Origin: Dongia mobilis
GTDB taxonomy: Bacteria > Pseudomonadota > Alphaproteobacteria > Dongiales > Dongiaceae
Reading direction: 5' to 3'
DNA length: 64,000 nucleotides
Assembly (NCBI RefSeq): GCF_945906275.1
Contig: NZ_CAMDRA010000002.1
Location: 1-64,000 of the forward strand
In this document: one piece after another, positions 1 through 64,000 of the stretch
Layout: each line of letters begins with the position of its first letter
How positions within the stretch are numbered: position 1 is the stretch's first letter
Made by a program: the position numbers and the translations under genes
Notes under the pieces: generated by a model
The model's input: only the letters and a program-made list of their open reading frames with translations
Told to the model about the DNA's origin: nothing
Database searches by the model: none

Positions 1-1595
1 ATCTCCGCCACCATCATCGTGGGCGCGTTGGTGTTGGCGGACGGGATGCCGGGAAAGATCGAGGCGTCGATCACACGGAGCCCGCTTATCCCATGCACCC
101 GCAATTGCGGATCGACCACGGCGCCGGCGGCATCTGGCCCCATGCGGCAGGTGCCGGATGGATGGAAGATCGAATAGGCCGATTCCCGCACATAGGCCGC
201 GAATTCCGCATCCGATTGCGCGCGCTTGCCCGGCTTGGTTTCGCTGCGGATGATGGCGCCGAGGGCCTTGGTGGCGGCAAAGCGGCGCATCAACTGCGCC
301 GCCTCGACGATCTCCGCCATGTCTTCCGGTGCCGAGAGCAGGTTGGGCTGGATTTCCGGCGCCACATGGGCATCCGCCGCGCGCAGCTTGAGATGGCCGC
401 GGCTCACCGGGCGGCAGGGCGAGGCGCTGAGCGAGAAGGCCGGATCCGATGTCACCTTGATCAGTTCGCGGCTGTCCGGCGTCGCCTTCTCGTAATAAAG
501 CGGGCAGAAGTAAAGCTGGATGTTGGGAAGCAATCGGTCCGGCGAGGAGCGCACGAAACCGCCCGCCTGGTTGAGGCTCATCGACAGTGGCCCGCGCCGC
601 AGCAGCGCATATTGCATGCCGGCCTTGATGCGCCCGAGCCAGTTGCCAAGATCGCTGTTGAGCGTGCGCACCCGCGCATCGAAGTAGTGATCGTAGCAGA
701 TATGATCCTGCAGATTCCGGCCGACCGCCGGCGCGTCCAGCTTCACCTCGATGCCGAGAGCGCGCAGCTCATCGGCCGGCCCGATGCCGGACAGCATGAG
801 AAGTTGCGGCGACCCGATGGCGCCCGCCGACAGGATCACCTCGCGCTTTGCGCGGACCTCGCTCTCCACCCCATCGCGCCGGTAGCGTAAGCCCACCACG
901 CGATTGCCCTCAAGCACCAGCTTCTGCACATGGGCGTTGGTCAGCACTTCGAGATTGGGGCGCGCCAGCGCCGGGCGCAGATAGGCCTTGGCCGAGGAAT
1001 GGCGCTGGCCTTTCTTGGTATTGATCTGGTAGTGCCCGACGCCCTCCGCCTCGGCGCCGTTGAGATCGGCGAGATGCTTGTAGCCAAGCTCCGCCGACGC
1101 CTTGAAGAACGCGTCGCAGATCGGATGCGCATCGCGCCCGATCTGCGTCACATGAATCGGCCCATCACCGCCATGTAGCTCGCTTGCGCCGAAATCATGT
1201 TCTTCCATCGCCCGGTAGACGGGCAGCACGTCGCGCCAGCCCCAGCCCTTGTTGCCGGCCGCTTCCCACCCGTCATAGTCGGCCGCCTGGCCGCGCGCAT
1301 AGACCATGGCGTTGATCGAGCCAGACCCACCCAGCACCTTGCCGCGCGGGTAATAGATCACCCGGTTGCCGAGCGACGGCACCGGCGCGCTGTCGAACAT
1401 CCAATTGACCCTGGGATCGAAATAGGTGCGCGCATAGCCGACCGGCACATCGATGTCGAAGCGCCGGTCGCTCGGCCCGGCTTCGACCAGCAGCACCTTG
1501 TGGCGGCCATCGGCGCTCAGGCGATTGGCCAGCACGCAGCCGGCGGAACCGCCCCCGATGATGATGAAATCGGCGGCATTGGCATTATGGTCCAT
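1..1595 (-). CDS. GMC-family FAD oxidoreductase (choline/alcohol dehydrogenase-like), C-terminus cut by window edge
   Basis: This frame is open from an ATG at 1595 to the left edge, so it is missing from the ORF track, which needs a stop. About 531 codons are visible. The N-terminus has the FAD dinucleotide-binding motif [14 protein letters not shown] near residue 14. It is followed by the GMC signature region [19 protein letters not shown] and a second flavin-side motif, [18 protein letters not shown]. Near the right-hand end of the visible protein are the catalytic-base region [12 protein letters not shown] and [11 protein letters not shown], so only some 15 residues are missing. The family oxidises primary alcohols, choline or polyethylene-glycol-type substrates with FAD; the substrate here cannot be read. 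A GGAG Shine-Dalgarno lies 5 nt before the ATG. The start overlaps the end of the upstream LysR gene by 11 bp on the same strand, so the two are probably translationally coupled. Confidence 0.93.
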
Positions 1596-2547
1596 GGGAA
1601 CTCCGTCGGCGCCCGGCCAAACTCTTGGCGGCCGGTCCTGGTGAAATGGAAATCGGTGATCTGGTGGCGGCCTCTTCCAGCAATTGCTGGCGCAGCCAAT
1701 CGGCAAAGAGTGCTGCCTCCGCGCGCGGCGCATCGAGGCTGTTGGGTGTCAGCAGGTAATGCGACTGGTCCTGCGGCAATTCGATGCCGGGTACGCGGCG
1801 CACCCGGCCGGCCTTTTCATAGGCCGCGGCGAAACGCGCCAGCACCAGGGCGGCGCCATGGCCGGCGGCCACCAGTTCCAGGGCGGCAAGGCTGGTATCG
1901 ACCGTGATCCCGGCGCCGCCCGGCGGCAGGTTGAGGCCGGCGGCTTCGTAAAGATGCAGCCAATCGCTTTCGACGCCCATGATCTGCACCAGTTCGGCGG
2001 AGCTGATGTCACGCGGGCCGTTGATCCCTGAGCGTGGCGGCGTCACCAGCACGATGGGATCGTTGACCAGCAATTGCGCGGTACTGCCCGGCCAATTGCC
2101 ATGGCCGAAGCGGATATCGACATCGGTCTTGTCCGCCGGCAGCGCATCGGCCCAGATCGCCGAAAAGAGGCGGATGCGGATGCCGGGATGCGCCCGCGCA
2201 AAGTCGCCCAGGCGCGGTGTCAGCCACAGCACGGCGAAGGAAACCGGCACGCGGATGTTGAGGGTGGTTTCGCCCACCGGTCCGAAAATGCTGAGGGTCG
2301 AGATGGAAAGCTCGCTGAAGGCCTGGCGCACCGGCACCAGATAGGCCTTGCCCATGTCGGTCACGCGCAGGCCCCGGGCCAGGCGCTCGAACAGCGGATA
2401 GCCCAATTGGCTCTCCAGGGCCCGCACCTGATAGCTCACCGCCGCCGGGGTCAGCGCCAGTTCACCGGCGGCGGCCGCGAAGGAGCCACGCCGCGCCGCC
2501 GCCTCGAAGGCGCGCAACCAGGGCAGCGGCGGCAGATGGTAGGACAT
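1585..2547 (-). CDS. LysR-family (GcvA-type) transcriptional regulator
   Basis: The 320-residue protein opens with MSYHLPPLPWLRAFEAAARR, typical of the GcvA/AmpR branch. A winged helix-turn-helix follows (FAAAAGELALTPAAVSYQVRALE), then a periplasmic-binding-like effector domain to the end. The ORF track starts 24 codons upstream, but that extension reads as translated intergenic DNA, so the ATG at 2547 is preferred. Its stop overlaps the start of the GMC oxidoreductase, which makes the two a likely operon in which the regulator controls the enzyme. It is divergent from the solute-binding-protein gene at 2707 and may regulate that side too. The effector is unknown. Confidence 0.9.
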   Translation of the reverse strand: MSYHLPPLPWLRAFEAAARRGSFAAAAGELALTPAAVSYQVRALESQLGYPLFERLARGLRVTDMGKAYLVPVRQAFSELSISTLSIFGPVGETTLNIRVPVSFAVLWLTPRLGDFARAHPGIRIRLFSAIWADALPADKTDVDIRFGHGNWPGSTAQLLVNDPIVLVTPPRSGINGPRDISSAELVQIMGVESDWLHLYEAAGLNLPPGGAGITVDTSLAALELVAAGHGAALVLARFAAAYEKAGRVRRVPGIELPQDQSHYLLTPNSLDAPRAEAALFADWLRQQLLEEAATRSPISISPGPAAKSLAGRRRSSHGP

Positions 2548-2572
2548 GGCGGAGGTTGACCGACAAATAGAT

Positions 2573-2586
2573 TTAGGCCTTAGGCC
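2573..2586. promoter_or_regulatory. Tandem TTAGGCC repeat in the LysR/SBP divergent promoter region
   Basis: Two adjacent copies of TTAGGCC lie 26-39 bp upstream of the LysR start, in the only intergenic gap (2548-2706) between two divergent genes. The core GGCC-TTA-GGCC is also nearly palindromic. LysR proteins usually bind such a site next to their own promoter, so this is a candidate autoregulatory operator. No T-N11-A match was assigned with confidence. Confidence 0.4.
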
Positions 2587-2706
2587 AATAATACATCGTT
2601 TTACTTTCCACCCTGTCAAGGGCGGAATGGTGCCGTTCTCCGTCTTAAGCCACCGGCCGGGCGGCGTGCCAATTCAGAAACCGCAATCTCGAGGGAGAAA
2701 AGCTCC

Positions 2707-4290
2707 ATGGATATCAAGTCGATGACCAAGTTGGCGGCGAAGGGGAAAATGTCGCGCCGTGATTTCGTGCAGTTGGCCATGGGTGCCGGCATCAGCGCCA
2801 CGATGGCGCAGACCATGTTCGTGAAGGCAGCGCGCGCCGAACCCAGGAAGGGTGGCAAGTTCCGCATGGCCCTGGGGTCCGGCTCGACCACCGACACGCT
2901 CGACCCCGCGACCTTCCCCGACACCTTCAACGGCGTCTTTGGTTGAGGCTCGACCCGCTCCAGCCTCACCGAGGTGACGCCCAAGGGCGAGATCATCTCC
3001 GACGTCGCCGAAAGCTTCGAAGCCTCGCCCGATGCGAAGACCTGGGTGTTCAACTTGCGCAAGGGCGTCGAATTCCATTCCGGCAAGTCGTTCGATGCCG
3101 AGGATGTCGTGGTCTCGCTCAACCATCATCGCAGCGACGAGTCGAAATCAGCCGCGAAATCCCTGCTGGCCACGGTCAAGGACATCAAGGCCGACGGCAA
3201 GGACAAGGTGGTCGTGACCTTGAGCGACGGCAATGCCGACTTCCCCTTTGTCATCTCCGACTATCATCTTGCCATGATGCCGGCCAAGGACGGCAAGGCG
3301 GATTGGCAATCGGGCATCGGCACCGGCCCCTATGCCATGACCGGCTTTGATCCCGGCGTGCGCGCGACCGGCAAGCGCTTTGCCAATTACCACCGCGAAA
3401 CCTATTTCGACGAGATCGAGATCCAATCGATTTCCGACGTGGTGGCGCGCAGCAATGCGTTGACCTCGGGCGATGTCGACTATATCGACCGTGTCGACCT
3501 CAAGACCGTCGACCGCATGGCCGGCGGCGGCAATGTCGACATTTCCGAAGTCAGCGGCTTCGCCCATTACGTGGCGCCGATGAACTGCACCATGGCGCCG
3601 TTCGACAACAAGGATGTCCGCCTCGCCCTCAAATATGCGATCGACCGCGAGGAGATCGTGAAGAAGGTGCTGCGCGGCCATGGTTCCGCCGGCAATGACA
3701 ACCCGATCGCCGCAGGCCTGCCCTTCGCCAAGGACCCGGCGGTGAAGCACAGCTTCGATCCGGACAAGGCGAAGTTCCACCTGAAGCAGGCCGGACTCGA
3801 CACGCTCAAGGTCGATCTCTCGGCCTCGGACGCGGCCTTTGCCGGCGCCATGGACGCCGCCCAGATGATGAAGGAATCGGCCGCCAAATGCGGCATCGAT
3901 ATCAACGTCATCCGCGAGGCCGAGGACGCCTATTGGGACAGTGTCTGGATGAAGAAGGCCTGGTGCCTGTCCTACTGGTCGGGCCGACCGACCCCGGATC
4001 TGATGTTCACCACCGCCTATGCGGCGGACGCTGCCTGGAACGACAGTTTCTGGAAGAACGACCGCTTTAATGCGCTGCTGGTGGCGGCGCGGGCGGAACT
4101 GGACCAGGCCAAGCGCGCCACCATGTATGCCGAAATGCAGGATCTGGTCGCCGAGGATGGCGGTGTCATGGTCCTGATGTTCTATAATTACATGAATGCA
4201 TGCGCTAAAACCGTTGCACATGCGGATTTGGTCGCGCCAAACTGGGATGTCGACGGCATGAAGATCACCCAGCGCTGGTGGTTTGCCTAA
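2707..4290 (+). pseudogene. Family-5 (peptide/opine-type) ABC transporter solute-binding protein, interrupted by in-frame TGA
   Basis: Two ORF-track entries, 2707-2946 and 2974-4290, lie in the same frame and are separated only by a TGA at 2944-2946 (codon 80). Translation continues through it as GSTRSSLTEVTPKGEIISDV, the conserved start of lobe I in SBP_bac_5 proteins, so this is one gene of about 527 codons. The N-terminus has a Tat signal (SRRDFVQLAMGAG, cleavage near KAARA). The protein would deliver an oligopeptide, opine or related solute to a dipeptide-type permease, but no permease or ATPase lies nearby. A GAGGGAG Shine-Dalgarno precedes the ATG. In the sequence as given only a 79-residue secreted fragment would be made. 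TGG (Trp), GGA or TGC are possible ancestral codons. A sequencing error cannot be excluded. Confidence 0.85.
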
Positions 4291-4367
4291 GACCCAGATG
4301 ACCGGTTGCGGGCCGATCAGTCATCCGGCCCGCAACCGCCCTTCTTTACAGAAGCAAGACGGATCCC

Positions 4368-5561
4368 ATGAAAATCGCCGGTCTCAAGACCTTCGTCGTC
4401 GGCAATCCGCCGCCCTCTTTCGGCGGCCAGTATTTCATCTTCGTGAAGCTCGTCACCGATGACGGCATCGAGGGCGTGGGCGAGGTCTATGGCACCGCCT
4501 TTGGCCCGAAGGTCATGGTGGCGGCGATCGAGGATATCTATCAGCGCTATGTCGAGGGCATGGACCCGTTCCATATCGAAAAGCTGTGGCGCCTGGTCTA
4601 TGGCTCGGGCTACACGCTGCGCCCCGATGTGACGGCGATGAGCGTGCTCTCGGCGATCGAGATCGCCCTGTGGGACATCAAGGGCAAGGCCACCGGCAAG
4701 CCGGTCTATGAACTCCTCGGCGGCAAGGTGCATGATCGCCTGCGCTCCTACACCTATATCTATCCCGACACGGCGAAGGGCCAGGACAGTTCCATCTATT
4801 GGAATGCCGAGGCCTCGGCCGAACGTGCCGCCCACTATGTGAAGATGGGCTTCACCGGCATCAAATTCGATCCCGCCGCCCCCTACTCGCCTTTCGATCC
4901 GCGCCAGCCCTCGCTGGAATCGATGGATCTCTGCGAGAAGTTCTGCAAGCTCATCCGCGAGGCGGTGGGCTCCAAGGCCGATCTCCTCTTCGGGACCCAC
5001 GGGCAATTCACCACGGCCGGCGCCATCCGGTTTGCCCAGCGCCTGGAAAAATACCAGCCGCTCTGGTTCGAGGAACCCACCCCGCCGGAAAAGCCCGAGG
5101 ACATGGCGTTGGTGGCCCGCGGCACCTCGATCCCCATCGCCACCGGCGAACGCCTCGTCACCAAATACGAATTCGCCCGCGTGCTGGAAAACCGCGCCGC
5201 CTCGATCCTGCAGATGCAGGTCGGCCGCGTCGGTGGCCTCCTCGAAGCCAAGAAGATCACCACCATGGCGGAGAGCTATTACGCCCAGATCGCCCCGCAT
5301 CTTTATGCGGGGCCGGTCATCGGCATGGCCAACGTCCATCTCGCCGCCTGCAGCCCCAATTTCCTGATCCTGGAAAGCATCGAGACCTGGGGCGGCTTCC
5401 ACGGCAAGATCATCAAGAAGCCGGTGCAATGGGAAGCGGGCTACGTCATCCCGCCGACGGAACCCGGATTGGGCATCGAGCTCGACGAAGACGTCGCCCG
5501 CGCGCATCCTTATACGGGCAGCAATCTGCACCTGGAGATGACGAACAAGGTGATCCAGTAA
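4368..5561 (+). CDS. Mandelate racemase / muconate lactonizing enzyme family protein (enolase superfamily)
   Basis: The protein has 397 residues, the normal family length. An N-terminal capping domain (residues 1-125) precedes a TIM barrel. Recognisable elements are IALWDIKGKATGKPVYELLGG, a strand lysine in GFTGIKFDP, metal-ligand glutamates in LWFEEPTPPE and IATGERL, and the histidine-bearing loop APHLYAGPV. Family members abstract a proton alpha to a carboxylate, usually as acid-sugar dehydratases or racemases. The third-strand segment reads LLFGTHGQFT, with Gly where DgoD-type enzymes carry the first acidic metal ligand. The chemistry may therefore be non-canonical; a subfamily-specific shift of that ligand is also possible. 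It lies 77 bp after the damaged solute-binding protein and before an NAD(P)-dependent beta-hydroxyacid dehydrogenase, consistent with a sugar-acid catabolic set. Confidence 0.9.
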   Translation: MKIAGLKTFVVGNPPPSFGGQYFIFVKLVTDDGIEGVGEVYGTAFGPKVMVAAIEDIYQRYVEGMDPFHIEKLWRLVYGSGYTLRPDVTAMSVLSAIEIALWDIKGKATGKPVYELLGGKVHDRLRSYTYIYPDTAKGQDSSIYWNAEASAERAAHYVKMGFTGIKFDPAAPYSPFDPRQPSLESMDLCEKFCKLIREAVGSKADLLFGTHGQFTTAGAIRFAQRLEKYQPLWFEEPTPPEKPEDMALVARGTSIPIATGERLVTKYEFARVLENRAASILQMQVGRVGGLLEAKKITTMAESYYAQIAPHLYAGPVIGMANVHLAACSPNFLILESIETWGGFHGKIIKKPVQWEAGYVIPPTEPGLGIELDEDVARAHPYTGSNLHLEMTNKVIQ

Positions 5562-5645
5562 GAGTCATTTTGACCGTCATTGTCGGCCCAGTCTTGAAGC
5601 ATGGGGGCCGACCATGACGAATGGGATAGAACGGGGAGGATGTTG

Positions 5646-6554
5646 ATGCGTTACGGGTTCATTGGTCTTGGGAACATCGGTCGATATCTCGCCGCAAGCC
5701 TGCAACGTGGCGGCTTCTCCCTGACCGTCCATGATCTGAACGAGGCCGCTGCCAAGCCGCTGCTCGATCTCGGGGCTGTCTGGGCCAGTAGCCCGCGCGC
5801 CGTCGCGGAAGCCTGCGATACCGTCATCACTTGCCTGCCCAGCCCCAGCGCCACACAACACGTCCTAGCCGACAAGGACGGAGTCCTGGCCGGCCTTGAA
5901 GAGGGCGGGCACTGGATCGAGATGGGGACCCTGGGGCGCGAAGAAATCCTGCGCTTTGCCGAAATGGCCCAACAGCACGGTGTCCGCACCATGGAATCGC
6001 CGGTGACAGGGGGCGTGCATCTGGCCGCCCATGGCGACATGACCATCCTCGCCGGTGGCGACAAGGACATGTTCGATACTCATTTGCCGGCCTTCAAGGC
6101 GATGGGCAACAAGATTTTCCATATGGGGCCATTGGGATCGGCGGCAGTGATCAAAGTGATCACCAATATGCTCGCTTTCATCCACCTCAAAGCCGTCGGC
6201 GAAGCGCTGATGCTGGCCAAACGTGGTGGCCTGGACCTCGCCCAGGCCTATCAGGCCATCGCAGCGAGCTCCGGCAACTCGTTCGTCCACGAAACCGAGG
6301 GTCAGCTTGTCCTCAGCGGCAGCTACGACATCGATTTCACCGTCGATCTGGCTCTCAAGGATCTTGGTTTTGCCATGGGCTTCGGGCGCGAATTCGGTGT
6401 GCCGCTCGATCTTGCCGCGCAAACCATGCAGACCTACATCCAGGCGCGCGAAGTCTATGGCGGCAAGGCGCAATCACCGATGATCGTCAAGCTGCTGGAA
6501 GACGCGCTCAAGACCGACCTGCGCGCGCCAGGTTTCCCGGCCAAGCTTTACTGA
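5646..6554 (+). CDS. NAD(P)-dependent oxidoreductase, 3-hydroxyisobutyrate dehydrogenase family
   Basis: The 302-residue beta-hydroxyacid dehydrogenase has an N-terminal Rossmann fold starting MRYGFIGLGNIG. Its substrate loop is SPVTGGVHLA in place of the common DAPVSGG, and the all-alpha C-terminal domain contains the catalytic-lysine segment AAVIKVITNML. Members oxidise 3-hydroxyisobutyrate, tartronate semialdehyde-type or other beta-hydroxy acids. The ATG at 5646 is chosen because GGGGAGG lies 6 nt upstream; the longer ORF start at 5601 has no comparable site. It follows the enolase-superfamily gene at close range and precedes the oxygenase gene, so all three may be co-transcribed. Confidence 0.88.
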   Translation: MRYGFIGLGNIGRYLAASLQRGGFSLTVHDLNEAAAKPLLDLGAVWASSPRAVAEACDTVITCLPSPSATQHVLADKDGVLAGLEEGGHWIEMGTLGREEILRFAEMAQQHGVRTMESPVTGGVHLAAHGDMTILAGGDKDMFDTHLPAFKAMGNKIFHMGPLGSAAVIKVITNMLAFIHLKAVGEALMLAKRGGLDLAQAYQAIAASSGNSFVHETEGQLVLSGSYDIDFTVDLALKDLGFAMGFGREFGVPLDLAAQTMQTYIQAREVYGGKAQSPMIVKLLEDALKTDLRAPGFPAKLY

Positions 6555-6634
6555 CGATTGCCGCGGATCTTGGCATGTTCCGGCAAGCCGGGGATGTCGC
6601 TTCTGGGCTCTTCTTTCTCGAGGAATCCGACAGC

Positions 6635-7480
6635 ATGAGGAAAGACGCCGGTCATTTTATCGACACCGACCGCTATCCAATCGGCGAAGCCGGTTCTGCG
6701 CGCGACGCCCTCATCGCCGATCTGCGTGCCGCGATCGAGAGGGAGGGCTGCGCGGTCCTGAAGGGCTTCGTTCGGGCCGAACGTCTGGGCGAATTGGTCG
6801 CCGAGAGCGACCGCGTCGCAATCCACGGGCATCGCAACTTCAACCGCACCAATCCCTACTTCACCAAAGACCGCCCGGATCTTCCCGCAAGCCACCCGCT
6901 GCGACGGTTCTACGATCGATCAAACGCCTTTGTGCCGGCCGACAATTTCGGCCCCGAGAGCATCCTGAGGGCAATCTATGAATGGCCGGCCTTCGCGCCC
7001 TTCATTCAGGCGGCGCTGGGCGAGGACAGGTTCTATCGCTACGCAGATCCATTGGCCGATGTGATCGTCAATCTGGCCGAAGCCGGCAATGGCTTTCCCT
7101 GGCATTTCGATACCAACAACTACACTGTGACACTGGCGATCCAGAACGCCGAAGCGGGTGGGGATTTCGAATACAGCCCGCATCTGCGCTCGCCCACGGA
7201 CGAGAACTATGCTGGCGTCGAGGCCGTACTGGATGGCGACAGCAGCCTGATCCGAACCCTGCACCTTGAACCGGGCGATCTTCAGATCTTCAAGGGGCGC
7301 TATTCACTGCATCGCGTGACGCCGATGGAAGGTGCAAGAGCGCGCTATGTCGCGATCTTCAGCTTCACTGAGGAGCCGGGCATGGTCGGCAGTCCAGAGC
7401 GCACCCGCCAGCTTTACGGCCGCGTCCTCCCCGTCCATATCGAGCGCGCCGGCTTGCGCCGTGACACGCTGGTCGACTGA
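6635..7480 (+). CDS. Non-haem Fe(II)/2-oxoglutarate-type oxygenase, related in layout to the HalD/BesD amino-acid halogenase/hydroxylase group
   Basis: The 281-residue protein has a facial triad that can be read directly: H157 and D159 in WHFDTNNYTVTL, and H226 in FKGRYSLHRVTP. A conserved arginine follows in ARARYVAIFSF, where 2-oxoglutarate is normally held. The surrounding GGDFEY and LEPGDLQIFKGRYSLHRVTP segments resemble the free-amino-acid oxygenase family that includes BesD. Halogenating members have Gly or Ala in place of the triad Asp, whereas Asp is present here. Hydroxylation, not chlorination, is therefore the expected chemistry, probably on an amino acid or a small polar metabolite. 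The start at 6635 has a GAGGAA site about 10 nt upstream. The gene sits 5 bp before the damaged alcohol dehydrogenase. Confidence 0.75.
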   Translation: MRKDAGHFIDTDRYPIGEAGSARDALIADLRAAIEREGCAVLKGFVRAERLGELVAESDRVAIHGHRNFNRTNPYFTKDRPDLPASHPLRRFYDRSNAFVPADNFGPESILRAIYEWPAFAPFIQAALGEDRFYRYADPLADVIVNLAEAGNGFPWHFDTNNYTVTLAIQNAEAGGDFEYSPHLRSPTDENYAGVEAVLDGDSSLIRTLHLEPGDLQIFKGRYSLHRVTPMEGARARYVAIFSFTEEPGMVGSPERTRQLYGRVLPVHIERAGLRRDTLVD

Positions 7481-7485
7481 TTGCC

Positions 7486-8589
7486 ATGGCCCCTAGTGAT
7501 CGCTTTGACCTGAAACCCGCCGGCAGGACGATGATGGCGGTGGTCACCACCGGCAATGGTGGTTACGACAAGCTCGTCTATCGCGAGGTGCCCATTCCGT
7601 AACCGGCCGCGGGTGACGTGCTGATCAAGGTGCTGGCCGCTGGCGTCAACAACACCGAGATCAACACGCGCCTGGGTTGGTACTCCTCCAGCGTCACCGA
7701 CAGCACAGCAGCGACGGCAGCAACAACAACGGATGTCGCACGATCGGATGGCGGCTGGAACAAGGCAACGCCTTTCCCCTTTATCCAGGGGACGGACTGT
7801 TGCGGCATTGTCGCCGCAATCGGTCCCGGCGGCGATCCGGCCCTGATCGGCCGGCGCATCCTGGTCCGGGCCTGCATGCGCACCAATGGCTTTGCCTCCA
7901 TGGAAACCATTTGGATGGCCTCCGATTTCGATGGCGCCTTCGCCCAGTTCGTCAAGGTGCCGCAGGCGGAAGTCTTCCCGGTCGATTGTGCCTGGAGCGA
8001 TGCGGAACTGGCCACCATCCCCTGCGCCTATGGGACCGCCGAGAACATGCTGCACCGGGCCGGTGTCGCGGCGGGCGACCATCTCCTCGTCACCGGTGCC
8101 TCGGGTGGCGTTGGCTCCGCGGCGGTGCAGCTTGCCAAGCGGCGCGGCGCACGGGTGACGGCGGTAACCACCGCCGAAAAAGCCGGTGCGCTGCGCAACC
8201 TCGGCGCCGATCATGTTCTCGACCGCGATGCGGGCATCCCGGCGGACCTCGCCGGGACCCATGACGTCGCCATCGACAATGTCGCCGGTCCCGGCTTCGG
8301 CGCCGTGCTGAAGGCCCTGCGACCCGGCGGTCGCTATGTCTCCTCGGGCGCCATCGCCGGACCCATGGTGGCGCTCGACATGCGCGATTTCTATCTGAGG
8401 GACCTCACCCTCATCGGCTGCACGGCCTGGGACGAGCCGGTCTTTCCCAATCTCATCGGCTATATCGAGCGCAACGAAATCAGGCCGCTCGTCGCCGCGA
8501 CCTATCCGCTCAAAGCCATCGCCGACGCGCAGCGCGCCTTCCTGGAAAAGCGCCATGTCGGCAATTTTGTGCTGATTCCACCGGCCTGA
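7486..8589 (+). pseudogene. Zinc-type alcohol dehydrogenase family protein, interrupted by in-frame TAA
   Basis: From the ATG at 7486 the frame reads RTMMAVVTTGNGGYDKLVYR then EVPIP, meets TAA at 7600-7602 (codon 39), and continues in the same frame as PAAGDVLIKVLAAGVNNTEI. That is the normal GroES-like N-terminus of this medium-chain dehydrogenase subfamily. The remainder is intact: GTDCCGIVAAIG, the cofactor motif GASGGVGSAAVQLAKRRGA, and a normal C-terminus. The ORF track shows only the part after the stop, with a GTG start that would delete the first strands of the catalytic domain. The ancestral codon was probably GAA, CAA, AAA or TCA. The gene directly follows the oxygenase gene and ends 3 bp before the converging IclR gene. 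Confidence 0.85.
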
Positions 8590-8592
8590 TAC

Positions 8593-9369
8593 CTACAGCA
8601 GCAGGGCTTCGATCCGCCGCGCTTCGCGTTGCAGCGCCTCCAGCAATGCCGGCCTGCGCGCCGCACTGATCCTGGCCGATGAGCCATGAATGCTGAGCGT
8701 CGCCTGGATGCGGCCCAGCGAATCAAGGAGCGGCACCGCGATCGCCACCGTATCCGGCGTGAACTCATCCTCCTCGGTCGCATAGCCCTGGCGGCGGATC
8801 TCCCTGAGCTCCTTCTCCAGCCGCTTCAGGTCACTGATCGTGCGTGCCGTCATCCTGGTGAGGTTGAGCGTCTCGAAAATGGCCGCCCGCACATCGATGG
8901 TCGAGAAGGCGAGGAAGCATTTGCCCGACGCCGTGCCATGCATCGGCAAGTCCCGGCCCTTGAGCGGCGTCGTCTTCAGCACGACATTTCCCTTGAGACT
9001 CTCGGCCACGATCATCGAGGTGACGGAGGGGACCAGCAGATTGACCATCTCCCCGGTCTGCTGGCAGAGGCGGATGAGGGAGGGACACGCCAGCATGATG
9101 ATGTCGAGCCTTGCCTCGACCTTGCGCCCCAATTGCAGCAGCCGGAACCCCAGCCGGTAGCGGCGCTCGCCCCGGACCTTTTCCACCAGTCGGAGGTCGG
9201 CGAGGCTTTCGAGGAGGGTGAAGGCGGTGGTGGGCGCCAGATTCACCGCCCGGGCGATGTCGCGCAGCGGCAATCCCTCGAAGGGTCCCGCCAAAAGGAC
9301 CCCCAGGATGTCATTTGAGCGTTTTAGGGCCTGGATTCGGACCGGTTTCACCACCCCATTATTCGACAT
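8593..9369 (-). CDS. IclR-family transcriptional regulator
   Basis: The 258-residue protein has an N-terminal winged helix-turn-helix (ILGVLLAGPFEGLPLRDIAR, then LAPTTAFTLLESL). The C-terminal effector domain has typical IclR segments (LPMHGTASGKCFLAF, GYATEEDEFTPDTVAIAVPL). The ORF track runs on to 10320, but those residues are antisense to the downstream peptidase. The ATG at 9369 starts MSNNGVVKPVRIQALKRS, as expected. The gene is divergent from the M24 hydrolase/5-oxoprolinase operon, so it is the likely regulator of that operon. Its start codon lies inside a perfect palindrome, which suggests tight autorepression. Confidence 0.92.
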   Translation of the reverse strand: MSNNGVVKPVRIQALKRSNDILGVLLAGPFEGLPLRDIARAVNLAPTTAFTLLESLADLRLVEKVRGERRYRLGFRLLQLGRKVEARLDIIMLACPSLIRLCQQTGEMVNLLVPSVTSMIVAESLKGNVVLKTTPLKGRDLPMHGTASGKCFLAFSTIDVRAAIFETLNLTRMTARTISDLKRLEKELREIRRQGYATEEDEFTPDTVAIAVPLLDSLGRIQATLSIHGSSARISAARRPALLEALQREARRIEALLL

Positions 9370-9379
9370 TGTCGAATAA
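9359..9379. promoter_or_regulatory. Perfect 21-bp palindrome over the iclR start codon (candidate operator)
   Basis: Arms TTATTCGACA and TGTCGAATAA flank a single central T (10+1+10, no mismatch). The minus-strand ATG of the IclR gene (9369-9367) lies within it. It is 75 bp upstream of the divergent M24 hydrolase start. Binding here would block the IclR gene directly and could touch the promoter of the hydrolase/oxoprolinase operon. TTCG/CGAA half-sites are common in IclR operators. Confidence 0.7.
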
Positions 9380-9453
9380 ATGTCACTTCCCTCTTTGGCC
9401 GCCGGCGGTGGCGTGGTCCGGTGGGACGACCCTGTTCTTGCCGGAGTTGACCC

Positions 9454-10593
9454 ATGCCGCTCCATTTCGACCGATCCGAACTCGCTGCCCGCCGCGCCAT
9501 CCTGCGCCGCCGATTGGCCGCCGAAAATCTCGACGGCCTGCTGATCTTCCGCCAGGAAAGCATGTACTACCTCACCGGCTACGACACGTTCGGCTACGTC
9601 TTTTTTCAATGTCTCTACATCGGCGCCGACGGTGACATGTTCCTGCTCACCCGGAAGCCCGACCTGCTGCAGGCGCAGCTTACCTCCGACATCGAGGCCA
9701 TCCACATCTGGAAGGACGAAGACGGCGCCGATCCGGCCAGCGATCTGAAAAGCCTGCTGCACAAGGGCAAACATCTCGGCATCGAACTCGATGCCTACGG
9801 ACTCACCGCGCAAAACGGGTTTCGCCTGAAGGATGTGCTCGACGGTTTCTGCACGCTCACCGATGCATCGCGCCTCGTGACGGAACAACGCCTGATCAAG
9901 AGTCCGGCGGAGATCGTGTATGTTCGCCGCGCGGCCGAGCTCGCCGACGATGCGCTCGATGAAGCGCATCGCTTGACGAAACCCGGCGCCGATGAAGGCG
10001 AGATACTGGCGGCCATGCAGGGCGCCGTGTTCAAGGGTGGCGGCGATTATCCGGGCAACGAGTTCATCATCGGATCGGGACCACAGGCGCTCCTCGTGCG
10101 CTATGCCGCGGGCCGGCGCAAGCTCGACGCCCAGGACCAGCTGACCCTCGAATTCGCCGGCGTCTACCGCCATTATCATGCCTGCCTCATGCGCACGATT
10201 CTGTTGGGCGAGGTCAGCCAGCGACAGCGCGACATGCACAAGGCCGCTGTCGATGCGATGGCGGCCTGCATCGACGCCATCAAACCAGGCCGGACATTCG
10301 GCGACGTTTTCGCCGCCCATGTGATGAGTGTGGAGAAATCAGGCTTCGCCGACAGCAGGCTCAACGCTTGCGGCTACAGCCTTGGTACGACATTCTCTCC
10401 CAATTGGATGGACTGGCCGATGCTCTATGCCAACAATCCGGTGGAACTCCAACCGGGCATCGTGCTCTTCCTTCATATGATCCTGGTCGACGGCGCGCGC
10501 GGTCTAGCCATGAATCCGGGCCAGACCGTGCTGGTGACGGAAGATGGCTGCGAGGTTCTGTCGCGCCACGACCTGGATCTGGTGGTGAAATAA
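9454..10593 (+). CDS. M24-fold hydrolase of the creatinase / ectoine hydrolase (DoeA) type
   Basis: The 379-residue protein has a creatinase N-terminal domain (residues 1-135, LLIFRQESMYYLTGYDTFGY) and a pita-bread M24 domain. The metal-binding positions of true aminopeptidases are not conserved. The DxxxxxxxxDxxR strand reads LEFAGVYRHYHACLMRT, the GHGxG loop reads CGYSLGTTFSPNW, and the ExG motif reads FLHMILVDG. Creatinase and ectoine hydrolase show the same loss; they cleave C-N bonds without metal. A non-peptidase amidinohydrolase or amide hydrolase is therefore more likely than a peptidase. The gene is divergent from the IclR regulator and its TAA directly abuts the 5-oxoprolinase start. 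Confidence 0.85.
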   Translation: MPLHFDRSELAARRAILRRRLAAENLDGLLIFRQESMYYLTGYDTFGYVFFQCLYIGADGDMFLLTRKPDLLQAQLTSDIEAIHIWKDEDGADPASDLKSLLHKGKHLGIELDAYGLTAQNGFRLKDVLDGFCTLTDASRLVTEQRLIKSPAEIVYVRRAAELADDALDEAHRLTKPGADEGEILAAMQGAVFKGGGDYPGNEFIIGSGPQALLVRYAAGRRKLDAQDQLTLEFAGVYRHYHACLMRTILLGEVSQRQRDMHKAAVDAMAACIDAIKPGRTFGDVFAAHVMSVEKSGFADSRLNACGYSLGTTFSPNWMDWPMLYANNPVELQPGIVLFLHMILVDGARGLAMNPGQTVLVTEDGCEVLSRHDLDLVVK

Positions 10594-13500
10594 GTGAGTG
10601 ACGAGTGTGTGATGGGCAACTGGCAGTTCTGGATCGATCGCGGCGGCACCTTCACCGACATCGTGGCGAAGGCGCCGGATGGCAAGCTCATCACCCACAA
10701 GCTGCTCTCCGAGAATCCGGAGCGCTACCGCGACGCCGCCATGGCCGGCATTCGCGCCATATTGGGTCTTGGCGCTGACGACGCGCTCCCGGATTCAGTG
10801 AGCGCCATCAAGATGGGGACGACGGTCGCCACCAACGCCCTCCTTGAGCGCAAGGGCGAGGCGGTCGTGCTGGCGGTGACAAGGGGCTTCAGGGACGCGC
10901 TCCGCATCGCCTATCAGAACCGGCCGAAGATCTTTGCGCGCAAGATCGAGCTGCCCGAACTGCTGCACCGGGATGTGATCGAAATCGAGGAACGGGTCGA
11001 TACGCATGGTGAGGTGCTGACCCAACTCGACCTTGCCAAGGCGTGGGCCGATTTCAAGGCCGCTTATGACAAGGGCTACCGCGCCATCGCCATCCTGCTG
11101 ATGCACGGGTTTCGCTATCACGCCCATGAAGCGGCGCTGAAAGAACTGGCGCGGGAAATCGGCTTCACGCAGATATCGGTCAGTCACGAAGTCTCGCCGC
11201 TGATGAAGCTGGTGAGCCGGGGCGACACCACGGTGGTCGACGCCTATCTCTCGCCGATCCTGCGGCGCTATGTCGACCAGGTAGCGCGCGAGATCGGCAA
11301 CAAGACCACGCGCCTCATGTTCATGCAGTCGAATGGCGGCCTGACCGATGCCGGCAATTTCCAGGGAAAGGACAGCATCCTCTCCGGGCCAGCCGGCGGC
11401 ATCGTTGGCGCCGTTGAAACGGCGCGGCAGGCGGGCTTCGACAGGATCATCGGCTTCGATATGGGAGGCACATCCACCGACGTGTCGCATTACAACGGCC
11501 AGTTCGAGCGAACTTATGAGGCGCAAGTGGCCGGTGTCCGCATGCGGGCACCGATGATGCTCATTCACACGGTCGCGGCCGGCGGTGGCTCGGTCCTGCA
11601 TTTCGATGGCAGCCGCTTCCGCGTCGGCCCGGATTCCGCGGGGGCCAATCCGGGGCCGGCGAGCTATCGCCGCGACGGGCCGCTCGCCGTCACCGATTGC
11701 AATGTGATGATGGGCCGGCTCAACCCGGATTTCTTCCCGAAAGTCTTTGGCCCCGAAGGTAACCAGCCGCTCGACCGCGCCGCGGTGGTGGCGAAGTTCA
11801 CCAAGCTGGCAACAGAGATTTCCAAGGCCATCGGAAATGAACGCCGCCCTGAGGATGTCGCCGAAGGCTTCCTCGACATCGCCATCGCCAACATGGCCAA
11901 TGCGATCAAGGAAATCTCGATCCAGCGCGGCTATGACGTTTCCAAATATGCGCTCGCCTGTTTCGGCGGCGCCGGCGGACAGCATGCCTGCCGGGTCGCG
12001 GACGCGCTGGGCATGACACGCATCTTCCTGCATCCGCTGGCCGGCGTCCTCTCGGCCTATGGCATGGGCCTCGCCGACATGCGCGCCATCCGCCACAAAA
12101 CCATCGAGGCAGCCCTCGACCAGCATTTGGTGACGGCGCTGGCGGTCGAACTGGAAGCGATGGCGGAGACGGCCCGCAGCGATATCGCGGCGCAAGGCAT
12201 CGACGCAGGCAACATTCACACGCTCCTGCAGGTGCATCTCAAATACGCCGGGACCGACGCCTCGCTCATCACCAATTTCGGCACGGCGGCGGAGATCCAG
12301 GCGGGCTTCGAAGAATCACACCGCCAACGCTACGGATTCATCGTCCCGCACAAGACGTTGATCGTGGATTCGATCTCGGTCGAGGCCATCGGCAAGACGG
12401 AGCAGGTCGAAGATGCACTTGTCCCCGCCGGTACGAAGGATGCAGTGCCGCTGGCCAATGTCCCTTTCTGGGCGCAGGGCGAGTCGCTCACCGCACCGGT
12501 CTATGACCGAGCCAACCTTCGTCCCGGCCAGCGGATCGATGGGCCAGCCATTGTCCTGGAACCGATCTCGACCAATGTGGTGGAACCGGGCTGGCGCGCG
12601 GTGCTCAATGATCGCGGCCATCTCGTCATGGAGCGCTATATTGTCGCCGTCCGCACACATGCCATCGGCACCTCGGTCGATCCGGTGATGCTGGAGATCT
12701 TCAACAATCTGTTCATGTCGATCGCCGAGCAGATGGGCTCGACCCTGGAGAAGACCAGCCATTCGGTGAACATCAAGGAACGGCTCGACTTCTCCTGCGC
12801 TTTGTTCGATGGCCAGGGTCACCTCATCGCCAATGCGCCGCACATGCCGGTGCATCTGGGTTCGATGGGCGAGAGTGTCGAAAGCGTCATCCGCGCGCAT
12901 CAGACGCCCACCGGCACGGACATGCGACCCGGCGATGTCTATGTGCTGAATGCGCCCTATAATGGCGGCACGCATCTCCCGGACATTACGGTAGTGACGC
13001 CCGTGTTCGACGCGGCGGGAAAGGGCATCATCTTCTACGTGGCGAGCCGTGGCCATCATGCCGATATCGGCGGACTGACGCCGGGCTCAATGCCGCCTTA
13101 TAGCCGCACGGTCGAGGAGGAAGGTGTTCTCATCGACAATGTAAAGCTGGTCGATCGCGGCATCGTGCTTGAGGCAGAGATGCGTCAACTGCTCGGCTCC
13201 GGCAAATATCCGGCACGCAACATCGACCAGAACATCGCCGACCTCGGCGCGCAAGTGGCCGCCAATGAAAAGGGCGTCCAGGAACTCCACCGCATGGTCG
13301 GCCAGTTCAGCCTGCACGTGGTCCAGGCCTATATGGGCCATGTGAAGGACAATGCCGCCGAGCAGGTGCGCCGTGTGCTCGACCGCCTGACCGATGGCCG
13401 CTTCGCCTATGCCATGGACGATGGCGCGGTGATCAAGGTTTTTGTCACCGTCGATCACAAAGCGCGGCGCGCGAAGATCGACTTCACCGGCACCTCTCCG

Positions 13501-14220
13501 CAGCTCGGCACGAATTTCAACGCGCCGTCTGCGGTGGCGAAGGCGGCCGTGCTCTATGTCTTCCGCACCCTCATCGACGATGACATTCCGATGAACCAGG
13601 GTTGCCTGGAACCGCTCGACATCATCATCCCCGATGGCTCGATGCTGAAGCCAGAATATCCGGCAGCCGTGGTGGCCGGCAATGTCGAGACCTCGCAATG
13701 CATCACCGATGCGCTCTACGGTGCCATGGGGGTGATGGCGGCAGCACAAGGCACCATGAACAACTTCACCTTCGGCAATGACCGGCATCAATATTACGAG
13801 ACGATCGCCGGTGGGTCCGGCGCCGGCCCAGATTTCGACGGGACGGACGCCGTCCAGACCCATATGACCAATTCGCGCCTCACCGACCCCGAAGTGCTGG
13901 AATTCCGCTTCCCGGTTCTGCTGGAAGATTTCCATATCCGCAAAGGAAGCGGCGGCAAGGGCCAGCACCGCGGCGGCGATGGTGTCGTGCGCCGGGTGCG
14001 CTTCCTGGAACAGATGACCGCCGGCACATTGTCCGGCCACCGCGTGATCCCACCCTATGGCCTGAAGGGCGGCGGTGAGGGTCAGTTGGGGCGAAATTCC
14101 GTTATCCGGAAGGACGGGCGGGTGGAGGTGCTGAAGGGCACCGATGGCGCCGAAATGTCGCCGGGCGACGTATTTCTTGTCGAGACCCCGGGCGGTGGGG
14201 GGTATGGTAAGCTTACGTGA
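10594..14220 (+). CDS. oplAH: 5-oxoprolinase / hydantoinase, fused HyuA-HyuB (ATP-dependent)
   Basis: The 1208-residue length matches fused 5-oxoprolinases. Residues 1-690 form the HyuA half, with the ASKHA-type phosphate loops [13 protein letters not shown] and [15 protein letters not shown] and the SNGGL / SGPAGG segments. Residues about 700-1208 form the HyuB half ([40 protein letters not shown], ending [12 protein letters not shown]). The enzyme hydrolyses 5-oxo-L-proline (or a hydantoin) to the open amino acid with ATP in the cytoplasm. The frame opens at GTG 10594 right after the previous stop. An ATG at 10612 ([12 protein letters not shown]) fits homologues better and may be the true start. 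Coupling to a creatinase-like hydrolase suggests one pathway for cyclic-amide or amidino nitrogen compounds. Confidence 0.93.
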
Positions 14221-14244
14221 GCTAATCGCCAAAGGATAACCGCC

Positions 14245-15651
14245 ATGACCGCCGCCCCCTTGCGCAAGCAGCGCAACCTCAACGTCCCCGATCTCGTCCT
14301 CGCGTTGCAGCGCGTGCTGCAGCCGGACCAGGTCAGCACCAATGCCGGCATTCGCGAACGCCATGGCCATGACGAATCCTATCACGAAGCCCACGCCCCC
14401 GACGTCGTGGTGTTCCCGCAGACGACCGAGGAAGTCGCCGCCATCGCCAGGATTTCGGCCGAATATGGCGCGCCGATGATTCCGTTCGGCGTCGGCACCG
14501 GACTCGAAGGCCATGTGGCAGCGATCGAGGGCGGCATCTGCATCGACATGGGCCGCATGAACAAGGTGCTGGAGGTCAATGCCGACGATCTCGACGTGAA
14601 GGTGCAGGCCGGTGTCACACGGAAGGCCCTCAACGCCTATATCAAGGACCAGGGCCTGTTCTTCCCGATCGATCCGGGTGCGGACGCCACCATCGGCGGC
14701 ATGACGGCGACGCGCGCCTCAGGCACCAATGCTGTTCGCTACGGCACCATGCGCGAGAACGTTCTGGGCCTCACCGTGGTGATGGCCGATGGTCGCATCA
14801 TCCAGACCGGCGGCCGGTCGCGGAAGTCAGCGGCTGGCTATGACCTCACCCGGCTGTTCGTCGGATCGGAAGGCACGCTCGGCATCATCACCGAAATCCG
14901 CCTGCGCCTCTATGGTGTGCCGGAAGCGATGGCGTCCGCGGTGGCTAACTTCCCCGATATCGGGTCGGCGGTGAACACGGTCATCCGCATCATCCAGAGC
15001 GGCATCCCGGTGGCGCGCATCGAGCTCATCGACGAGGTGCAGATCGACGCCATCAACAAATACTCGAAGCTGAGCTTCCCGGTCCGCCCGACTTTATTCT
15101 TCGAATTCCACGGCACCGAGGCCGGTGTCGCCGAACAGTCGGAGATGGCCAAGGAGATCGGCGCCGATTACGGCATGAGCGATTTCGCCTGGACCCTGAA
15201 GGCCGAGGAACGCAGCAAGATGTGGCAGGCGCGCCACGACGCCTTCTATGCCGGCCTTGCCTTGCGCCCTGGCGCCAAGGGCTGGCCGACCGATGTCTGC
15301 GTGCCCATTTCGCGCCTCGCCGATTGCATATTGGAGACCAAGGCGGATGTGGCGGCCTCCGGTCTGCTCACACCTCTGGTCGGCCATGTCGGCGATGGCA
15401 ATTTCCACCTCTGCATCATCCTCGATCCGGAAGACAAGGAAGAGGCCGCGCGTGCCCAAGCCTTGACAGATCGCCTCGCCCACCGGGCGATTGCCATGGG
15501 CGGCACCTGCACCGGCGAACACGGTATCGGCTTCGGCAAGATCGCGTTCCTGGAGGCCGAGCACGGCTCGGCGGTCGCGGTGATGCGGCAACTCAAGACC
15601 ACGCTCGATCCCGACAATCGGATGAACCCGGGGAAAATATTCCGGGCGTAA
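14245..15651 (+). CDS. FAD-binding oxidoreductase, D-lactate dehydrogenase (cytochrome)/GlcD type
   Basis: The 468-residue protein contains the PCMH-type FAD domain (VVVFPQTTEEVAAIARISAE, PFGVGTGLEGH, GADATIGGMTATRASGTNAV). The C-terminal FAD-oxidase domain has HVGDGNFHLCIIL and the metal/substrate histidines in CTGEHGIGFGK, ending NRMNPGKIF. It oxidises a 2-hydroxy acid such as D-lactate or D-2-hydroxyglutarate and passes electrons to quinone or cytochrome. AAAGGA lies about 9 nt upstream of the ATG. It starts 24 bp after the 5-oxoprolinase and probably belongs to the same IclR-controlled operon, where it could oxidise a hydroxy-acid product. Confidence 0.9.
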   Translation: MTAAPLRKQRNLNVPDLVLALQRVLQPDQVSTNAGIRERHGHDESYHEAHAPDVVVFPQTTEEVAAIARISAEYGAPMIPFGVGTGLEGHVAAIEGGICIDMGRMNKVLEVNADDLDVKVQAGVTRKALNAYIKDQGLFFPIDPGADATIGGMTATRASGTNAVRYGTMRENVLGLTVVMADGRIIQTGGRSRKSAAGYDLTRLFVGSEGTLGIITEIRLRLYGVPEAMASAVANFPDIGSAVNTVIRIIQSGIPVARIELIDEVQIDAINKYSKLSFPVRPTLFFEFHGTEAGVAEQSEMAKEIGADYGMSDFAWTLKAEERSKMWQARHDAFYAGLALRPGAKGWPTDVCVPISRLADCILETKADVAASGLLTPLVGHVGDGNFHLCIILDPEDKEEAARAQALTDRLAHRAIAMGGTCTGEHGIGFGKIAFLEAEHGSAVAVMRQLKTTLDPDNRMNPGKIFRA

Positions 15652-15779
15652 GCCTGGTTGCGCTTTCCCAACGCGTTAAGCAGATGGGCGGGTGCTTACA
15701 TCGCGCCCGCGCAGGCTTGGACATATGGGCCGCATCGACGCTAGTCTCACCTGCGATCCTTTGGTGATCGGGTGACCTG

Positions 15780-16532
15780 ATGCTTGATCAAGAAAATTGG
15801 AACGGCGGTGGCCAGTTCTATGTCGCGCGACCGGCGCGACCGTTGATGACCCGACGACGTTTCGTGACGGCGTCGGCAGGGATTCTGTGCCTCACCAGTA
15901 TAGGTGGCCGGGGTCTCGTCAATAGGGCGCTGGCGGATAGCCTGCCTGGCGCCGATACGCTGGCCGCCGGTTTGCGTTTCCGCATCCGGTGGAAAGGCGA
16001 TGAGATCGGCTATCACCGCATATCGTTGAAGGCCGCCGGCGACCAACTTACGATCACCACCAGCATCAGGATGAAGGTCAAGATGGCCTTCGTCACCGCC
16101 TTCCGCTACGAGCATGATTGCACGGAGGCCTGGGCCGGCGGACGATTGACGAGCCTTGACTCGCGGATGGACAAGAACGGCGACAAGCTCAAGGTGACGG
16201 GCAAAGCGACGACGGATGGATTCGACATGGACGGACCGTCCGGACCTTTCACTGCGCCCGTCGATGCGTTGACGACCAATTCCCTCTGGTCCCCGGCTTT
16301 CGTCACCCAGACCGATCTGATCGATGCGCAGAATGGCGGCATGATCGGCCTGGTGTCGAAGGATCTCGGCAAGAGCGATGCAAAGGTCGCGGCGGCGCGT
16401 CAGCCGACCGAGGGCTTTGATCTGGTGACGCCCTATCTCAGCGGGCGGGTCTGGTACGATGCGGATGCGCGCTGGGTCAAGGGCGAGTTTGAGCGCGAAG
16501 GGGAGCGGATCAGCTATGATCTCGAGACGTAG
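15780..16532 (+). CDS. Exported DUF6134-like protein
   Basis: The 250-residue protein has a Tat-like signal, TRRRFVTASAGILCLTSI, beginning at Met 23, and cleavage is plausible near NRALA. The mature part is a beta-rich single domain with the segments RIRWKGDEIGYHRIS, TTSIRMKVKMAFVTAFRYEH and RVWYDADARWVKGEFEREGE. This pattern matches DUF6134 proteins of unknown function. The ATG at 15846 would place the signal at the very N-terminus, but it lacks a Shine-Dalgarno, whereas 15780 has a weak GGTGA. The true start is unresolved. It overlaps the downstream TAXI gene by 17 bp, so they are co-translated. Confidence 0.75.
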   Translation: MLDQENWNGGGQFYVARPARPLMTRRRFVTASAGILCLTSIGGRGLVNRALADSLPGADTLAAGLRFRIRWKGDEIGYHRISLKAAGDQLTITTSIRMKVKMAFVTAFRYEHDCTEAWAGGRLTSLDSRMDKNGDKLKVTGKATTDGFDMDGPSGPFTAPVDALTTNSLWSPAFVTQTDLIDAQNGGMIGLVSKDLGKSDAKVAAARQPTEGFDLVTPYLSGRVWYDADARWVKGEFEREGERISYDLET

Positions 16533-17499
16533 GGCGCTGGGCCTGGTCGCTGCACCATTTCTGCTGCGTGCCGGCGGGACGGCACGGGCGGATGATGGCA
16601 ATACCATCACGATTGCAACCGGTCCCTATGGCGGCATCTACTATCCGCTCGGCAATTCGATCTGCCGCCTGTTCAATCTGGCGGCGACGGAAAGTGGTCC
16701 GGTCTGCGTGGCAAGCGATTCCAAGGGCTCGGTCGAGAATATCCGCGCGCTGCGCGCTGGCACGGTCCAATTCGCGCTGGCACAATCGGATATCGTCACG
16801 CATGCCCTGACTGGAAAAGGCGATTTTGCCGGTGATGCGCCTGCCGACGATCTGCGGGCCCTGCTGCTGGGACATGCCGAGACGTTCACCTTGCTGACGC
16901 GTCCCGGCTCGGCCATTGACGACGTCACCGATCTTCCCTGGCACCGCCTGGCCACGGGTCCGATGGGGTCAGGCCAGAAGGTGACGGCGGCCATCATGCT
17001 CAATGCCTTTGGCCGGCAGGATGCCGATTTCGGCGGCTTGCCGGCCATGACCCGCGACGAGGAGGTGGCCGCCTTGTGTGACGGCAAGGCCGATGCTGTG
17101 ACACTCTATTTCGGCCACCCCAACGGCTATGTGCAGGAAGCGATCGAGCGATGCAATGCGCATATCGTGCCCGTGACGGGAAGGCAGATCGACGAGATCG
17201 TCGCAGCGCACGCCGAATACTTCAGCACCACCATTCCTGGCGGCATCTATGAAAATCACCCTGACCCTATACCGACATTCGGCAGCCAATCGGTGCTGGT
17301 CACCAGCATCAGCGCCGACGATGAAATGGTGAACGCCCTGCTCGCGGCCGTCTTCGACAATGTCGATATCCTGAAGCGGCTGCATCCCGCCTTTGCCGGA
17401 TTCACGCCAGAGACAATGGTGCCGAGCGAATCCTGGGCGAGGCTCCATCCCGCCGCCCAGGCCTTCTTTACCAAGCGGAAGCTGCTGATCGGGCCTTGA
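16516..17499 (+). CDS. TAXI-family TRAP transporter solute-binding subunit
   Basis: The 327-residue protein starts MISRRRALGLVAAPFLLRAG, a Tat-type signal. The TAXI receptor fold follows (ITIATGPYGGIYYPLGNSIC, NIRALRAGTVQFALAQSDIV, PGSAIDDVTDLPWHRLATGP, and a C-terminal HPAAQAFFTKR). It should bind a small carboxylate or amino acid in the periplasm for a 4TM-12TM TRAP permease, but none lies in this window. ATG 16516 is preferred over the ORF-track 16459 because the signal begins there and GGGAG precedes it. The start overlaps the DUF6134 gene, so the two exported proteins probably act together. Confidence 0.88.
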   Translation: MISRRRALGLVAAPFLLRAGGTARADDGNTITIATGPYGGIYYPLGNSICRLFNLAATESGPVCVASDSKGSVENIRALRAGTVQFALAQSDIVTHALTGKGDFAGDAPADDLRALLLGHAETFTLLTRPGSAIDDVTDLPWHRLATGPMGSGQKVTAAIMLNAFGRQDADFGGLPAMTRDEEVAALCDGKADAVTLYFGHPNGYVQEAIERCNAHIVPVTGRQIDEIVAAHAEYFSTTIPGGIYENHPDPIPTFGSQSVLVTSISADDEMVNALLAAVFDNVDILKRLHPAFAGFTPETMVPSESWARLHPAAQAFFTKRKLLIGP

Positions 17500-17526
17500 G
17501 TCGCGGCTCGAATTGAAGGTCGCGCG

Positions 17527-19578
17527 TCAGATTCCCCGCGTCGCCTGCTGCAGCCACGCAAGATCATCACCCGAAAGCTGCGGCGCCAGCGCTTCACGCA
17601 CCCGCGCATGATAGGCATTCAGCCAGGCTGTCTCGTCGGCGGTGAGCAGCGATTTCTCGATCGCATTCAAATCGATCGGCGCCAGGGTCAGCGTCTCGAA
17701 TTCGAGCCAGCTGGGATAGGATTTGCTTTCCTGGACCACGACGAGATTCTCGATGCGGATGCCGAATTCGCCTTCCTTGTAGTAGCCGGGCTCGTTCGAG
17801 ATGATCATGCCGGGTTCAAGTGCCACGCGGTTCGGTACTTTCGAAATGCGTTGCGGGCCTTCATGGACCGAGAGATATGAGCCGACGCCGTGGCCGGTGC
17901 CGTGATCGTAATCGAGGCCCACTTCCCATAAGGGACGACGCGCCAACGCGTCCAAGGCCGAGCCGGTCGTGCCGCGCGGGAAGCGCGCGGTGCCAAGCGC
18001 GATATGGCCCTTCAGCACCCGGGTGAAGCAATCCTTCATCTCCTGCGTGGGCGTGCCCACCGCGACCGTGCGCGTGATGTCGGTCGTCCCGTCGAGATAC
18101 TGTCCGCCGGAATCGATGAGGTAGAGCGAGTTCAGCGGAATCTCGCGCTGCGTGTCCGGCATCGCATGATAGTGGCAGATGGCGCCGTTGGGTCCAGCGG
18201 CCGAGATGGAATCAAAGGAGAGGTTGCGGAAATAATCATTGGGGTGGCGGAAACTCGCCAGCTTGTCCGACGCCTCGATCTCCTTGAGGCCTCCTTTGGG
18301 GGCAGCCTTGCTCAGCCAGGCGAGATAGCGCGCGACAGCCGCGCCATCACGCGTATGGGCGTTGCGCGAACCCTGTACCTCGACCGCGTTCTTCGCGGCC
18401 TTGGGCAGCGCGCAGATGCATTCGGCAACGGTTACGCGCGCGCCCGACTTGGCGAGCTTGTCATGGACCCATTCCGAGGCGGTTGCCGCGTCGATCGCAA
18501 CGACGTCCTTGGCCGCCCCCAGTGTGGTGAGGCCGTCGGCGAATGAGTCCGGTGATGCCACCGCGACCTCGTTGCCGAGATGGGCAAGAGTCTGCGGCGT
18601 CAACTTGCGGCGGTCCATGAAGAGATCGACGCGGGCATCGTCATGGAGAATGGCAAAGCCGAGGGCAAACGGCGTCCGCGGTACATCGGCGCCGCGGATG
18701 TTGAGGAGCCAGCACAGGGAATCGGGGCCAGAGATGATTGCAGCCGCCTTGCCCTCGGCCTTCAGCTTGGCTGCGAGCGTCCGGCGCTTCTCGGCGGTGC
18801 CTTGGCCCGCGAATTTGAGGTCATGGGGCAAGACGGGCGAAATCGGGTCGGCGGGACGGCCGGCCCAGATCTCATCCACGGGGTTGCTGTCGACCGCCAC
18901 CAGTTCGGCGCCGACCTTGTTGGCGGCAGCGCGGAAACGCTGGGCCTGGTCCGGTGTGAAGAGTTTGGGATCGAAACCGATCTTGTCGCCCTTCTTACCT
19001 TCAGCAGCGATATAGGCATCCGCCGGCTCGGTCACGAGGTGGCGATATGTATAGAGCGACGGATCGACCTGCTCCTTCACCTGGATGGTGTAGCGGCCGT
19101 CGACAAAGATCGCCGCCTTGTCGGCGAGGACCACCGCCATCCCGGCCGATCCGGTAAAGCCGCTCACATAGTTGAGGCGCTCGGCGTTCTTGGGAACATA
19201 TTCTCCCTGATGGTCGTCGGCCCGGCCGATGATGAAGCCGGCGAGGCCTCGCCTGCCGAGTGCCGCCCTGAGCAAAGCAAGGCGCGCGGCGATCGGCGGT
19301 GTTTGTACCTGCGCCTCGTGGGATTCGCGGTCGCGGCGGAAGGCCTGCAACTGTGCCACCAGGGCCGGGCTCGGATTTTCGGCCACCAGATCGATCCAGT
19401 CGTCCGGCCGTTCGCCCGCGGGCGCGGCGCCGATCCCCGGCAGAAGTTCAGTAAGAGTGTTAATATTCACATGGGATTGGTGTCTTTTAAGCAGTCCAGA
19501 GAGGGCCTCATCCCCTTGATAGGTCTCGCGGCAGGCAGAATCAGGCGACGTCACCATCTCAATCTCCAAATTAACCAT
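17527..19578 (-). CDS. pepP: Aminopeptidase P family metallopeptidase (M24B)
   Basis: The product has 683 residues, including an N-terminal extension of roughly 100 residues before the normal creatinase-like domain (IIGRADDHQGEYVPKNAERL). The C-terminal M24 domain retains the metal-binding set: LIDSGGQYLDGTTDITRT (two Asp), HGTGHGVGSYLSVHEGP (His), SNEPGYY (Glu) and GIRIENLV (Glu), within about residues 500-625. It removes an N-terminal residue ahead of proline in the cytoplasm. Unlike the M24 protein at 9454 it is a true metal enzyme. The start is uncertain because the extension may be partly untranslated. It converges on the TAXI gene and is divergent from the triple-DUF1127 gene. Confidence 0.9.
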   Translation of the reverse strand: MVNLEIEMVTSPDSACRETYQGDEALSGLLKRHQSHVNINTLTELLPGIGAAPAGERPDDWIDLVAENPSPALVAQLQAFRRDRESHEAQVQTPPIAARLALLRAALGRRGLAGFIIGRADDHQGEYVPKNAERLNYVSGFTGSAGMAVVLADKAAIFVDGRYTIQVKEQVDPSLYTYRHLVTEPADAYIAAEGKKGDKIGFDPKLFTPDQAQRFRAAANKVGAELVAVDSNPVDEIWAGRPADPISPVLPHDLKFAGQGTAEKRRTLAAKLKAEGKAAAIISGPDSLCWLLNIRGADVPRTPFALGFAILHDDARVDLFMDRRKLTPQTLAHLGNEVAVASPDSFADGLTTLGAAKDVVAIDAATASEWVHDKLAKSGARVTVAECICALPKAAKNAVEVQGSRNAHTRDGAAVARYLAWLSKAAPKGGLKEIEASDKLASFRHPNDYFRNLSFDSISAAGPNGAICHYHAMPDTQREIPLNSLYLIDSGGQYLDGTTDITRTVAVGTPTQEMKDCFTRVLKGHIALGTARFPRGTTGSALDALARRPLWEVGLDYDHGTGHGVGSYLSVHEGPQRISKVPNRVALEPGMIISNEPGYYKEGEFGIRIENLVVVQESKSYPSWLEFETLTLAPIDLNAIEKSLLTADETAWLNAYHARVREALAPQLSGDDLAWLQQATRGI

Positions 19579-19582
19579 AAAA

Positions 19583-19641
19583 AGTGTGACAGCTAAGTCA
19601 CTATTCCGTCTTAATTACTTCTTAGTGATATGCGTCACACT
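19583..19641. promoter_or_regulatory. Divergent promoter region with nested inverted repeats and a CRP/FNR-like box
   Basis: AGTGTGAC (19583-19590) pairs with GTCACACT (19634-19641), and inside it TCACTA pairs with TAGTGA. The right half also reads AGTGA-N6-TCACA (19624-19639), which matches the CRP/FNR-family pattern TGTGA-N6-TCACA at 9 of 10 positions. The region lies just outside the pepP start and about 150 bp upstream of the triple-DUF1127 gene, within an AT-richer stretch. Confidence 0.5.
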
Positions 19642-19794
19642 GCCATCTTTACCATTTTGCATGCATCAGACGCATTGCTGCGATGCGGCGAAACCACTAC
19701 TAAATGGGTCGGGTTAAAGCTACATTCCAGTCGTCCGCAAAACACGCGATGGCAACGGTGCCACCTGAATTTAGAGCCGGATTGGAAGGTTACT

Positions 19795-20463
19795 ATGAAT
19801 CGGATCGTGATCAATCAGAACGTGACGTCGCACGGGGCGCAAATGCCCGCCGTCACTTCTCGTGAAATTGGTTTTGCCGCGTTTGCAGGCTTCGGCAAGG
19901 CCCTCACCGACACGGCGCGCCGCATCTATGCGCGCACCCAGTTGGAAAACGAACTCTACGGCCTCGATGACCGTTCGCTGAACGACATCGGTGTTGCCCG
20001 TGGCGCCATCCCGGCCCTGGTCCGTGATGCCCTGCCGCATGGCGAAGAAGGCAATCTGTTTGCCGAGTTCAGTCGCCTGGTCGTCAACGGCATCCTGCGC
20101 CCGGCGATCGATTGGAACCGCCGCCGCAAGGCGCGCGCGATCCTTTCGGCCCTTGATGACCGCTTGCTGGCTGATATCGGTCTCGCCCGCTATGAGATCG
20201 ATGCCCATGTGGCCCGCCTCTCCGGCGCCATCAACGGCCCGCTCCCCGCGGCTGTTGCGGCGATGGAAGAAGATGTTACCGCCCCGCTGAAGGCCTGGTC
20301 GGCCGCGCGTGCGACGGTGAAGGAATTGTCGCGCCTGACCGATCGTCAGCTGATGGATATCGGCGTCATCCGTGGCGACATCAGCGACCTCGCCGGCGAC
20401 CTCGCCGAACGTGGCCTCGCTGCCAATACCAATATGCAGGCTTCCGCCCCGAAGGCTGCGTAA
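19795..20463 (+). CDS. Protein with three tandem DUF1127 domains
   Basis: The 222-residue protein contains the DUF1127 helix motif three times, at about residues 50-80, 112-143 and 174-204: LYGLDDRSLNDIGVARGAI, LSALDDRLLADIGLARYEI and LSRLTDRQLMDIGVIRGDI, with a period near 62 residues. DUF1127 proteins are usually single-domain (about 45-75 aa), Arg-rich and small. In alphaproteobacteria some act in RNA turnover and in phosphate or carbon physiology. The ATG at 19795 is preferred because GGAAGG lies just upstream; the ORF-track start at 19630 runs through the promoter region. The gene ends ahead of a strong hairpin terminator. It has no obvious partner, and pepP is divergent. Confidence 0.88.
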   Translation: MNRIVINQNVTSHGAQMPAVTSREIGFAAFAGFGKALTDTARRIYARTQLENELYGLDDRSLNDIGVARGAIPALVRDALPHGEEGNLFAEFSRLVVNGILRPAIDWNRRRKARAILSALDDRLLADIGLARYEIDAHVARLSGAINGPLPAAVAAMEEDVTAPLKAWSAARATVKELSRLTDRQLMDIGVIRGDISDLAGDLAERGLAANTNMQASAPKAA

Positions 20464-20497
20464 CGACCTACCAGAGTTTTCCCTAAGTAGTGCGCCG

Positions 20498-20536
20498 AAA
20501 CGGCGGTCCGGGTAACCGGGCCGCCGTTTCTGTTTT
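20498..20536. terminator. Rho-independent terminator between converging genes
   Basis: AAACGGCGG (20498-20506) pairs perfectly with CCGCCGTTT (20521-20529). An inner CCGG stem and a short GTAA loop extend it, and CTGTTTT follows. It sits 35 bp after the triple-DUF1127 stop and abuts the prmA stop, so it can serve both strands. Confidence 0.85.
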
Positions 20537-21429
20537 CAGCTATTTTTTGCCCGGGCCTTCCGCTTCAGGACCAGCACCGACCAATCATTTTGCCGGATGC
20601 GGAAGTCGAGTTCGAGTCCGACGGCCGCATGGGCAGCGAGCACGTCCTTCTCCTGCGTCTTCAACAGGCCGGAGAGAATGGCCCGGCCATTCCTGGCGAG
20701 GCATTTCGAGAGATCCGGCGCCAGCGAGATGAGCGGGTTAGCCAGGATGTTGGCGGTGACGAGATCATAAGGCCCGCCGTTGCGGATCGCCGCCGCCCGG
20801 TAGCCGTCGGAGGTCACGATTCGGATCGCCTTCTTCAGCCCGTTGATGGCGGCGTTCTCGCGCGCGACGCGGACCGCGTCCTTGTCATTGTCGCCGGCCA
20901 GCACCGGCACATGGAAGAGATGATGAGTGGCAAAGGCGAGGATGCCGGTGCCGGTGCCGATATCGAGGGGCTTCTTCACCTTCATCGATTTCGAGAGACG
21001 CAGCAGGGCCTTGACGCAGCCGCTGGTCGTCTCGTGCCGGCCGGTGCCAAACGCCATGCCGGCATCGATTTCAAGCGGGATGGCGCCCTTCGGTGCCCGG
21101 CCGCGATCATGTTCGCCGTGGATATAAAATGGCCCCATGCGCAAGGGCGCGAGGCCCTTGCGGCTTTCAGCCAGCCAATCCTTGTCCGGCACCAGGCCGA
21201 TCGTTGTCGCGAGCTTGCCGAACGGTTTCAGCGCGGTCTTGACCGCCGCCGCTACCGGTTTCGTTTCGCCGATCACCTCGATATGCCAGCCCTTGCCGCC
21301 ATCGGTCTCGAAGCTGACCAGCGCCTCGCCGAACGGCTCCAGCGCTTCCTCAAGGGCAAGACGCCAGGAGGGTTCCGGCTTGAAGTCGAAATCGACATTG
21401 ACGGCATAGAGCTTCACTTTGGTTTTCAT
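20536..21429 (-). CDS. prmA: Ribosomal protein L11 methyltransferase
   Basis: The 297-residue protein has an N-terminal L11-recognition domain (residues 1-110) and a class I SAM methyltransferase domain. The key motifs are GMAFGTGRHETTSGCVKALL, LDIGTGTGILAFA (SAM binding) and TANILANPLISLAP, all diagnostic of PrmA. It trimethylates ribosomal protein L11. It lies 11 bp downstream of the uvrD/pcrA-type helicase on the same strand and is probably co-transcribed with it. Confidence 0.95.
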   Translation of the reverse strand: MKTKVKLYAVNVDFDFKPEPSWRLALEEALEPFGEALVSFETDGGKGWHIEVIGETKPVAAAVKTALKPFGKLATTIGLVPDKDWLAESRKGLAPLRMGPFYIHGEHDRGRAPKGAIPLEIDAGMAFGTGRHETTSGCVKALLRLSKSMKVKKPLDIGTGTGILAFATHHLFHVPVLAGDNDKDAVRVARENAAINGLKKAIRIVTSDGYRAAAIRNGGPYDLVTANILANPLISLAPDLSKCLARNGRAILSGLLKTQEKDVLAAHAAVGLELDFRIRQNDWSVLVLKRKARAKNS

Positions 21430-21440
21430 AGCATCCTCTT

Positions 21441-23723
21441 TTACCCGGCCTTCTCGGCCGGGACCACGAAGCCGGCCATGACTTTCTTGACACCTGCCTT
21501 GTCGAAGGAGATTTCGAGCTTGTCACCTTCCGCGGTCAAGACCTTGCCGTAGCCGAATTTCTGATGAAACACACGCTTGCCCGACGGATAACTGCCGCTC
21601 GACATGGGCAGGATCTCGGCGTCGAGATCGATGGTGGGCGGCTTCGGGCGCTGGGTGAAGGAACGGCCGTTACCTGTCCAGCCACCCTTGCTGGAGTCAC
21701 TGGCATTGCCCCCAAAGGTCATCGTGCCGAAGTTGCTGTTCTGTCTGGGTGCGGCGAAGCCGGCATGATCCTGCCGCTCGACATGTTCCTTGGGCAATTC
21801 CGCGAGGAAACGTGAGGGCAGCGAATTCTGCCACTGGTTGTGGATGCGCCGGCTGCCGGCATAGGCGACGATGGCGCGCTTCCTGGCGCGTGTCAGGCCG
21901 ACATAAGCGAGGCGCCGCTCTTCTTCCAGCCCCTTGATGCCGTTCTCGTCGAGAGCGCGGGGATGCGGGAACAACCCCTCCTCCCAGCCAGGCAGAAAGA
22001 CAGTATCGAATTCGAGACCCTTGGCGCCGTGGAGCGTCATGATCGAGAGCTGATCGCGGGCACTTCCTTCGGTATTCTCCATCACCAGCGAGACGTGATC
22101 GAGGAAACCTTCGAGGCTTTCGAAATCCTCAAGTGCCCGGACCAGTTCCTTGAGATTCTCCAGCCGGCCCGGCGCCTCGATCGATTTGTCCTGTTTCCAC
22201 ATGGCGGTGTAGCCGCTCTCGTCGAGGACGATCTGCGCCAGCTCTGCATGCGGTGTCACCTCGGCCATCTGCCGCCAGCGGCCAAGATCATTCATGAAGG
22301 CGGTGAGGGCGCGGCGCGCGGCAGGTTTCAACTCATCGGTCGAGATGATCTGCCGCGCCACTTCCGGCACGGAAAGCGATTGCACGCGCGAAATCTCGTT
22401 CAGCTGCTTCAGGGTCGTGTCGCCGAGGCCCCGTCGCGGCGTGTTGACGATGCGCTCGAACGCCAACCCATCATCCGGCTGATGGATGAGGCGCAGATAG
22501 GCCAGCGCATCGCGGATCTCGAGGCGCTCATAGAAACGCGGGCCGCCGATGACGCGGTAGGGAATACCCAGCGTGATGAAGCGCTCTTCGAACTCGCGGG
22601 TCTGGAAACCGGCGCGCACCAGGATGGCGATGTCCTTCAACTCAGAGCCGTGGCGCTGCAGCGTCTCGATCTCCTCGCCGATCATGCGCGCTTCTTCGGT
22701 CCCGTCCCAGGCGCCGAGGATACGGACCTTCTCGCCCTCGCTCTCCTCGGTCCACAGGGTCTTGCCGAGGCGGCCCTCATTGTGGGCGATGAGACCGGAG
22801 GCCGCCGCCAGGATATGCGGCGTCGAGCGGTAATTCTGTTCCAGGCGGATGACCTTGGCGCCGGGAAAATCCTTTTCGAACTTCAGGATGTTCTCGACCT
22901 CGGCGCCGCGCCAGCCATAGACCGATTGATCGTCATCGCCCACACAGCAGATGTTCTTGTGCGATTGGGCCAAGGCACGCAGCCACAGATACTGCGCCAC
23001 GTTCGTGTCCTGGTATTCGTCGACCAGTATGTAACGGAACTGCTGCTGGTAGCGCTCCAACTGCTCAGGCGCCGTGCGGAAGATGGTGAGATTGTGCAGC
23101 AGCAGATCGCCGAAATCGCAGGCGTTGAGGGTGAGGAGCCGCTGCTGATAGGCGTGATAGAGATCGAGAATGCGGCCGCTCGCCACTTCGGCGAGTTCGG
23201 CGCGGCTGACCTTGTCGGGGGTGAGACCACGATCCTTCCAGCGCTCGATAAGGCCCAGCACGACGCGCGACGGCCAGCGTTGGGAATCGAGCCCTTCCGC
23301 TTCGATCAATTGCTTCACCAGGCGCAATTGGTCATCGGTGCTGACGATAGTGAAGTTGGGTTTGAGGCCGACCAGTTCCGCCTGGCTACGCAGGATGCGT
23401 GCGGCCAGCGAATGGAACGTGCCAAGCCACCAGCCTTCGACCGGCCGCCCGATGAGATGGCCGATGCGTTCCTTCATCTCATTGGCGGCCTTGTTGGTGA
23501 AAGTCACCGCCAGAAGCTGCGACGGCCAGGCGAGGCCCGTGGTCAGGATATGTGCAAGGCGCGTGGTGAGGACTCGGGTCTTACCCGTGCCGGCGCCGGC
23601 CAGCACGAGCACCGGACCATCCAGAGCCAGCACGGCGTCGCGCTGTCGGCCATTGAGTCCAGCCAGATAAGGCGCCTGCAAAATGCTGGTAGCCGGGGTG
23701 GCGATTTCAGTCGAATCGGTCAT
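21441..23723 (-). CDS. uvrD: UvrD/PcrA-type ATP-dependent 3'-5' DNA helicase
   Basis: The 760-residue SF1A helicase has all its motifs in order: Q-motif LNGRQRDAV, Walker A LAGAGTGKT, Ia FTNKAANEMKERI, II ILVDEYQDTN, III GDDDQSVYGWRGAE, IV LEQNYRST, V MTLHGAKGLEFD and VI VGLTRARKRA. The C-terminal tail carries the RNA-polymerase/UvrB-interacting, Tudor-like end (KRVFHQKFGYGKVLTAEGDK). It unwinds DNA in nucleotide excision and mismatch repair and clears recombination and transcription conflicts. Its 631-residue plus-strand antisense ORF is a shadow. Confidence 0.95.
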   Translation of the reverse strand: MTDSTEIATPATSILQAPYLAGLNGRQRDAVLALDGPVLVLAGAGTGKTRVLTTRLAHILTTGLAWPSQLLAVTFTNKAANEMKERIGHLIGRPVEGWWLGTFHSLAARILRSQAELVGLKPNFTIVSTDDQLRLVKQLIEAEGLDSQRWPSRVVLGLIERWKDRGLTPDKVSRAELAEVASGRILDLYHAYQQRLLTLNACDFGDLLLHNLTIFRTAPEQLERYQQQFRYILVDEYQDTNVAQYLWLRALAQSHKNICCVGDDDQSVYGWRGAEVENILKFEKDFPGAKVIRLEQNYRSTPHILAAASGLIAHNEGRLGKTLWTEESEGEKVRILGAWDGTEEARMIGEEIETLQRHGSELKDIAILVRAGFQTREFEERFITLGIPYRVIGGPRFYERLEIRDALAYLRLIHQPDDGLAFERIVNTPRRGLGDTTLKQLNEISRVQSLSVPEVARQIISTDELKPAARRALTAFMNDLGRWRQMAEVTPHAELAQIVLDESGYTAMWKQDKSIEAPGRLENLKELVRALEDFESLEGFLDHVSLVMENTEGSARDQLSIMTLHGAKGLEFDTVFLPGWEEGLFPHPRALDENGIKGLEEERRLAYVGLTRARKRAIVAYAGSRRIHNQWQNSLPSRFLAELPKEHVERQDHAGFAAPRQNSNFGTMTFGGNASDSSKGGWTGNGRSFTQRPKPPTIDLDAEILPMSSGSYPSGKRVFHQKFGYGKVLTAEGDKLEISFDKAGVKKVMAGFVVPAEKAG

Positions 23724-23827
23724 GCGTCCTTATAGCATTCCGGCACGAATGTAAGAGTCCCCGCGATCTTGACAGAGCGAGGTCGGATCGGCCCAATGCG
23801 GCCGCAAGATTGGGAGAATTTGCGATC

Positions 23828-24973
23828 ATGACCAAGACGATCGAACGGATTTCACTGGGCTCGATGAGCCCCGGGACAGAGCGCTTTCTGGGCGTCCACC
23901 GCTATGGCCAAAAGGGTTCTCGGCCAAAGGCTTATGTCCAGGCCTCACTGCATTCGGACGAAATTCCCGGGATGTTGGCTGCGCATCACCTGCTGCGCCA
24001 GCTCGATGCTGCCGATGCGCGCGGCGAGATCAAGGGCGAGATCGTCGTGGTGCCGGTCGCCAACCCGATCGGCCTTGGTCAGATCGTCAATGGCAGCCAT
24101 AGCGGCCGCTATGAATTGCGCGGCGGCGGGAATTTCAACCGGCAATGGCCGGACCTCTGCGAGGGACTGCTCGATGCCGTGCGCCCGAAACTCGGGCCGG
24201 ATGAGGCGGCCAATGTGAAAGCCGTACGCGCGGCGCTCGCCGCCAAGATCAACCAGATGAAGCCCGACACGGAACTGGCCCTGCTGAAGGTGGAACTGGC
24301 GCGCCTTGCCTATGATGCCGACATGGTGCTCGATCTCCATTGCGACGATGAAGCCCTGATGCATGTCTACATGCAGCCTGTGCACTGGCCGGATTTCCAG
24401 GACCTCGCCGCCGAGCTTGGCGCGGTCGCCAGCCTGCTCTGCGCCGATTCCAAGGCCTGCAGCTTCGACGAGACCTTCTCTTTGCCCTGGACCAAGCTGA
24501 TTGAGGCGATTGGCGACAAGTTCCCGATCCCGGCGGCGTGCTTTGCCACCACGGTCGAGTTCCGCGGCCAGGCCGACGTGTTTGATGAGATGGCAAGTGC
24601 CGATGCCGCCGGCCTTTATCGTTTCCTGCAGCGCCACGGCGCGCTCGCCGGCGATCCTGGCCAGGCACCGGCGCTGCTCTGTGCTGGCACCGACCTCGAA
24701 GCCACCGATATCGCGCGGGCGACCAAGGCCGGCATCATTGCCTATAAGGCGGCGCTGGGTGCCACGGTGAAGAAGGGCGATCTCATCGGGGAACTGGTCG
24801 ACCCACTGGCCGACGATCCCGCCAAGGCCCGCACCGAGATCCGCGCCGGCACTGACGGGCTGGTCCTGTCCCGCTGCCTCAATAAACTGGTCGCACCCGG
24901 CGATGGTATTGCCATGATCGTCGGCACCAGCAAGCTTGCCCATCGCAAGCCCGGCGCGTTGCTGGGGGATTGA
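23828..24973 (+). CDS. Succinylglutamate desuccinylase/aspartoacylase-family metallo-deacylase (M14-like)
   Basis: The protein has 381 residues from ATG 23828; GGGAG about 11 nt upstream decides against 23810. Zinc ligands are visible as the His and Glu in ASLHSDEIPGM and the later His in VLDLHCDDEA, with a catalytic Glu in ATTVEFRGQAD. The C-terminal part (residues 280-381) is a beta-barrel, biotinyl/lipoyl-like tail (IIAYKAALGATVKKGDLIGE) found in the larger members. The family removes acyl groups from N-acyl amino acids or related amides. Exact substrate unknown. It is divergent from uvrD and ends in a hairpin shared with ispE. Confidence 0.85.
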   Translation: MTKTIERISLGSMSPGTERFLGVHRYGQKGSRPKAYVQASLHSDEIPGMLAAHHLLRQLDAADARGEIKGEIVVVPVANPIGLGQIVNGSHSGRYELRGGGNFNRQWPDLCEGLLDAVRPKLGPDEAANVKAVRAALAAKINQMKPDTELALLKVELARLAYDADMVLDLHCDDEALMHVYMQPVHWPDFQDLAAELGAVASLLCADSKACSFDETFSLPWTKLIEAIGDKFPIPAACFATTVEFRGQADVFDEMASADAAGLYRFLQRHGALAGDPGQAPALLCAGTDLEATDIARATKAGIIAYKAALGATVKKGDLIGELVDPLADDPAKARTEIRAGTDGLVLSRCLNKLVAPGDGIAMIVGTSKLAHRKPGALLGD

Positions 24974-24980
24974 ACGCGAT

Positions 24981-25012
24981 CCGCTCCCTTCGCCTTCAGG
25001 GGAAGGGAGCGG
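24981..25012. terminator. Hairpin between converging genes (probable bidirectional terminator)
   Basis: CCGCTCCCTTC (24981-24991) pairs perfectly with GAAGGGAGCGG (25002-25012). The stem lies in the 42-bp gap between the deacylase stop and the ispE stop. There is no long T run, so termination may be partial or Rho-assisted. Confidence 0.6.
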
Positions 25013-25015
25013 AAA

Positions 25016-25861
25016 TCACCCGGCGATCTTCGCAGCGACAGCCCACCATTTCGGGAACTGCGCATTGATCTGCTGCCGTGCTGCATCTGCCGTCGCGGCA
25101 TCGGCATAGATGCCAAAGCAGGTGGCGCCGCTGCCGGACAGACGCGAGAGCAGGCAGTTCTTAGTCTCGGCAATCGCCGACAACACGTCGGCCACGACCG
25201 GCGCGACGATGATGGCCGGAGCCGTGAGGTCGTTCTTGCGTGAAGCGAGGAAAGCCGCGAGTTCTTGCGCCGTCTTTGGCGCTTGAGCCCAGCGTGATGC
25301 GGGTGAGAAATCGCCGCGCCGCGCCTTGAACACCGCCGGCGTCGGCGTTTCCACCAATGGATTGACGAGCAGGATATGCGCCGGCGGCAGTTTGCCCGCA
25401 GGCTGGATATCCTCGCCGATGCCGCCGACAAAGCTGGGGTTGCCATCAAGGCAGACCGGCACATCGGCACCGAGTTTTTCGGCCAGTTGGTAGAGTGCCG
25501 CGCGGTCAGGCGTCACCTGCCACAGATCGATCAGCGCCAACAGCGTTGCCGCCGCATCCGCCGAGCCACCACCGATGCCGGACGCAATCGGCAGGTTCTT
25601 CTGGAGGTGGATGGCAGCGCCCTGTTTGGCGCCCGTGAGATCGCGGAGGCCGCTGGCCGCGCGCAGCACAAGGTTTGCAGGTCCAGCATCAAGTCCGGCG
25701 CCGAAAGGCCCGTCGATCGTGAGCGTGAGATCGGATGCCGCCTCAACCGCGATCTCGTCGCCGGTTTCGGCAAAGACTATGAGCGAATCCAGCAGGTGAT
25801 AGCCGTCGGCACGCTTGCCTGTAACGTGCAGATAGAGATTGACCTTCGCGCGCGCGAGCAT
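25016..25861 (-). CDS. ispE: 4-diphosphocytidyl-2-C-methyl-D-erythritol kinase
   Basis: The 281-residue GHMP kinase starts MLARAKVNLYLHVTGKRADG, with the catalytic lysine and the conserved DGYHLLDS region. The ATP loop is LPIASGIGGGSADAAATLLAL and the C-terminal GHMP motif is SRLSGSGATCFGIY. It phosphorylates CDP-methylerythritol in the MEP isoprenoid pathway. The ORF-track start at 26092 is translated antisense to the TPR gene and is rejected. The gene lies 26 bp downstream of the TPR lipoprotein gene, a pairing also seen in other alphaproteobacteria. Confidence 0.95.
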   Translation of the reverse strand: MLARAKVNLYLHVTGKRADGYHLLDSLIVFAETGDEIAVEAASDLTLTIDGPFGAGLDAGPANLVLRAASGLRDLTGAKQGAAIHLQKNLPIASGIGGGSADAAATLLALIDLWQVTPDRAALYQLAEKLGADVPVCLDGNPSFVGGIGEDIQPAGKLPPAHILLVNPLVETPTPAVFKARRGDFSPASRWAQAPKTAQELAAFLASRKNDLTAPAIIVAPVVADVLSAIAETKNCLLSRLSGSGATCFGIYADAATADAARQQINAQFPKWWAVAAKIAG

Positions 25862-25886
25862 GATGGATGCCAACAGCAGGGGGCGA

Positions 25887-27671
25887 TCAGCCGCCGGACG
25901 GCGTCGTGGTTTCCGCCTTGGCGTCGCCGAGGCCGCTTTTGAGCTTTTCCTCGATGACGCTGATCTGGTCCTCTTCCGGCTTGAAAGAAAGCGAGCGGTG
26001 CCATTGGAAGCGCGCCTCGTTCTTGCGTCCGACGCGCCAATAGGCGTCGCCCAGATGGTCGTTGAGGACCGGGTCGGTCGGCTGCAATTCAACCGCGCGC
26101 TCTAGATACGTGACCGCTTTCTGGAACTCTCCCAGCTGGAAATAGGCCCAGCCTAGACTGTCGACGATGAAGCCTTCTTCCGGGCGCTGCTCGACGGCGT
26201 TGTTGAGCATCTTCAGCGCTTCGTCGAGGTTTTCGCGCCGCTCGACCCAGGTATAGGCGAGGTAGTTGAGCACATAGGGCTGGTCGGGCGAGAGCTCCAG
26301 TGCCTTCTTGAAATCCGGCTCGGCCTTGTCCCACTGCTTGTTGCGCTCATGCGCCACACCGCGTGAGTAATAGAGGGTCCAGTCGCTGGCGGCCGGCTGC
26401 TTGATCGCGCCGATCACCTGGTCATAGGCGTCGACCGCTTCGGCAAAGCGCTTTTCGCGGCGGAACAGATCGCCAAGTTCCACCACCGCTTCGGTGCGGT
26501 TGGGGCGCGCCTTGACCAGGCCCTGCAAGGTGGCGATGGCGCCGTCGAGATCCTCAAGCGATTGCTGGCATTCGGCGACCGAAATCTCGGCCGACCAGCG
26601 ATAGATCGAGCTGTCGCGGATGGTGCGGTACATGTCGATCGCTTCGGCCCAGCGCTCGCGCTGCTGCATGAGATTGCCGATCAACAGGCGCGAGATGTCG
26701 AGGTCGGGATCGAGCTCAAGGGCCAGACGTGCAAACACCTTGGCCTGGTCCTCGATGTTTTCCGACTGCAGGATCGTGCCCAGGTCGAAGAAGGCTTCGG
26801 CCAGACCCATCGCCGGCGTCTTGAGGATCGGCCCTTCTGCCGGCGGCTGCGCCAGGCGCTCGGACAGAGGATCGGCGATGGCGCCGGCAATGCCGGCATT
26901 AGCCGTACGGAACTGATCGATATAGGCCCTGGCATCGTCGACCTTGCCGCCGCGATGCAGGAACTCGACATAGAGTTCGATGAAACGGGCGCTGGCGGCG
27001 CCGGCATCGGCTGCACCCCGCATGTGCTCAAGGCCCTGTTGCGAACGGCCCAGCTGATCTTCCATCAGGGCGGTATGCTGCGTCACCGCGGCGCCGAGGC
27101 CGTTAAAATCGTTGAGCGGGGTCAGCGCCGCGATCGCCGGTTCGAGCTTGCCCTCGAGGCCCAGGACGATCCAGGCCGCAAAGAACGGCTTGGCGATGCG
27201 GCCGATACCATCGTCGCTGACACTGTCGAGCGCCGCCTTGGCGGCTTTGAAATCGCCGGCCTTGACCCGGTCGACCATTTCGACAAAGCCGATATAGGGC
27301 GTCTTGGCTCCCTGTGTCTTGATCTCGGCCGCGAGCGCCACGGCGCCCTTGAAATCGCCGCTGGCGAGCAGCGCCGAAAGGGTGCGGGCCGCCAGCATCT
27401 GGTCGCCGGGGGCTGCTTCCCGGGCCAACCCCAAGAGCTTCGCCGCCATCGCATCGTCGCCTTCGCTATAGGCGAGGCGGCCGGCGAGCAGGGCCCCCGA
27501 AAGCGACCAGTCCGGCTCTGCCGCCTGATCGGCGATCACCTGGGCCGTGCTGGAATCAGCCCGCGCGGTGCCGTCGCCATCTTCCTTGCCGGCGCAGGCA
27601 ATCATGGCCGGCAGCAGGGCCAGGGCGAACAAAGCCGGTTTGAATCGCAGCGCGCTGAGAGCAAGGGTCAT
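25887..27671 (-). CDS. Tetratricopeptide-repeat lipoprotein
   Basis: The 594-residue protein starts MTLALSALRFKPALFALALL and has a lipobox at LPAMIAC, so it should be an outer-membrane or periplasmic lipoprotein. At least eight TPR-like units follow. The clearest are C-terminal: WDKAEPDFKKALELSPDQPYV, LDEALKMLNNAVEQRPEEGF, FQKAVTYLERAVELQPTDP and NEARFQWHRSLSFKPEEDQI. It probably scaffolds an envelope complex, and no enzymatic domain is visible. The ORF track uses a TTG 9 nt upstream; the ATG at 27671 is preferred. Confidence 0.9.
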   Translation of the reverse strand: MTLALSALRFKPALFALALLPAMIACAGKEDGDGTARADSSTAQVIADQAAEPDWSLSGALLAGRLAYSEGDDAMAAKLLGLAREAAPGDQMLAARTLSALLASGDFKGAVALAAEIKTQGAKTPYIGFVEMVDRVKAGDFKAAKAALDSVSDDGIGRIAKPFFAAWIVLGLEGKLEPAIAALTPLNDFNGLGAAVTQHTALMEDQLGRSQQGLEHMRGAADAGAASARFIELYVEFLHRGGKVDDARAYIDQFRTANAGIAGAIADPLSERLAQPPAEGPILKTPAMGLAEAFFDLGTILQSENIEDQAKVFARLALELDPDLDISRLLIGNLMQQRERWAEAIDMYRTIRDSSIYRWSAEISVAECQQSLEDLDGAIATLQGLVKARPNRTEAVVELGDLFRREKRFAEAVDAYDQVIGAIKQPAASDWTLYYSRGVAHERNKQWDKAEPDFKKALELSPDQPYVLNYLAYTWVERRENLDEALKMLNNAVEQRPEEGFIVDSLGWAYFQLGEFQKAVTYLERAVELQPTDPVLNDHLGDAYWRVGRKNEARFQWHRSLSFKPEEDQISVIEEKLKSGLGDAKAETTTPSGG

Positions 27672-27745
27672 GGGCGGCAAGGGCCTTGGATCATGAGTGA
27701 ATATCGAAGTCTAACAATACTCTTAGCAGGAAGTGCCCAAAGCAG

Positions 27746-27781
27746 AAAGGGGCCGTCCTCACAGTTGAGGGCGACCCCTTT
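27746..27781. terminator. Hairpin terminator of the orphan gene pair
   Basis: AAAGGGG (27746-27752) pairs with CCCCTTT (27775-27781), with an inner TCCTCA/TGAGG stem. It lies 63 bp beyond the stop of the 69-residue gene (minus strand), upstream of the TPR gene start, and separates the two transcription units. Confidence 0.6.
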
Positions 27782-27844
27782 AGGTCCCAATTCGGGCATT
27801 TTGGCGGCGGACCTCAAGCAGGAGAGGTCGTCAGTTCCCCACGG

Positions 27845-28054
27845 TCATTTTTCGGTATCCAGTTCCGGATGCTCGCGAAACAGCCGAAAAATGAACTTGC
27901 TCGCGATCAGGCCCATGATTTCGCCCAGAGCTGCGACATATTCCTTCTTTTCCTGCTCGTCTTCGATCGACGAGACAATCGCATCCATTGCGCCAAGCTC
28001 GCGGTCCAGATTTATCGCTGCCTTCAGCATCTGTGCCGCATGTGCCCTATTCAT
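27845..28054 (-). CDS. Small acidic hypothetical protein (69 aa)
   Basis: The protein is predicted to be mostly alpha-helical and acidic (MNRAHAAQMLKAAINLDREL, IEDEQEKKEYVAALGEIMGL, ending FREHPELDTEK) with no transmembrane segment. I do not recognise its family. It starts 23 bp after the stop of the cysteine-rich protein on the same strand, so the two form a bicistron with its own terminator. Size, charge and position would fit an immunity or antitoxin partner, but nothing in the sequence proves that. Confidence 0.6.
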   Translation of the reverse strand: MNRAHAAQMLKAAINLDRELGAMDAIVSSIEDEQEKKEYVAALGEIMGLIASKFIFRLFREHPELDTEK

Positions 28055-28077
28055 TGCGTGATCCGTTTGATTCTGGG

Positions 28078-28893
28078 TCAGTAGTTAAAGCATCCCGCGG
28101 CGTGCATGCATTCTCGGACGCACTTCCGATACAGTTGCGGTGCATCACTATTAAATCCTCGTCCCGTATACAGGTAAACGCATTCATCGTGACACAGCTT
28201 ATGAATTTTATCGCAATCTGGTTCCTGGCAACTAGTGGGTTCAGGTGCGTCGGGGCTTCTTGGCCCCTTGAACAACCAATCCCATAAGCCTGTCGGTGAG
28301 TCTTCAATCGAGCCCTGCGCTAGAAGCAGTGCATTACCGCCGGCAGGTTGCTTGGCCCACTCAACTCTCGCATCGTGATCTGCGGTTTCCTTTTTTGTGC
28401 AAGTGGCGCAGGTATGATTTGACCGAAGTGTTGCCGGGCGAAAAGCGTTACTCTGATTGTCATTGGCGGCCGGCAGCCGTGAAGCACGGCGAGCCTCAAC
28501 TAATTCGTTCTCACCCGGCGACACCTCTGCGCCCAAAATCTGAGCCATTGTCTTGCCCGCAAAATGCTTTGATCGATGGTTTCGTACCAGTTCATTCTCG
28601 ATCGTGTTTGCATTGGCGAAGCGATACTTGCGGTCTGGTCCCTGGAAAATTGGTTTCGTGGGTCCTGCGATCCCTGCAAGGACAAGGTCCCGCGTTTTAT
28701 CGTCAAGTTCGTCACCCAGATGCCATTTTTCATCATGCACCGCTTGCTTATAGGCCTGCCGGGTCCAAGCCTCTTCGGCTTCGGGTGAACTGAAGCGAAA
28801 AACCCCGTTGTCCCAATGACCCAGCCCCTCCTGACGACGCTTGTCCCTGGTGTTCCTGGAAATACTCGACAATGCCGATTGCTGATGTGCCAT
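28078..28893 (-). CDS. Orphan protein with cysteine-rich C-terminus
   Basis: The 271-residue protein from ATG 28893 (MAHQQSALSSISRNTRDKRR) has no recognised domain. The N-terminal 150 residues are polar and charged. A CATCTKKE pair follows, and the last 50 residues hold nine cysteines (CQEPDCDKIHKLCHDECVY, then YRKCVRECMHAAGCFN), suggesting a disulfide-bonded or metal-binding tail. There is no signal peptide. Base composition and codon use are more AT-rich than the flanking genes, suggesting acquisition. The ORF-track start at 28968 runs back through the promoter. An exported effector or toxin-like role is conjecture. Confidence 0.65.
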   Translation of the reverse strand: MAHQQSALSSISRNTRDKRRQEGLGHWDNGVFRFSSPEAEEAWTRQAYKQAVHDEKWHLGDELDDKTRDLVLAGIAGPTKPIFQGPDRKYRFANANTIENELVRNHRSKHFAGKTMAQILGAEVSPGENELVEARRASRLPAANDNQSNAFRPATLRSNHTCATCTKKETADHDARVEWAKQPAGGNALLLAQGSIEDSPTGLWDWLFKGPRSPDAPEPTSCQEPDCDKIHKLCHDECVYLYTGRGFNSDAPQLYRKCVRECMHAAGCFNY

Positions 28894-28922
28894 TTGTCTG
28901 TCTCCGTGAAATACGTCTAATA

Positions 28923-28951
28923 TGTATAACACGTAAACAAGTAATTGTACA
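28923..28951 (-). promoter_or_regulatory. Candidate sigma-70 promoter for the orphan pair
   Basis: On the minus strand TGTACA (28951-28946) and TATACA (28928-28923) are separated by 17 nt in an AT-rich stretch. The -10 hexamer lies about 30 nt before the ATG at 28893. Confidence 0.4.
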
Positions 28952-29049
28952 GAACAAAAAGGGAACATTTATCGTTAAGGTTCTTCGAACAGATGGGGCG
29001 CTTTTTTGCGGGGCGTTCTTGCCAATTGCAGAAACGGTGGATGCTGGTC

Positions 29050-30702
29050 CTACATATTCGGGTAATTCGGCCCGCCGCCGCCTTCCGGCGTCACCCAGTT
29101 GATGTTCTGGGTGGGATCCTTGATATCGCAGGTTTTGCAGTGGACGCAGTTCTGGGCGTTGATCTGCAGGCGCGGCTTGCTGCCATCTGCCTCGCGCACG
29201 ATTTCGTAGACGCCGGCCGGACAGTATCGCTGCTCGGGCGCGTCATAGAGGGGCAGGTTGATCTCGATCGGGACCTTGGGGTCCTTTAGCGTCAGATGGC
29301 AGGGCTGGTCTTCCTCGTGATTGGTCGAGGAAAGGAAGACCGAGGACAGGCGATCGAAGGACAGCTTGTTGTCCGGCTTCGGATAGGCGATCGGCTTGAA
29401 TTTGTCCTTGTTCTTGATCTTGGCGTTGTCGGGCACCTTGTTGTGGAGCGTCCAGGGTGCCTTGCCGCCGAACAGCTTCTGATCCATGCCGGCCATGATC
29501 GTGCCGATGATGAGGCCCTTGCTCATCCACGGCTTGAAGTTGCGGGCCTTGTAGAGCTCTTCATGCAGCCAGGATTTCTCGAAGGCATCCGGGTAGGCCG
29601 CAAGCTCGTCATGCGAACGGTCGGCACCCAGCGCCTCGAAGGCGGCTTCGGCGGCCATCATGCCGGTCTTGATCGCGGCATGGCTGCCCTTGATGCGCGG
29701 CACGTTGAGGAAGCCCGCATTGTCGCCGACCAAAGCGCCGCCGGGGAAGGTGAGCTTGGGGAGCGCCTGCAGGCCGCCCGTGACGATCGCACGCGCGCCA
29801 TAGGCGACGCGACGGCCACCTTCGAGCTGCTCGGCGATGGCCGGATGGTGCTTGTAGCGCTGGAATTCCTCGAACGGATAGAGATAGGGATTGTCGTAGC
29901 CAAGGCCGATGACGAAGCCCACCATCACCTGGTTGTTGTCGCCGTGATAGAGGAACGAGCCGCCATAGGTGCTGGTATCCATGGGCCAGCCGGCGGTGTG
30001 CATGACGAGGCCGGGCTTATGCTTGGCGGGATCGATGTCCCAGAGTTCCTTGATGCCGATCGAGTAGCTCTGCGCGTCGCGGCCTTCATCCAGCTTGTAA
30101 TGGGCGATGAGGCGCTTGCCGAGCGAGCCGCGACAGCCTTCGGCAAAGAGCGTGTATTTGCCGGTCAGCGCCATGCCGGGCGTGAACTCGCCCTTTTCGC
30201 TGCCATCCTTGGCGCGGCCCATATCGCCGGTGATGATGCCCAGCACCTTCTTCTTGTCGTCGTCGAACAGGATGTCGGCAGCGGCAAAGCCCGGGAAGAT
30301 CTCGACGCCTAAGCCTTCAGCCTGGGTCGCCAGCCAACGGCAGACATTGCCGAGGCTGACAATGTAATTGCCCTCGTTATGGAGCGTGTCCGGCAGCAGC
30401 GCGTTGGGGAAGCGGACCGAATTCTGGTCATTGGTCAGGAACAGGAAGCGGTCCTCGGTCACCGGGCAGGTGAGCGGCGCCCCCAATTCCTTCCAATCGG
30501 GAATGAGTTCGGTGAGCGCCTTGGGGTCCATGATGGCGCCCGACAGAATATGGGCGCCGATCTCGGAACCCTTCTCGATGACGACGACGGAGATTTCCTT
30601 GCCCGCCTCGGCCGCCAGCTGTTTAAGACGGATCGCGGCGCTGAGGCCCGCTGGGCCGCCACCGACGACGACCACATCATATTCCATCACTTCGCGGTCC
30701 AT
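29050..30702 (-). CDS. Electron-transfer flavoprotein:ubiquinone oxidoreductase
   Basis: The 550-residue protein has standard ETF-QO length and order: FAD-binding YDVVVVGGGPAGLSAAIRLKQ, the ubiquinone-binding middle region, and a C-terminal [4Fe-4S] ferredoxin domain with the cysteines in YCPAGVYEIV and NAQNCVHCKTCDIKDP, ending NWVTPEGGGGPNYPNM. It passes electrons from ETF, reduced by acyl-CoA and other dehydrogenases, to the quinone pool at the inner face of the cytoplasmic membrane. It is divergent from the uracil-DNA glycosylase gene. Confidence 0.96.
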   Translation of the reverse strand: MDREVMEYDVVVVGGGPAGLSAAIRLKQLAAEAGKEISVVVIEKGSEIGAHILSGAIMDPKALTELIPDWKELGAPLTCPVTEDRFLFLTNDQNSVRFPNALLPDTLHNEGNYIVSLGNVCRWLATQAEGLGVEIFPGFAAADILFDDDKKKVLGIITGDMGRAKDGSEKGEFTPGMALTGKYTLFAEGCRGSLGKRLIAHYKLDEGRDAQSYSIGIKELWDIDPAKHKPGLVMHTAGWPMDTSTYGGSFLYHGDNNQVMVGFVIGLGYDNPYLYPFEEFQRYKHHPAIAEQLEGGRRVAYGARAIVTGGLQALPKLTFPGGALVGDNAGFLNVPRIKGSHAAIKTGMMAAEAAFEALGADRSHDELAAYPDAFEKSWLHEELYKARNFKPWMSKGLIIGTIMAGMDQKLFGGKAPWTLHNKVPDNAKIKNKDKFKPIAYPKPDNKLSFDRLSSVFLSSTNHEEDQPCHLTLKDPKVPIEINLPLYDAPEQRYCPAGVYEIVREADGSKPRLQINAQNCVHCKTCDIKDPTQNINWVTPEGGGGPNYPNM

Positions 30703-30871
30703 AGGCCCCTCCCCTCGGTCTCAATGCGGCTGGGCTGGTCGCCTGATGTGGCGCCGCCCTGGCGACCTGTGCTTACAACGGCCGGCCGCGCGCATGCAAC
30801 CGGTCGCACTCACTAAATATAGGAGTTCCCTTAACTGGACCTTCCCCTGCCCCGGATGCTAGCCTCAGCCC

Positions 30872-31762
30872 ATGACTTCGACCGGCCCCGTTTCCGACAA
30901 TCTCGCGTCATTTTCCGACGCGAATCAAGCGATTGCCCTCCTGAAATTCTATCTGGACTCGGGCGCCGACGCGGCTGTCGAGGACGTGCCGCGCAGCCGT
31001 TTCGGCGTTCCCGGCATGGCCGTGGAACCGGTGGCGGCGAAACAGCCAGCACCGCCGATCAGTCCGGCCGGCCCGGCCCCGGCAAAGTCCGCCCCGCCGC
31101 GCGCCATCATCACCAGTCCCGCCGCTGTGCTGGCAGCCGGCGACCTCGCCCTGGCGGAATCGGCGAGGGTCGCAGCGGCCGGCGCCAACAGCCTGGCCGA
31201 CCTGCAGGATATCCTCCGCCGGTTCGATGGTGTCGAATCCTTGCGGGCACGGGCCACCAACATGGTCTTTGCCGACGGCAACCCGGAAGCCCGTGTGATG
31301 CTGGTGGGGGAAGCGCCGGGCGCCGATGAAGATCGCCTCGGAAAGCCCTTTGTCGGCGTGTCCGGACAGCTGCTCGACCGCATGCTTGGGGCGATCGGCC
31401 TCGACCGCACCAGCTTCTACATCACCAATGTCTGTTTCTGGCGCCCACCCGGCAACCGGAAGCCAACCGAGGCCGAACTGGTGGCGCAGGCGCCCTTCGT
31501 GCAGCGCCATATCGAACTCATCAAGCCAAGAATTCTGGTGCTGGTGGGGGCGGCGTCAGCCCATGCGCTGCTGGGCACGAATGATGGCATCACGCGGTTG
31601 CGCGGTCGCTGGTTCGAGTATCAGTCGCCGGGCTTGCCCGGCCCCATTCCGACCCTGCCGATCTTCCATCCGGCCTATCTGCTGCGCCAGCCGGCCCAGA
31701 AGCGCGAGACCTGGGCCGATCTCCTGAAGCTCAAATCCCGCATCGCCGAAATCATTGATTAA
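30872..31762 (+). CDS. Uracil-DNA glycosylase, family 4 fold
   Basis: The 296-residue protein has a low-complexity Pro/Ala-rich segment (residues 50-85) before the catalytic domain. The active-site motifs are [17 protein letters not shown] and [11 protein letters not shown], and [14 protein letters not shown] is conserved. It excises uracil from DNA at the start of base-excision repair. The whole protein contains a single cysteine (in NVCFWRPP). The positions that hold Fe-S cysteines in family 4 read [13 protein letters not shown] and AELVAQAPF, so a four-Cys cluster is not possible. The gene is divergent from ETF-QO. Confidence 0.9.
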
Positions 31763-31860
31763 CCATAGCACGGCGAATTTCGCACACCCGGCGAATCGTC
31801 GGCATTTTAGCTATCTGCCGGCGTTAACGAATTTGACCATTCTGTGACATAGCCGCGACC

Positions 31861-31957
31861 AAAAGCCCGTTCACCTAAAATTTTACCGATCAAATCAATA
31901 TCTAGTGGTTAACATTGACCATGACACCATATCTGTAGATTGCGACGGGCTTTTTTT
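31861..31957 (+). promoter_or_regulatory. Long-range inverted repeat ending in a T run upstream of the lytic transglycosylase
   Basis: The gap 31763-32069 contains AAAAGCCCGT (31861-31870) and its perfect complement ACGGGCTTTT (31945-31954), running into seven Ts. The 74 nt between them carry smaller repeats such as TGGT...ACCA around GTTAAC. A transcript would close into a stem followed by U residues, as in an attenuator or a small RNA. TTAACCAT and GTTAAC motifs resemble CtrA half-sites. The rest of this gap shows nothing else I can support. Confidence 0.35.
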
Positions 31958-32069
31958 CTGGACGCCGCCGCTTCGAATCGGTAACGCTGGGAACCAGAAA
32001 ACATGAATGTCCGTTAACGACGGGTGGCTTCGGAGTGTCCGAGGCATTCGCTCTAAGGGGGGCGACAGA

Positions 32070-33635
32070 TTGCAGAGTAAGATTCAACAGCACGGCTGGC
32101 GCCGTCTTCTGGCGTCGACCGCGATGGTGGCCCTTTTGTCGCCGATCATCCTGATCGGTGCGAGCGCTGCCAAGGCGGATGAGCTGAGCGCCGCCACTCT
32201 GGGCGATGGTAGCAGCACGGCGTCGCTGCAGACCGGCCCGGAAGTGTTCGGTGCAACCGTGCCGCAGCCGCTCGATGCGGTGAATGCCGATCGCTACCGC
32301 GAAATTTTCCGCCGTCAGGCGCAGGGCGACTTTGCCGGCTCTGACCGCCTGATCAGCGACCTCACCGATCCTGCCTTGCTGGGCCATGTGCTCGCCAACC
32401 GCTATCTGGCGCCGGGCTACAAGAGCAAACCGAAGGAACTCACAGACTGGTTGAAGGCCTATTCGAACCTCCCCGAGGCACCTGCCATCTACAAGCTGGC
32501 CGGCATCAAGGGCGTGAAGAAGGCGGCGCTCACCAAGCCGAAGTTCGATATCACCCGCGTCGGGTCGCCGGATGAGAATTCCAGCGACAACGATCCGAAC
32601 TGGAAGGCCGGCCTCGATTCCTGGCGTGCCAAACAGTATGAGCAGGCCGCCTCGCAGTTCGAGAAAGCCGCCATCCGAACCTCATCCTCCGCCTGGGACC
32701 GTTCGGCTGCCGCCTATTGGGCGAGCCGCGCGCATGTGCGCGCCCAGCATCCGGACAAGGTCAGCCATTGGCTGAAGGTTGCCGCCGAATTCCCGCGCAC
32801 CTTCTATGGCCAGCTCGCCACAAGGGCGCTCGGCATCGAGCCGCAATTCGACTGGCGCGTGCCGACGCTCACCGGCAGCCATGGCACGCAGCTGATGACC
32901 TCGCGCATCGGCAAGCGGGCCCTTGGCCTGTTGCAGATCGGCCAGACCGACCTCGCAGAAAAGGAACTCCTCGTCCTGCAGAGCGAAGCCGGGCCTGAAA
33001 TCAGCGATGCGCTCATCGCGATCAGTCAGGCCTATCGCCTGCCATCGCTCGCCCTGAAGATCGGCGCCTGGCGCCAGCTCAAAGGCGGTACGCGCATGGA
33101 TGCAGCGCTCTATCCGCTGCCGTCATGGAAGCCTGCCCATGGTTTCACCGTCGACCAGGCCTTGTTGTTTGCCGTCATGCGTCAGGAATCGGGCTTCAAC
33201 CCGAACGCCGTTTCAGGCGCCGGTGCGGTCGGCCTCATGCAGTTGATGCCGGGCACGGCGAAGGCGATCGGCGCACCTGGGGGCATGCGCCTCAAGGATC
33301 CGCTGACCTCGCTCGCCTTTGGCCAGAAATACATCCAGCGCCTGCTGGAAGATCCGGCGGTGAAGGACGACCTGTTCATGATGGCGGCCGCCTATAACGC
33401 TGGCCCCGGCAACCTCGCCAAGTGGAAGAAGAGTATCCGCGGTTCCGAAGATCCGTTGCTGTTCATCGAAAGCATGCCGTCGCGTGAGACGCGCAACTTC
33501 GTCGAACGCGTGATCGGCGCCTATTGGGTCTATCAGGCGCGCCTCGGCCAGCCGCAGCGCTCGCTTGAAGCGGTGGCGAATGGTGCTTGGCCGACCTATC
33601 ACCGCGGCGACAACATCTCGGCCGCTGCCAACTAA
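32070..33635 (+). CDS. Soluble lytic murein transglycosylase (Slt/MltE type)
   Basis: From the TTG at 32070 the protein has 521 residues. It has a signal peptide (WRRLLASTAMVALLSPIILI, cleavage near AAKADE), an alpha-helical superhelix region (residues 60-340) and a C-terminal SLT domain. The catalytic Glu is in FAVMRQESGFNPNAV, with GLMQLMPGTAKAIG and AYNAGPGNLAKW also present. It cleaves peptidoglycan between MurNAc and GlcNAc in the periplasm, forming 1,6-anhydroMurNAc. The TTG is preferred over ATG 32007 because AGGGGGG lies exactly 7 nt upstream and the signal peptide begins there. Confidence 0.9.
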   Translation: MQSKIQQHGWRRLLASTAMVALLSPIILIGASAAKADELSAATLGDGSSTASLQTGPEVFGATVPQPLDAVNADRYREIFRRQAQGDFAGSDRLISDLTDPALLGHVLANRYLAPGYKSKPKELTDWLKAYSNLPEAPAIYKLAGIKGVKKAALTKPKFDITRVGSPDENSSDNDPNWKAGLDSWRAKQYEQAASQFEKAAIRTSSSAWDRSAAAYWASRAHVRAQHPDKVSHWLKVAAEFPRTFYGQLATRALGIEPQFDWRVPTLTGSHGTQLMTSRIGKRALGLLQIGQTDLAEKELLVLQSEAGPEISDALIAISQAYRLPSLALKIGAWRQLKGGTRMDAALYPLPSWKPAHGFTVDQALLFAVMRQESGFNPNAVSGAGAVGLMQLMPGTAKAIGAPGGMRLKDPLTSLAFGQKYIQRLLEDPAVKDDLFMMAAAYNAGPGNLAKWKKSIRGSEDPLLFIESMPSRETRNFVERVIGAYWVYQARLGQPQRSLEAVANGAWPTYHRGDNISAAAN

Positions 33636-33652
33636 GCGAAAGCTCCGCGCAG

Positions 33653-34189
33653 ATGTCGCGCATCGACGAGCAGCGACCCTTCCTTGCGGTCAGGATAGCG
33701 ATCCTGACCGTGTCCGACTCACGCACCGCCGCCGATGATCGTTCCGGCGACACGCTGGTCGAGCTCCTGCAACGTGACGGTCACATGCTGGCCGGCCGCG
33801 CCATCGTCAAGGACGAGGTCGCCAGCATAGCCGGCCAGCTTTACGATTGGATCGATAATCCGGAAGTCGACGTCGTGATCTCGACCGGCGGCACCGGCGT
33901 TACCGGCCGCGACGTGACCCCGGAAGCCTTCGAGAGCGTGTTCGAGAAGAAGATCGACGGGTTCGGCGAATTGTTCCGCTGGATCTCATACCAGAAGATC
34001 AAGACCTCGACGATCCAGTCGCGCGCCGTGGGCGGTGTCGCCGGCGGCACCTATCTCTTCGCCCTCCCGGGCTCGCCCAGCGCCTGCCGCGACGGCTGGG
34101 AAGAGATCCTCAAATGGCAGCTCGACTACCGCCACAGGCCCTGCAATCTAGTTGAACTGATGCCGCGCCTGACGGAACATTTGAAATAG
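33653..34189 (+). CDS. moaB: Molybdenum cofactor biosynthesis protein B
   Basis: The 178-residue MoaB/MogA-fold protein has VRIAILTVSDSRTAADDRSG, the molybdopterin-binding loop STGGTGVTGRDVTPEA, and the SRAVGG...FALPGSPSACRDGW region. It acts in molybdopterin adenylylation or a related step of cofactor assembly. The ATG at 33653 is chosen; the ORF-track start lies inside the transglycosylase gene. It begins 17 bp after that stop, so the two are probably co-transcribed although functionally unrelated. Confidence 0.92.
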   Translation: MSRIDEQRPFLAVRIAILTVSDSRTAADDRSGDTLVELLQRDGHMLAGRAIVKDEVASIAGQLYDWIDNPEVDVVISTGGTGVTGRDVTPEAFESVFEKKIDGFGELFRWISYQKIKTSTIQSRAVGGVAGGTYLFALPGSPSACRDGWEEILKWQLDYRHRPCNLVELMPRLTEHLK

Positions 34190-34244
34190 TCCGCCAACGG
34201 TATTTGTTCTTGTAATGTTCTCTTTGCCGTGGCACGATTTTGCC

Positions 34245-35459
34245 ATGCGCTACGAACGTGATCCCGTCGATCCCTTCGACGATTCTCCCCCACCCCAGAT
34301 GGCCCGCAAAGGGCGCGGCGCGGTCACCAACCGCGCCGGCCGTTTCGAGCCAGGCCAGCGGCCGCTGGAAGATGATGGCTGGTCCCATGGCGATGCATTC
34401 TCCGGCCTCACCTTCAATGGCGCACCGGTCAATCTTGCCGGCAGGAAGCCAGCGCCGAACGCCGATGACGATCTGCCGCCGCTCAAGACCACCATCGCCC
34501 TCGACAATGCGCGCTCGATCATCAGCCGCAACCAGTCGCCGGACATTCCCTTCGACCAGTCGATCAATCCCTATCGTGGCTGCGAGCATGGCTGCATCTA
34601 TTGTTATGCGCGGCCGACCCACGCCTATCTCGGCCATTCACCCGGCCTCGATTTCGAGACTAGGCTCTACATGAAGGCGGATGCCGCGAAGCTCCTTGAG
34701 AAGGAACTGCGCAAACCCGGCTACAAGCCCAGCGTCATTGCCTTGGGCGCCAACACCGATCCCTACCAGCCGATCGAGAAGCGCTTCGGCATCACGCGCG
34801 AGATCCTGCATGTGCTCTCCGCCTACAACCATCCGCTCGGCATCACGACGAAATCAGCCAACGTCACGCGCGACATCGACATATTGGCGCCGATGGCGGC
34901 GAAGAAACTGGCCAAGGTCTATCTGTCCGTCACGACCCTCGATCGCGATCTTGCCCGCGTGATGGAGCCGCGCGCCTCGACACCGCAGAAGCGGCTCGAC
35001 GCCATCCGCCAGTTGAGGGCTGCCGGCATTCCTGTCGGCGTCTCTGTGGCGCCGATCATCCCGGCCCTCACCGATCACGAGATCGAGCACATCATTGAGG
35101 CAGCAACGGAGGCCGGCGCCAGCAGCGTCAACTGGACGCTGCTGCGCCTGCCGCTCGAGATCAAGGATATTTTCACCGAATGGCTCGAGGCCCATCACCC
35201 GCTCCGCGCCAAGCGCGTGCTCGACATGGTCCGCGAATGCCGCGACGGCGCGCTCTACAGATCGGATTTCGGCGAACGCATGAAGGGCAGTGGCCCCTAT
35301 GCCACCTTGATCCGCCAGCGTGTCCAGGCCGCGGCCAAACGCTGCGGTCTCAACGGTTATCGCTGGGATGTCGACACCAGCTTGTTCAGGATCCCGGCGG
35401 ACCGCATGGCCGGGCCGGAAAAACCAGCGGAACGGGCGCAGCTCAGCCTGTTCGGGTAG
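34245..35459 (+). CDS. PA0069-family radical SAM protein
   Basis: The 404-residue protein has the cluster motif CEHGCIYCYARPTHAYLGH (CxxxCxxC). Before it lies the conserved lead-in SPDIPFDQSINPYRG, and GANTDPYQPIEKRF and APIIPALTDHEIEHI follow, as in this spore-photoproduct-lyase-like family of unknown substrate. It should bind [4Fe-4S] and SAM. The ORF starts at 34215; ATG 34245 (MRYERDPVDPFDD) looks closer to homologues, but neither has a Shine-Dalgarno. Confidence 0.88.
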   Translation: MRYERDPVDPFDDSPPPQMARKGRGAVTNRAGRFEPGQRPLEDDGWSHGDAFSGLTFNGAPVNLAGRKPAPNADDDLPPLKTTIALDNARSIISRNQSPDIPFDQSINPYRGCEHGCIYCYARPTHAYLGHSPGLDFETRLYMKADAAKLLEKELRKPGYKPSVIALGANTDPYQPIEKRFGITREILHVLSAYNHPLGITTKSANVTRDIDILAPMAAKKLAKVYLSVTTLDRDLARVMEPRASTPQKRLDAIRQLRAAGIPVGVSVAPIIPALTDHEIEHIIEAATEAGASSVNWTLLRLPLEIKDIFTEWLEAHHPLRAKRVLDMVRECRDGALYRSDFGERMKGSGPYATLIRQRVQAAAKRCGLNGYRWDVDTSLFRIPADRMAGPEKPAERAQLSLFG

Positions 35460-35529
35460 AAAAGGCACGGGGAACAACCACCTCGCCCGACTGTTTATCC
35501 CCACAGATCAATTTCCCACGAGGCCTATC

Positions 35530-35850
35530 ATGCGCGCGACCTTCAGAACCATCGCCCTTTCGGCCGGCATGATTGCCGGTATCACCATCGGACCGGCAAC
35601 GGCGGAAAACGCCCTGCCCACGGCGCCCACCGATCTCAGCCAACCCGGCAACAATTGCGTCAATGGCGAGATCATCGACGGCTCGACCGCGGAGCAGGCC
35701 GTTACTCGGTTCCAGGCCGCGGGCTACAGCGATGTGAAGATCGTGCGCAAGGGCTGCGACAATTTCTGGCATGCGACCGGCACCAAGGGCGGCCAGAGCG
35801 GCAACATCCTGCTCTCACCAGATGGCGCGGTGATGCCGGAAGGCGAGTGA
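35530..35850 (+). CDS. Small secreted hypothetical protein
   Basis: The 106-residue protein starts MRATFRTIALSAGMIAGI, with signal-peptidase cleavage plausible at PATA-ENA. The mature part is about 80 residues with two cysteines (NNCVNG, KGCDN) likely to form a disulfide. Its pattern TAEQAVTRFQAAGYSDVKIV ending WHATGTKGGQSGNILLSPDG resembles small PepSY-like periplasmic domains. Function unknown. It follows the radical SAM gene by 70 bp and converges on the DUF995-like pair. Confidence 0.75.
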   Translation: MRATFRTIALSAGMIAGITIGPATAENALPTAPTDLSQPGNNCVNGEIIDGSTAEQAVTRFQAAGYSDVKIVRKGCDNFWHATGTKGGQSGNILLSPDGAVMPEGE

Positions 35851-35859
35851 GGCATCATC

Positions 35860-36366
35860 TCAGCTTGATAATTCTTCGCAGGTGCCGCCGACCAGGTTCT
35901 GGATCTTGAACGGGTCCCCGGCAAGCTGCCCCAGGATGGTGACGGAGCTGACATCGGCGTCGGGATCGCCGCGACCGGCTAGGTCATAAGTACCATCGCC
36001 TTGCGGAAAGACGGTGAAGCAGAAATGTTCACCGGGGTCGAGTTCGTCATAGGTGTAGCAGATCTCGCTGCCCTCCAGCCACCATCTGCCGCGGTAGATA
36101 TCGCTGCCCCGCAGATAGACTGAGCGGCCGTTCGGGCAGTGATACTCGCTCCATTTGAAGTCGACGGCACCCTTATAAAGGTTGGCGCCATAGACCGTGT
36201 TGCCGGCGAAGAAATTGCGCAACGCCACGGCATCGCGCCACGCCGCGCCGGCATCCTGCGCGATGGCGCGCCCGTCCCAGGCTCCCAAGGCCAACAGCAG
36301 AGCCGGGACCAGCCACAATGACCGCCACCAGCCGCTATGCGACCCCTCAACTCGTCGGATCCTCAC
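35860..36366 (-). CDS. Secreted DUF995-like protein, copy 1 of a tandem pair
   Basis: The protein has 168 residues from a GTG at 36366 that overlaps the stop of copy 2 by 20 bp. A signal peptide (WRSLWLVPALLLALGAW) ends near AIAQ. The mature domain has FAGNTVYGANLYKGAVDFKW, SEYHCPNGRSVYLRG, YRGRWWLEGSEICYTYDE and FCFTVFPQGDGTY. This GNT...W...C layout matches DUF995-type proteins, small beta-barrel periplasmic proteins of unknown role. The ORF-track start at 36546 lies inside copy 2. Confidence 0.72.
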   Translation of the reverse strand: MRIRRVEGSHSGWWRSLWLVPALLLALGAWDGRAIAQDAGAAWRDAVALRNFFAGNTVYGANLYKGAVDFKWSEYHCPNGRSVYLRGSDIYRGRWWLEGSEICYTYDELDPGEHFCFTVFPQGDGTYDLAGRGDPDADVSSVTILGQLAGDPFKIQNLVGGTCEELSS

Positions 36367-36871
36367 ATCTGCCCCCGTCGAGCTTCTGGACGTTGAGCGG
36401 ATCGCCCGGCAGTGGATTGACGAAGACGACGAAGCCAAGGTCAGGCTCCATCGCGTCGACCAGTTTGTAGCCACCGCGTCCGTCATCATAAACGTCGAAG
36501 CAGTACATCGTGCCTTCTGCGATGTCGTCATAGGCGAAGCAGACATGTCCGTCCAGGATGTTCCAGCGGCCTGGATAAAGCCTGCCGTCGAATGCCCAGC
36601 GTGTCTGCCCGTTGCGACATTGATACTCGCTCCATTTGAACTCCGGCCGGTCCGGGAAGCGATTGACGCCGATCATGGTATTGCCGGCATAGATTTCTCG
36701 GAGCTTCGCCAAATCCGTGATCGGGGTCGCGCCGACGGGGACGGGCTCGAGCGCTGCCGCCCAGTCGCCACCCATCATCCCATGACAAACACCACCAGCG
36801 GCGCAATCCCCCACCGCAAGGATCGCCGAAATCCGACCAGCTGCAACCAGGCCTCCCACGTATCCATCCAA
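36347..36871 (-). CDS. Secreted DUF995-like protein, copy 2, with probable frameshift in its signal peptide
   Basis: The mature part is paralogous to copy 1: IYAGNTMIGVNRFPDRPEFK, SEYQCRNGQTRWAF, YPGRWNILDGHVCFAYDD, MYCFDVYDDGRGGY. In the given frame the N-terminus (TTG start) is a poor signal peptide. In the neighbouring frame, an ATG at 36867 starts MDTWEAWLQLVGFRRSLRWG then IAPLVVFVMG, an excellent signal sequence that stops at once. Adding one base to the GGG run at 36779-36781 joins it to the mature frame with a DWAAA cleavage site. The deposited reading is therefore probably frameshifted by 1 nt, either truly or through sequence error. Confidence 0.6.
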   Translation of the reverse strand: MDGYVGGLVAAGRISAILAVGDCAAGGVCHGMMGGDWAAALEPVPVGATPITDLAKLREIYAGNTMIGVNRFPDRPEFKWSEYQCRNGQTRWAFDGRLYPGRWNILDGHVCFAYDDIAEGTMYCFDVYDDGRGGYKLVDAMEPDLGFVVFVNPLPGDPLNVQKLDGGRCEDPTS

Positions 36872-37029
36872 CCATTCTTTTTAGTCGCAAGCCATGGTCC
36901 GCAGCAACCTGTAGTTATGCACTGTGGCCTCTCCATTTTGATTGCTGCTGCCCTGCCACACCAGCATGATGCGGCCGACATGCTGGCAATCATGCCCATG
37001 CTGGCAATCAGGGCCGGGAGCCGTCGGAC

Positions 37030-37651
37030 GTGCCGGATTGGTCTTATGAAATCGCTGCCGGACTGCAGCACGGGCAGATCATCTGCGGCGTCGATGAAGT
37101 GGGGCGCGGACCGTTGGCGGGTCCTGTGCTGGCCTGTGCCGCCATCCTCGATCCTGACCGAGTACCTCCGGAACTGCTGCGGCGCCTCGATGATTCCAAA
37201 AAGTTGAGTGGCAAGGCGCGTAGCGAGATCGCCCTGGCCCTGCGCGAAGTCGCCATCTTCGCCATCGCCGAAGCGAGCGTCCTCGAGATCGACACGATCA
37301 ATATCCTGCGCGCCAGCCAGCTCGCCATGCGCCGCGCCGTCGACGCGCTTCCGCAAAAACCGAGCCATGCGCTGGTCGACGGCAACTTGGCGCCGGGTCT
37401 TTCCTGCAACACCACCTGCATCGTCAAAGGGGACAGCAAATCCCTCTCCATCGCCGCCGCCTCGATTCTCGCGAAGGTGGAGCGGGACAAGATCATGAGT
37501 CAGCTGGCCGAGACGCATACCGTATATGGTTGGGAGCGCAATGCTGGCTATGGCACAGCCCACCATCTCGATGCCATCAAGACCCATGGCATCACCCCCC
37601 ATCACCGAAGGTCATTTCGACCTGTATCTGAGAACATTACGATAACCAACT

Positions 37652-37653
<2 letters not shown>
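37030..37653 (+). CDS. rnhB: Ribonuclease HII
   Basis: The 207-residue protein starts at a GTG. The catalytic carboxylates are visible in ICGVDEVGRGPLAGPV (Asp, Glu) and ALVDGN (Asp). LDDSKKLSGKAR, KGDSKSLSIAAASILAKVER and NAGYGTAHHLDAIKTHG are family hallmarks. It removes ribonucleotides from DNA and RNA:DNA hybrids. rnhB immediately before ccrM is a conserved alphaproteobacterial arrangement. Confidence 0.95.
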
Positions 37654-38810
<1,157 letters not shown>

Positions 38811-38861
38811 GGCGGCCGGCGGCGCCCTGGAGACTGACCGGGGGACAGAGATGAAACTGGG

Positions 38862-40094
38862 ATGAAACGGGCGCTTGGCGGCATCGTGGTAGCGTTCGCG
38901 GACCGGAATTTCCGCATCTATTCCATTGGCGCCATTGTCTCCTGGCAGAGCTTCTTCATCCAGTTGGTCGCTGTGTCCTGGACCACCTGGGAACTCACCC
39001 ATTCGACGACCTGGCTGGCGATCGTCGCCATTCTCGACATTGCCCCGAATATCATCTTTCTGCCCTTGGGTGGTGTGCTTGCCGATCGCTACGACCGCTA
39101 TCGCATCGTGGCCATCACCCATGTGCTGGGGCTTCTCCAGGCCGCAGCCCTCGCGATCCTCGCCTTCTCAGGGCACCTGACGATCATGGCGATCGCCATC
39201 CTCGCCTTCCTGCACGGCCTCATTCACAGTTTCAGCATGCCGGGACTGTTCGGCATGCTGCCGCGCTTCGTGGCCCGTGACCGCCTGTCTTCGGCCATTG
39301 CCGTCAGTTCGGCCTATACGCAACTGGCGATCTTCGCCGGACCCGCTATGGCCGGCTGGATCATCCTGCATCATGGCGTGGCCGTTGCCTTTGCCGTCAA
39401 TGCGCTCGGCTATGCGGCCTATCTGGGTTCGATCGCCTTCCTGCGGACACCCGCCGATTTCATACCACAGGCGCCGACCGGCAAAAGCATCCGCGCCGAT
39501 CTCGGCGACGGCCTGCGCTACATCACCGGCCATCACGGCATCAGCGCCCTGCTCCTCCTGATGCTGGTGGGCGACGCCCTTTCCGCCGCGATGTATCAGA
39601 TGCTGCCGGCCTATGCAGATGACGTTCTGGGGATGGGTGTCGACGGCATGTCGGCCATGATGGCTGCGGCGGGATTCGGCGCCACCTTGTCGGCGTTGTG
39701 GTTGGCCCAGGGTGGTACCTCGCGCGCGACACCTTTGCGGGTCCTCTGGGCGTTCCTCGCCTTCGCCGTCGCGGTGGCCGTCCTGATGATGACCGAGAGC
39801 CTTGTTCCCGCCCTGGCCGCGATGGTGGCCTATGGCATCGCCGGCGAAATCCGGCGGACCGGCACGATCTCGTTGCTGCAGATCGCCGTCGACGACACGC
39901 AGCGTGGCCGGGTCATGAGCACGCAATTCCTGTTGCAACGGATCGCCGGCGGCATCGGGACCGTTCTCATCGGCCTCGCGGCAGAGAGCGAAGGGTTGCG
40001 CATGCCGATGTTTGTGGCCGCCTGTCTTGCCATGGTCGCCTGGGCCATCGCCTTCAAAGCCCGGCACCGCATCATCGCGGCATTCAAAGTATAG
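38862..40094 (+). CDS. MFS transporter (MFS_3 / EntS-like exporter)
   Basis: The 410-residue protein has about 12 hydrophobic helices. The loop 2-3 signature is GGVLADRYDRYRIV, and LQIAVDDTQRGRVMSTQFL occupies the helix 10-11 region typical of the EntS-like group. It probably exports a small molecule or siderophore by proton antiport; substrate unknown. Its end overlaps the converging mutY gene by 11 bp. Confidence 0.88.
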   Translation: MKRALGGIVVAFADRNFRIYSIGAIVSWQSFFIQLVAVSWTTWELTHSTTWLAIVAILDIAPNIIFLPLGGVLADRYDRYRIVAITHVLGLLQAAALAILAFSGHLTIMAIAILAFLHGLIHSFSMPGLFGMLPRFVARDRLSSAIAVSSAYTQLAIFAGPAMAGWIILHHGVAVAFAVNALGYAAYLGSIAFLRTPADFIPQAPTGKSIRADLGDGLRYITGHHGISALLLLMLVGDALSAAMYQMLPAYADDVLGMGVDGMSAMMAAAGFGATLSALWLAQGGTSRATPLRVLWAFLAFAVAVAVLMMTESLVPALAAMVAYGIAGEIRRTGTISLLQIAVDDTQRGRVMSTQFLLQRIAGGIGTVLIGLAAESEGLRMPMFVAACLAMVAWAIAFKARHRIIAAFKV

Positions 40095-41193
40095 GCGCGC
40101 GAGCGTCGCGGGCACCCAGCTCGGTCAACTTCCCCAATCCATGCTCAACGACCTTCCGCATGACGGTCGGCAGCGCTACGTTCCCGAGGTTGTCGATCTC
40201 GATCCACTGATAGCGCGTGTCGGACTTCACAGCGGTCGCCGCGAACACCACGAGATGCAAGGCGAAATGGGTGAAGACATGCGTGACGCTTCCTTCCAGC
40301 CGCCGCCATTTGGCCTTGAGGGGTGCCAGTTCATCAGCCTTGCCTTCGTCGAAGGCATCCCCCAGCCAGTCGCTGGTCGGCACCTGGACCATGCCGCCGA
40401 GGAGACCTTTTTCCGGGCGTTTCTCGATCGCGATGCGGCCTTGTTTGTCGATCATCACATAGCAGAGGCCAAAGCGCTGCGGCCGCGCCACTTTGGGCAA
40501 TTTCTTGGGGTAGGCCTCCATGTCGCCCGCCGCATGCGCCGCACAGATCTCGCGCCAGGGACATGAGATACATTTGGGCTTCGTCGGCGTGCATATGGTG
40601 GCGCCGAGATCCATGATCGCTTGCGCATAGTCGCCCGGCCGCTGTTGTGGCGTGAAGCGCGCCGCCAGCTTGCACAATTCTTCCTTGGCCTTGGGCAAGG
40701 GTGTCGCCACCCGGTGCAGCCGCGCCATGACGCGCTCGACATTGCCATCGAGGATCGTGGTGGGCTGGTCGAAGGCGATGGCCGCCACGGCGGCGGCTGT
40801 TTAGGGGCCGATGCCCGGCAGGCTGCGCAATCCTTCCTCGGTACCCGGAAAGACGCCGCCGTGATCCGTCACCACGACTTCCGCGCACTTCTTGAGGTTG
40901 CGGGCGCGGGCGTAATAGCCAAGCCCTGCCCAGGCGGTCAGCACATCATCGAGCGGGGCCGCCGCCAGATCGTGGACGCGCGGCCAGCGCTTCAGGAAAT
41001 CCCGGTAATAGGGACCGACCGTCACCACCGTCGTCTGTTGCAGCATGATCTCGGAGAGCCAGACATGATAGGGATCGGCGGGCTCGCCCGGGGCGGAGCG
41101 CCAGGGAAGGTGCCGCCGGTGGCGGTCATACCAGGCAAGAAGCTGAGATGCTGGCGATGGTGTTTGTTTGGGCGGCCCGGATTTGCGTGTCAT
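40084..41193 (-). pseudogene. mutY: Adenine DNA glycosylase, interrupted by in-frame TAA
   Basis: The full frame from ATG 41193 is 370 codons. It has the catalytic Glu region SEIMLQQTTVVTV, the helix-hairpin-helix SLPGIGP, the catalytic Asp region TILDGNVERVMARL, the [4Fe-4S] set CTPTKPKCISCPWREIC (C-x6-C-x2-C-x5-C) and a C-terminal NUDIX-like 8-oxoG recognition domain. A TAA at 40803-40801 (codon 131) replaces the Tyr of the conserved LPGIGPYTAAA hairpin, and the reading frame is otherwise perfect on both sides. TAC or TAT to TAA is a single base change. MutY removes A mispaired with 8-oxoG, and truncation here would abolish catalysis. It is divergent from dciA, the usual alphaproteobacterial order. 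Sequencing error is the main alternative. Confidence 0.9.
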
Positions 41194-41218
41194 GGCGGGC
41201 GACCTTAGACTGAGGCCC

Positions 41219-41758
41219 ATGAGCGACCAAGAGAGAAAACCGAAGCCTGGGTTGGAAGCCGAACGCCGCAACCGGCTGTCGGCCCTGGCCAGCAACGTCC
41301 CCAATCTCACCAAGCTCGCCCTCGGCCGCAAGGGCTTTGCCGAGGCCGGCCTCATCGGTGCCTGGCCCACCATCGTCGGCGAGGAGATCGCGCGCCTCGC
41401 CATCCCCGTGAAGATGCGCCTGCCGAGACCCAAGGGCGAGAAGGCCGCGACCCCGGCTATTCCTTCCGGTGTCGTCCCCAATGTGGCGGGTGGCACCCTC
41501 ACCTTGCGCGCCAGTTCGGCTGCCAGCCTGGAGGTGCAGCATCTCAAGCCGCGTATCCTGGAACGCATCACCCGCTATTTCGGCTATCCCGCCATCACCG
41601 AAATCAAGATCGAGATCGGCGACCGGCGCAAAGCCGCGCCCAAGGCGCGCCGCCCGGCACCCGGACCGGCTACACCCCTCGACCTCTCAAAGGTCAGTGA
41701 TCCGGAGATCCGCGAGGCCCTGCAGCGACTCGGGGCGGCGCGGGCCAAGCGTCCCTAA
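41219..41758 (+). CDS. dciA: DUF721 / DciA-like protein
   Basis: The 179-residue protein carries the DUF721 core at about residues 30-135 (GFAEAGLIGAWPTIVGEEIA, GTLTLRASSAASLEVQHLKP, LERITRYFGYPAITEIKIEI) and a basic, proline-rich C-terminus. DciA proteins load or interact with the replicative helicase DnaB in bacteria lacking DnaC. The gene is divergent from mutY by 25 bp and precedes the DsbA-like and smc genes. Confidence 0.85.
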   Translation: MSDQERKPKPGLEAERRNRLSALASNVPNLTKLALGRKGFAEAGLIGAWPTIVGEEIARLAIPVKMRLPRPKGEKAATPAIPSGVVPNVAGGTLTLRASSAASLEVQHLKPRILERITRYFGYPAITEIKIEIGDRRKAAPKARRPAPGPATPLDLSKVSDPEIREALQRLGAARAKRP

Positions 41759-41783
41759 AGCCCCGGAAACATTGGGCTGCAGG

Positions 41784-41905
41784 CAGAATCCGACTGGACA
41801 ATGGGCGACTCGCCAGAATCCAACGGCTTACGCGGCGACTCTCCAATTGTGGCAGCGGCCCCACCGGCAGGTCACCGATCCCTTGCTTGCAAGCCCCTCT
41901 GAATC
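41784..41905 (+). promoter_or_regulatory. Five GANTC sites, four within a tandem 30-bp repeat, upstream of the dsbA-like/smc genes
   Basis: GANTC sites lie at 41786, 41807, 41816, 41837 and 41901. The first four are paired inside two adjacent 30-bp units (41784-41813 and 41814-41843), each of the form CAGAATCC-N14-GGCGACTC. The gap 41759-41950 holds no gene. GANTC is the CcrM site, and ccrM is 3 kb away. This density is far above chance, so the region is a good candidate for methylation-dependent control. Confidence 0.7.
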
Positions 41906-41950
41906 CTGCCAAATAGCGGCGAAATCGGGCCTCATTCTTGAGGCCCCGAA

Positions 41951-42649
41951 ATGGAGGCGATGTTGAACGCGCGCAATCTCGTGATCGGTGTTGTGGTTTT
42001 GGCCCTGGCCGGTGTCGGCGGTTTTTATGCCTGGACCCATTACGGTCCCAGCGCCGCCGCCACCGCGAGCGACAATCCGGCACTGGCGGGCCTCCCCGCC
42101 CCGATCGACAGCCCGATGAACCAGGCCCAGGAAGGCGACATGGTCATGGGCGATGCCAACGCGCCCATCACCTTCATCGAATATTCCTCGCTCTCCTGCC
42201 CGCATTGCGCCCGCCATCACATGACGGTGCTGCCGGAAATCAAGAAGCAGTATATCGACACCGGCAAGGTGAAGCTGGTGCTGCGCGACTTCCCGCTGAA
42301 CGGTCCCGCCGTCCAGGCCTCGATGCTGGCCCATTGCGTCTCGCCACTTGCTTACTGGGGCATGGTCGACCAGCTGTTCGCGACGCAGCAGGCCTGGGTC
42401 GTCGAGAATTCCGGCCCGGCCTTGGCCGTCATCGCCGCCGCCGCCGGCATCAACGGCCAGGATTTCCAGGGTTGCCTCAGCGACCAGGCCATCAAGGACA
42501 AGATCATTGCCTCGGCCGAAAATGCCGACAAGGCGTACAAGGTGGAATCGACCCCGACCTTCGTGGTCAACGGCATCGTCATCAAGGGCGAAAAATCGTT
42601 CGAGGAATTCAAGAAGATCTTCGACGCCCTCGCTCCCGCTGCCAACTAA
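41951..42649 (+). CDS. DsbA-family thiol:disulfide protein (Com1/BdbD-like), membrane-anchored or secreted
   Basis: The 232-residue protein has an N-terminal hydrophobic segment (LVIGVVVLALAGVGGFYAW) serving as signal or anchor. A thioredoxin fold follows with the active site LSCPHCARHHM (CPHC), an inserted helical domain, and the cis-Pro loop VESTPTFVVNG. It probably introduces or isomerises disulfides in the periplasm. A DsbA-like gene between dciA and smc is conserved in many alphaproteobacteria. A second ATG lies at 41960. Confidence 0.9.
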   Translation: MEAMLNARNLVIGVVVLALAGVGGFYAWTHYGPSAAATASDNPALAGLPAPIDSPMNQAQEGDMVMGDANAPITFIEYSSLSCPHCARHHMTVLPEIKKQYIDTGKVKLVLRDFPLNGPAVQASMLAHCVSPLAYWGMVDQLFATQQAWVVENSGPALAVIAAAAGINGQDFQGCLSDQAIKDKIIASAENADKAYKVESTPTFVVNGIVIKGEKSFEEFKKIFDALAPAAN

Positions 42650-42689
42650 GATCCCAGCCAAGATCACTGCCAGTTAAGGAACGCTTGCC

Positions 42690-45600
42690 TTGGTCCAGTT
42701 CAACAAAGTCCGCCTGACCGGCTTCAAATCCTTCGTCGAATCCACGGAGCTGTCGATTCAGGCCGGGATGACCGGGATCGTCGGCCCCAATGGCTGCGGC
42801 AAGTCGAACCTGGTCGAGGCGTTGCGTTGGGTGATGGGCGAAACTTCGGCCAAGCGCATGCGCGGCGGCGAGATGGACGATGTCATCTTCGGCGGCAGCG
42901 GCAGCCGGCCGGCGCGCAACGTCGCCGAAGTGGTGCTGACCCTCGACAATGCCGATCGCCGCGCTTCCGCCCAGTTCAACGACAGCGATGACCTCGAAAT
43001 CTCGCGCCGCATCGATCGCGGCGAAGGCTCGACCTACAAGGTCAACGGCAAGGAAGCCCGCGCCCGCGACGTGCAGCTGCTGTTCGCCGACATCTCGGCC
43101 GGTGCCCATTCGACCGCCCTGGTGAGCCAGGGCCGCGTCGGTGCCATCGTCAACGCCAAGCCCACCGACCGCCGTTCGCTGCTCGAAGAAGCAGCCGGCA
43201 TCACCGGCCTGCATACCCGCCGACATGAAGCCGAACTGCGCTTGAAGGCCGCCGAAGCCAATCTCGCGCGCCTCGACGACGTCATCATCACGCTGGAAAG
43301 CCAGCTCGGCCAGTTGAAGAAGCAGGCGCGCCAGGCCTCGCGCTATCGCAACCTGCAGGACCATATCCGCCGCGCCGAGGCGATCCTGTTCCACATCCAA
43401 TGGCAGGACGCACGCCAGCGCCTGTATTATTCCGAAAAGACGCTGATGGCGGCGGAAACCGCCGTCGTCTCGCTGACCTCGGCCGCGGCCATCGCCACCA
43501 CGCGGCAGACCGAGGCCGCCACGATCCTGCCCAGCCTCCGCCAGGCGGAAGCCGAGGCCGCCGCGGAACTGCAGCGCCTGACCATCGCGCGCGGCGCCCT
43601 CGACAAGGAAGAAGAACGCATCGCCCAGGCGCGCGCCGACGCCGACCGTCAGTTGCGCGAGAACGAGGCCGATCACGGCCGCGAATTGGCGCTCACCACC
43701 GATGCGGTCGCCGCCGCCGAACGCCTTTCCGAAGAACGCGCCATCATCACCGAGACTGCCAGCGAAGAAGCTGCGATCTCCGAGGAAACCCAGCGCCGCG
43801 TCGAAGGTGCACAAGCCGAGGTCGATGAGAGCGAAGCCGAACTCGGCCGCCTCACGCAGGATCTGGCCGCCGCCGAAGCCCGCGCTCACGCCCTCACCCG
43901 CCGCCTTGATGAACTGGTGCAGCGCCGCCAGCGCCTCGCCAACCGCGCGCAGGAAGTGGATGCCGAGCGTCAGCGTCTTTCCGCCGAGATCGAAAACGAT
44001 ACCGAGACTCAAGGTGCCCGCGCCGCCGTCGCCGATGCCGAAGCAGCCCTTGAGGAAGCCCAGGCAATCCTCGCCGAGATCGAAGCCCAGCGCGGCCTTG
44101 CCGGCGAAGCAGAGACCAATGCCCGCGCCCAGCTGCAACAGGCCCAGGATGCGCGCCAGCGCCTGAAGGCCGAGGCCGACGCGCTCTCCTCGATCTTCGC
44201 CACCTCGGATTCCGAGATGTGGCCGCCGATGATCGACAGTCTCACCGTGGCCCCCGGCTATGAAACGGCTCTCGCCGCCGCCTTGGGTGATGATCTTCAG
44301 GCTTCGGCCGATCTCGGTGCCCCCGCGCATTGGCGCGAAGGCGATACCGATGACAACGCCACCGGCCTGCCCGTGGGATCGGCGCCACTGTCGCGTTTCG
44401 TCACCGGCTCGGTAGCGCTCGGTCGGCGTTTGGCACAGATCGGCGTGGTCGACGACGAGGCCTCCTGCCGGGCGCTCGGCCTGCAGTTGAAGCAAGGCCA
44501 ACGCCTCGTCTCCAAGGACGGCGCGATGTGGCGCTGGGATGGCTTCACCATCGCCGCCGGCACCGAAACCGCCGCCGCCACGCGCCTCAAGCAGCGCAAC
44601 CGCCTGCGCCAGCTTGATGATGAACTGGGCGCGGCCGAGGCAGCCCTTTCGGAAGTGGAAGCGCAGTTCGGCACCGCGCGCGACGAAGCGCAAAACCTCA
44701 TCGACCGCGAGCGCAGCCAGCGCCAGACCCTGCAGGCGGCCTATAACGCCGCGCGGGCTGCGCGCGATGCCGCCGCCCGCGTCGAGCAGCGCGCGACCCA
44801 GATGCAGTCGCGCCTCGCCGCCGTCGGTGAACAGGCCGAGGCCGTTGCCGGCGACATCGCCGAACTCGAAGGCCAGTTGGAAGCAGCGGCCGCCGAGCGC
44901 GCCGAACTGCCGGATCTAGATACCGCCCGCCACCGCATCAACGAATTGCGTCCCGAAGTGGCCGAGCGCCGGACGCGTCTCGTCGAAGCGCGCTCCGCCC
45001 TTGATCGCCTGCAGCGCGAGGCGCAGCAGCGCCAGACACGCCTCCTCGCCATCGCCGACGAACTCCGCTCCTGGGAGCAGCGTGGCCAGCGCGCGCAAGC
45101 CCATCTCGACGAACTGGTCGAACGCCGCGCGCATATCGAACAGGAAATCGAGCGCCTCTCTGCCCTGCCTGGCGAGATTGCACAGCAGCGCAGCGACCTC
45201 ATGGATCTCCTGGAAGTCTCCGAGGAAAAGCGCCGCGATGCGGCCGACGCGCTGGCTGCGGCCGAGACTGCCCTCAATGAGGCTGATCGCGGCCTGAAGG
45301 GTGAAGAACACAAGCTGATCGAAGCCCGCGAGCAGCGCGTGCGGGCCGAGGCCGCCATCGAGCAGGCCAAGGAAGCGGCGGCGACCCTCACGGAACGCAT
45401 CCGCGAAAAGCTTGAATGTTCGCCCGAAGAAGTTCTGGCACTGGCCGAACTCGATCCCGGCGAGGGGTTGCCGGGCCGCGAGGAGACCGAACAGCGCCTC
45501 AACAAATTGCTGCGCGAACGGGAGAATATCGGCCCCGTGAACCTGCGCGCCGAGACCGAATCCAACGAGCTCGACCAGCAATTGTCGGGCATGCAGACCG

Positions 45601-46154
45601 AGCGCTCCGATCTCATCAACGCCATCTCACGCCTGCGCCAGGGTATTGCGTCACTCAACCGCGAAGGCCGTGAACGGCTGCTCGCTGCCTTCGAACTGGT
45701 GAACGGCCATTTCACCTCGCTGTTCACGCGCCTCTTCGGCGGCGGCAAGGCGCATCTGCAATTGACCGAGGCCGAAGATCCGCTCGATGCCGGCCTCGAG
45801 ATTTTCGCCAGCCCGCCCGGCAAGAAGCTCCAGGTTCTTTCGCTGCTCTCGGGCGGCGAACAGGCACTGACGGCGCTTGCCCTGTTGTTCGCCGTGTTCC
45901 TCGTCAACCCGGCACCGATCTGCGTGCTGGACGAGGTCGACGCACCGCTGGATGACGCCAATGTCGAGCGCTTCTGCAATCTGGTTCAGGAACTGGCCGA
46001 AGCCTCGGGCACGCGCTTTCTGGTCATCACGCACCATCGCCTGACCATGGCCCGCATGGACCGCCTCTACGGCGTCACCATGGCGGAACGCGGCGTCAGC
46101 CAACTGGTATCGGTGGATCTCCAGGAAATCGCGCATCTGAAGGCGGCATCGTAA
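42690..46154 (+). CDS. smc: Chromosome segregation protein SMC
   Basis: The protein has 1154 residues from a TTG start preceded by AAGGA. The N-terminal head has Walker A GIVGPNGCGKSNLVEALRWV. Long coiled coils (residues about 165-500 and 640-990) flank a hinge around 500-600. The C-terminal head carries the signature LSGGEQALTALALLF and Walker B ICVLDEVDAPLDDANVERF. It condenses and helps segregate the chromosome with ScpA and ScpB. Large antisense ORFs in this gene (694 and 412 residues) are codon-bias shadows. Confidence 0.97.
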   Translation: MVQFNKVRLTGFKSFVESTELSIQAGMTGIVGPNGCGKSNLVEALRWVMGETSAKRMRGGEMDDVIFGGSGSRPARNVAEVVLTLDNADRRASAQFNDSDDLEISRRIDRGEGSTYKVNGKEARARDVQLLFADISAGAHSTALVSQGRVGAIVNAKPTDRRSLLEEAAGITGLHTRRHEAELRLKAAEANLARLDDVIITLESQLGQLKKQARQASRYRNLQDHIRRAEAILFHIQWQDARQRLYYSEKTLMAAETAVVSLTSAAAIATTRQTEAATILPSLRQAEAEAAAELQRLTIARGALDKEEERIAQARADADRQLRENEADHGRELALTTDAVAAAERLSEERAIITETASEEAAISEETQRRVEGAQAEVDESEAELGRLTQDLAAAEARAHALTRRLDELVQRRQRLANRAQEVDAERQRLSAEIENDTETQGARAAVADAEAALEEAQAILAEIEAQRGLAGEAETNARAQLQQAQDARQRLKAEADALSSIFATSDSEMWPPMIDSLTVAPGYETALAAALGDDLQASADLGAPAHWREGDTDDNATGLPVGSAPLSRFVTGSVALGRRLAQIGVVDDEASCRALGLQLKQGQRLVSKDGAMWRWDGFTIAAGTETAAATRLKQRNRLRQLDDELGAAEAALSEVEAQFGTARDEAQNLIDRERSQRQTLQAAYNAARAARDAAARVEQRATQMQSRLAAVGEQAEAVAGDIAELEGQLEAAAAERAELPDLDTARHRINELRPEVAERRTRLVEARSALDRLQREAQQRQTRLLAIADELRSWEQRGQRAQAHLDELVERRAHIEQEIERLSALPGEIAQQRSDLMDLLEVSEEKRRDAADALAAAETALNEADRGLKGEEHKLIEAREQRVRAEAAIEQAKEAAATLTERIREKLECSPEEVLALAELDPGEGLPGREETEQRLNKLLRERENIGPVNLRAETESNELDQQLSGMQTERSDLINAISRLRQGIASLNREGRERLLAAFELVNGHFTSLFTRLFGGGKAHLQLTEAEDPLDAGLEIFASPPGKKLQVLSLLSGGEQALTALALLFAVFLVNPAPICVLDEVDAPLDDANVERFCNLVQELAEASGTRFLVITHHRLTMARMDRLYGVTMAERGVSQLVSVDLQEIAHLKAAS

Positions 46155-46180
46155 GTCGACGCCAGGGGATTGAGGACGAC

Positions 46181-46630
46181 TTAGCCCAGCCCCTTGCTCA
46201 TATGCACGAGAAACCCGCCCTTGAACGGTTCCTCGCGGTCGATGCCATAGCCGAGTTTGAGGTAGAGGGCGATGTTCTCGGCAAAAAGCTTGTTGGTATA
46301 GAGGCGGATAAGTTGCAGACCGGCTGCCCGCACCAGTTCCTCGGCATGCTGGACGAGGCGGCTTCCATAGCCCTTGCCCTGCTCGGCCGGGTCAACGACG
46401 ACATTCTCGATCAGCCAATGGTCGGCCTGCGGAATCAGTTCGACCAGGCCGACCACAGTCCCGGAATCGTTGACCAGCAGTTCGACCACATGATGGCGCA
46501 CCACCTCGCGGTAATCCGCCGTCATCGGCTTGGGCAGGCGGCCCAGGACGGGAACCCACTTCCCATAGGCAAGATGCGTCATGGCCTCGACCATGGCCGC
46601 ATCCAGCACGCCAGCGCGTTGGAATTTCAT
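46181..46630 (-). CDS. GNAT-family N-acetyltransferase
   Basis: The 149-residue single GNAT domain has the acetyl-CoA loop VVVDPAEQGKGYGSRLVQHA (RGxGxG-like, QGKGYG) and the C-terminal NIALYLKLGYGIDR motif, ending GGFLVHMSKGLG. It transfers an acetyl group to an unknown amine. The ATG overlaps the apparent end of the upstream membrane-protein gene when that is read in its repaired frame (ATGA), suggesting coupling. Confidence 0.88.
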   Translation of the reverse strand: MKFQRAGVLDAAMVEAMTHLAYGKWVPVLGRLPKPMTADYREVVRHHVVELLVNDSGTVVGLVELIPQADHWLIENVVVDPAEQGKGYGSRLVQHAEELVRAAGLQLIRLYTNKLFAENIALYLKLGYGIDREEPFKGGFLVHMSKGLG

Positions 46631-47035
46631 GAAGGCCTATTCCGTTTCCGCCAGTTCGACCGGGCCGACCCAGGTGCGGTGACGTAGATTAACGCGCCCA
46701 GCGCCGCCATGCACCCCTACTGCCAGTGCATGGGCGAGGTGAGCACATCGGCCACCCCATAGCCCCAGAATCCGCTGACGGCAAGCTCTGGAAACGGCCC
46801 AGGCGATCCGTGTCCAGAGCTTGCCGTTCGGATGAGCGGGATAGAGCCAGGACGGGACCCGACCCATGAGCCAGGCGGTGAACAGTGCCGCAGCAAGGCC
46901 CAAGGGCGCGAAGGCGGCCCAGAACGGAGAGAATGGGTCCGTGATCAGCACAGCGAGGATGCCGGCCAATACCATAATGACCATGCCGCCGACACAGATG
47001 ATGGCAGCCACGACAATTGCAGCGATTTTTCTCAA
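46627..47035 (-). pseudogene. Small multi-pass membrane protein, probably frameshifted and nonsense-mutated
   Basis: The first 80 residues are convincing: IAAIVVAAIICVGGMVIMVL and FWAAFAPLGLAAALFTAWLM are two helices, followed by NGKLWTRIAWAV. The given frame then degrades into Arg/His-rich sequence. Removing one base from the AAA run at 46792-46794 shifts to a frame reading PELAVSGFWGYGVADVLTSP then MHWQ. After a TAG at 46719-46717 it continues GCMAALGALIYVTAPG, a third or fourth helix, and ends at a TGA that forms an ATGA overlap with the GNAT start. That end is much more natural than the ORF-track version (46637-47035). Function unknown. Confidence 0.5.
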
Positions 47036-47309
47036 ATCATCTCCGCCTCGGCCCTTCAGTCAGGCCGGTCGATTCGTTCCCCGCAAGGGCGGCAGGGTGT
47101 CGCAAAACGGCGCCCCGGCCAAGGGCGGCGCTATTGATGGGTCGGCAGGTTCGGTGCGTCGCTGCGGCTGTCGCTGGCCAACGCCAGTCATGCCTTGCCC
47201 CGTCCTTTCCTGCAGCGATTCCGGCAGCATCCGCGTGACCCTGTCGCAGGGCTCCCTACAATCCAATTTTTGCAATATCTTTCAATCAGTTAATATGCCT
47301 CAAATCGCC

Positions 47310-47338
47310 TTGACAGCCTATCCCCCCTTGCCTATGTT
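47310..47338 (+). promoter_or_regulatory. Promoter of the F0 ATP synthase operon
   Basis: TTGACA (47310-47315), a 17-nt spacer, and TATGTT (47333-47338) form a near-consensus sigma-70 promoter. The transcript would start near 47345, leaving a leader of about 70 nt before atpI. The remainder of the gap 47036-47309 is GC-rich and shows nothing else I can support. Confidence 0.65.
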
Positions 47339-47349
47339 GCGCGCGCTTC

Positions 47350-47412
47350 CGCCGATCCTCCGATTGGCTGGGGTAGCGGCTTGTTGCTCGGGGGATACCT
47401 TGAGGATCGGCG
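47350..47412 (+). promoter_or_regulatory. Leader hairpin that sequesters the atpI Shine-Dalgarno
   Basis: CGCCGATCCTC (47350-47360) is perfectly complementary to GAGGATCGGCG (47402-47412). The only Shine-Dalgarno-like element of atpI, GAGGA at 47402-47406, lies entirely inside the 3' arm, 9 nt before the ATG at 47416. The stem spans nearly the whole predicted leader, so translation of atpI should depend on opening it. Confidence 0.6.
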
Positions 47413-47415
47413 ACA

Positions 47416-47736
47416 ATGACCGAACAGAACCCCGGTGACCTGAACCAGTTCGACGCGAAGCTGAAGGCAGCGCGGGAACGGATCGGGGAATCGGATTCCG
47501 GTGACCTGGCCCGCGAGGGTACATCACTGGGATATGGCTTCCGCCTCAGCATCGAACTGCTGGCGGGGCTGCTGGTCGGTCTGGGGATGGGCTATGTCAT
47601 CGATGGATGGCTGGGCACGCGCCCCTGGTTGATGCTGGTTTTCATGATCCTCGGCCTCGGCGGCGGCATCCTCAATGTGATGCGCGTGACGAAGCAGATG
47701 GAGCAATTGGAAGCTTCCAAGAAGGATCAACGTTAA
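47416..47736 (+). CDS. atpI: ATP synthase accessory protein I (AtpI/AtpZ family)
   Basis: The 106-residue protein has two transmembrane helices (LSIELLAGLLVGLGMGYVID and PWLMLVFMILGLGGGILNVM) with the conserved G-G-D-W turn VIDGWLGTRPWL. It assists c-ring assembly and Mg2+ handling for the F0 complex. It is the first gene of the operon, followed by atpB after 76 bp. Confidence 0.93.
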   Translation: MTEQNPGDLNQFDAKLKAARERIGESDSGDLAREGTSLGYGFRLSIELLAGLLVGLGMGYVIDGWLGTRPWLMLVFMILGLGGGILNVMRVTKQMEQLEASKKDQR

Positions 47737-47812
47737 AGCGTCGCCCCTTCGGGCCTGACCAGGACACATGTCCAGGCAAGGTTCGCGGGCGGCAACAACC
47801 GGGGATGACATC

Positions 47813-48556
47813 GTGGCCGACGCCCATTCACCACTCGCCCAGTTCGAGATCAAGACGCTGATGCCGCTGGACCTCGGCGGCGTCGATGCCTCCTTCACCA
47901 ATGCCTCGCTGATCATGGCGGTGGTGGTCGGTCTCGTGACGATCTTCATCGTCGCCGGCATGAGCAAGGCCACCATCATCCCGGGTCGCTTCCAGGGCAT
48001 GGTTGAGTTCTTCTACGAATTCATCGCCAATCTGCTGAAAGAGAATACCGGCCCCAAGGGCAAGGCCTTCTTCCCGCTGGTCTTCTCGCTGTTCATGTTC
48101 ATCCTGGGCTGCAATCTTATCGGCCTGTTCGGCGCCATCACCGTCACCAGCCACATCATCGTCACCTTTGCGCTGGCCTTCATGGTCATCACCGTCGTGA
48201 CGGTGGTCGGCTTCGTGAAGCACGGCACGCATTACTTCAGCTATTTCGCCCCGGCCGGCGCGCCGATGTGGCTGATGCCGCTGATGATCCCCCTGGAAAT
48301 CATCTCCTATCTCATCCGCCCGATCAGCCTCTCGGTCCGACTGTTCGCCAACATGGTGGCCGGCCATGTCATGCTGGGCGTCCTTGGCACCTTCGTGGTG
48401 GGTCTCGGTGGCCTGTTCTTCGCGCTGGGCGCCATTCCGCTCGCGGCCATCCCGCTGATCTTCGCGCTGGAGGTGCTGGTTGCCCTCCTGCAGGCCTATG
48501 TGTTCGCCATCCTCACCTGCATCTACCTCAACGACGCCATTCACCTGGCGCACTAG
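47813..48556 (+). CDS. atpB: ATP synthase F0 subunit a
   Basis: The protein has 247 residues from GTG 47813, with GGGGA 7 nt upstream; the ORF-track ATG at 47768 is less likely. Five to six helices are present. The proton-channel helices contain the essential Arg in LIRPISLSVRLFANMVAGH and the ALEVLVALLQAYVFAILTCI helix. It forms the proton half-channels of the membrane motor. Confidence 0.96.
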   Translation: MADAHSPLAQFEIKTLMPLDLGGVDASFTNASLIMAVVVGLVTIFIVAGMSKATIIPGRFQGMVEFFYEFIANLLKENTGPKGKAFFPLVFSLFMFILGCNLIGLFGAITVTSHIIVTFALAFMVITVVTVVGFVKHGTHYFSYFAPAGAPMWLMPLMIPLEIISYLIRPISLSVRLFANMVAGHVMLGVLGTFVVGLGGLFFALGAIPLAAIPLIFALEVLVALLQAYVFAILTCIYLNDAIHLAH

Positions 48557-48624
48557 AGGCGGCAGGCGAAAAACCCTTCCATCAACACCAAGCAACGTTT
48601 TAATCCCAAGAAAGGACATCCATC

Positions 48625-48849
48625 ATGGAACTCGAAGCCGCGAAAATGATCGGCGCCGGTATTGCGGCACTCGCCCTCGGTGGCGCTGGTATCGGTCTCG
48701 GTACCCTGTTCGGCAGCTACATGGAGGGTGCGTTCCGCAACCCGGAAGCCCAGAGCAAGTTGAAGGTCAACCCGATGCTTGCCTTCGCGCTGATCGAAGC
48801 CACCGGTCTGTTCGGCTTCGTCATCGCCATGATCATCCTGTTCGGCTAA
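48625..48849 (+). CDS. atpE: ATP synthase F0 subunit c
   Basis: The 74-residue hairpin of two helices has Gly-rich GIGLGTLFGSYMEGAFRNPE around the polar loop and the proton-binding Glu in FALIEATGLFGFVIA. No Na+-binding signature is apparent, so a proton ring is expected. It has a strong AAAGGA site. Confidence 0.97.
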   Translation: MELEAAKMIGAGIAALALGGAGIGLGTLFGSYMEGAFRNPEAQSKLKVNPMLAFALIEATGLFGFVIAMIILFG

Positions 48850-48952
48850 GGCCAGAACGGACGACCTCTAAGAACGTTGCGATCTTGCGACCGGCCGGCT
48901 CATTTTCAGAAGCCGGCCGGTTCGTAATCTCAGTTAGAAGATTTGGGAGGGG

Positions 48953-49447
48953 ATGATGCCCCAATTCGATCCCGCCATATTCTCGCCGCTGCTGGTCTGG
49001 CTGATCCTGACCTTCGTGGCGCTCTATCTGCTGATGTCGAAGCTGGCCCTGCCCAAGGTGGCGGCGATCATCGACCAGCGCGCCGAGCGCATCGAGGGCA
49101 ATCTCGCCAAGGCGGAACAGCTGCGCGCCGAAGCCGCCAACGTGCTCCTGGCCTACGAAAAGGCGATGGCCGATGCCAAGGCGGCGGCCCAGGCCGAACT
49201 CGCCAAGGCCGGCGCCGAGATCGCCGCCGAGACCGCCAAGCGCGAGGTCGAATTTGCCAAGCGCCTCGCCGAGCAGACCAGTGTCGCCGAAGGCCGCATC
49301 AAGGCCGCCAAGACCGAGGCCCTGGCCCAAGTCAAGGCGATTGCCACGGATCTGGCCGCCGGCATCGCGGGCAAGCTGACCGGTGCCGGTGTGGATCAGG
49401 CTGCGGCGGGCGCCGCGGTCGATGCCATCGTGAAGGAGCGTGCGTGA
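48953..49447 (+). CDS. atpF': ATP synthase F0 subunit b' (AtpF')
   Basis: The 164-residue protein has one N-terminal helix (FSPLLVWLILTFVALYLLMS) and a long Ala-rich coiled coil. It is one of two divergent b-type stators, as found in photosynthetic and many other alphaproteobacteria. GGGAGGGG precedes the start. Its TGA overlaps the next gene's ATG by one base. Confidence 0.93.
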   Translation: MMPQFDPAIFSPLLVWLILTFVALYLLMSKLALPKVAAIIDQRAERIEGNLAKAEQLRAEAANVLLAYEKAMADAKAAAQAELAKAGAEIAAETAKREVEFAKRLAEQTSVAEGRIKAAKTEALAQVKAIATDLAAGIAGKLTGAGVDQAAAGAAVDAIVKERA

Positions 49448-49953
49448 TGGAAGTCGAACATGAAATCGGCATGATGGCCGACCCGCATTTCTGGGTCAAT
49501 GTCGGCGGCCTGATCTTCCTGGCCTTCGCCGGCCCGAAGATCTGGAAGGCGCTCGTCCAGATGCTCGACCAGCGCGCCATCAAGATCAAAGCCGATCTCG
49601 ATGAGGCGCAGAAGCTGAAGGACGAGGCCCAGGCCCTTCTCGGCGAATACCAGCGCAAGCAGAAGGATGCCCTGCGCGAGGCGGCCGAAATCATCGAAAC
49701 CGCCAAGGCCGTGGCAAAGCGCCAGGCGCAGGATGCCGCCACCAATCTTGAAGCGGCCCTCGCCCGCCGCGAGAAACTGGCGCTGGAAAAAATCACCCAG
49801 GCCGAAGCAGCCGCCATCGCCGAAGTCCGCCGCGAGGCGGTCGATGTCGCGACCGCCGCAGCCCGCAGGCTGATCGTCGGCAGCCTCAACGATGCCCGGG
49901 CGGCAGCCTTGGTCGATGCGGCCATCAAGGAAGTCGACACAAGGCTCCACTGA
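49447..49953 (+). CDS. atpF: ATP synthase F0 subunit b
   Basis: The 168-residue protein starts MEVEHEIGMMADPHFWVNVG, with one membrane helix (GGLIFLAFAGPKIWKALV) and a coiled-coil stalk ending RLIVGSLNDARAAALVDAAI. The ORF-track entry from 48943 runs through atpF' in another frame and should be trimmed to ATG 49447. A strong terminator follows. The F1 genes are not in this window. Confidence 0.93.
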   Translation: MEVEHEIGMMADPHFWVNVGGLIFLAFAGPKIWKALVQMLDQRAIKIKADLDEAQKLKDEAQALLGEYQRKQKDALREAAEIIETAKAVAKRQAQDAATNLEAALARREKLALEKITQAEAAAIAEVRREAVDVATAAARRLIVGSLNDARAAALVDAAIKEVDTRLH

Positions 49954-49976
49954 GCTGGTTGATCCGCTGAAAAATC

Positions 49977-50010
49977 AAAGGCCCGGGATGGCAATATCCC
50001 GGGCCTTTTT
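49977..50010 (+). terminator. Rho-independent terminator of the F0 operon
   Basis: A perfect 13-bp stem, AAAGGCCCGGGAT (49977-49989) with ATCCCGGGCCTTT (49996-50008), has a six-base loop and runs into TTTTTCTTT. It lies 24 bp after the atpF stop. Confidence 0.92.
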
Positions 50011-50093
50011 CTTTGCGTTCGATCCATCTCCCGCCCCGGCCTCCCCTAAAGGAGAGAGCTAGAGGGGCGGCCCCGGTCTACCCCCAAAAGCAA

Positions 50094-50125
50094 AACCGCC
50101 CGGCATCTTGCGACACCGGGCGGTT
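50094..50125 (-). terminator. Terminator of the phasin gene
   Basis: AACCGCCCGG (50094-50103) pairs perfectly with CCGGGCGGTT (50116-50125). On the minus strand it is followed by TTTTGCTTTT, and it lies 46 bp beyond the phasin stop. Confidence 0.82.
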
Positions 50126-50170
50126 GAGCGGCGCGGCTAAAGCAGCCGGCGCTGATAGCAGCAGCGGAGT

Positions 50171-50683
50171 TTACTTCTTCGCGGCCTTGGCGAGAACCGC
50201 CTTCACTTCGTCGATCTGGGCGACAAAACGGCCCTGGATCAGCGAGGCGACTTCGGTGTTCGACTTCTGCACGAGATCGGTGATCTCACGCACATTGGCA
50301 ACGGCCTGCTCGAAACCAGCCTTGGTCAGTTCGGCCTGCTTCACGAGCTTCTCTTCGGCACTGGCCGGCTCGACCAGTTCCTTGGCGACCTTGCCGAACT
50401 CTTCAACCTCCTTGCGGGCGATCTCGGCCTGGCGCTGCGCAACGGCCTTGACGCCTTCAAAGGCGGCTTGGTTGGCGGCGGTCAGAACTTCGAAGTTCTT
50501 CTTCTGGGCGGCAACGACGCCTTCGAAATCGAAGAGGCCGGCTTTGCCGTTGGCGAAGGTCTTCGTGTAGTCACCGAACCACTTGCCGAAATCGGCCTGG
50601 ATCTTGGTGAAGTCCATCTTGGTGAAATCCGGGAAGGCCGGGGTCGGGGTGACGGTCTCAAAAGTGGTCTTGGATTTGGCCAT
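50171..50683 (-). CDS. phaP: Phasin (polyhydroxyalkanoate granule-associated protein)
   Basis: The 170-residue protein is amphipathic and mostly helical, with no cysteines (FTKIQADFGKWFGDYTKTF, VVAAQKKNFEVLTAANQAAF). It has the Phasin_2-type pattern of repeated Ala/Gln/Glu heptads and a basic tail AKAAKK. It coats PHB granules and controls their size. Palindromes upstream resemble PhaR repressor sites. Confidence 0.9.
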   Translation of the reverse strand: MAKSKTTFETVTPTPAFPDFTKMDFTKIQADFGKWFGDYTKTFANGKAGLFDFEGVVAAQKKNFEVLTAANQAAFEGVKAVAQRQAEIARKEVEEFGKVAKELVEPASAEEKLVKQAELTKAGFEQAVANVREITDLVQKSNTEVASLIQGRFVAQIDEVKAVLAKAAKK

Positions 50684-50730
50684 GGTGGCGTCTCCTCAGT
50701 AAAAGCGGTTCTAGAGAAAGTGTTTTTTTG

Positions 50731-50745
50731 TTGTGCAGTGCACAA
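50731..50745. promoter_or_regulatory. PhaR-like operators upstream of the phasin gene
   Basis: A perfect palindrome, TTGTGCA-G-TGCACAA, lies 48-62 bp before the phasin start. A second TGC/GCA element, TTGCTGCACCGCAA, is at 50793-50806. PhaR repressors of alpha- and betaproteobacteria bind TGC-rich sites of this kind to couple phasin synthesis to granule formation. Confidence 0.55.
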
Positions 50746-50806
50746 TCTGAAGGTCTATATGAGGCAGTCACGACACGAAATCAAGGGCTTTTTTGCTGCA
50801 CCGCAA

Positions 50807-51119
50807 TAACATATATCAATTGCATGACATATCAATGACTTAAACTATATCTTAGGATGACAAAATCAGGCCTTTTCAGGCGCTAAACAGGCGATGCTGG
50901 CCGGGCGCCCCGACGCCGGGCTCATTCGCTCGGTGGCGGGTCAGGCAAAAAGGCAGCAGGAAGCGCGGCATACGGGAGAGCAGGACCGAGTTCGTCACCA
51001 GCGCTCCATATAAGGAGCGACCGGGGCACCGCCCGCGGCGCAACCGACGAACGGCGTGGTGCCGAACTGCACCGGTCCCCGGACTGGATCCGCGTCTATG
51101 GCAACGGCAATCTGCGGGG
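50807..51119. other. Intergenic stretch without a supportable gene
   Basis: The stretch is AT-rich to about 50880 and GC-rich after that. Short open frames exist on both strands; one on the minus strand reads VQFGTTPFVGCAAGGAPVAP before a stop, but it has no start codon or Shine-Dalgarno. It could be a gene remnant. I see no RNA gene or mobile element here. Confidence 0.4.
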
Positions 51120-52208
51120 CTAGACCGGGATGACGGCGCCGCTCTCTTTGAGAAAGAGATGCATCTTTTCGGCGTCGATCGGAATGAGGGCGGTGTCGTC
51201 TGCCGCTGCCTTGGTCTGCGCGGCGACCTGGGCGGTGAAGGGGGCGCCGCCGGCGGTGCCGATAAGGAGCGTGTGGGGCCCCAGCGGCTCGACGTCGCGC
51301 AGCTTCAATTCGATCGTCGGCAGGGGTCGCCCGCCGGAAACGGTATGTTCAGGCCGTATGCCGGCCACCACCTTGGCGCCGACATGGGGCGCATAGGCTC
51401 CCTGGCGCGCAGCCGGAATCGGGATGTTCACGCCGGCGGCACGGAAGCTCAAGCCGCCATCGCCGGCAATGAGTTCGCCCTCGATGAAATTCATGCTGGG
51501 CGCGCCGATGAAGGCCGCCACGAACAGGTTGCGGGGCTTTTCATAGAGCGTGATCGGGTCGGCCGCCTGCTCAATGCGGCCGCCATTCATCACGACGACG
51601 CGGTCGGCCATGGTCATGGCTTCGACCTGGTCATGGGTCACATAGACTACCGTGGTCTGCAGGCGCCGATGCAGCGATTTGATCTCGGTGCGCATCTCGA
51701 TGCGCAGCTTGGCATCGAGATTGGAGAGCGGCTCGTCGAACAGGAACACGTCCGGGTTGCGCACGATGGCGCGGCCGATGGCGACGCGCTGGCGCTGGCC
51801 GCCGGAAAGCTGCTTGGGGCGCCGCTCAAGATAGGGATCGAGATTGAGGATGCGGGCGGCATTCTTCACCGCCGTCTCGATTTCATTCTTCGAGGTGCCG
51901 CGCACCCGCATGCCATAGCCGATATTCTCGGCCACCGTCATATGCGGATAGAGCGCGTAGTTCTGGAACACCATGGAGCAGTTCCGAAGGCCCGGCCGCA
52001 GATTGGTGACGTCGCGGTCGCCGATCTTGATCAAACCCGAGCTTGCCGTTTCCAGCCCCGCGATCATGCGCAAGGTCGTGGTCTTGCCGCAACCGGACGG
52101 CCCGACCAGGACGACGAATTCGCGCGAGGCGATTTCCAGATCGAGCGGCGGGATGACCGTGACGTCGCCGAAGGATTTGGTGATGCGTTCGAGGCTTACG
52201 CGGGACAT
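51120..52208 (-). CDS. Sugar ABC transporter ATP-binding protein (MalK/UgpC type)
   Basis: The 362-residue protein has Walker [22 protein letters not shown]-loop [12 protein letters not shown], signature [15 protein letters not shown], Walker [17 protein letters not shown] and H-loop [17 protein letters not shown]-terminal TOBE/regulatory domain starts around residue 240. It energises the carbohydrate permease encoded upstream. It is the last gene of the deoxysugar operon and is separated from the binding-protein gene by a strong hairpin. Confidence 0.94.
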
Positions 52209-52236
52209 GGCATGCTTCTTCTATGATGCGAAAGAT

Positions 52237-52269
52237 GATCCCGCCCCAGCCAGGAGCCGGGGCGGGATC
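52237..52269 (-). terminator. Intercistronic hairpin between binding-protein and ATPase genes
   Basis: GATCCCGCCCC (52237-52247) pairs perfectly with GGGGCGGGATC (52259-52269). On the minus strand it lies 9 bp after the binding-protein stop and 28 bp before the ATPase start. There is no U run, so it more likely stabilises the upstream mRNA or attenuates read-through than fully terminates. Confidence 0.65.
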
Positions 52270-52278
52270 TGGTCAACC

Positions 52279-53847
52279 TTACTTCGCCGGCAGACCCATC
52301 GCAGCGCGATAGGCGGCCAACTGCTTGTCACGGCCGAACTCGTCGGTCAGACGATTCCATTCCGCGGCAACGGTATCGAGCGCCTGCTGGGCAGTGACTT
52401 CACCCGCCAGAGCCTTGGAGAGCTCAATCTCCACGACTTCGGTATAGGAGAAGTAGCCCGGCAGACGCATGTCGAGGACCACGTTCTCGGCAGCCAGCGA
52501 ATCAGCCTGGCCGGCGAGATATTCCTTGGCCTCACGTTCGCTGAACAGCTTCGACCACAGCGCAAGATCGGTCGTGTGCGAGATGCGGTAGGGGTTCACA
52601 CCGGTACCGCCGGTGATCGCCGCCTGTCCCGAAACCGCCGGGCTGGAGAGGAACTCGATATAGTTCCAGGCCGCTTCCTGGTTCTTGGACGAGGACGGAA
52701 CTGCCGCCTGCCAGCCGCCGAACGCCATGAACGGCGATTTGACGACGTGATCGAACTTCTTCCATTCCTTGGTCTTGTAGTCCCAGATCTCGGAAGCGCC
52801 CGGCAGTATGGCGGAGCCGACCTTGCCGAAGATCTTCGACTGCTTCGGATCGGCGGCGATGACACCCGTGTCACCCCAGCCGATCGACTGGGCCACCTGG
52901 CCACCGGCCACGGCCGCGTTCACTTCGCCGAACGAGAAGTTGAGCGCGTTGGGCGGCGCCAGCTTCGAGGACTTCACATATTCCTCAAGCCCGCGCACCC
53001 AGCCCGGATTGTTGATTTCCGCATCCATGGTCTCCGGATTGAAGAACATGGCGCCCTTCTGGCCGGGGATGTTGGTGTAGGACGCCGCATGGCTGAAGAA
53101 GAACCAGAATTGCTGGCCACCGCGACGATAGGCTTCCGCCGTGCCCCACAGGCCCTGGTCCGGGCGCGTGAAGAATTCGGCGATGTCGAGATACTGCTTC
53201 CAATCCTGCGGTACGGCGAGGTCGTAGCCATACTTGGCCTTGAACGCTTCCTTCTCCTTCGGATCCTCGAACAGGTTGATGCGGTAGGTATAGGTATGGA
53301 CGTCGCCGTCGATGGTCTGCGACAGCGTCTTGCCGTTCCACACCATCAGCTGCTCGCGGTAAATCGGCGCGATGTCATCCCAGGCAGCACCCTTGCGCAT
53401 CGCTTCGGGCACTTCCGAGAGATAGTCGGTGAAATCAGGCGACCACGCCGGGGCGAAGCTCACCACGTCGAAATTGGCTTCGCCAGACGAGAGCGAGGTC
53501 ACGATCTTCGGATAGAGTTCCGACCAGGGGAACTCGACCACATTGACCTTGCCGCAGGTCTTCTTGGCCCAGGCTTCGCCCGCCGTCTGCAGCGCCGAGG
53601 CGATGTAAGGGCCAGTCTGCGAGGCAGCGGTCAGGGTAACACCCGTATAATCCGGCTGGCACGCACCGGTTGCCGGAGCCGCCGCCGTCTGGTTGGTGGC
53701 TTCCGTGGCCGCGGGTGCGGGGGCGGCTTCAGTGGTCGCGGTGGTGTTGGAAGCGGCTGCCGCCTCTTCCTTCTTCTCCTCGCCGCAGGCACTCAAGGTG
53801 AACGACAGCGCAATCATCGCCGTCGCTCCGAGCAGCATCTTCCTCAT
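52279..53847 (-). CDS. Extracellular sugar-binding lipoprotein (family 1 solute-binding protein)
   Basis: The protein has 522 residues from ATG 53847 (MRKMLLGATAMIALSFTLSA), with lipobox LSAC; the ORF-track start at 53922 is upstream of the ribosome site. An Ala/Thr/Pro-rich linker (residues 25-65) tethers the receptor. The receptor has SBP_bac_1 features such as VEFPWSELYPKIVTSLSSGE, FDVVSFAPAWSPDFTDYLSE and an aromatic-rich C-terminal lobe. It captures the sugar for the adjacent permeases. Confidence 0.92.
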   Translation of the reverse strand: MRKMLLGATAMIALSFTLSACGEEKKEEAAAASNTTATTEAAPAPAATEATNQTAAAPATGACQPDYTGVTLTAASQTGPYIASALQTAGEAWAKKTCGKVNVVEFPWSELYPKIVTSLSSGEANFDVVSFAPAWSPDFTDYLSEVPEAMRKGAAWDDIAPIYREQLMVWNGKTLSQTIDGDVHTYTYRINLFEDPKEKEAFKAKYGYDLAVPQDWKQYLDIAEFFTRPDQGLWGTAEAYRRGGQQFWFFFSHAASYTNIPGQKGAMFFNPETMDAEINNPGWVRGLEEYVKSSKLAPPNALNFSFGEVNAAVAGGQVAQSIGWGDTGVIAADPKQSKIFGKVGSAILPGASEIWDYKTKEWKKFDHVVKSPFMAFGGWQAAVPSSSKNQEAAWNYIEFLSSPAVSGQAAITGGTGVNPYRISHTTDLALWSKLFSEREAKEYLAGQADSLAAENVVLDMRLPGYFSYTEVVEIELSKALAGEVTAQQALDTVAAEWNRLTDEFGRDKQLAAYRAAMGLPAK

Positions 53848-53941
53848 GTTATGACTCCCATTCTCTCTCTTAGTTGTTGGTTGGCTTGGTTGATGATTTT
53901 TTTGACAAACGTCGGTCATCAAAATTCTTGGGCAGGGGCGA

Positions 53942-54970
53942 TCACTTGATGGCCCCGAGCAGCAGGCCGGACCGCATGAGCCTGCTCAAGAGTGCCGCCA
54001 TGATCATCATCGGAATGATGGCAACCAGGGCAGCTGCGGAAATGGACCACCATTCATCGCCGCGCTGGCTGTTCTGGCCGGCGACGAGAATGGGCAAGGT
54101 CTGCCATTTGGCATTGGTGAGGAAGAGCGCGAACAGGAACTCGTTCCAGACGAAGGCGAGCGTGATCATGAAGGTGGCGATGAGGCCCGGCACCGACATC
54201 GGCAGCACGATGCCGGTGAAGATGCGCCAGCTCGGCACATTGTCGACCATCGCCGCCTCTTCCACTTCGAGCGGCAGGGCGGCAAAGAAATCGCGCATCA
54301 ACCACACCACGATGGGAAGCGAAAAGGCGATATAGGCCAGCACCATCCCGACATAGGTGTCGACCAGCTTGAAACCCATGCGGCCCACTTCGGTGTACAT
54401 GAGAAAGAGCGCGAAGGCCGTTACGATGGGCGGGAACATGCGCTGGCTGACGAACCAGAAGATGATGTCCTCATTGCCCATCACCGGCCCCGGCACCTTG
54501 AGGCGGTTGGTCACCAATGACACGACCAGGGCCACGATGAAGGCGATCAGCATCGAGGCGGCCCGACCAAAACCCAGCACGTAATGCCCCAGCAGATAGC
54601 CGCTCAGCGCCACAAAAAAGAAGGCCAGACCCGAGGCCAGCTTGACCTTGAAGGGGAACCGCACCAGCGCATAGGCGGCCATCGCGCCGATTGCCGTCGC
54701 CAGTACCGCGGATGAAAGGCCGATCACGGTCGAGGCGATGACATTGTTGAAGAACTCGCCGCGCTCGCCGGAAAACAGCTCCCGCCAAGCCTGCAAGGAC
54801 GGCTCGAAATCGACGAAGGGAATGTAGGTGGCACCACCCACCACCGAGATCGACGTCTTGAACTAGGTCACCGCCACCCAGTAAAGCGGGAACAAGGTGA
54901 ACAATGCCCAGAGCAGACAGCCGAGCAAAGCGAAGTGGCGCGGCGCGCCTTTGAGAGTGCGGATGCTCAT
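53942..54970 (-). pseudogene. Sugar ABC transporter permease 2, interrupted by in-frame TAG
   Basis: The full frame from ATG 54970 is 343 codons. It reads MSIRTLKGAPRHF then LFTLFPLYWVAVT, meets TAG at 54865-54863 (codon 36), and continues FKTSISVVGGATYIPFVDF. In this permease class the motif is TSFK, so TCG (Ser) to TAG is the simplest change. The rest is intact, with the EAA loop EEAAMVDNVPSWRIFTGIVL and five further helices. The ORF track shows only the part after the stop (53942-54844). The start overlaps permease 1 (ATGA). As read, the transporter would lack one half of its membrane channel. Confidence 0.88.
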
Positions 54971-55839
54971 CGATGCTTCGCCAGATAGGGTTTGAGGATC
55001 GCGAGATAGACGACGCCGATCACCGTGATGACGATCAGGAACAGGAACGACAGGGCCGAGGTATAGCCGAGGTTGAACTTCTTGAACCCTTCCTGATAGG
55101 CGAACAGGGTCAAGGTCTCGGTTGAAATGCCCGGCCCGCCACCGGTCATGACGAACACCGTGTCGATGATCTTGTAGCTCTCAATGAGGCGGATGAACAC
55201 GACGGCGACCGAGATCGGCAGCATCATCGGAAAAGTGATGTCCCAGAACTGTCGCCAGGACGAAGCGTTCTCCAGCGCAGCCGCCTCGTAGACATCATCG
55301 GGCAAGGTCGCAAGGCCGGCCAGCAGCATCAGGATGATGAACGGCGTCCACTGCCACACCTCGACCGTGATGAGGGCGCCGATCGCCCAATGTGTTTCGG
55401 TGAGAAAGGGCAGGTTGGGAAAGCCCAGCGCCGTCATGAAGTGGTTGAGCGGGCCCACCGTCGGGTTGAAGATCTGGCGAGCGATGAGGGCGACGGCCAC
55501 GGGGGCGATCAGCATCGGCAGCAGGAAGCCGACGCGGAAGAGTTTTTCGCCCGGCACCTTTGCGAAGAGGGCGAGCGCGACCGCGAAGCCCAGCACATAC
55601 TGGATCACAACCGAGACGAAGGCGATGATGCTGGTGGTCCAGGTGACCTGCCAGAAACGCGGATTGATGAGCAGGTTGCCGTAATTCTCGAGACCGACAA
55701 AGCGTGGCGGTGTCGGCGGCACCAGGCGGAAGCTCATGAAACTGGTGGTGAGCGAATAGATCAGCGGAAAGATCGCAATTGCCAGCACCACCAGAAGCGC
55801 CGGCCAGATGAAAAAATACTTGATCGGATCGTTGCGCAT
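54967..55839 (-). CDS. Sugar ABC transporter permease 1
   Basis: The protein has 290 residues from ATG 55839 (MRNDPIKYFFIWPALLVVLA). Six helices and the EAA loop YEAAALENASSWRQFWDITF mark it as a MalF/UgpA-type permease. The longer ORF-track start at 56019 is antisense to the kinase gene. It overlaps permease 2 by 4 bp (ATGA), so the two are translationally coupled. Confidence 0.93.
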   Translation of the reverse strand: MRNDPIKYFFIWPALLVVLAIAIFPLIYSLTTSFMSFRLVPPTPPRFVGLENYGNLLINPRFWQVTWTTSIIAFVSVVIQYVLGFAVALALFAKVPGEKLFRVGFLLPMLIAPVAVALIARQIFNPTVGPLNHFMTALGFPNLPFLTETHWAIGALITVEVWQWTPFIILMLLAGLATLPDDVYEAAALENASSWRQFWDITFPMMLPISVAVVFIRLIESYKIIDTVFVMTGGGPGISTETLTLFAYQEGFKKFNLGYTSALSFLFLIVITVIGVVYLAILKPYLAKHR

Positions 55840-55852
55840 CCTGCTTACCCAA

Positions 55853-56788
55853 TCACTTTCCGACTGCCAGCATCGCGTCGATTTCGGCCCGCGACGGCAT
55901 TGCCGGCGCCGTGCCCCGCCTGGTGACGGAGAGGCCGGCGGCCGTGCAACCAAAGCGTACAGCGTCGGCGGGCGCCGTGCCATCGGCAATTGCAGCGGCA
56001 AAGCCACCGACAAAGGCATCGCCCGCGCCGGCGGTGTCGATCACCGTGCCGGCCGCGACTGCCGGAACGTGGATCGAACTGGTGCTGGAATGCAACAAGG
56101 CACCCCGTTCACCCAGCGTGATGAGCGCATTCCTGGCACCTTTCGCGAGAATGGCGTCGCCGGCGCGGCGCGCATCATCAAGGCTGTCGAGCGCAAAGCC
56201 GACCAACGCCGCCGCTTCGCTCTCATTGGGCGCGATGTAGTCGCACAGCGGAAACAATGCTGCCGGAAAGGGTTCGGCCGGCGCCGGGTTGAAGATTGTG
56301 ATGACGCCCGCCGCCCTCGCGATCTCGAGGGCCCGCTGCGCTGCCGCCACGGGCTGTTCCAACTGCGTCACGAAAACCTTGGCGCCGCGGATCTGTGCCG
56401 CCGCCGCGTCGACATCGGCCGGCGACAGGGTTCCGGCGGCACCCGGATAGACGATGATCGCATTCTCGCCGGTCTTGTCGTTCACATAGATGAAGGCAAC
56501 GCCGGTTGGATCGGTCTCGGAGATTCCGACCTGGGCGTTGATGCTTTCATCCTTCCAGGTCTTCTGCGCGATCTCGCCGAAAGCATCGCGGCCGATCTTG
56601 GAGATGAACGTCACCTTGGCGCCGGCCCGCGCTGCCGCCACCGATTGGTTTGATCCCTTGCCGCCCGGTCCCATCTTGAAGCCGGAGCCGGCGATGGTCT
56701 CGCCGATCTTCGGCATCCGGTCGCCCATGAAGGCGAGATCGGCGACAAAGATCCCCAGGATGACGACACCTTCCTGTTGCATGCTCAT
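55853..56788 (-). CDS. PfkB-family carbohydrate kinase (ribokinase / deoxyribokinase)
   Basis: The 311-residue protein has sugar-binding GPGGKGSNQSVAAARAGAKV, middle motif IFNPAPAEPFP, and the anion hole and catalytic Asp in VIDTAGAGDAFVGGFAAAIA. These are ribokinase features. Next to deoC and a DeoR-type regulator, phosphorylation of 2-deoxyribose at O5 is the likely reaction. It lies 6 bp after the mutarotase gene and 13 bp before the permeases. Confidence 0.9.
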   Translation of the reverse strand: MSMQQEGVVILGIFVADLAFMGDRMPKIGETIAGSGFKMGPGGKGSNQSVAAARAGAKVTFISKIGRDAFGEIAQKTWKDESINAQVGISETDPTGVAFIYVNDKTGENAIIVYPGAAGTLSPADVDAAAAQIRGAKVFVTQLEQPVAAAQRALEIARAAGVITIFNPAPAEPFPAALFPLCDYIAPNESEAAALVGFALDSLDDARRAGDAILAKGARNALITLGERGALLHSSTSSIHVPAVAAGTVIDTAGAGDAFVGGFAAAIADGTAPADAVRFGCTAAGLSVTRRGTAPAMPSRAEIDAMLAVGK

Positions 56789-56794
56789 CAGTGA

Positions 56795-57250
56795 TTACCG
56801 CGCATCGGGCGGAATGACGCCCTTGGTGAACATGAAGCAGCCATAGAAGCGCCGCTCGCCTGTCGCGATGACGCAATAGGATTTCTTGGCGAGTTCATAG
56901 AAGGTCATGCGCTCGATCGGCACCAGCGGCCAGGACTTGCCCTCAGCCCGGTCGATCTCGGCCTGCACGTCCTGCTGCACCGGCGGCACTTCCTTGGGCG
57001 CGCCGACAATCTCCATGCGCATCGCCGCATCGGGAATAAAAGTGTCGAGCGGCATTACCGAGAGAAGGGCGCGCGCGGCTTCGGCGGTCGTCGTGTTGTC
57101 AATGCGCAGCAGATGGCCAAGGCGCGTCTGGCGTGCGATCGAATCCGCCGGGAAATTGGTATCGCACAGGACTAGTCGGTCGCCATGTCCCATGGCACGC
57201 AACGCATAGAGGATATCCGCATTCAACAGCGGATCGATGTTCTTCAGCAC
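56795..57250 (-). CDS. RbsD/FucU-family sugar mutarotase
   Basis: The 151-residue protein starts MLKNIDPLLNADILYALRAM and has the catalytic His/Asp region GHGDRLVLCDTNFPADS and a Tyr-rich end ATGERRFYGCFMFTKGVI. It interconverts pyranose and furanose or alpha/beta anomers, supplying the form used by the neighbouring kinase. Confidence 0.92.
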   Translation of the reverse strand: MLKNIDPLLNADILYALRAMGHGDRLVLCDTNFPADSIARQTRLGHLLRIDNTTTAEAARALLSVMPLDTFIPDAAMRMEIVGAPKEVPPVQQDVQAEIDRAEGKSWPLVPIERMTFYELAKKSYCVIATGERRFYGCFMFTKGVIPPDAR

Positions 57251-57315
57251 GGTTTACTCCTCCCCCTCAATTGGCATCCACGGCTCTCAGTGACCGCTTG
57301 CTTCGGTCACTCTAT

Positions 57316-59700
57316 TCACTCGCCATAGGGAATCCAAATATTCTTCACCTGCACCGCATGGCGCAGCAGGATCGGCCCTTCGGCCGCTTGCCCGTCGAAC
57401 CAATCCGTCAGCAATCCGTGATCGACCAGCAAGCGCTTCAGATTCCCAACCGACAGCTTTTCGGCCAGCGTCGCATTTTCCTTCGTCCCGAACACCCACA
57501 GCGCATCGACATCATCATGCTCGGTCAGTGTCTTGGTGAGATCCCTGGCGGCACCCGTCACGATGTTGATGACGCCAGCCGGCACATCGGATGTCTCGAT
57601 GATCTGGTAGAAATCGGTGACCGCCAGCGGATGCCGTTCCGACGGCACCGCAACCACGCGGTTACCCATGGCGATAAGGGGCGCTACCAGCGAGATGAAG
57701 GCCAGCAGCGGTGCTTCATCGGGACATATCACGCCAACGACGCCGATGGGCTCGTTCATCGCCAGGGCGACGCCGCGCAGTGGCGGGGTGTGGACTGTAC
57801 CTTCGAATTTATCGGCCCAGGCGCCATAGCTGAACAGGCGTGAAATACAGGCCTCGATTTCGGCTTCCGCCTTTGCCTTGGAGACACCGGTCATCGCGGC
57901 GATGCGGCCAGCGAACTCCGCGGCGCGGGCAGAGAGATTTTCAGCGAGGTAATAGAGGATCTGCGCCCGGTTATGCGCGGTCGCCCTGCCCCAGCCTTCG
58001 GCGCTGCGCGCAGCCGCCACTGCGTTGCGGATATCCTTGCGATTGCCCTCGCCCACCTCGCCAACCTTCACACCCTTGGGCGACAGGATGGCGCGCGAAT
58101 AATTGCCGTCTGGGCGCGCCTGCTTGCCGCCGACGAACAGCTTCGCCGTACGGTCGAGCGCCGGCATGTCAAAGCCGCCAACCGCAACCTCTTCCGCCAC
58201 CGCTTCGCTGACAACACGTGCCTTGCGCCCGCTCCAGGCCTTCGGCTTCAGATATTCAAAGGCGCCTTCCTTGCCACCCTCGCGGCCATAGCCGGATTCG
58301 CGGTAGCCGCCGAAACCGACCGCGGCATCGAACAGGTTGGTGGCATTGATCCACACCACACCCGCCTGCAGCTTGGGGGCGATGTCGAGGGCAAGGCCGA
58401 TGGTCTCGCTCCACACACTGGCGGAAAGTCCATAGCGCGTGTTGTTGGCGAGCATCACCGCCTCATCCGGCGTGCGGAAGGTCATCGAGACCAGCACCGG
58501 GCCGAAGATCTCTTCCCGCGCCACGGTAGCCGCCGTGTGAACATTGCTGAGCAGGGTCGGCGGATAGAAGGAGCCGCCCTTGGGCAGGTCGATATTGGGC
58601 TGGAAGAGTTCGGCGCCCTCGGCGACGCCGGTCGCCACCAGCGATTTGATGCGCTCCAATTGTACCGGCGCCACGATCGCACCCATGTCGATGCATTTGT
58701 CGAGCGGCATGCCGACACGCAGAGTCGCCATGCGGCGCTTGAGACGCGCAAGAAATGTCTCAGCGATGCCTTCCTGCACCAGGAGGCGGGAGCCCGCACA
58801 GCAGACCTGGCCCTGGTTGAACCAGATCGCATCCACGACACCTTCGACGGCGCCGTCGATATCGGCGTCATCGAACACGATGAAGGGTGACTTGCCACCC
58901 AGTTCCAGGGTCAGCGACTTGCCCGACCCGGCGGTCTTCTCGCGGATCAGCTTGCCCACTTCGGAGGAACCAGTGAAGGCGATCTTGTCGATGCCGCCGT
59001 GGCCGACGAGGGTAGCCCCCGTGCTGCCGTCGCCGGTCACCACATTGAGGACGCCCGCCGGCAGCCCGGCTTCGGTGGCGATCTCGGCAAACAGCAGGGC
59101 CGTGAGCGAGGTAAACTCCGCCGGCTTCAGCACGACCGTGTTGCCGAGCGCCAGGGCCGGCGCCACCTTCCAGGCCAGCATGAGCAGCGGGAAATTCCAC
59201 GGGATGATCTGGCCGACGACACCGACCGGGACTTGATCGGCAAACTCGCTCGCCTGCAGCTGTGCCCAGCCGGCATGGTAATAGAAGTGCCGCGCCACCT
59301 GCGGCACGTCGATATCGCGGGTCTCGCGAATGGGCTTGCCGTTATCGATGGCCTCGACCACCGCGAGCAGTCGCGCATTGCGCTGCACCGCGCGGGCCAG
59401 CGCATAAAGATGCCGCGCCCGGGCATGACCGGGGAGCTTCGCCCAGGGTCCCTGCGCTTTCCTCGCGGCAGCGCCCGCCTTGTCGACATCGTCTGCCCCG
59501 CCCTGCGCCACACGGCCGAGAATATTGCCGGTCGAAGGATCGACGGCATCGAAATACTGGCCGCCTTCCGGCGTCACAAAGGTTCCGCCGATGAAATGGC
59601 CAAAGCCCGCCTCATGGCGCTTCAGCCAGGCGCGCGCCTCGGTATCGGCTTCCGGCGCCGGACCATAGGACATCTCGTCGAAATAGCGGGCGACACTCAT
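57316..59700 (-). CDS. Two-domain aldehyde dehydrogenase (ALDH16-like)
   Basis: The protein has 794 residues from ATG 59700, chosen because AGGA lies 7 nt upstream; the ORF track begins 18 nt earlier. The N-terminal ALDH domain (residues 30-500) is complete: IIPWNFPLLMLAWKVAPALA, catalytic Glu LTLELGGKSP, catalytic Cys FNQGQVCCAGSRLL, and EEIFGPV. A second ALDH fold (about 520-790) has NEPIGVVGVICPDEAPLLAF, but at the Cys position it reads NLKRLLVDHGLLTDW, with no nucleophile. This active-plus-inactive arrangement is that of ALDH16. Next to deoC it should oxidise acetaldehyde to acetate. Confidence 0.92.
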   Translation of the reverse strand: MSVARYFDEMSYGPAPEADTEARAWLKRHEAGFGHFIGGTFVTPEGGQYFDAVDPSTGNILGRVAQGGADDVDKAGAAARKAQGPWAKLPGHARARHLYALARAVQRNARLLAVVEAIDNGKPIRETRDIDVPQVARHFYYHAGWAQLQASEFADQVPVGVVGQIIPWNFPLLMLAWKVAPALALGNTVVLKPAEFTSLTALLFAEIATEAGLPAGVLNVVTGDGSTGATLVGHGGIDKIAFTGSSEVGKLIREKTAGSGKSLTLELGGKSPFIVFDDADIDGAVEGVVDAIWFNQGQVCCAGSRLLVQEGIAETFLARLKRRMATLRVGMPLDKCIDMGAIVAPVQLERIKSLVATGVAEGAELFQPNIDLPKGGSFYPPTLLSNVHTAATVAREEIFGPVLVSMTFRTPDEAVMLANNTRYGLSASVWSETIGLALDIAPKLQAGVVWINATNLFDAAVGFGGYRESGYGREGGKEGAFEYLKPKAWSGRKARVVSEAVAEEVAVGGFDMPALDRTAKLFVGGKQARPDGNYSRAILSPKGVKVGEVGEGNRKDIRNAVAAARSAEGWGRATAHNRAQILYYLAENLSARAAEFAGRIAAMTGVSKAKAEAEIEACISRLFSYGAWADKFEGTVHTPPLRGVALAMNEPIGVVGVICPDEAPLLAFISLVAPLIAMGNRVVAVPSERHPLAVTDFYQIIETSDVPAGVINIVTGAARDLTKTLTEHDDVDALWVFGTKENATLAEKLSVGNLKRLLVDHGLLTDWFDGQAAEGPILLRHAVQVKNIWIPYGE

Positions 59701-59704
59701 TCTT

Positions 59705-60718
59705 TTATCCTGCGGCATGCCGGTTATAGGCCGAATAGCGGCCGGTCACATGATGTTCGAGCTGGCGTTCGATGTCGGCGAGCAGGCTTGAGGCACCGAT
59801 GCGGAAGAGAGTCGGCTCCAGCCAGTCGCGGCCCAGTTCCTCCTTCATCAGGAACTGGTAGTTGAGCACATCCTTCGCCGCTGAAATGCCACCGGCCGGC
59901 TTGTAGCCGACCTTGAAGCCGGTGCGCTCCTGATACTCGCGGATCATGCGGATCATGATCAGCGTCACCAGCAGGGTGGCGTTGACGCCTTCCTTGCCGG
60001 TCGAGGTCTTGATGAAATCGGCGCCAGCCATCATGCACACGAGCGAAGCCCGCGCCACATTGCGCATGGTCTTCAAATCACCGGTCGCGAGAATCGCCTT
60101 CACATGCGCGTCACCACAGGCGGCGCGGAAATCGCGCATCTCGTCATAAAGCGCCTGCCAATTGCCGGTCAGCACATGTTCGCGGGTGATGACGATGTCG
60201 ATTTCCTGCGCGCCGTCTTTGACCGACGCCTCGATTTCCTTGAGCTTGATGTCATGGGGCACGAGGCCTGCCGGAAATCCGGTCGATACCGCCGCCACCG
60301 GAATGCCCGATCCAGCAAGCGCCTCGACGGCTGTCACCACGAAGCGGTGATAGACGCAGACGGCGCCCGTGGTGAGGCCGCGATCGGCCATGCCGAGCGC
60401 CTGCAGAATGTCGGTGCGCACCGGCGACTTCGCCTTGGCGCACAGGCGCTGCACGCGCGCAACGGTGTCGTCGCCGTTCAAGGTGGTGAGGTCGATGCAG
60501 GTGATGGCCTTCAGCAGCCAGGCAGCATGGGCGTCCTTCTTCACGGTGCGGCGGCCGGGCAGGCTCGCCACCCGCCGTTCGGCGGCGGAGAGGTTGACGC
60601 GCACACCCTGCACCCAGCCGAGATCGAGCGGCATCGCCACATTGCGCGCGACAATATTATGCCCCGTGCGATAAATTGGGTGGGACCCACCGATGGGCGC
60701 GATCTTGAGATCAGCCAT
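59705..60718 (-). CDS. deoC: Deoxyribose-phosphate aldolase
   Basis: The 337-residue enzyme is longer than the E. coli enzyme (about 259) because of a 70-residue N-terminal extension. The Schiff-base Lys is K237 in GADFIKTSTGKEG, with the second Lys at 273 in VGYKPAGGIS and Asp 174 in EIDIVI. It splits 2-deoxyribose 5-phosphate into acetaldehyde and glyceraldehyde 3-phosphate. It lies 4 bp before the aldehyde dehydrogenase gene, which handles the acetaldehyde. Confidence 0.95.
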   Translation of the reverse strand: MADLKIAPIGGSHPIYRTGHNIVARNVAMPLDLGWVQGVRVNLSAAERRVASLPGRRTVKKDAHAAWLLKAITCIDLTTLNGDDTVARVQRLCAKAKSPVRTDILQALGMADRGLTTGAVCVYHRFVVTAVEALAGSGIPVAAVSTGFPAGLVPHDIKLKEIEASVKDGAQEIDIVITREHVLTGNWQALYDEMRDFRAACGDAHVKAILATGDLKTMRNVARASLVCMMAGADFIKTSTGKEGVNATLLVTLIMIRMIREYQERTGFKVGYKPAGGISAAKDVLNYQFLMKEELGRDWLEPTLFRIGASSLLADIERQLEHHVTGRYSAYNRHAAG

Positions 60719-60829
60719 GCCGACACCGTTTGCGAAAAGCGCGGGGCAAGCGGCAGACGAAAGGCGTCCGGCAGCCCCGTAGGCCAGCCTGGCGGTTTCC
60801 TCCCATCCTACGCGTCGTTTTCCGGCGCT

Positions 60830-60845
60830 TGTTACTATTCTATCA
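60830..60845 (-). promoter_or_regulatory. DeoR-like operator in the deoC promoter
   Basis: The minus strand reads TGATAGAATAGTAACA, 13 of 16 identical to the E. coli DeoR operator TGTTAGAATTCTAACA. The embedded TAGAAT is a good -10 hexamer, so bound repressor would block the deoC operon promoter directly. It lies 112 bp upstream of the deoC ATG. Confidence 0.6.
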
Positions 60846-60907
60846 AATTCTGATCACTTTATGACATCGAGCCCACAGGCCGTCAAGCCTGGGCTGCTGC
60901 CCTGTCC

Positions 60908-61630
60908 TCAGGCTTCGGGCGCCTTTCCCCCGTCTTCGGTGATAATCGAGCGGAAATCGGAGAGCCGCGCAAAATAGGCCGGCTTGATGGTGCCGAACTT
61001 GCTCGCATCCACCACCAGATGGCTCTCCTGGGAGCTGGCGATCGCCTTCTGCTTGATCGGCACCTCGTGGAAATGCGAGCAGCTGGCACCGCGCTCCACA
61101 TCGACGCCGCCGGCCGAGATGAACGCCTTGTTGATCCCGAACCGACCCAGCGGCTCCAGCCAGTCGCCACTGGAAAAGGTGGCCGAGGCCGGGTGATAAA
61201 TTCCTCCCAGCATGATCATCCTGATGTGCGGTTTTTGTGCCAGACGCTCTGCGACGTTCAGTGAATAACAGATCACGGTGATGTTCAGTTCCGCCGGTAT
61301 TTGCTGGGCCAGATGATCGAGCGTCGAGCCGCAATCGATGAACACGGTATCGTCCGGCTTGATCAGCTTGAGGGCATGGGCGCAGGCGCGCGCATTGGCA
61401 TTGGCATGGCTGTCCGCCTCGCGGCCCAGCTCATAACCACCGGCAATGTCATCGGCGCTGACGATATGGCCGCCGAGATAGGCGAAGCGGTCGGGCATGG
61501 CGCTCACATCGCGCCGCACGGTCATCTCCGAGACGCCGAGCAACGCCGCCGCATCGCGCAGATGCAGCACACCGCGCCGGGCAAGGGCGTCGGCCAGCGC
61601 GTTCGCACGCTCTGTCTTGCGGGTCGACAT
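60908..61630 (-). CDS. deoR: DeoR/GlpR-family transcriptional regulator of the deoxysugar operon
   Basis: The 240-residue protein has an N-terminal helix-turn-helix (RGVLHLRDAAALLGVSEMTV then RRDVSAM) and a C-terminal sugar-phosphate sensor domain (VFIDCGSTLDHLAQQIP, LGGIYHPASATFSS). It probably represses until deoxyribose 5-phosphate accumulates. It is upstream of deoC on the same strand, and operator-like 16-mers precede both genes. Confidence 0.88.
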   Translation of the reverse strand: MSTRKTERANALADALARRGVLHLRDAAALLGVSEMTVRRDVSAMPDRFAYLGGHIVSADDIAGGYELGREADSHANANARACAHALKLIKPDDTVFIDCGSTLDHLAQQIPAELNITVICYSLNVAERLAQKPHIRMIMLGGIYHPASATFSSGDWLEPLGRFGINKAFISAGGVDVERGASCSHFHEVPIKQKAIASSQESHLVVDASKFGTIKPAYFARLSDFRSIITEDGGKAPEA

Positions 61631-61745
61631 GGATGCGGCTTCTCCCTGACGGCTTGGCGCCCGATGCCGGTCGCCTTGGCGGCGGTTCTCGCATGGACGA
61701 GCAAGCCAGACTGCGCCACCGAGCGATGCACCGTCAATCGGAAAA

Positions 61746-61761
61746 TGTTAGTTTTTTAACA
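61746..61761 (-). promoter_or_regulatory. DeoR-like operator upstream of deoR
   Basis: TGTTAGTTTTTTAACA is 13 of 16 identical to the E. coli DeoR operator. It sits inside the perfect inverted repeat AATGTTA...TAACATT (61744-61763), about 116 bp before the deoR ATG. Autoregulation is the simple reading. Confidence 0.6.
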
Positions 61762-61893
61762 TTACGCATCAACCGACCGGTGACCGGGAATCTGCCCGGC
61801 ACACTGCCATGATAGCCGGTGGAAGTGCAGAGCGACGGCACACTGGAAACCCAACCAACGGCGTCCGGGCGGAATGGTCAAGCTGGCAGGTGT

Positions 61894-62559
61894 CTAGCTG
61901 AACAACCGGCGTGTCCCCGCCTGCGGCGGCGCAAACAACCGGCGCAGGAGGAAATGCGTCGGCCACAACACCACGACCGGCAACGCCACCAGCGCCAGGA
62001 CGAAATACAAATCCGCCGGCATCCAATCCTGGGGTGCCGCGTCACCCAGGCCATAGACGTAATTCACATTGACCGGCAGGCCCGGATTGTCGGCCGGCGC
62101 CGGGGGTGGGGGCACATAGAGATAGCTCACCACCATGAGGGCGGTCGCCAGCGGCCACCATAGCCAGATCGCCCGCCTGTCATAGCCGAAGCGCCAGACC
62201 AGATAGAGCAGCAGCAGCGGCAGCCAGAAATGAAACAGTGACAGGAAGCGCGTGAAGAGCGGCAGCGCCCCGTCATACATATAGGCGGTCATGCCGGTGA
62301 GCGGCATGCCGACCGCGTTACCGATGAAATCCGCCATCCAAATCGCTTGCGGCAGCAGAATGCCGACCGCTCCGGCGGAAGCCCACAGCATATTGCCCGA
62401 CCACAGGCTGATGATGGTGAGCAGCAGCGCCACGTCGCAGAAATAGAGAAAGTTCGTGGGACCATAATCCACCAGATAGACCGGCACGAGGATGGCAACG
62501 AACAGGCTGTAGCCAAGCTTCAGCCAGATTGGCGCCGTGGGTCGGGACGGATGGTGCAT
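61894..62559 (-). CDS. Integral membrane protein of unknown function
   Basis: The protein has 221 residues from ATG 62559 (MHHPSRPTAPIWLKLGYSLF); the longer ORF-track start at 62763 is antisense to the MFS gene. About seven hydrophobic helices are present, with conserved-looking segments VDYGPTNFLYFCDVALLLTI, YDGALPLFTRFLSLFHFWLP and WLWWPLATALMVVSYLYVPP. The pattern is that of a widespread uncharacterised membrane-protein family. It is divergent from the MFS transporter. Confidence 0.8.
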   Translation of the reverse strand: MHHPSRPTAPIWLKLGYSLFVAILVPVYLVDYGPTNFLYFCDVALLLTIISLWSGNMLWASAGAVGILLPQAIWMADFIGNAVGMPLTGMTAYMYDGALPLFTRFLSLFHFWLPLLLLYLVWRFGYDRRAIWLWWPLATALMVVSYLYVPPPPAPADNPGLPVNVNYVYGLGDAAPQDWMPADLYFVLALVALPVVVLWPTHFLLRRLFAPPQAGTRRLFS

Positions 62560-62683
62560 GAGGTCGCTGTCTTTCAGGGCAGGCGCTCGGATGGGGACTT
62601 CCGCCCACGCGGCCAATAGATCACAATACGCGCCGGCCGGCTTCGTTCCTTTTCCGTCGGCATCGCCAGATCGAGTTCCCCGG

Positions 62684-63928
62684 ATGACCGCCAAGCCCAC
62701 CATGATCTCTGTGCTGCGCAACAGGGATTTCCTGTTTCTGGAAACCAACGCCTTCTTCTCCACCCTGGCGGCCGAGATCCTGACCGTGTCGGTGGCGTGG
62801 ATGATTTACGACATCTCACGCGACCCCTTCGATCTCGGCCTCGTCGGGCTGGTGCAGTTCCTGCCCGTGCTGCTCCTCGTCATGCTGACCGGCACCTTCG
62901 CAGACAGATATTCCCGCCGCCGCATCATCGCCATCTGCATGCTGGTAGAATTCGTGGCGATCCTCGGCATCACTTTGGTGGCTATCAATGGCACGTCGAA
63001 GATCTGGCCGATCCTCGCTTTGCTCGCCCTGCTCGGCGCCGGCCGTGCCTTTCTGACACCGGCTTCGCGCGCCCTCGCCCCCACCGTGGTGAAGCGCGAG
63101 GAGATCGGTGCCGCGATCAGCTGCTCGAGCGCCATCTGGCAGTTCTGCTCCATCGCCGGTCCGGCCATCGGTGGCTTGCTCTATGGCATCTCGCCGCTTG
63201 TGGCCTATGTGACTGCTTTGGTGATGGTCGCCATCGCCCTGCTGGCGAGCCTCTTCATCCGACCGGTACCGCAGCAGCCGATGGAAGAAGGTAATGTGCT
63301 GCAATCCCTCATGGGCGGCTTCCGCTACATGAAGGAAGAGAAGATCGTGCTGGGTGCCACGACACTCGATCTGTTCGCGGTCCTGTTCGGGACCACCGTC
63401 GTCCTGTTGCCGATCTATGCCCGCGATATCCTGGTGGCGGGTCCCTTTGAACTGGGCGTGCTGCGCGCCGCCATCGGCGTGGGCGCGCTTGCCATGGCGC
63501 TCTATCTCGGCATCTATCCAGTGCGCCGCAAGGCTGGTCACATTATGTTCGGCGCCGTCCTCATCTTCGGCCTTGGCACCATCGTCTTTGCGCTTTCCGA
63601 TGTGCTTGTTCTCACCGTGGCGGCCTTGGCCATCATGGGTGCCGCCGACATGGTCAGCGTCTATATCCGCGAAGTGCTGATGCAGCTGTGGACGCCGGAC
63701 CAGTTGCGCGGCCGCGTCAATGCGGTGAATTCGGTGCTGGTCAATGCCTCGAACGAACTCGGTGCCTTCCGCGCCGGCAGTGCCGCCGGCCTCATCGGCA
63801 CGGTTCCCGCGGCCTTCCTGGGCGGGCTCAGCATCCTGATCATCACGCTGCTGTGGATGCGCTGGTTCCCCAAGCTGCGCCGCGCCGATGATCTATCCGG
63901 CGCGGAGACCGACAGCGACGTCGCCTGA
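62684..63928 (+). CDS. MFS transporter (MFS_3 type)
   Basis: The protein has 414 residues from ATG 62684; the ORF-track start at 62537 is antisense to the preceding gene. Twelve helices are present, with loop 2-3 motif TGTFADRYSRRRIIAI and a helix 10-11 region QLWTPDQLRGRVNAVNSVLV, the same exporter subfamily as the gene at 38862. A soluble C-terminal tail is acidic. Substrate unknown. Confidence 0.88.
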   Translation: MTAKPTMISVLRNRDFLFLETNAFFSTLAAEILTVSVAWMIYDISRDPFDLGLVGLVQFLPVLLLVMLTGTFADRYSRRRIIAICMLVEFVAILGITLVAINGTSKIWPILALLALLGAGRAFLTPASRALAPTVVKREEIGAAISCSSAIWQFCSIAGPAIGGLLYGISPLVAYVTALVMVAIALLASLFIRPVPQQPMEEGNVLQSLMGGFRYMKEEKIVLGATTLDLFAVLFGTTVVLLPIYARDILVAGPFELGVLRAAIGVGALAMALYLGIYPVRRKAGHIMFGAVLIFGLGTIVFALSDVLVLTVAALAIMGAADMVSVYIREVLMQLWTPDQLRGRVNAVNSVLVNASNELGAFRAGSAAGLIGTVPAAFLGGLSILIITLLWMRWFPKLRRADDLSGAETDSDVA

Positions 63929-63931
63929 CCG

Positions 63932-64000
63932 TTACGCCGGCAATTGCTGCGTGATGCAATGGATACCGCCGCCACCTGAGGCAATGGTCGAGATATCGAC
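63932..64000 (-). CDS. aguA: Agmatine deiminase, C-terminal edge only
   Basis: The last 22 codons of a minus-strand gene entering from the right edge read STIASGGGGIHCITQQLP and then stop. The GGGGIHCxTQQxP end, with the catalytic Cys, is diagnostic of agmatine deiminase / peptidyl-arginine deiminase family enzymes, which convert agmatine to N-carbamoylputrescine. The remainder lies outside the window, and it is too short for the ORF track. Confidence 0.85.
   Translation of the reverse strand, partial: VDISTIASGGGGIHCITQQLPA

Follow-up and report, generated by a model that had tools for sequence, protein, structure and literature searches.

A dense GANTC cluster ahead of dsbA–smc in Dongia bears signs of selection and probably tunes the operon by DNA methylation

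In this study, we found that five GANTC sites, the target of the methyltransferase CcrM, are crowded into the 192-bp gap between dciA and dsbA–smc in a 64,000-nt stretch of the genome of Dongia mobilis (hereafter the window, meaning the whole stretch of DNA that was analysed). The density of these sites ahead of dsbA–smc is beyond chance. Judged by comparison with related genomes, the cluster bears signs of selection within the Dongiaceae, the family of the Rhodospirillales in which Dongia is placed. We consider it fairly probable that the gap is a methylation-responsive promoter region of the CcrM/GcrA type, with DNA methylation probably tuning the dsbA–smc operon.

Results

Genes around the cluster

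The genes stand in the order ccrM, an MFS transporter gene, mutY (on the reverse strand; named from its NUDIX_4 domain and its position), dciA, the gap, the gene for a DsbA-like protein and smc (Table 1). As the DsbA-like gene comes first, smc would be the second gene of the putative operon. Both CcrM and GcrA are encoded: ccrM lies within the window, 3 kb from the cluster, and its product matches the NCBIfam CcrM model with E = 1.6e-191 and 635.7 bits, below the curated (Caulobacter-level) cut-off of 830 bits, while GcrA was recognized in the same genome (PF07750, E = 9.4e-36) and scored over the cut-off in 16 of 16 family genomes. In G010, a family genome assembled as a single contig (a 5.87-Mb chromosome), a distance of 0.90 Mb separates the operon from dnaA and one of about 1.17 Mb separates it from the Kinase/PPPase gene that lies near a candidate origin; the operon would thus sit 31–40% of the way along a replichore.

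Table 1. Features of the ccrM–smc region, in window coordinates
Feature	Position	Strand	Evidence or remarks
ccrM, GANTC adenine methyltransferase	37707–38810	+	Pfam N6_N4_Mtase 1.5e-67 and RAMA 2.3e-17
dciA (DUF721), upstream of the cluster	41168–41758	+	Pfam DciA 2.3e-15
CGACTC in the final codons of dciA, holding GANTC 41727	41726–41731	+	Encodes Arg-Leu within the conserved RLG
Imperfect 30-bp direct repeat, two copies	41784–41843	+	GANTC at 41786, 41807, 41816 and 41837
Block B, CTGGACA-N4-GCGACTCGCC-N-GAATCCAA-N-GGCTTA	41794–41830	+	Invariant runs; GANTC pair 41807/41816, 9 bp apart
−35-like hexamer TTGCAA	41887–41892	+	TTGC placed exactly 14 bp ahead of [GA]AATC, 15/15 family genomes; putative role
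GAATC in the 17-nt spacer of the putative −35/−10	41901–41905	+	14/15 family genomes (AAATC in G015)
−10-like hexamer CAAATA, weakly matching TATAAT	41910–41915	+	Inside the 26-nt invariant run 41899–41924; putative role
DsbA-like thioredoxin-fold protein	41951–42649	+	Pfam Thioredoxin_4 8.9e-44; first gene of the putative operon
smc	42690–46154	+	TIGR02168 SMC_prok_B 852.7 bits (cut-off 567); 40-bp gap; second gene of the putative operon

GANTC sites and their density

The sites in the gap are GAATC at 41786, GACTC at 41807, GAATC at 41816, GACTC at 41837 and GAATC at 41901; a sixth GANTC, at 41727, falls within dciA. The first four are spaced by 21, 9 and 21 bp in succession. An initial annotation, made from the letters of the window, had described five sites within 120 bp ahead of the dsbA-like and smc genes, two 21-bp gaps with a 30-bp period, and a density far above expectation, and the positions, the measured spacings and the location in the gap preceding dsbA–smc all agree with it. 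As regards density, the window holds fewer GANTC than its shuffled versions do (114 observed against 314 in shuffles). In a sample of 1.256 Mb, taken in stretches and amounting to about a third of the 3.72-Mb assembly (of which the window is contig C2), GANTC occurs at 1.75/kb overall, with 2.97/kb for noncoding against 1.63/kb for coding sequence, the two classes being mapped by a simple ORF and GC3 rule. The probability per site of at least four further GANTC within 116 bp is 6e-5 at the genome rate and 4.4e-4 at the noncoding rate; multiplied by the 336 noncoding sites, the latter gives about 0.15 expected clusters of this density. Three loci were observed in the sample, namely the dciA–dsbA, rpsT–dnaA and folB–uvrC gaps, of which the first was the reason why the window was picked and the others were not preselected. 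The 9-bp pair GANTC-N4-GANTC occurs at 15 places genome-wide against nine for the reversed control pattern, so the enrichment is not clear and we rejected the pair as a general genome-wide element.

A search of the whole genome for three GANTC with gaps of 25 nt or less returned 34 places (10 for the reversed pattern), and the same search in the congener G006 returned 33 (23 for the reversed pattern). It added two dense gaps, eno–ftsB-like and hemE–Kinase/PPPase, and several of the clusters recur in G006 or G010. The rpsT–dnaA gap has five GANTC in about 110 bp (L150 3965–4072, G000 contig C5), and the sites before dnaA are dense in G006 also (L220 1376–1434). The densest cluster of the sample, with six GANTC in about 105 bp, is that of the folB–uvrC gap (L187 3434–3538, G000 contig C42), partly retained in G006 (C1:575202). 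Five GANTC in 73 bp lie between eno and the ftsB/DivIC-like gene (L208 2356–2424, G000 contig C175), a cluster also present in G006 (L221 2176–2252). The hemE–Kinase/PPPase gap carries nine in about 330 bp (L212 2351–2684, G000 contig C4), and at least eight lie within 260 bp beside the Kinase/PPPase gene in G010 (L231 2428–2688). In Caulobacter, this gap is the position of the replication origin, and by analogy it is a candidate origin here. The ccrM promoter region (window 37652–37694) has four GANTC and reads TTGACA-N4-GAGTC-N4-GACTC; it is nearly identical in G006 (C1:1169259–1169301), and ccrM probably controls itself through this 9-bp-spaced pair. It is well established from work in Caulobacter that dnaA and ccrM are of the kinds that CcrM targets. 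The dsbA–smc cluster is thus one of a small group in which such known kinds of CcrM target are found.

Conserved blocks in the gap

We aligned the gap, together with the end of dciA, across six congeneric genomes (the window and five congeners), with the congeners 64–85% identical to the window over the gap in pairwise comparison. The invariant runs of at least 6 nt are GCGACTCGG (41725–41733) in dciA, CTGGACA (41794–41800), GCGACTCGCC (41805–41814), GAATCCAA (41816–41823), GGCTTA (41825–41830), CTTGCA (41886–41891) and the 26-nt CTGAATCCTGCCAAATAGCGGCGAAA (41899–41924). Columns that define a GANTC are invariant in 13 of 20 cases, against 58 of 172 for the remaining gap columns (Fisher p = 0.007, although the columns are not independent). 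Across the family, in the 15 genomes with a usable dsbA locus, counts were made from the sequences themselves: the pair GACTC-N4-GANTC is present in 10 and GAATCCTGC in 13. The promoter-like element takes the form TTGCNN-N8-GAATC-CTGC-CAAAWA in relatives (Dongiaceae, Rhodospirillales). The proposal that the GANTC cluster is a regulatory element thus stands in part, the 41807/41816 pair, site 41901 and the dciA site being conserved, 41837 absent from all six congeners and 41786 kept in two of them.

The tandem repeat emphasized in the initial annotation fared worse. Its copies (41784–41813 and 41814–41843) share 70% identity; they match at both ends (CAGAATCC and GGCGACTC) but scarcely in the middle, and Tandem Repeats Finder did not report a 30-bp repeat. 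Both units do carry GAATC and GACTC at an equal spacing of 21 bp, and a 21-bp spacing is seen again beside the 9-bp pair, where G002 and G003 have it on one flank and G012 on the opposite one, as might be expected if the 30-bp repeat itself were the element, a duplicated methylation cassette. Yet site 41837 is kept in none of the six congeners, and site 41786, with its 21-bp spacing, in two of the six. With the divergence of the copies, this makes a repeat cassette highly improbable, and we rejected the repeat as a functional unit; nor is it conserved as a unit upstream of smc in these relatives, a check that the annotation had suggested. A phasing of about two helical turns (21 bp) may matter, but the repeat unit as such is not inherited.

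The site within dciA

The Arg-Leu-Gly at the C-terminal end of DciA is conserved. In the last dciA codons, CGACTCGG was found in all 13 family members in which the dciA end could be located upstream of dsbA (loci L010–L018, L020, L022 and L023 among them). A further 34 Alphaproteobacteria share this Arg-Leu-Gly, and they write its Arg-Leu as CGGCTC, CGCCTC and other codon pairs, never as CGACTC. In the Dongia genome itself, CGACTC makes up 0.8% (24/2985) of Arg-Leu codon pairs. The 13 occurrences share ancestry and are not independent events; there are, however, members whose DsbA proteins share 40–50% identity, between which synonymous positions had ample time to drift, and selection on the DNA of these codons is therefore likely. 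That CGACTC is fixed in the family and absent elsewhere suggests that intragenic methylation sites may be selected as DNA, not as protein.

Distribution outside the family

The order dciA–dsbA–smc is kept in about 70 loci, and mutY–dciA–dsbA–smc is widespread outside the family, where ccrM often lies no more than about 5 kb away. Outside the Dongiaceae the gap mostly holds none to two GANTC, and class-wide conservation of the cluster was rejected, since most of these loci hold few. As most loci beyond the family are without the cluster, smc expression does not in general require it. Exceptions upstream of dsbA include L116 (Kiloniellaceae), with five GANTC, and L104 (Ferrovibrio), with two, both at other spacings; these sites were possibly gained independently. 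From the sequences compared, the arrangement is lineage-specific, conserved in the Dongiaceae alone.

A putative promoter with GANTC in its spacer

A simple scan of the region returned no E. coli-type (consensus) sigma70 promoter and no intrinsic terminator. A sigma70-type promoter may nevertheless be read as TTGCAA-N17-CAAATA (41887–41915), with GAATC in the spacer, and its weak −10 would fit a promoter that requires an activator. Transcription would be expected to start at about 41921–41923, some 28–30 nt before dsbA. Under the mechanism that we propose, CcrM would methylate the GANTC sites, and GcrA, acting with RNA polymerase holoenzyme, would favour the methylated spacer site and stimulate initiation. 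Passage of the replication fork would leave the sites hemimethylated until CcrM returns, and the output of dsbA–smc would vary with replication. The upstream sites, comprising the 9-bp-spaced pair about 90 bp upstream of the putative promoter and the one at the end of dciA, could be auxiliary GcrA sites or part of a second, weaker promoter. We infer that the promoter is active and timed in the cell cycle, that the sites are methylated and bound by GcrA, and that dsbA and smc are transcribed together; by analogy with known systems, dsbA–smc transcription would be set by methylation state and GcrA.

The extended GcrA motif YGAKTCK was derived in Caulobacterales (PMC7987155). On the reverse strand it is fitted by 41807 (CGACTCG) and by the dciA site 41727 (CGACTCG, reverse CGAGTCG), but not by 41901 (TGAATCC), 41786, 41816 or 41837. 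TTG at the −14 offset was found before nine other noncoding GANTC against 3.2 expected, a weak excess that is not significant after correction for about 23 offsets, and a genome-wide TTG–GANTC rule was rejected on this ground. The full promoter motif occurs in the 1.256-Mb sample at the dsbA–smc gap alone, so that the sample revealed no regulon.

An alternative is an ordinary, perhaps constitutive, sigma70 promoter of dsbA–smc in which GAATC is simply promoter sequence, the effect of methylation is small and the other GANTC reflect intergenic drift. Conservation of 41899–41924 reaches well past the GANTC, G015 lacks the G of GAATC and keeps the rest of the element, and GANTC is commoner in noncoding than in coding DNA here (2.97 against 1.63/kb) as in Alphaproteobacteria (PMC3973325). 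We regard this explanation as unlikely, given that it leaves unexplained the separate 9-bp pair retained by 10 of the 15 genomes, the dciA CGACTC in 13/13 family members against 0/34 others, and the near-invariant spacer GAATC. Block B, whose conservation also extends beyond its GANTC (CTGGACA, GGCTTA), might instead be bound by a different regulator, such as a MucR-like protein, that occludes CcrM and makes a local hypomethylated switch. MucR does occlude CcrM and yields hypomethylated GANTC in Caulobacter and Sinorhizobium, including at a promoter with four GANTC (PMC5172544). The region has no LexA-like (GTTC-N7-GTTC) or CtrA-like (TTAA-N6-7-TTAA) box, which speaks against another regulator, and this possibility seems to us quite improbable. 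A CcrM/GcrA-type promoter region remains our preferred reading of the gap.

Discussion

CcrM/GcrA regulons are reported to rewire fast between close relatives, even within the Caulobacterales (PMC7987155). In our analysis, a GANTC set before dsbA–smc is retained across one family of the Rhodospirillales. More tentatively, and as a possibility that we hold to be less than probable, the promoter with GANTC in its spacer, the phased pair and the selected dciA GANTC might together form a composite methylation sensor in the Dongiaceae that ties dsbA–smc expression to fork passage. Such a sensor would exert direct epigenetic cell-cycle control of smc and would belong to a limited group of GANTC clusters, the others being at dnaA, ccrM, ftsB, uvrC and the candidate origin. 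If the sites before dsbA–smc act as we propose, the supply of condensin would be coupled to replication via DNA methylation.

The initial annotation knew of no described example of such an arrangement. This needs qualification, because Caulobacter has well-documented GANTC promoters whose timing depends on replication and methylation, namely ctrA P1, ftsZ and mipZ (PMC3667746, PMC3708114, PMC4287350), where GcrA binding depends on methylation (PMC3667746) and a GANTC between −35 and −10 is associated with activation at 40–60 min of the cycle (PMC4287350). None was found for smc in open-licence papers, and searches of the same literature returned no study of the CcrM/GcrA regulon in the Rhodospirillales. 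The kind of promoter is thus already known, while we did not find the dsbA–smc target or the composite layout described in open-licence papers.

Within the window, the closest likeness is to the ccrM promoter region, in which a 9-bp-spaced GANTC pair likewise comes after a −35-like hexamer. However, block B has TGGACA rather than TTGACA as its hexamer, standing 6 bp ahead of the pair, and a second, better candidate promoter lies downstream of it. The gap also resembles the promoters occluded by MucR in holding several GANTC in one promoter region, with regulation linked to methylation there (PMC5172544) and putatively here. With the CcrM/GcrA promoters of Caulobacter (ctrA P1, ftsZ, mipZ and podJ P2), it shares a GANTC in or beside a sigma70-type promoter, here a putative one, of a cell-cycle gene, and a genome that encodes both CcrM and GcrA. 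Promoters of this type carry GANTC no more than about 50 bp ahead of the transcription start, in the early class between −35 and −10. The site between −35 and −10 in Caulobacter ftsZ and in one class of cell-cycle transcription start sites (PMC3708114, PMC4287350) may have its counterpart in 41901, between putative hexamers. Unlike the Caulobacter promoters, that of Dongia would serve dsbA–smc, its spacer site is TGAATCC and not CGACTC/YGAKTCK, and an additional 9-bp GANTC pair lies upstream, as does a site in dciA.
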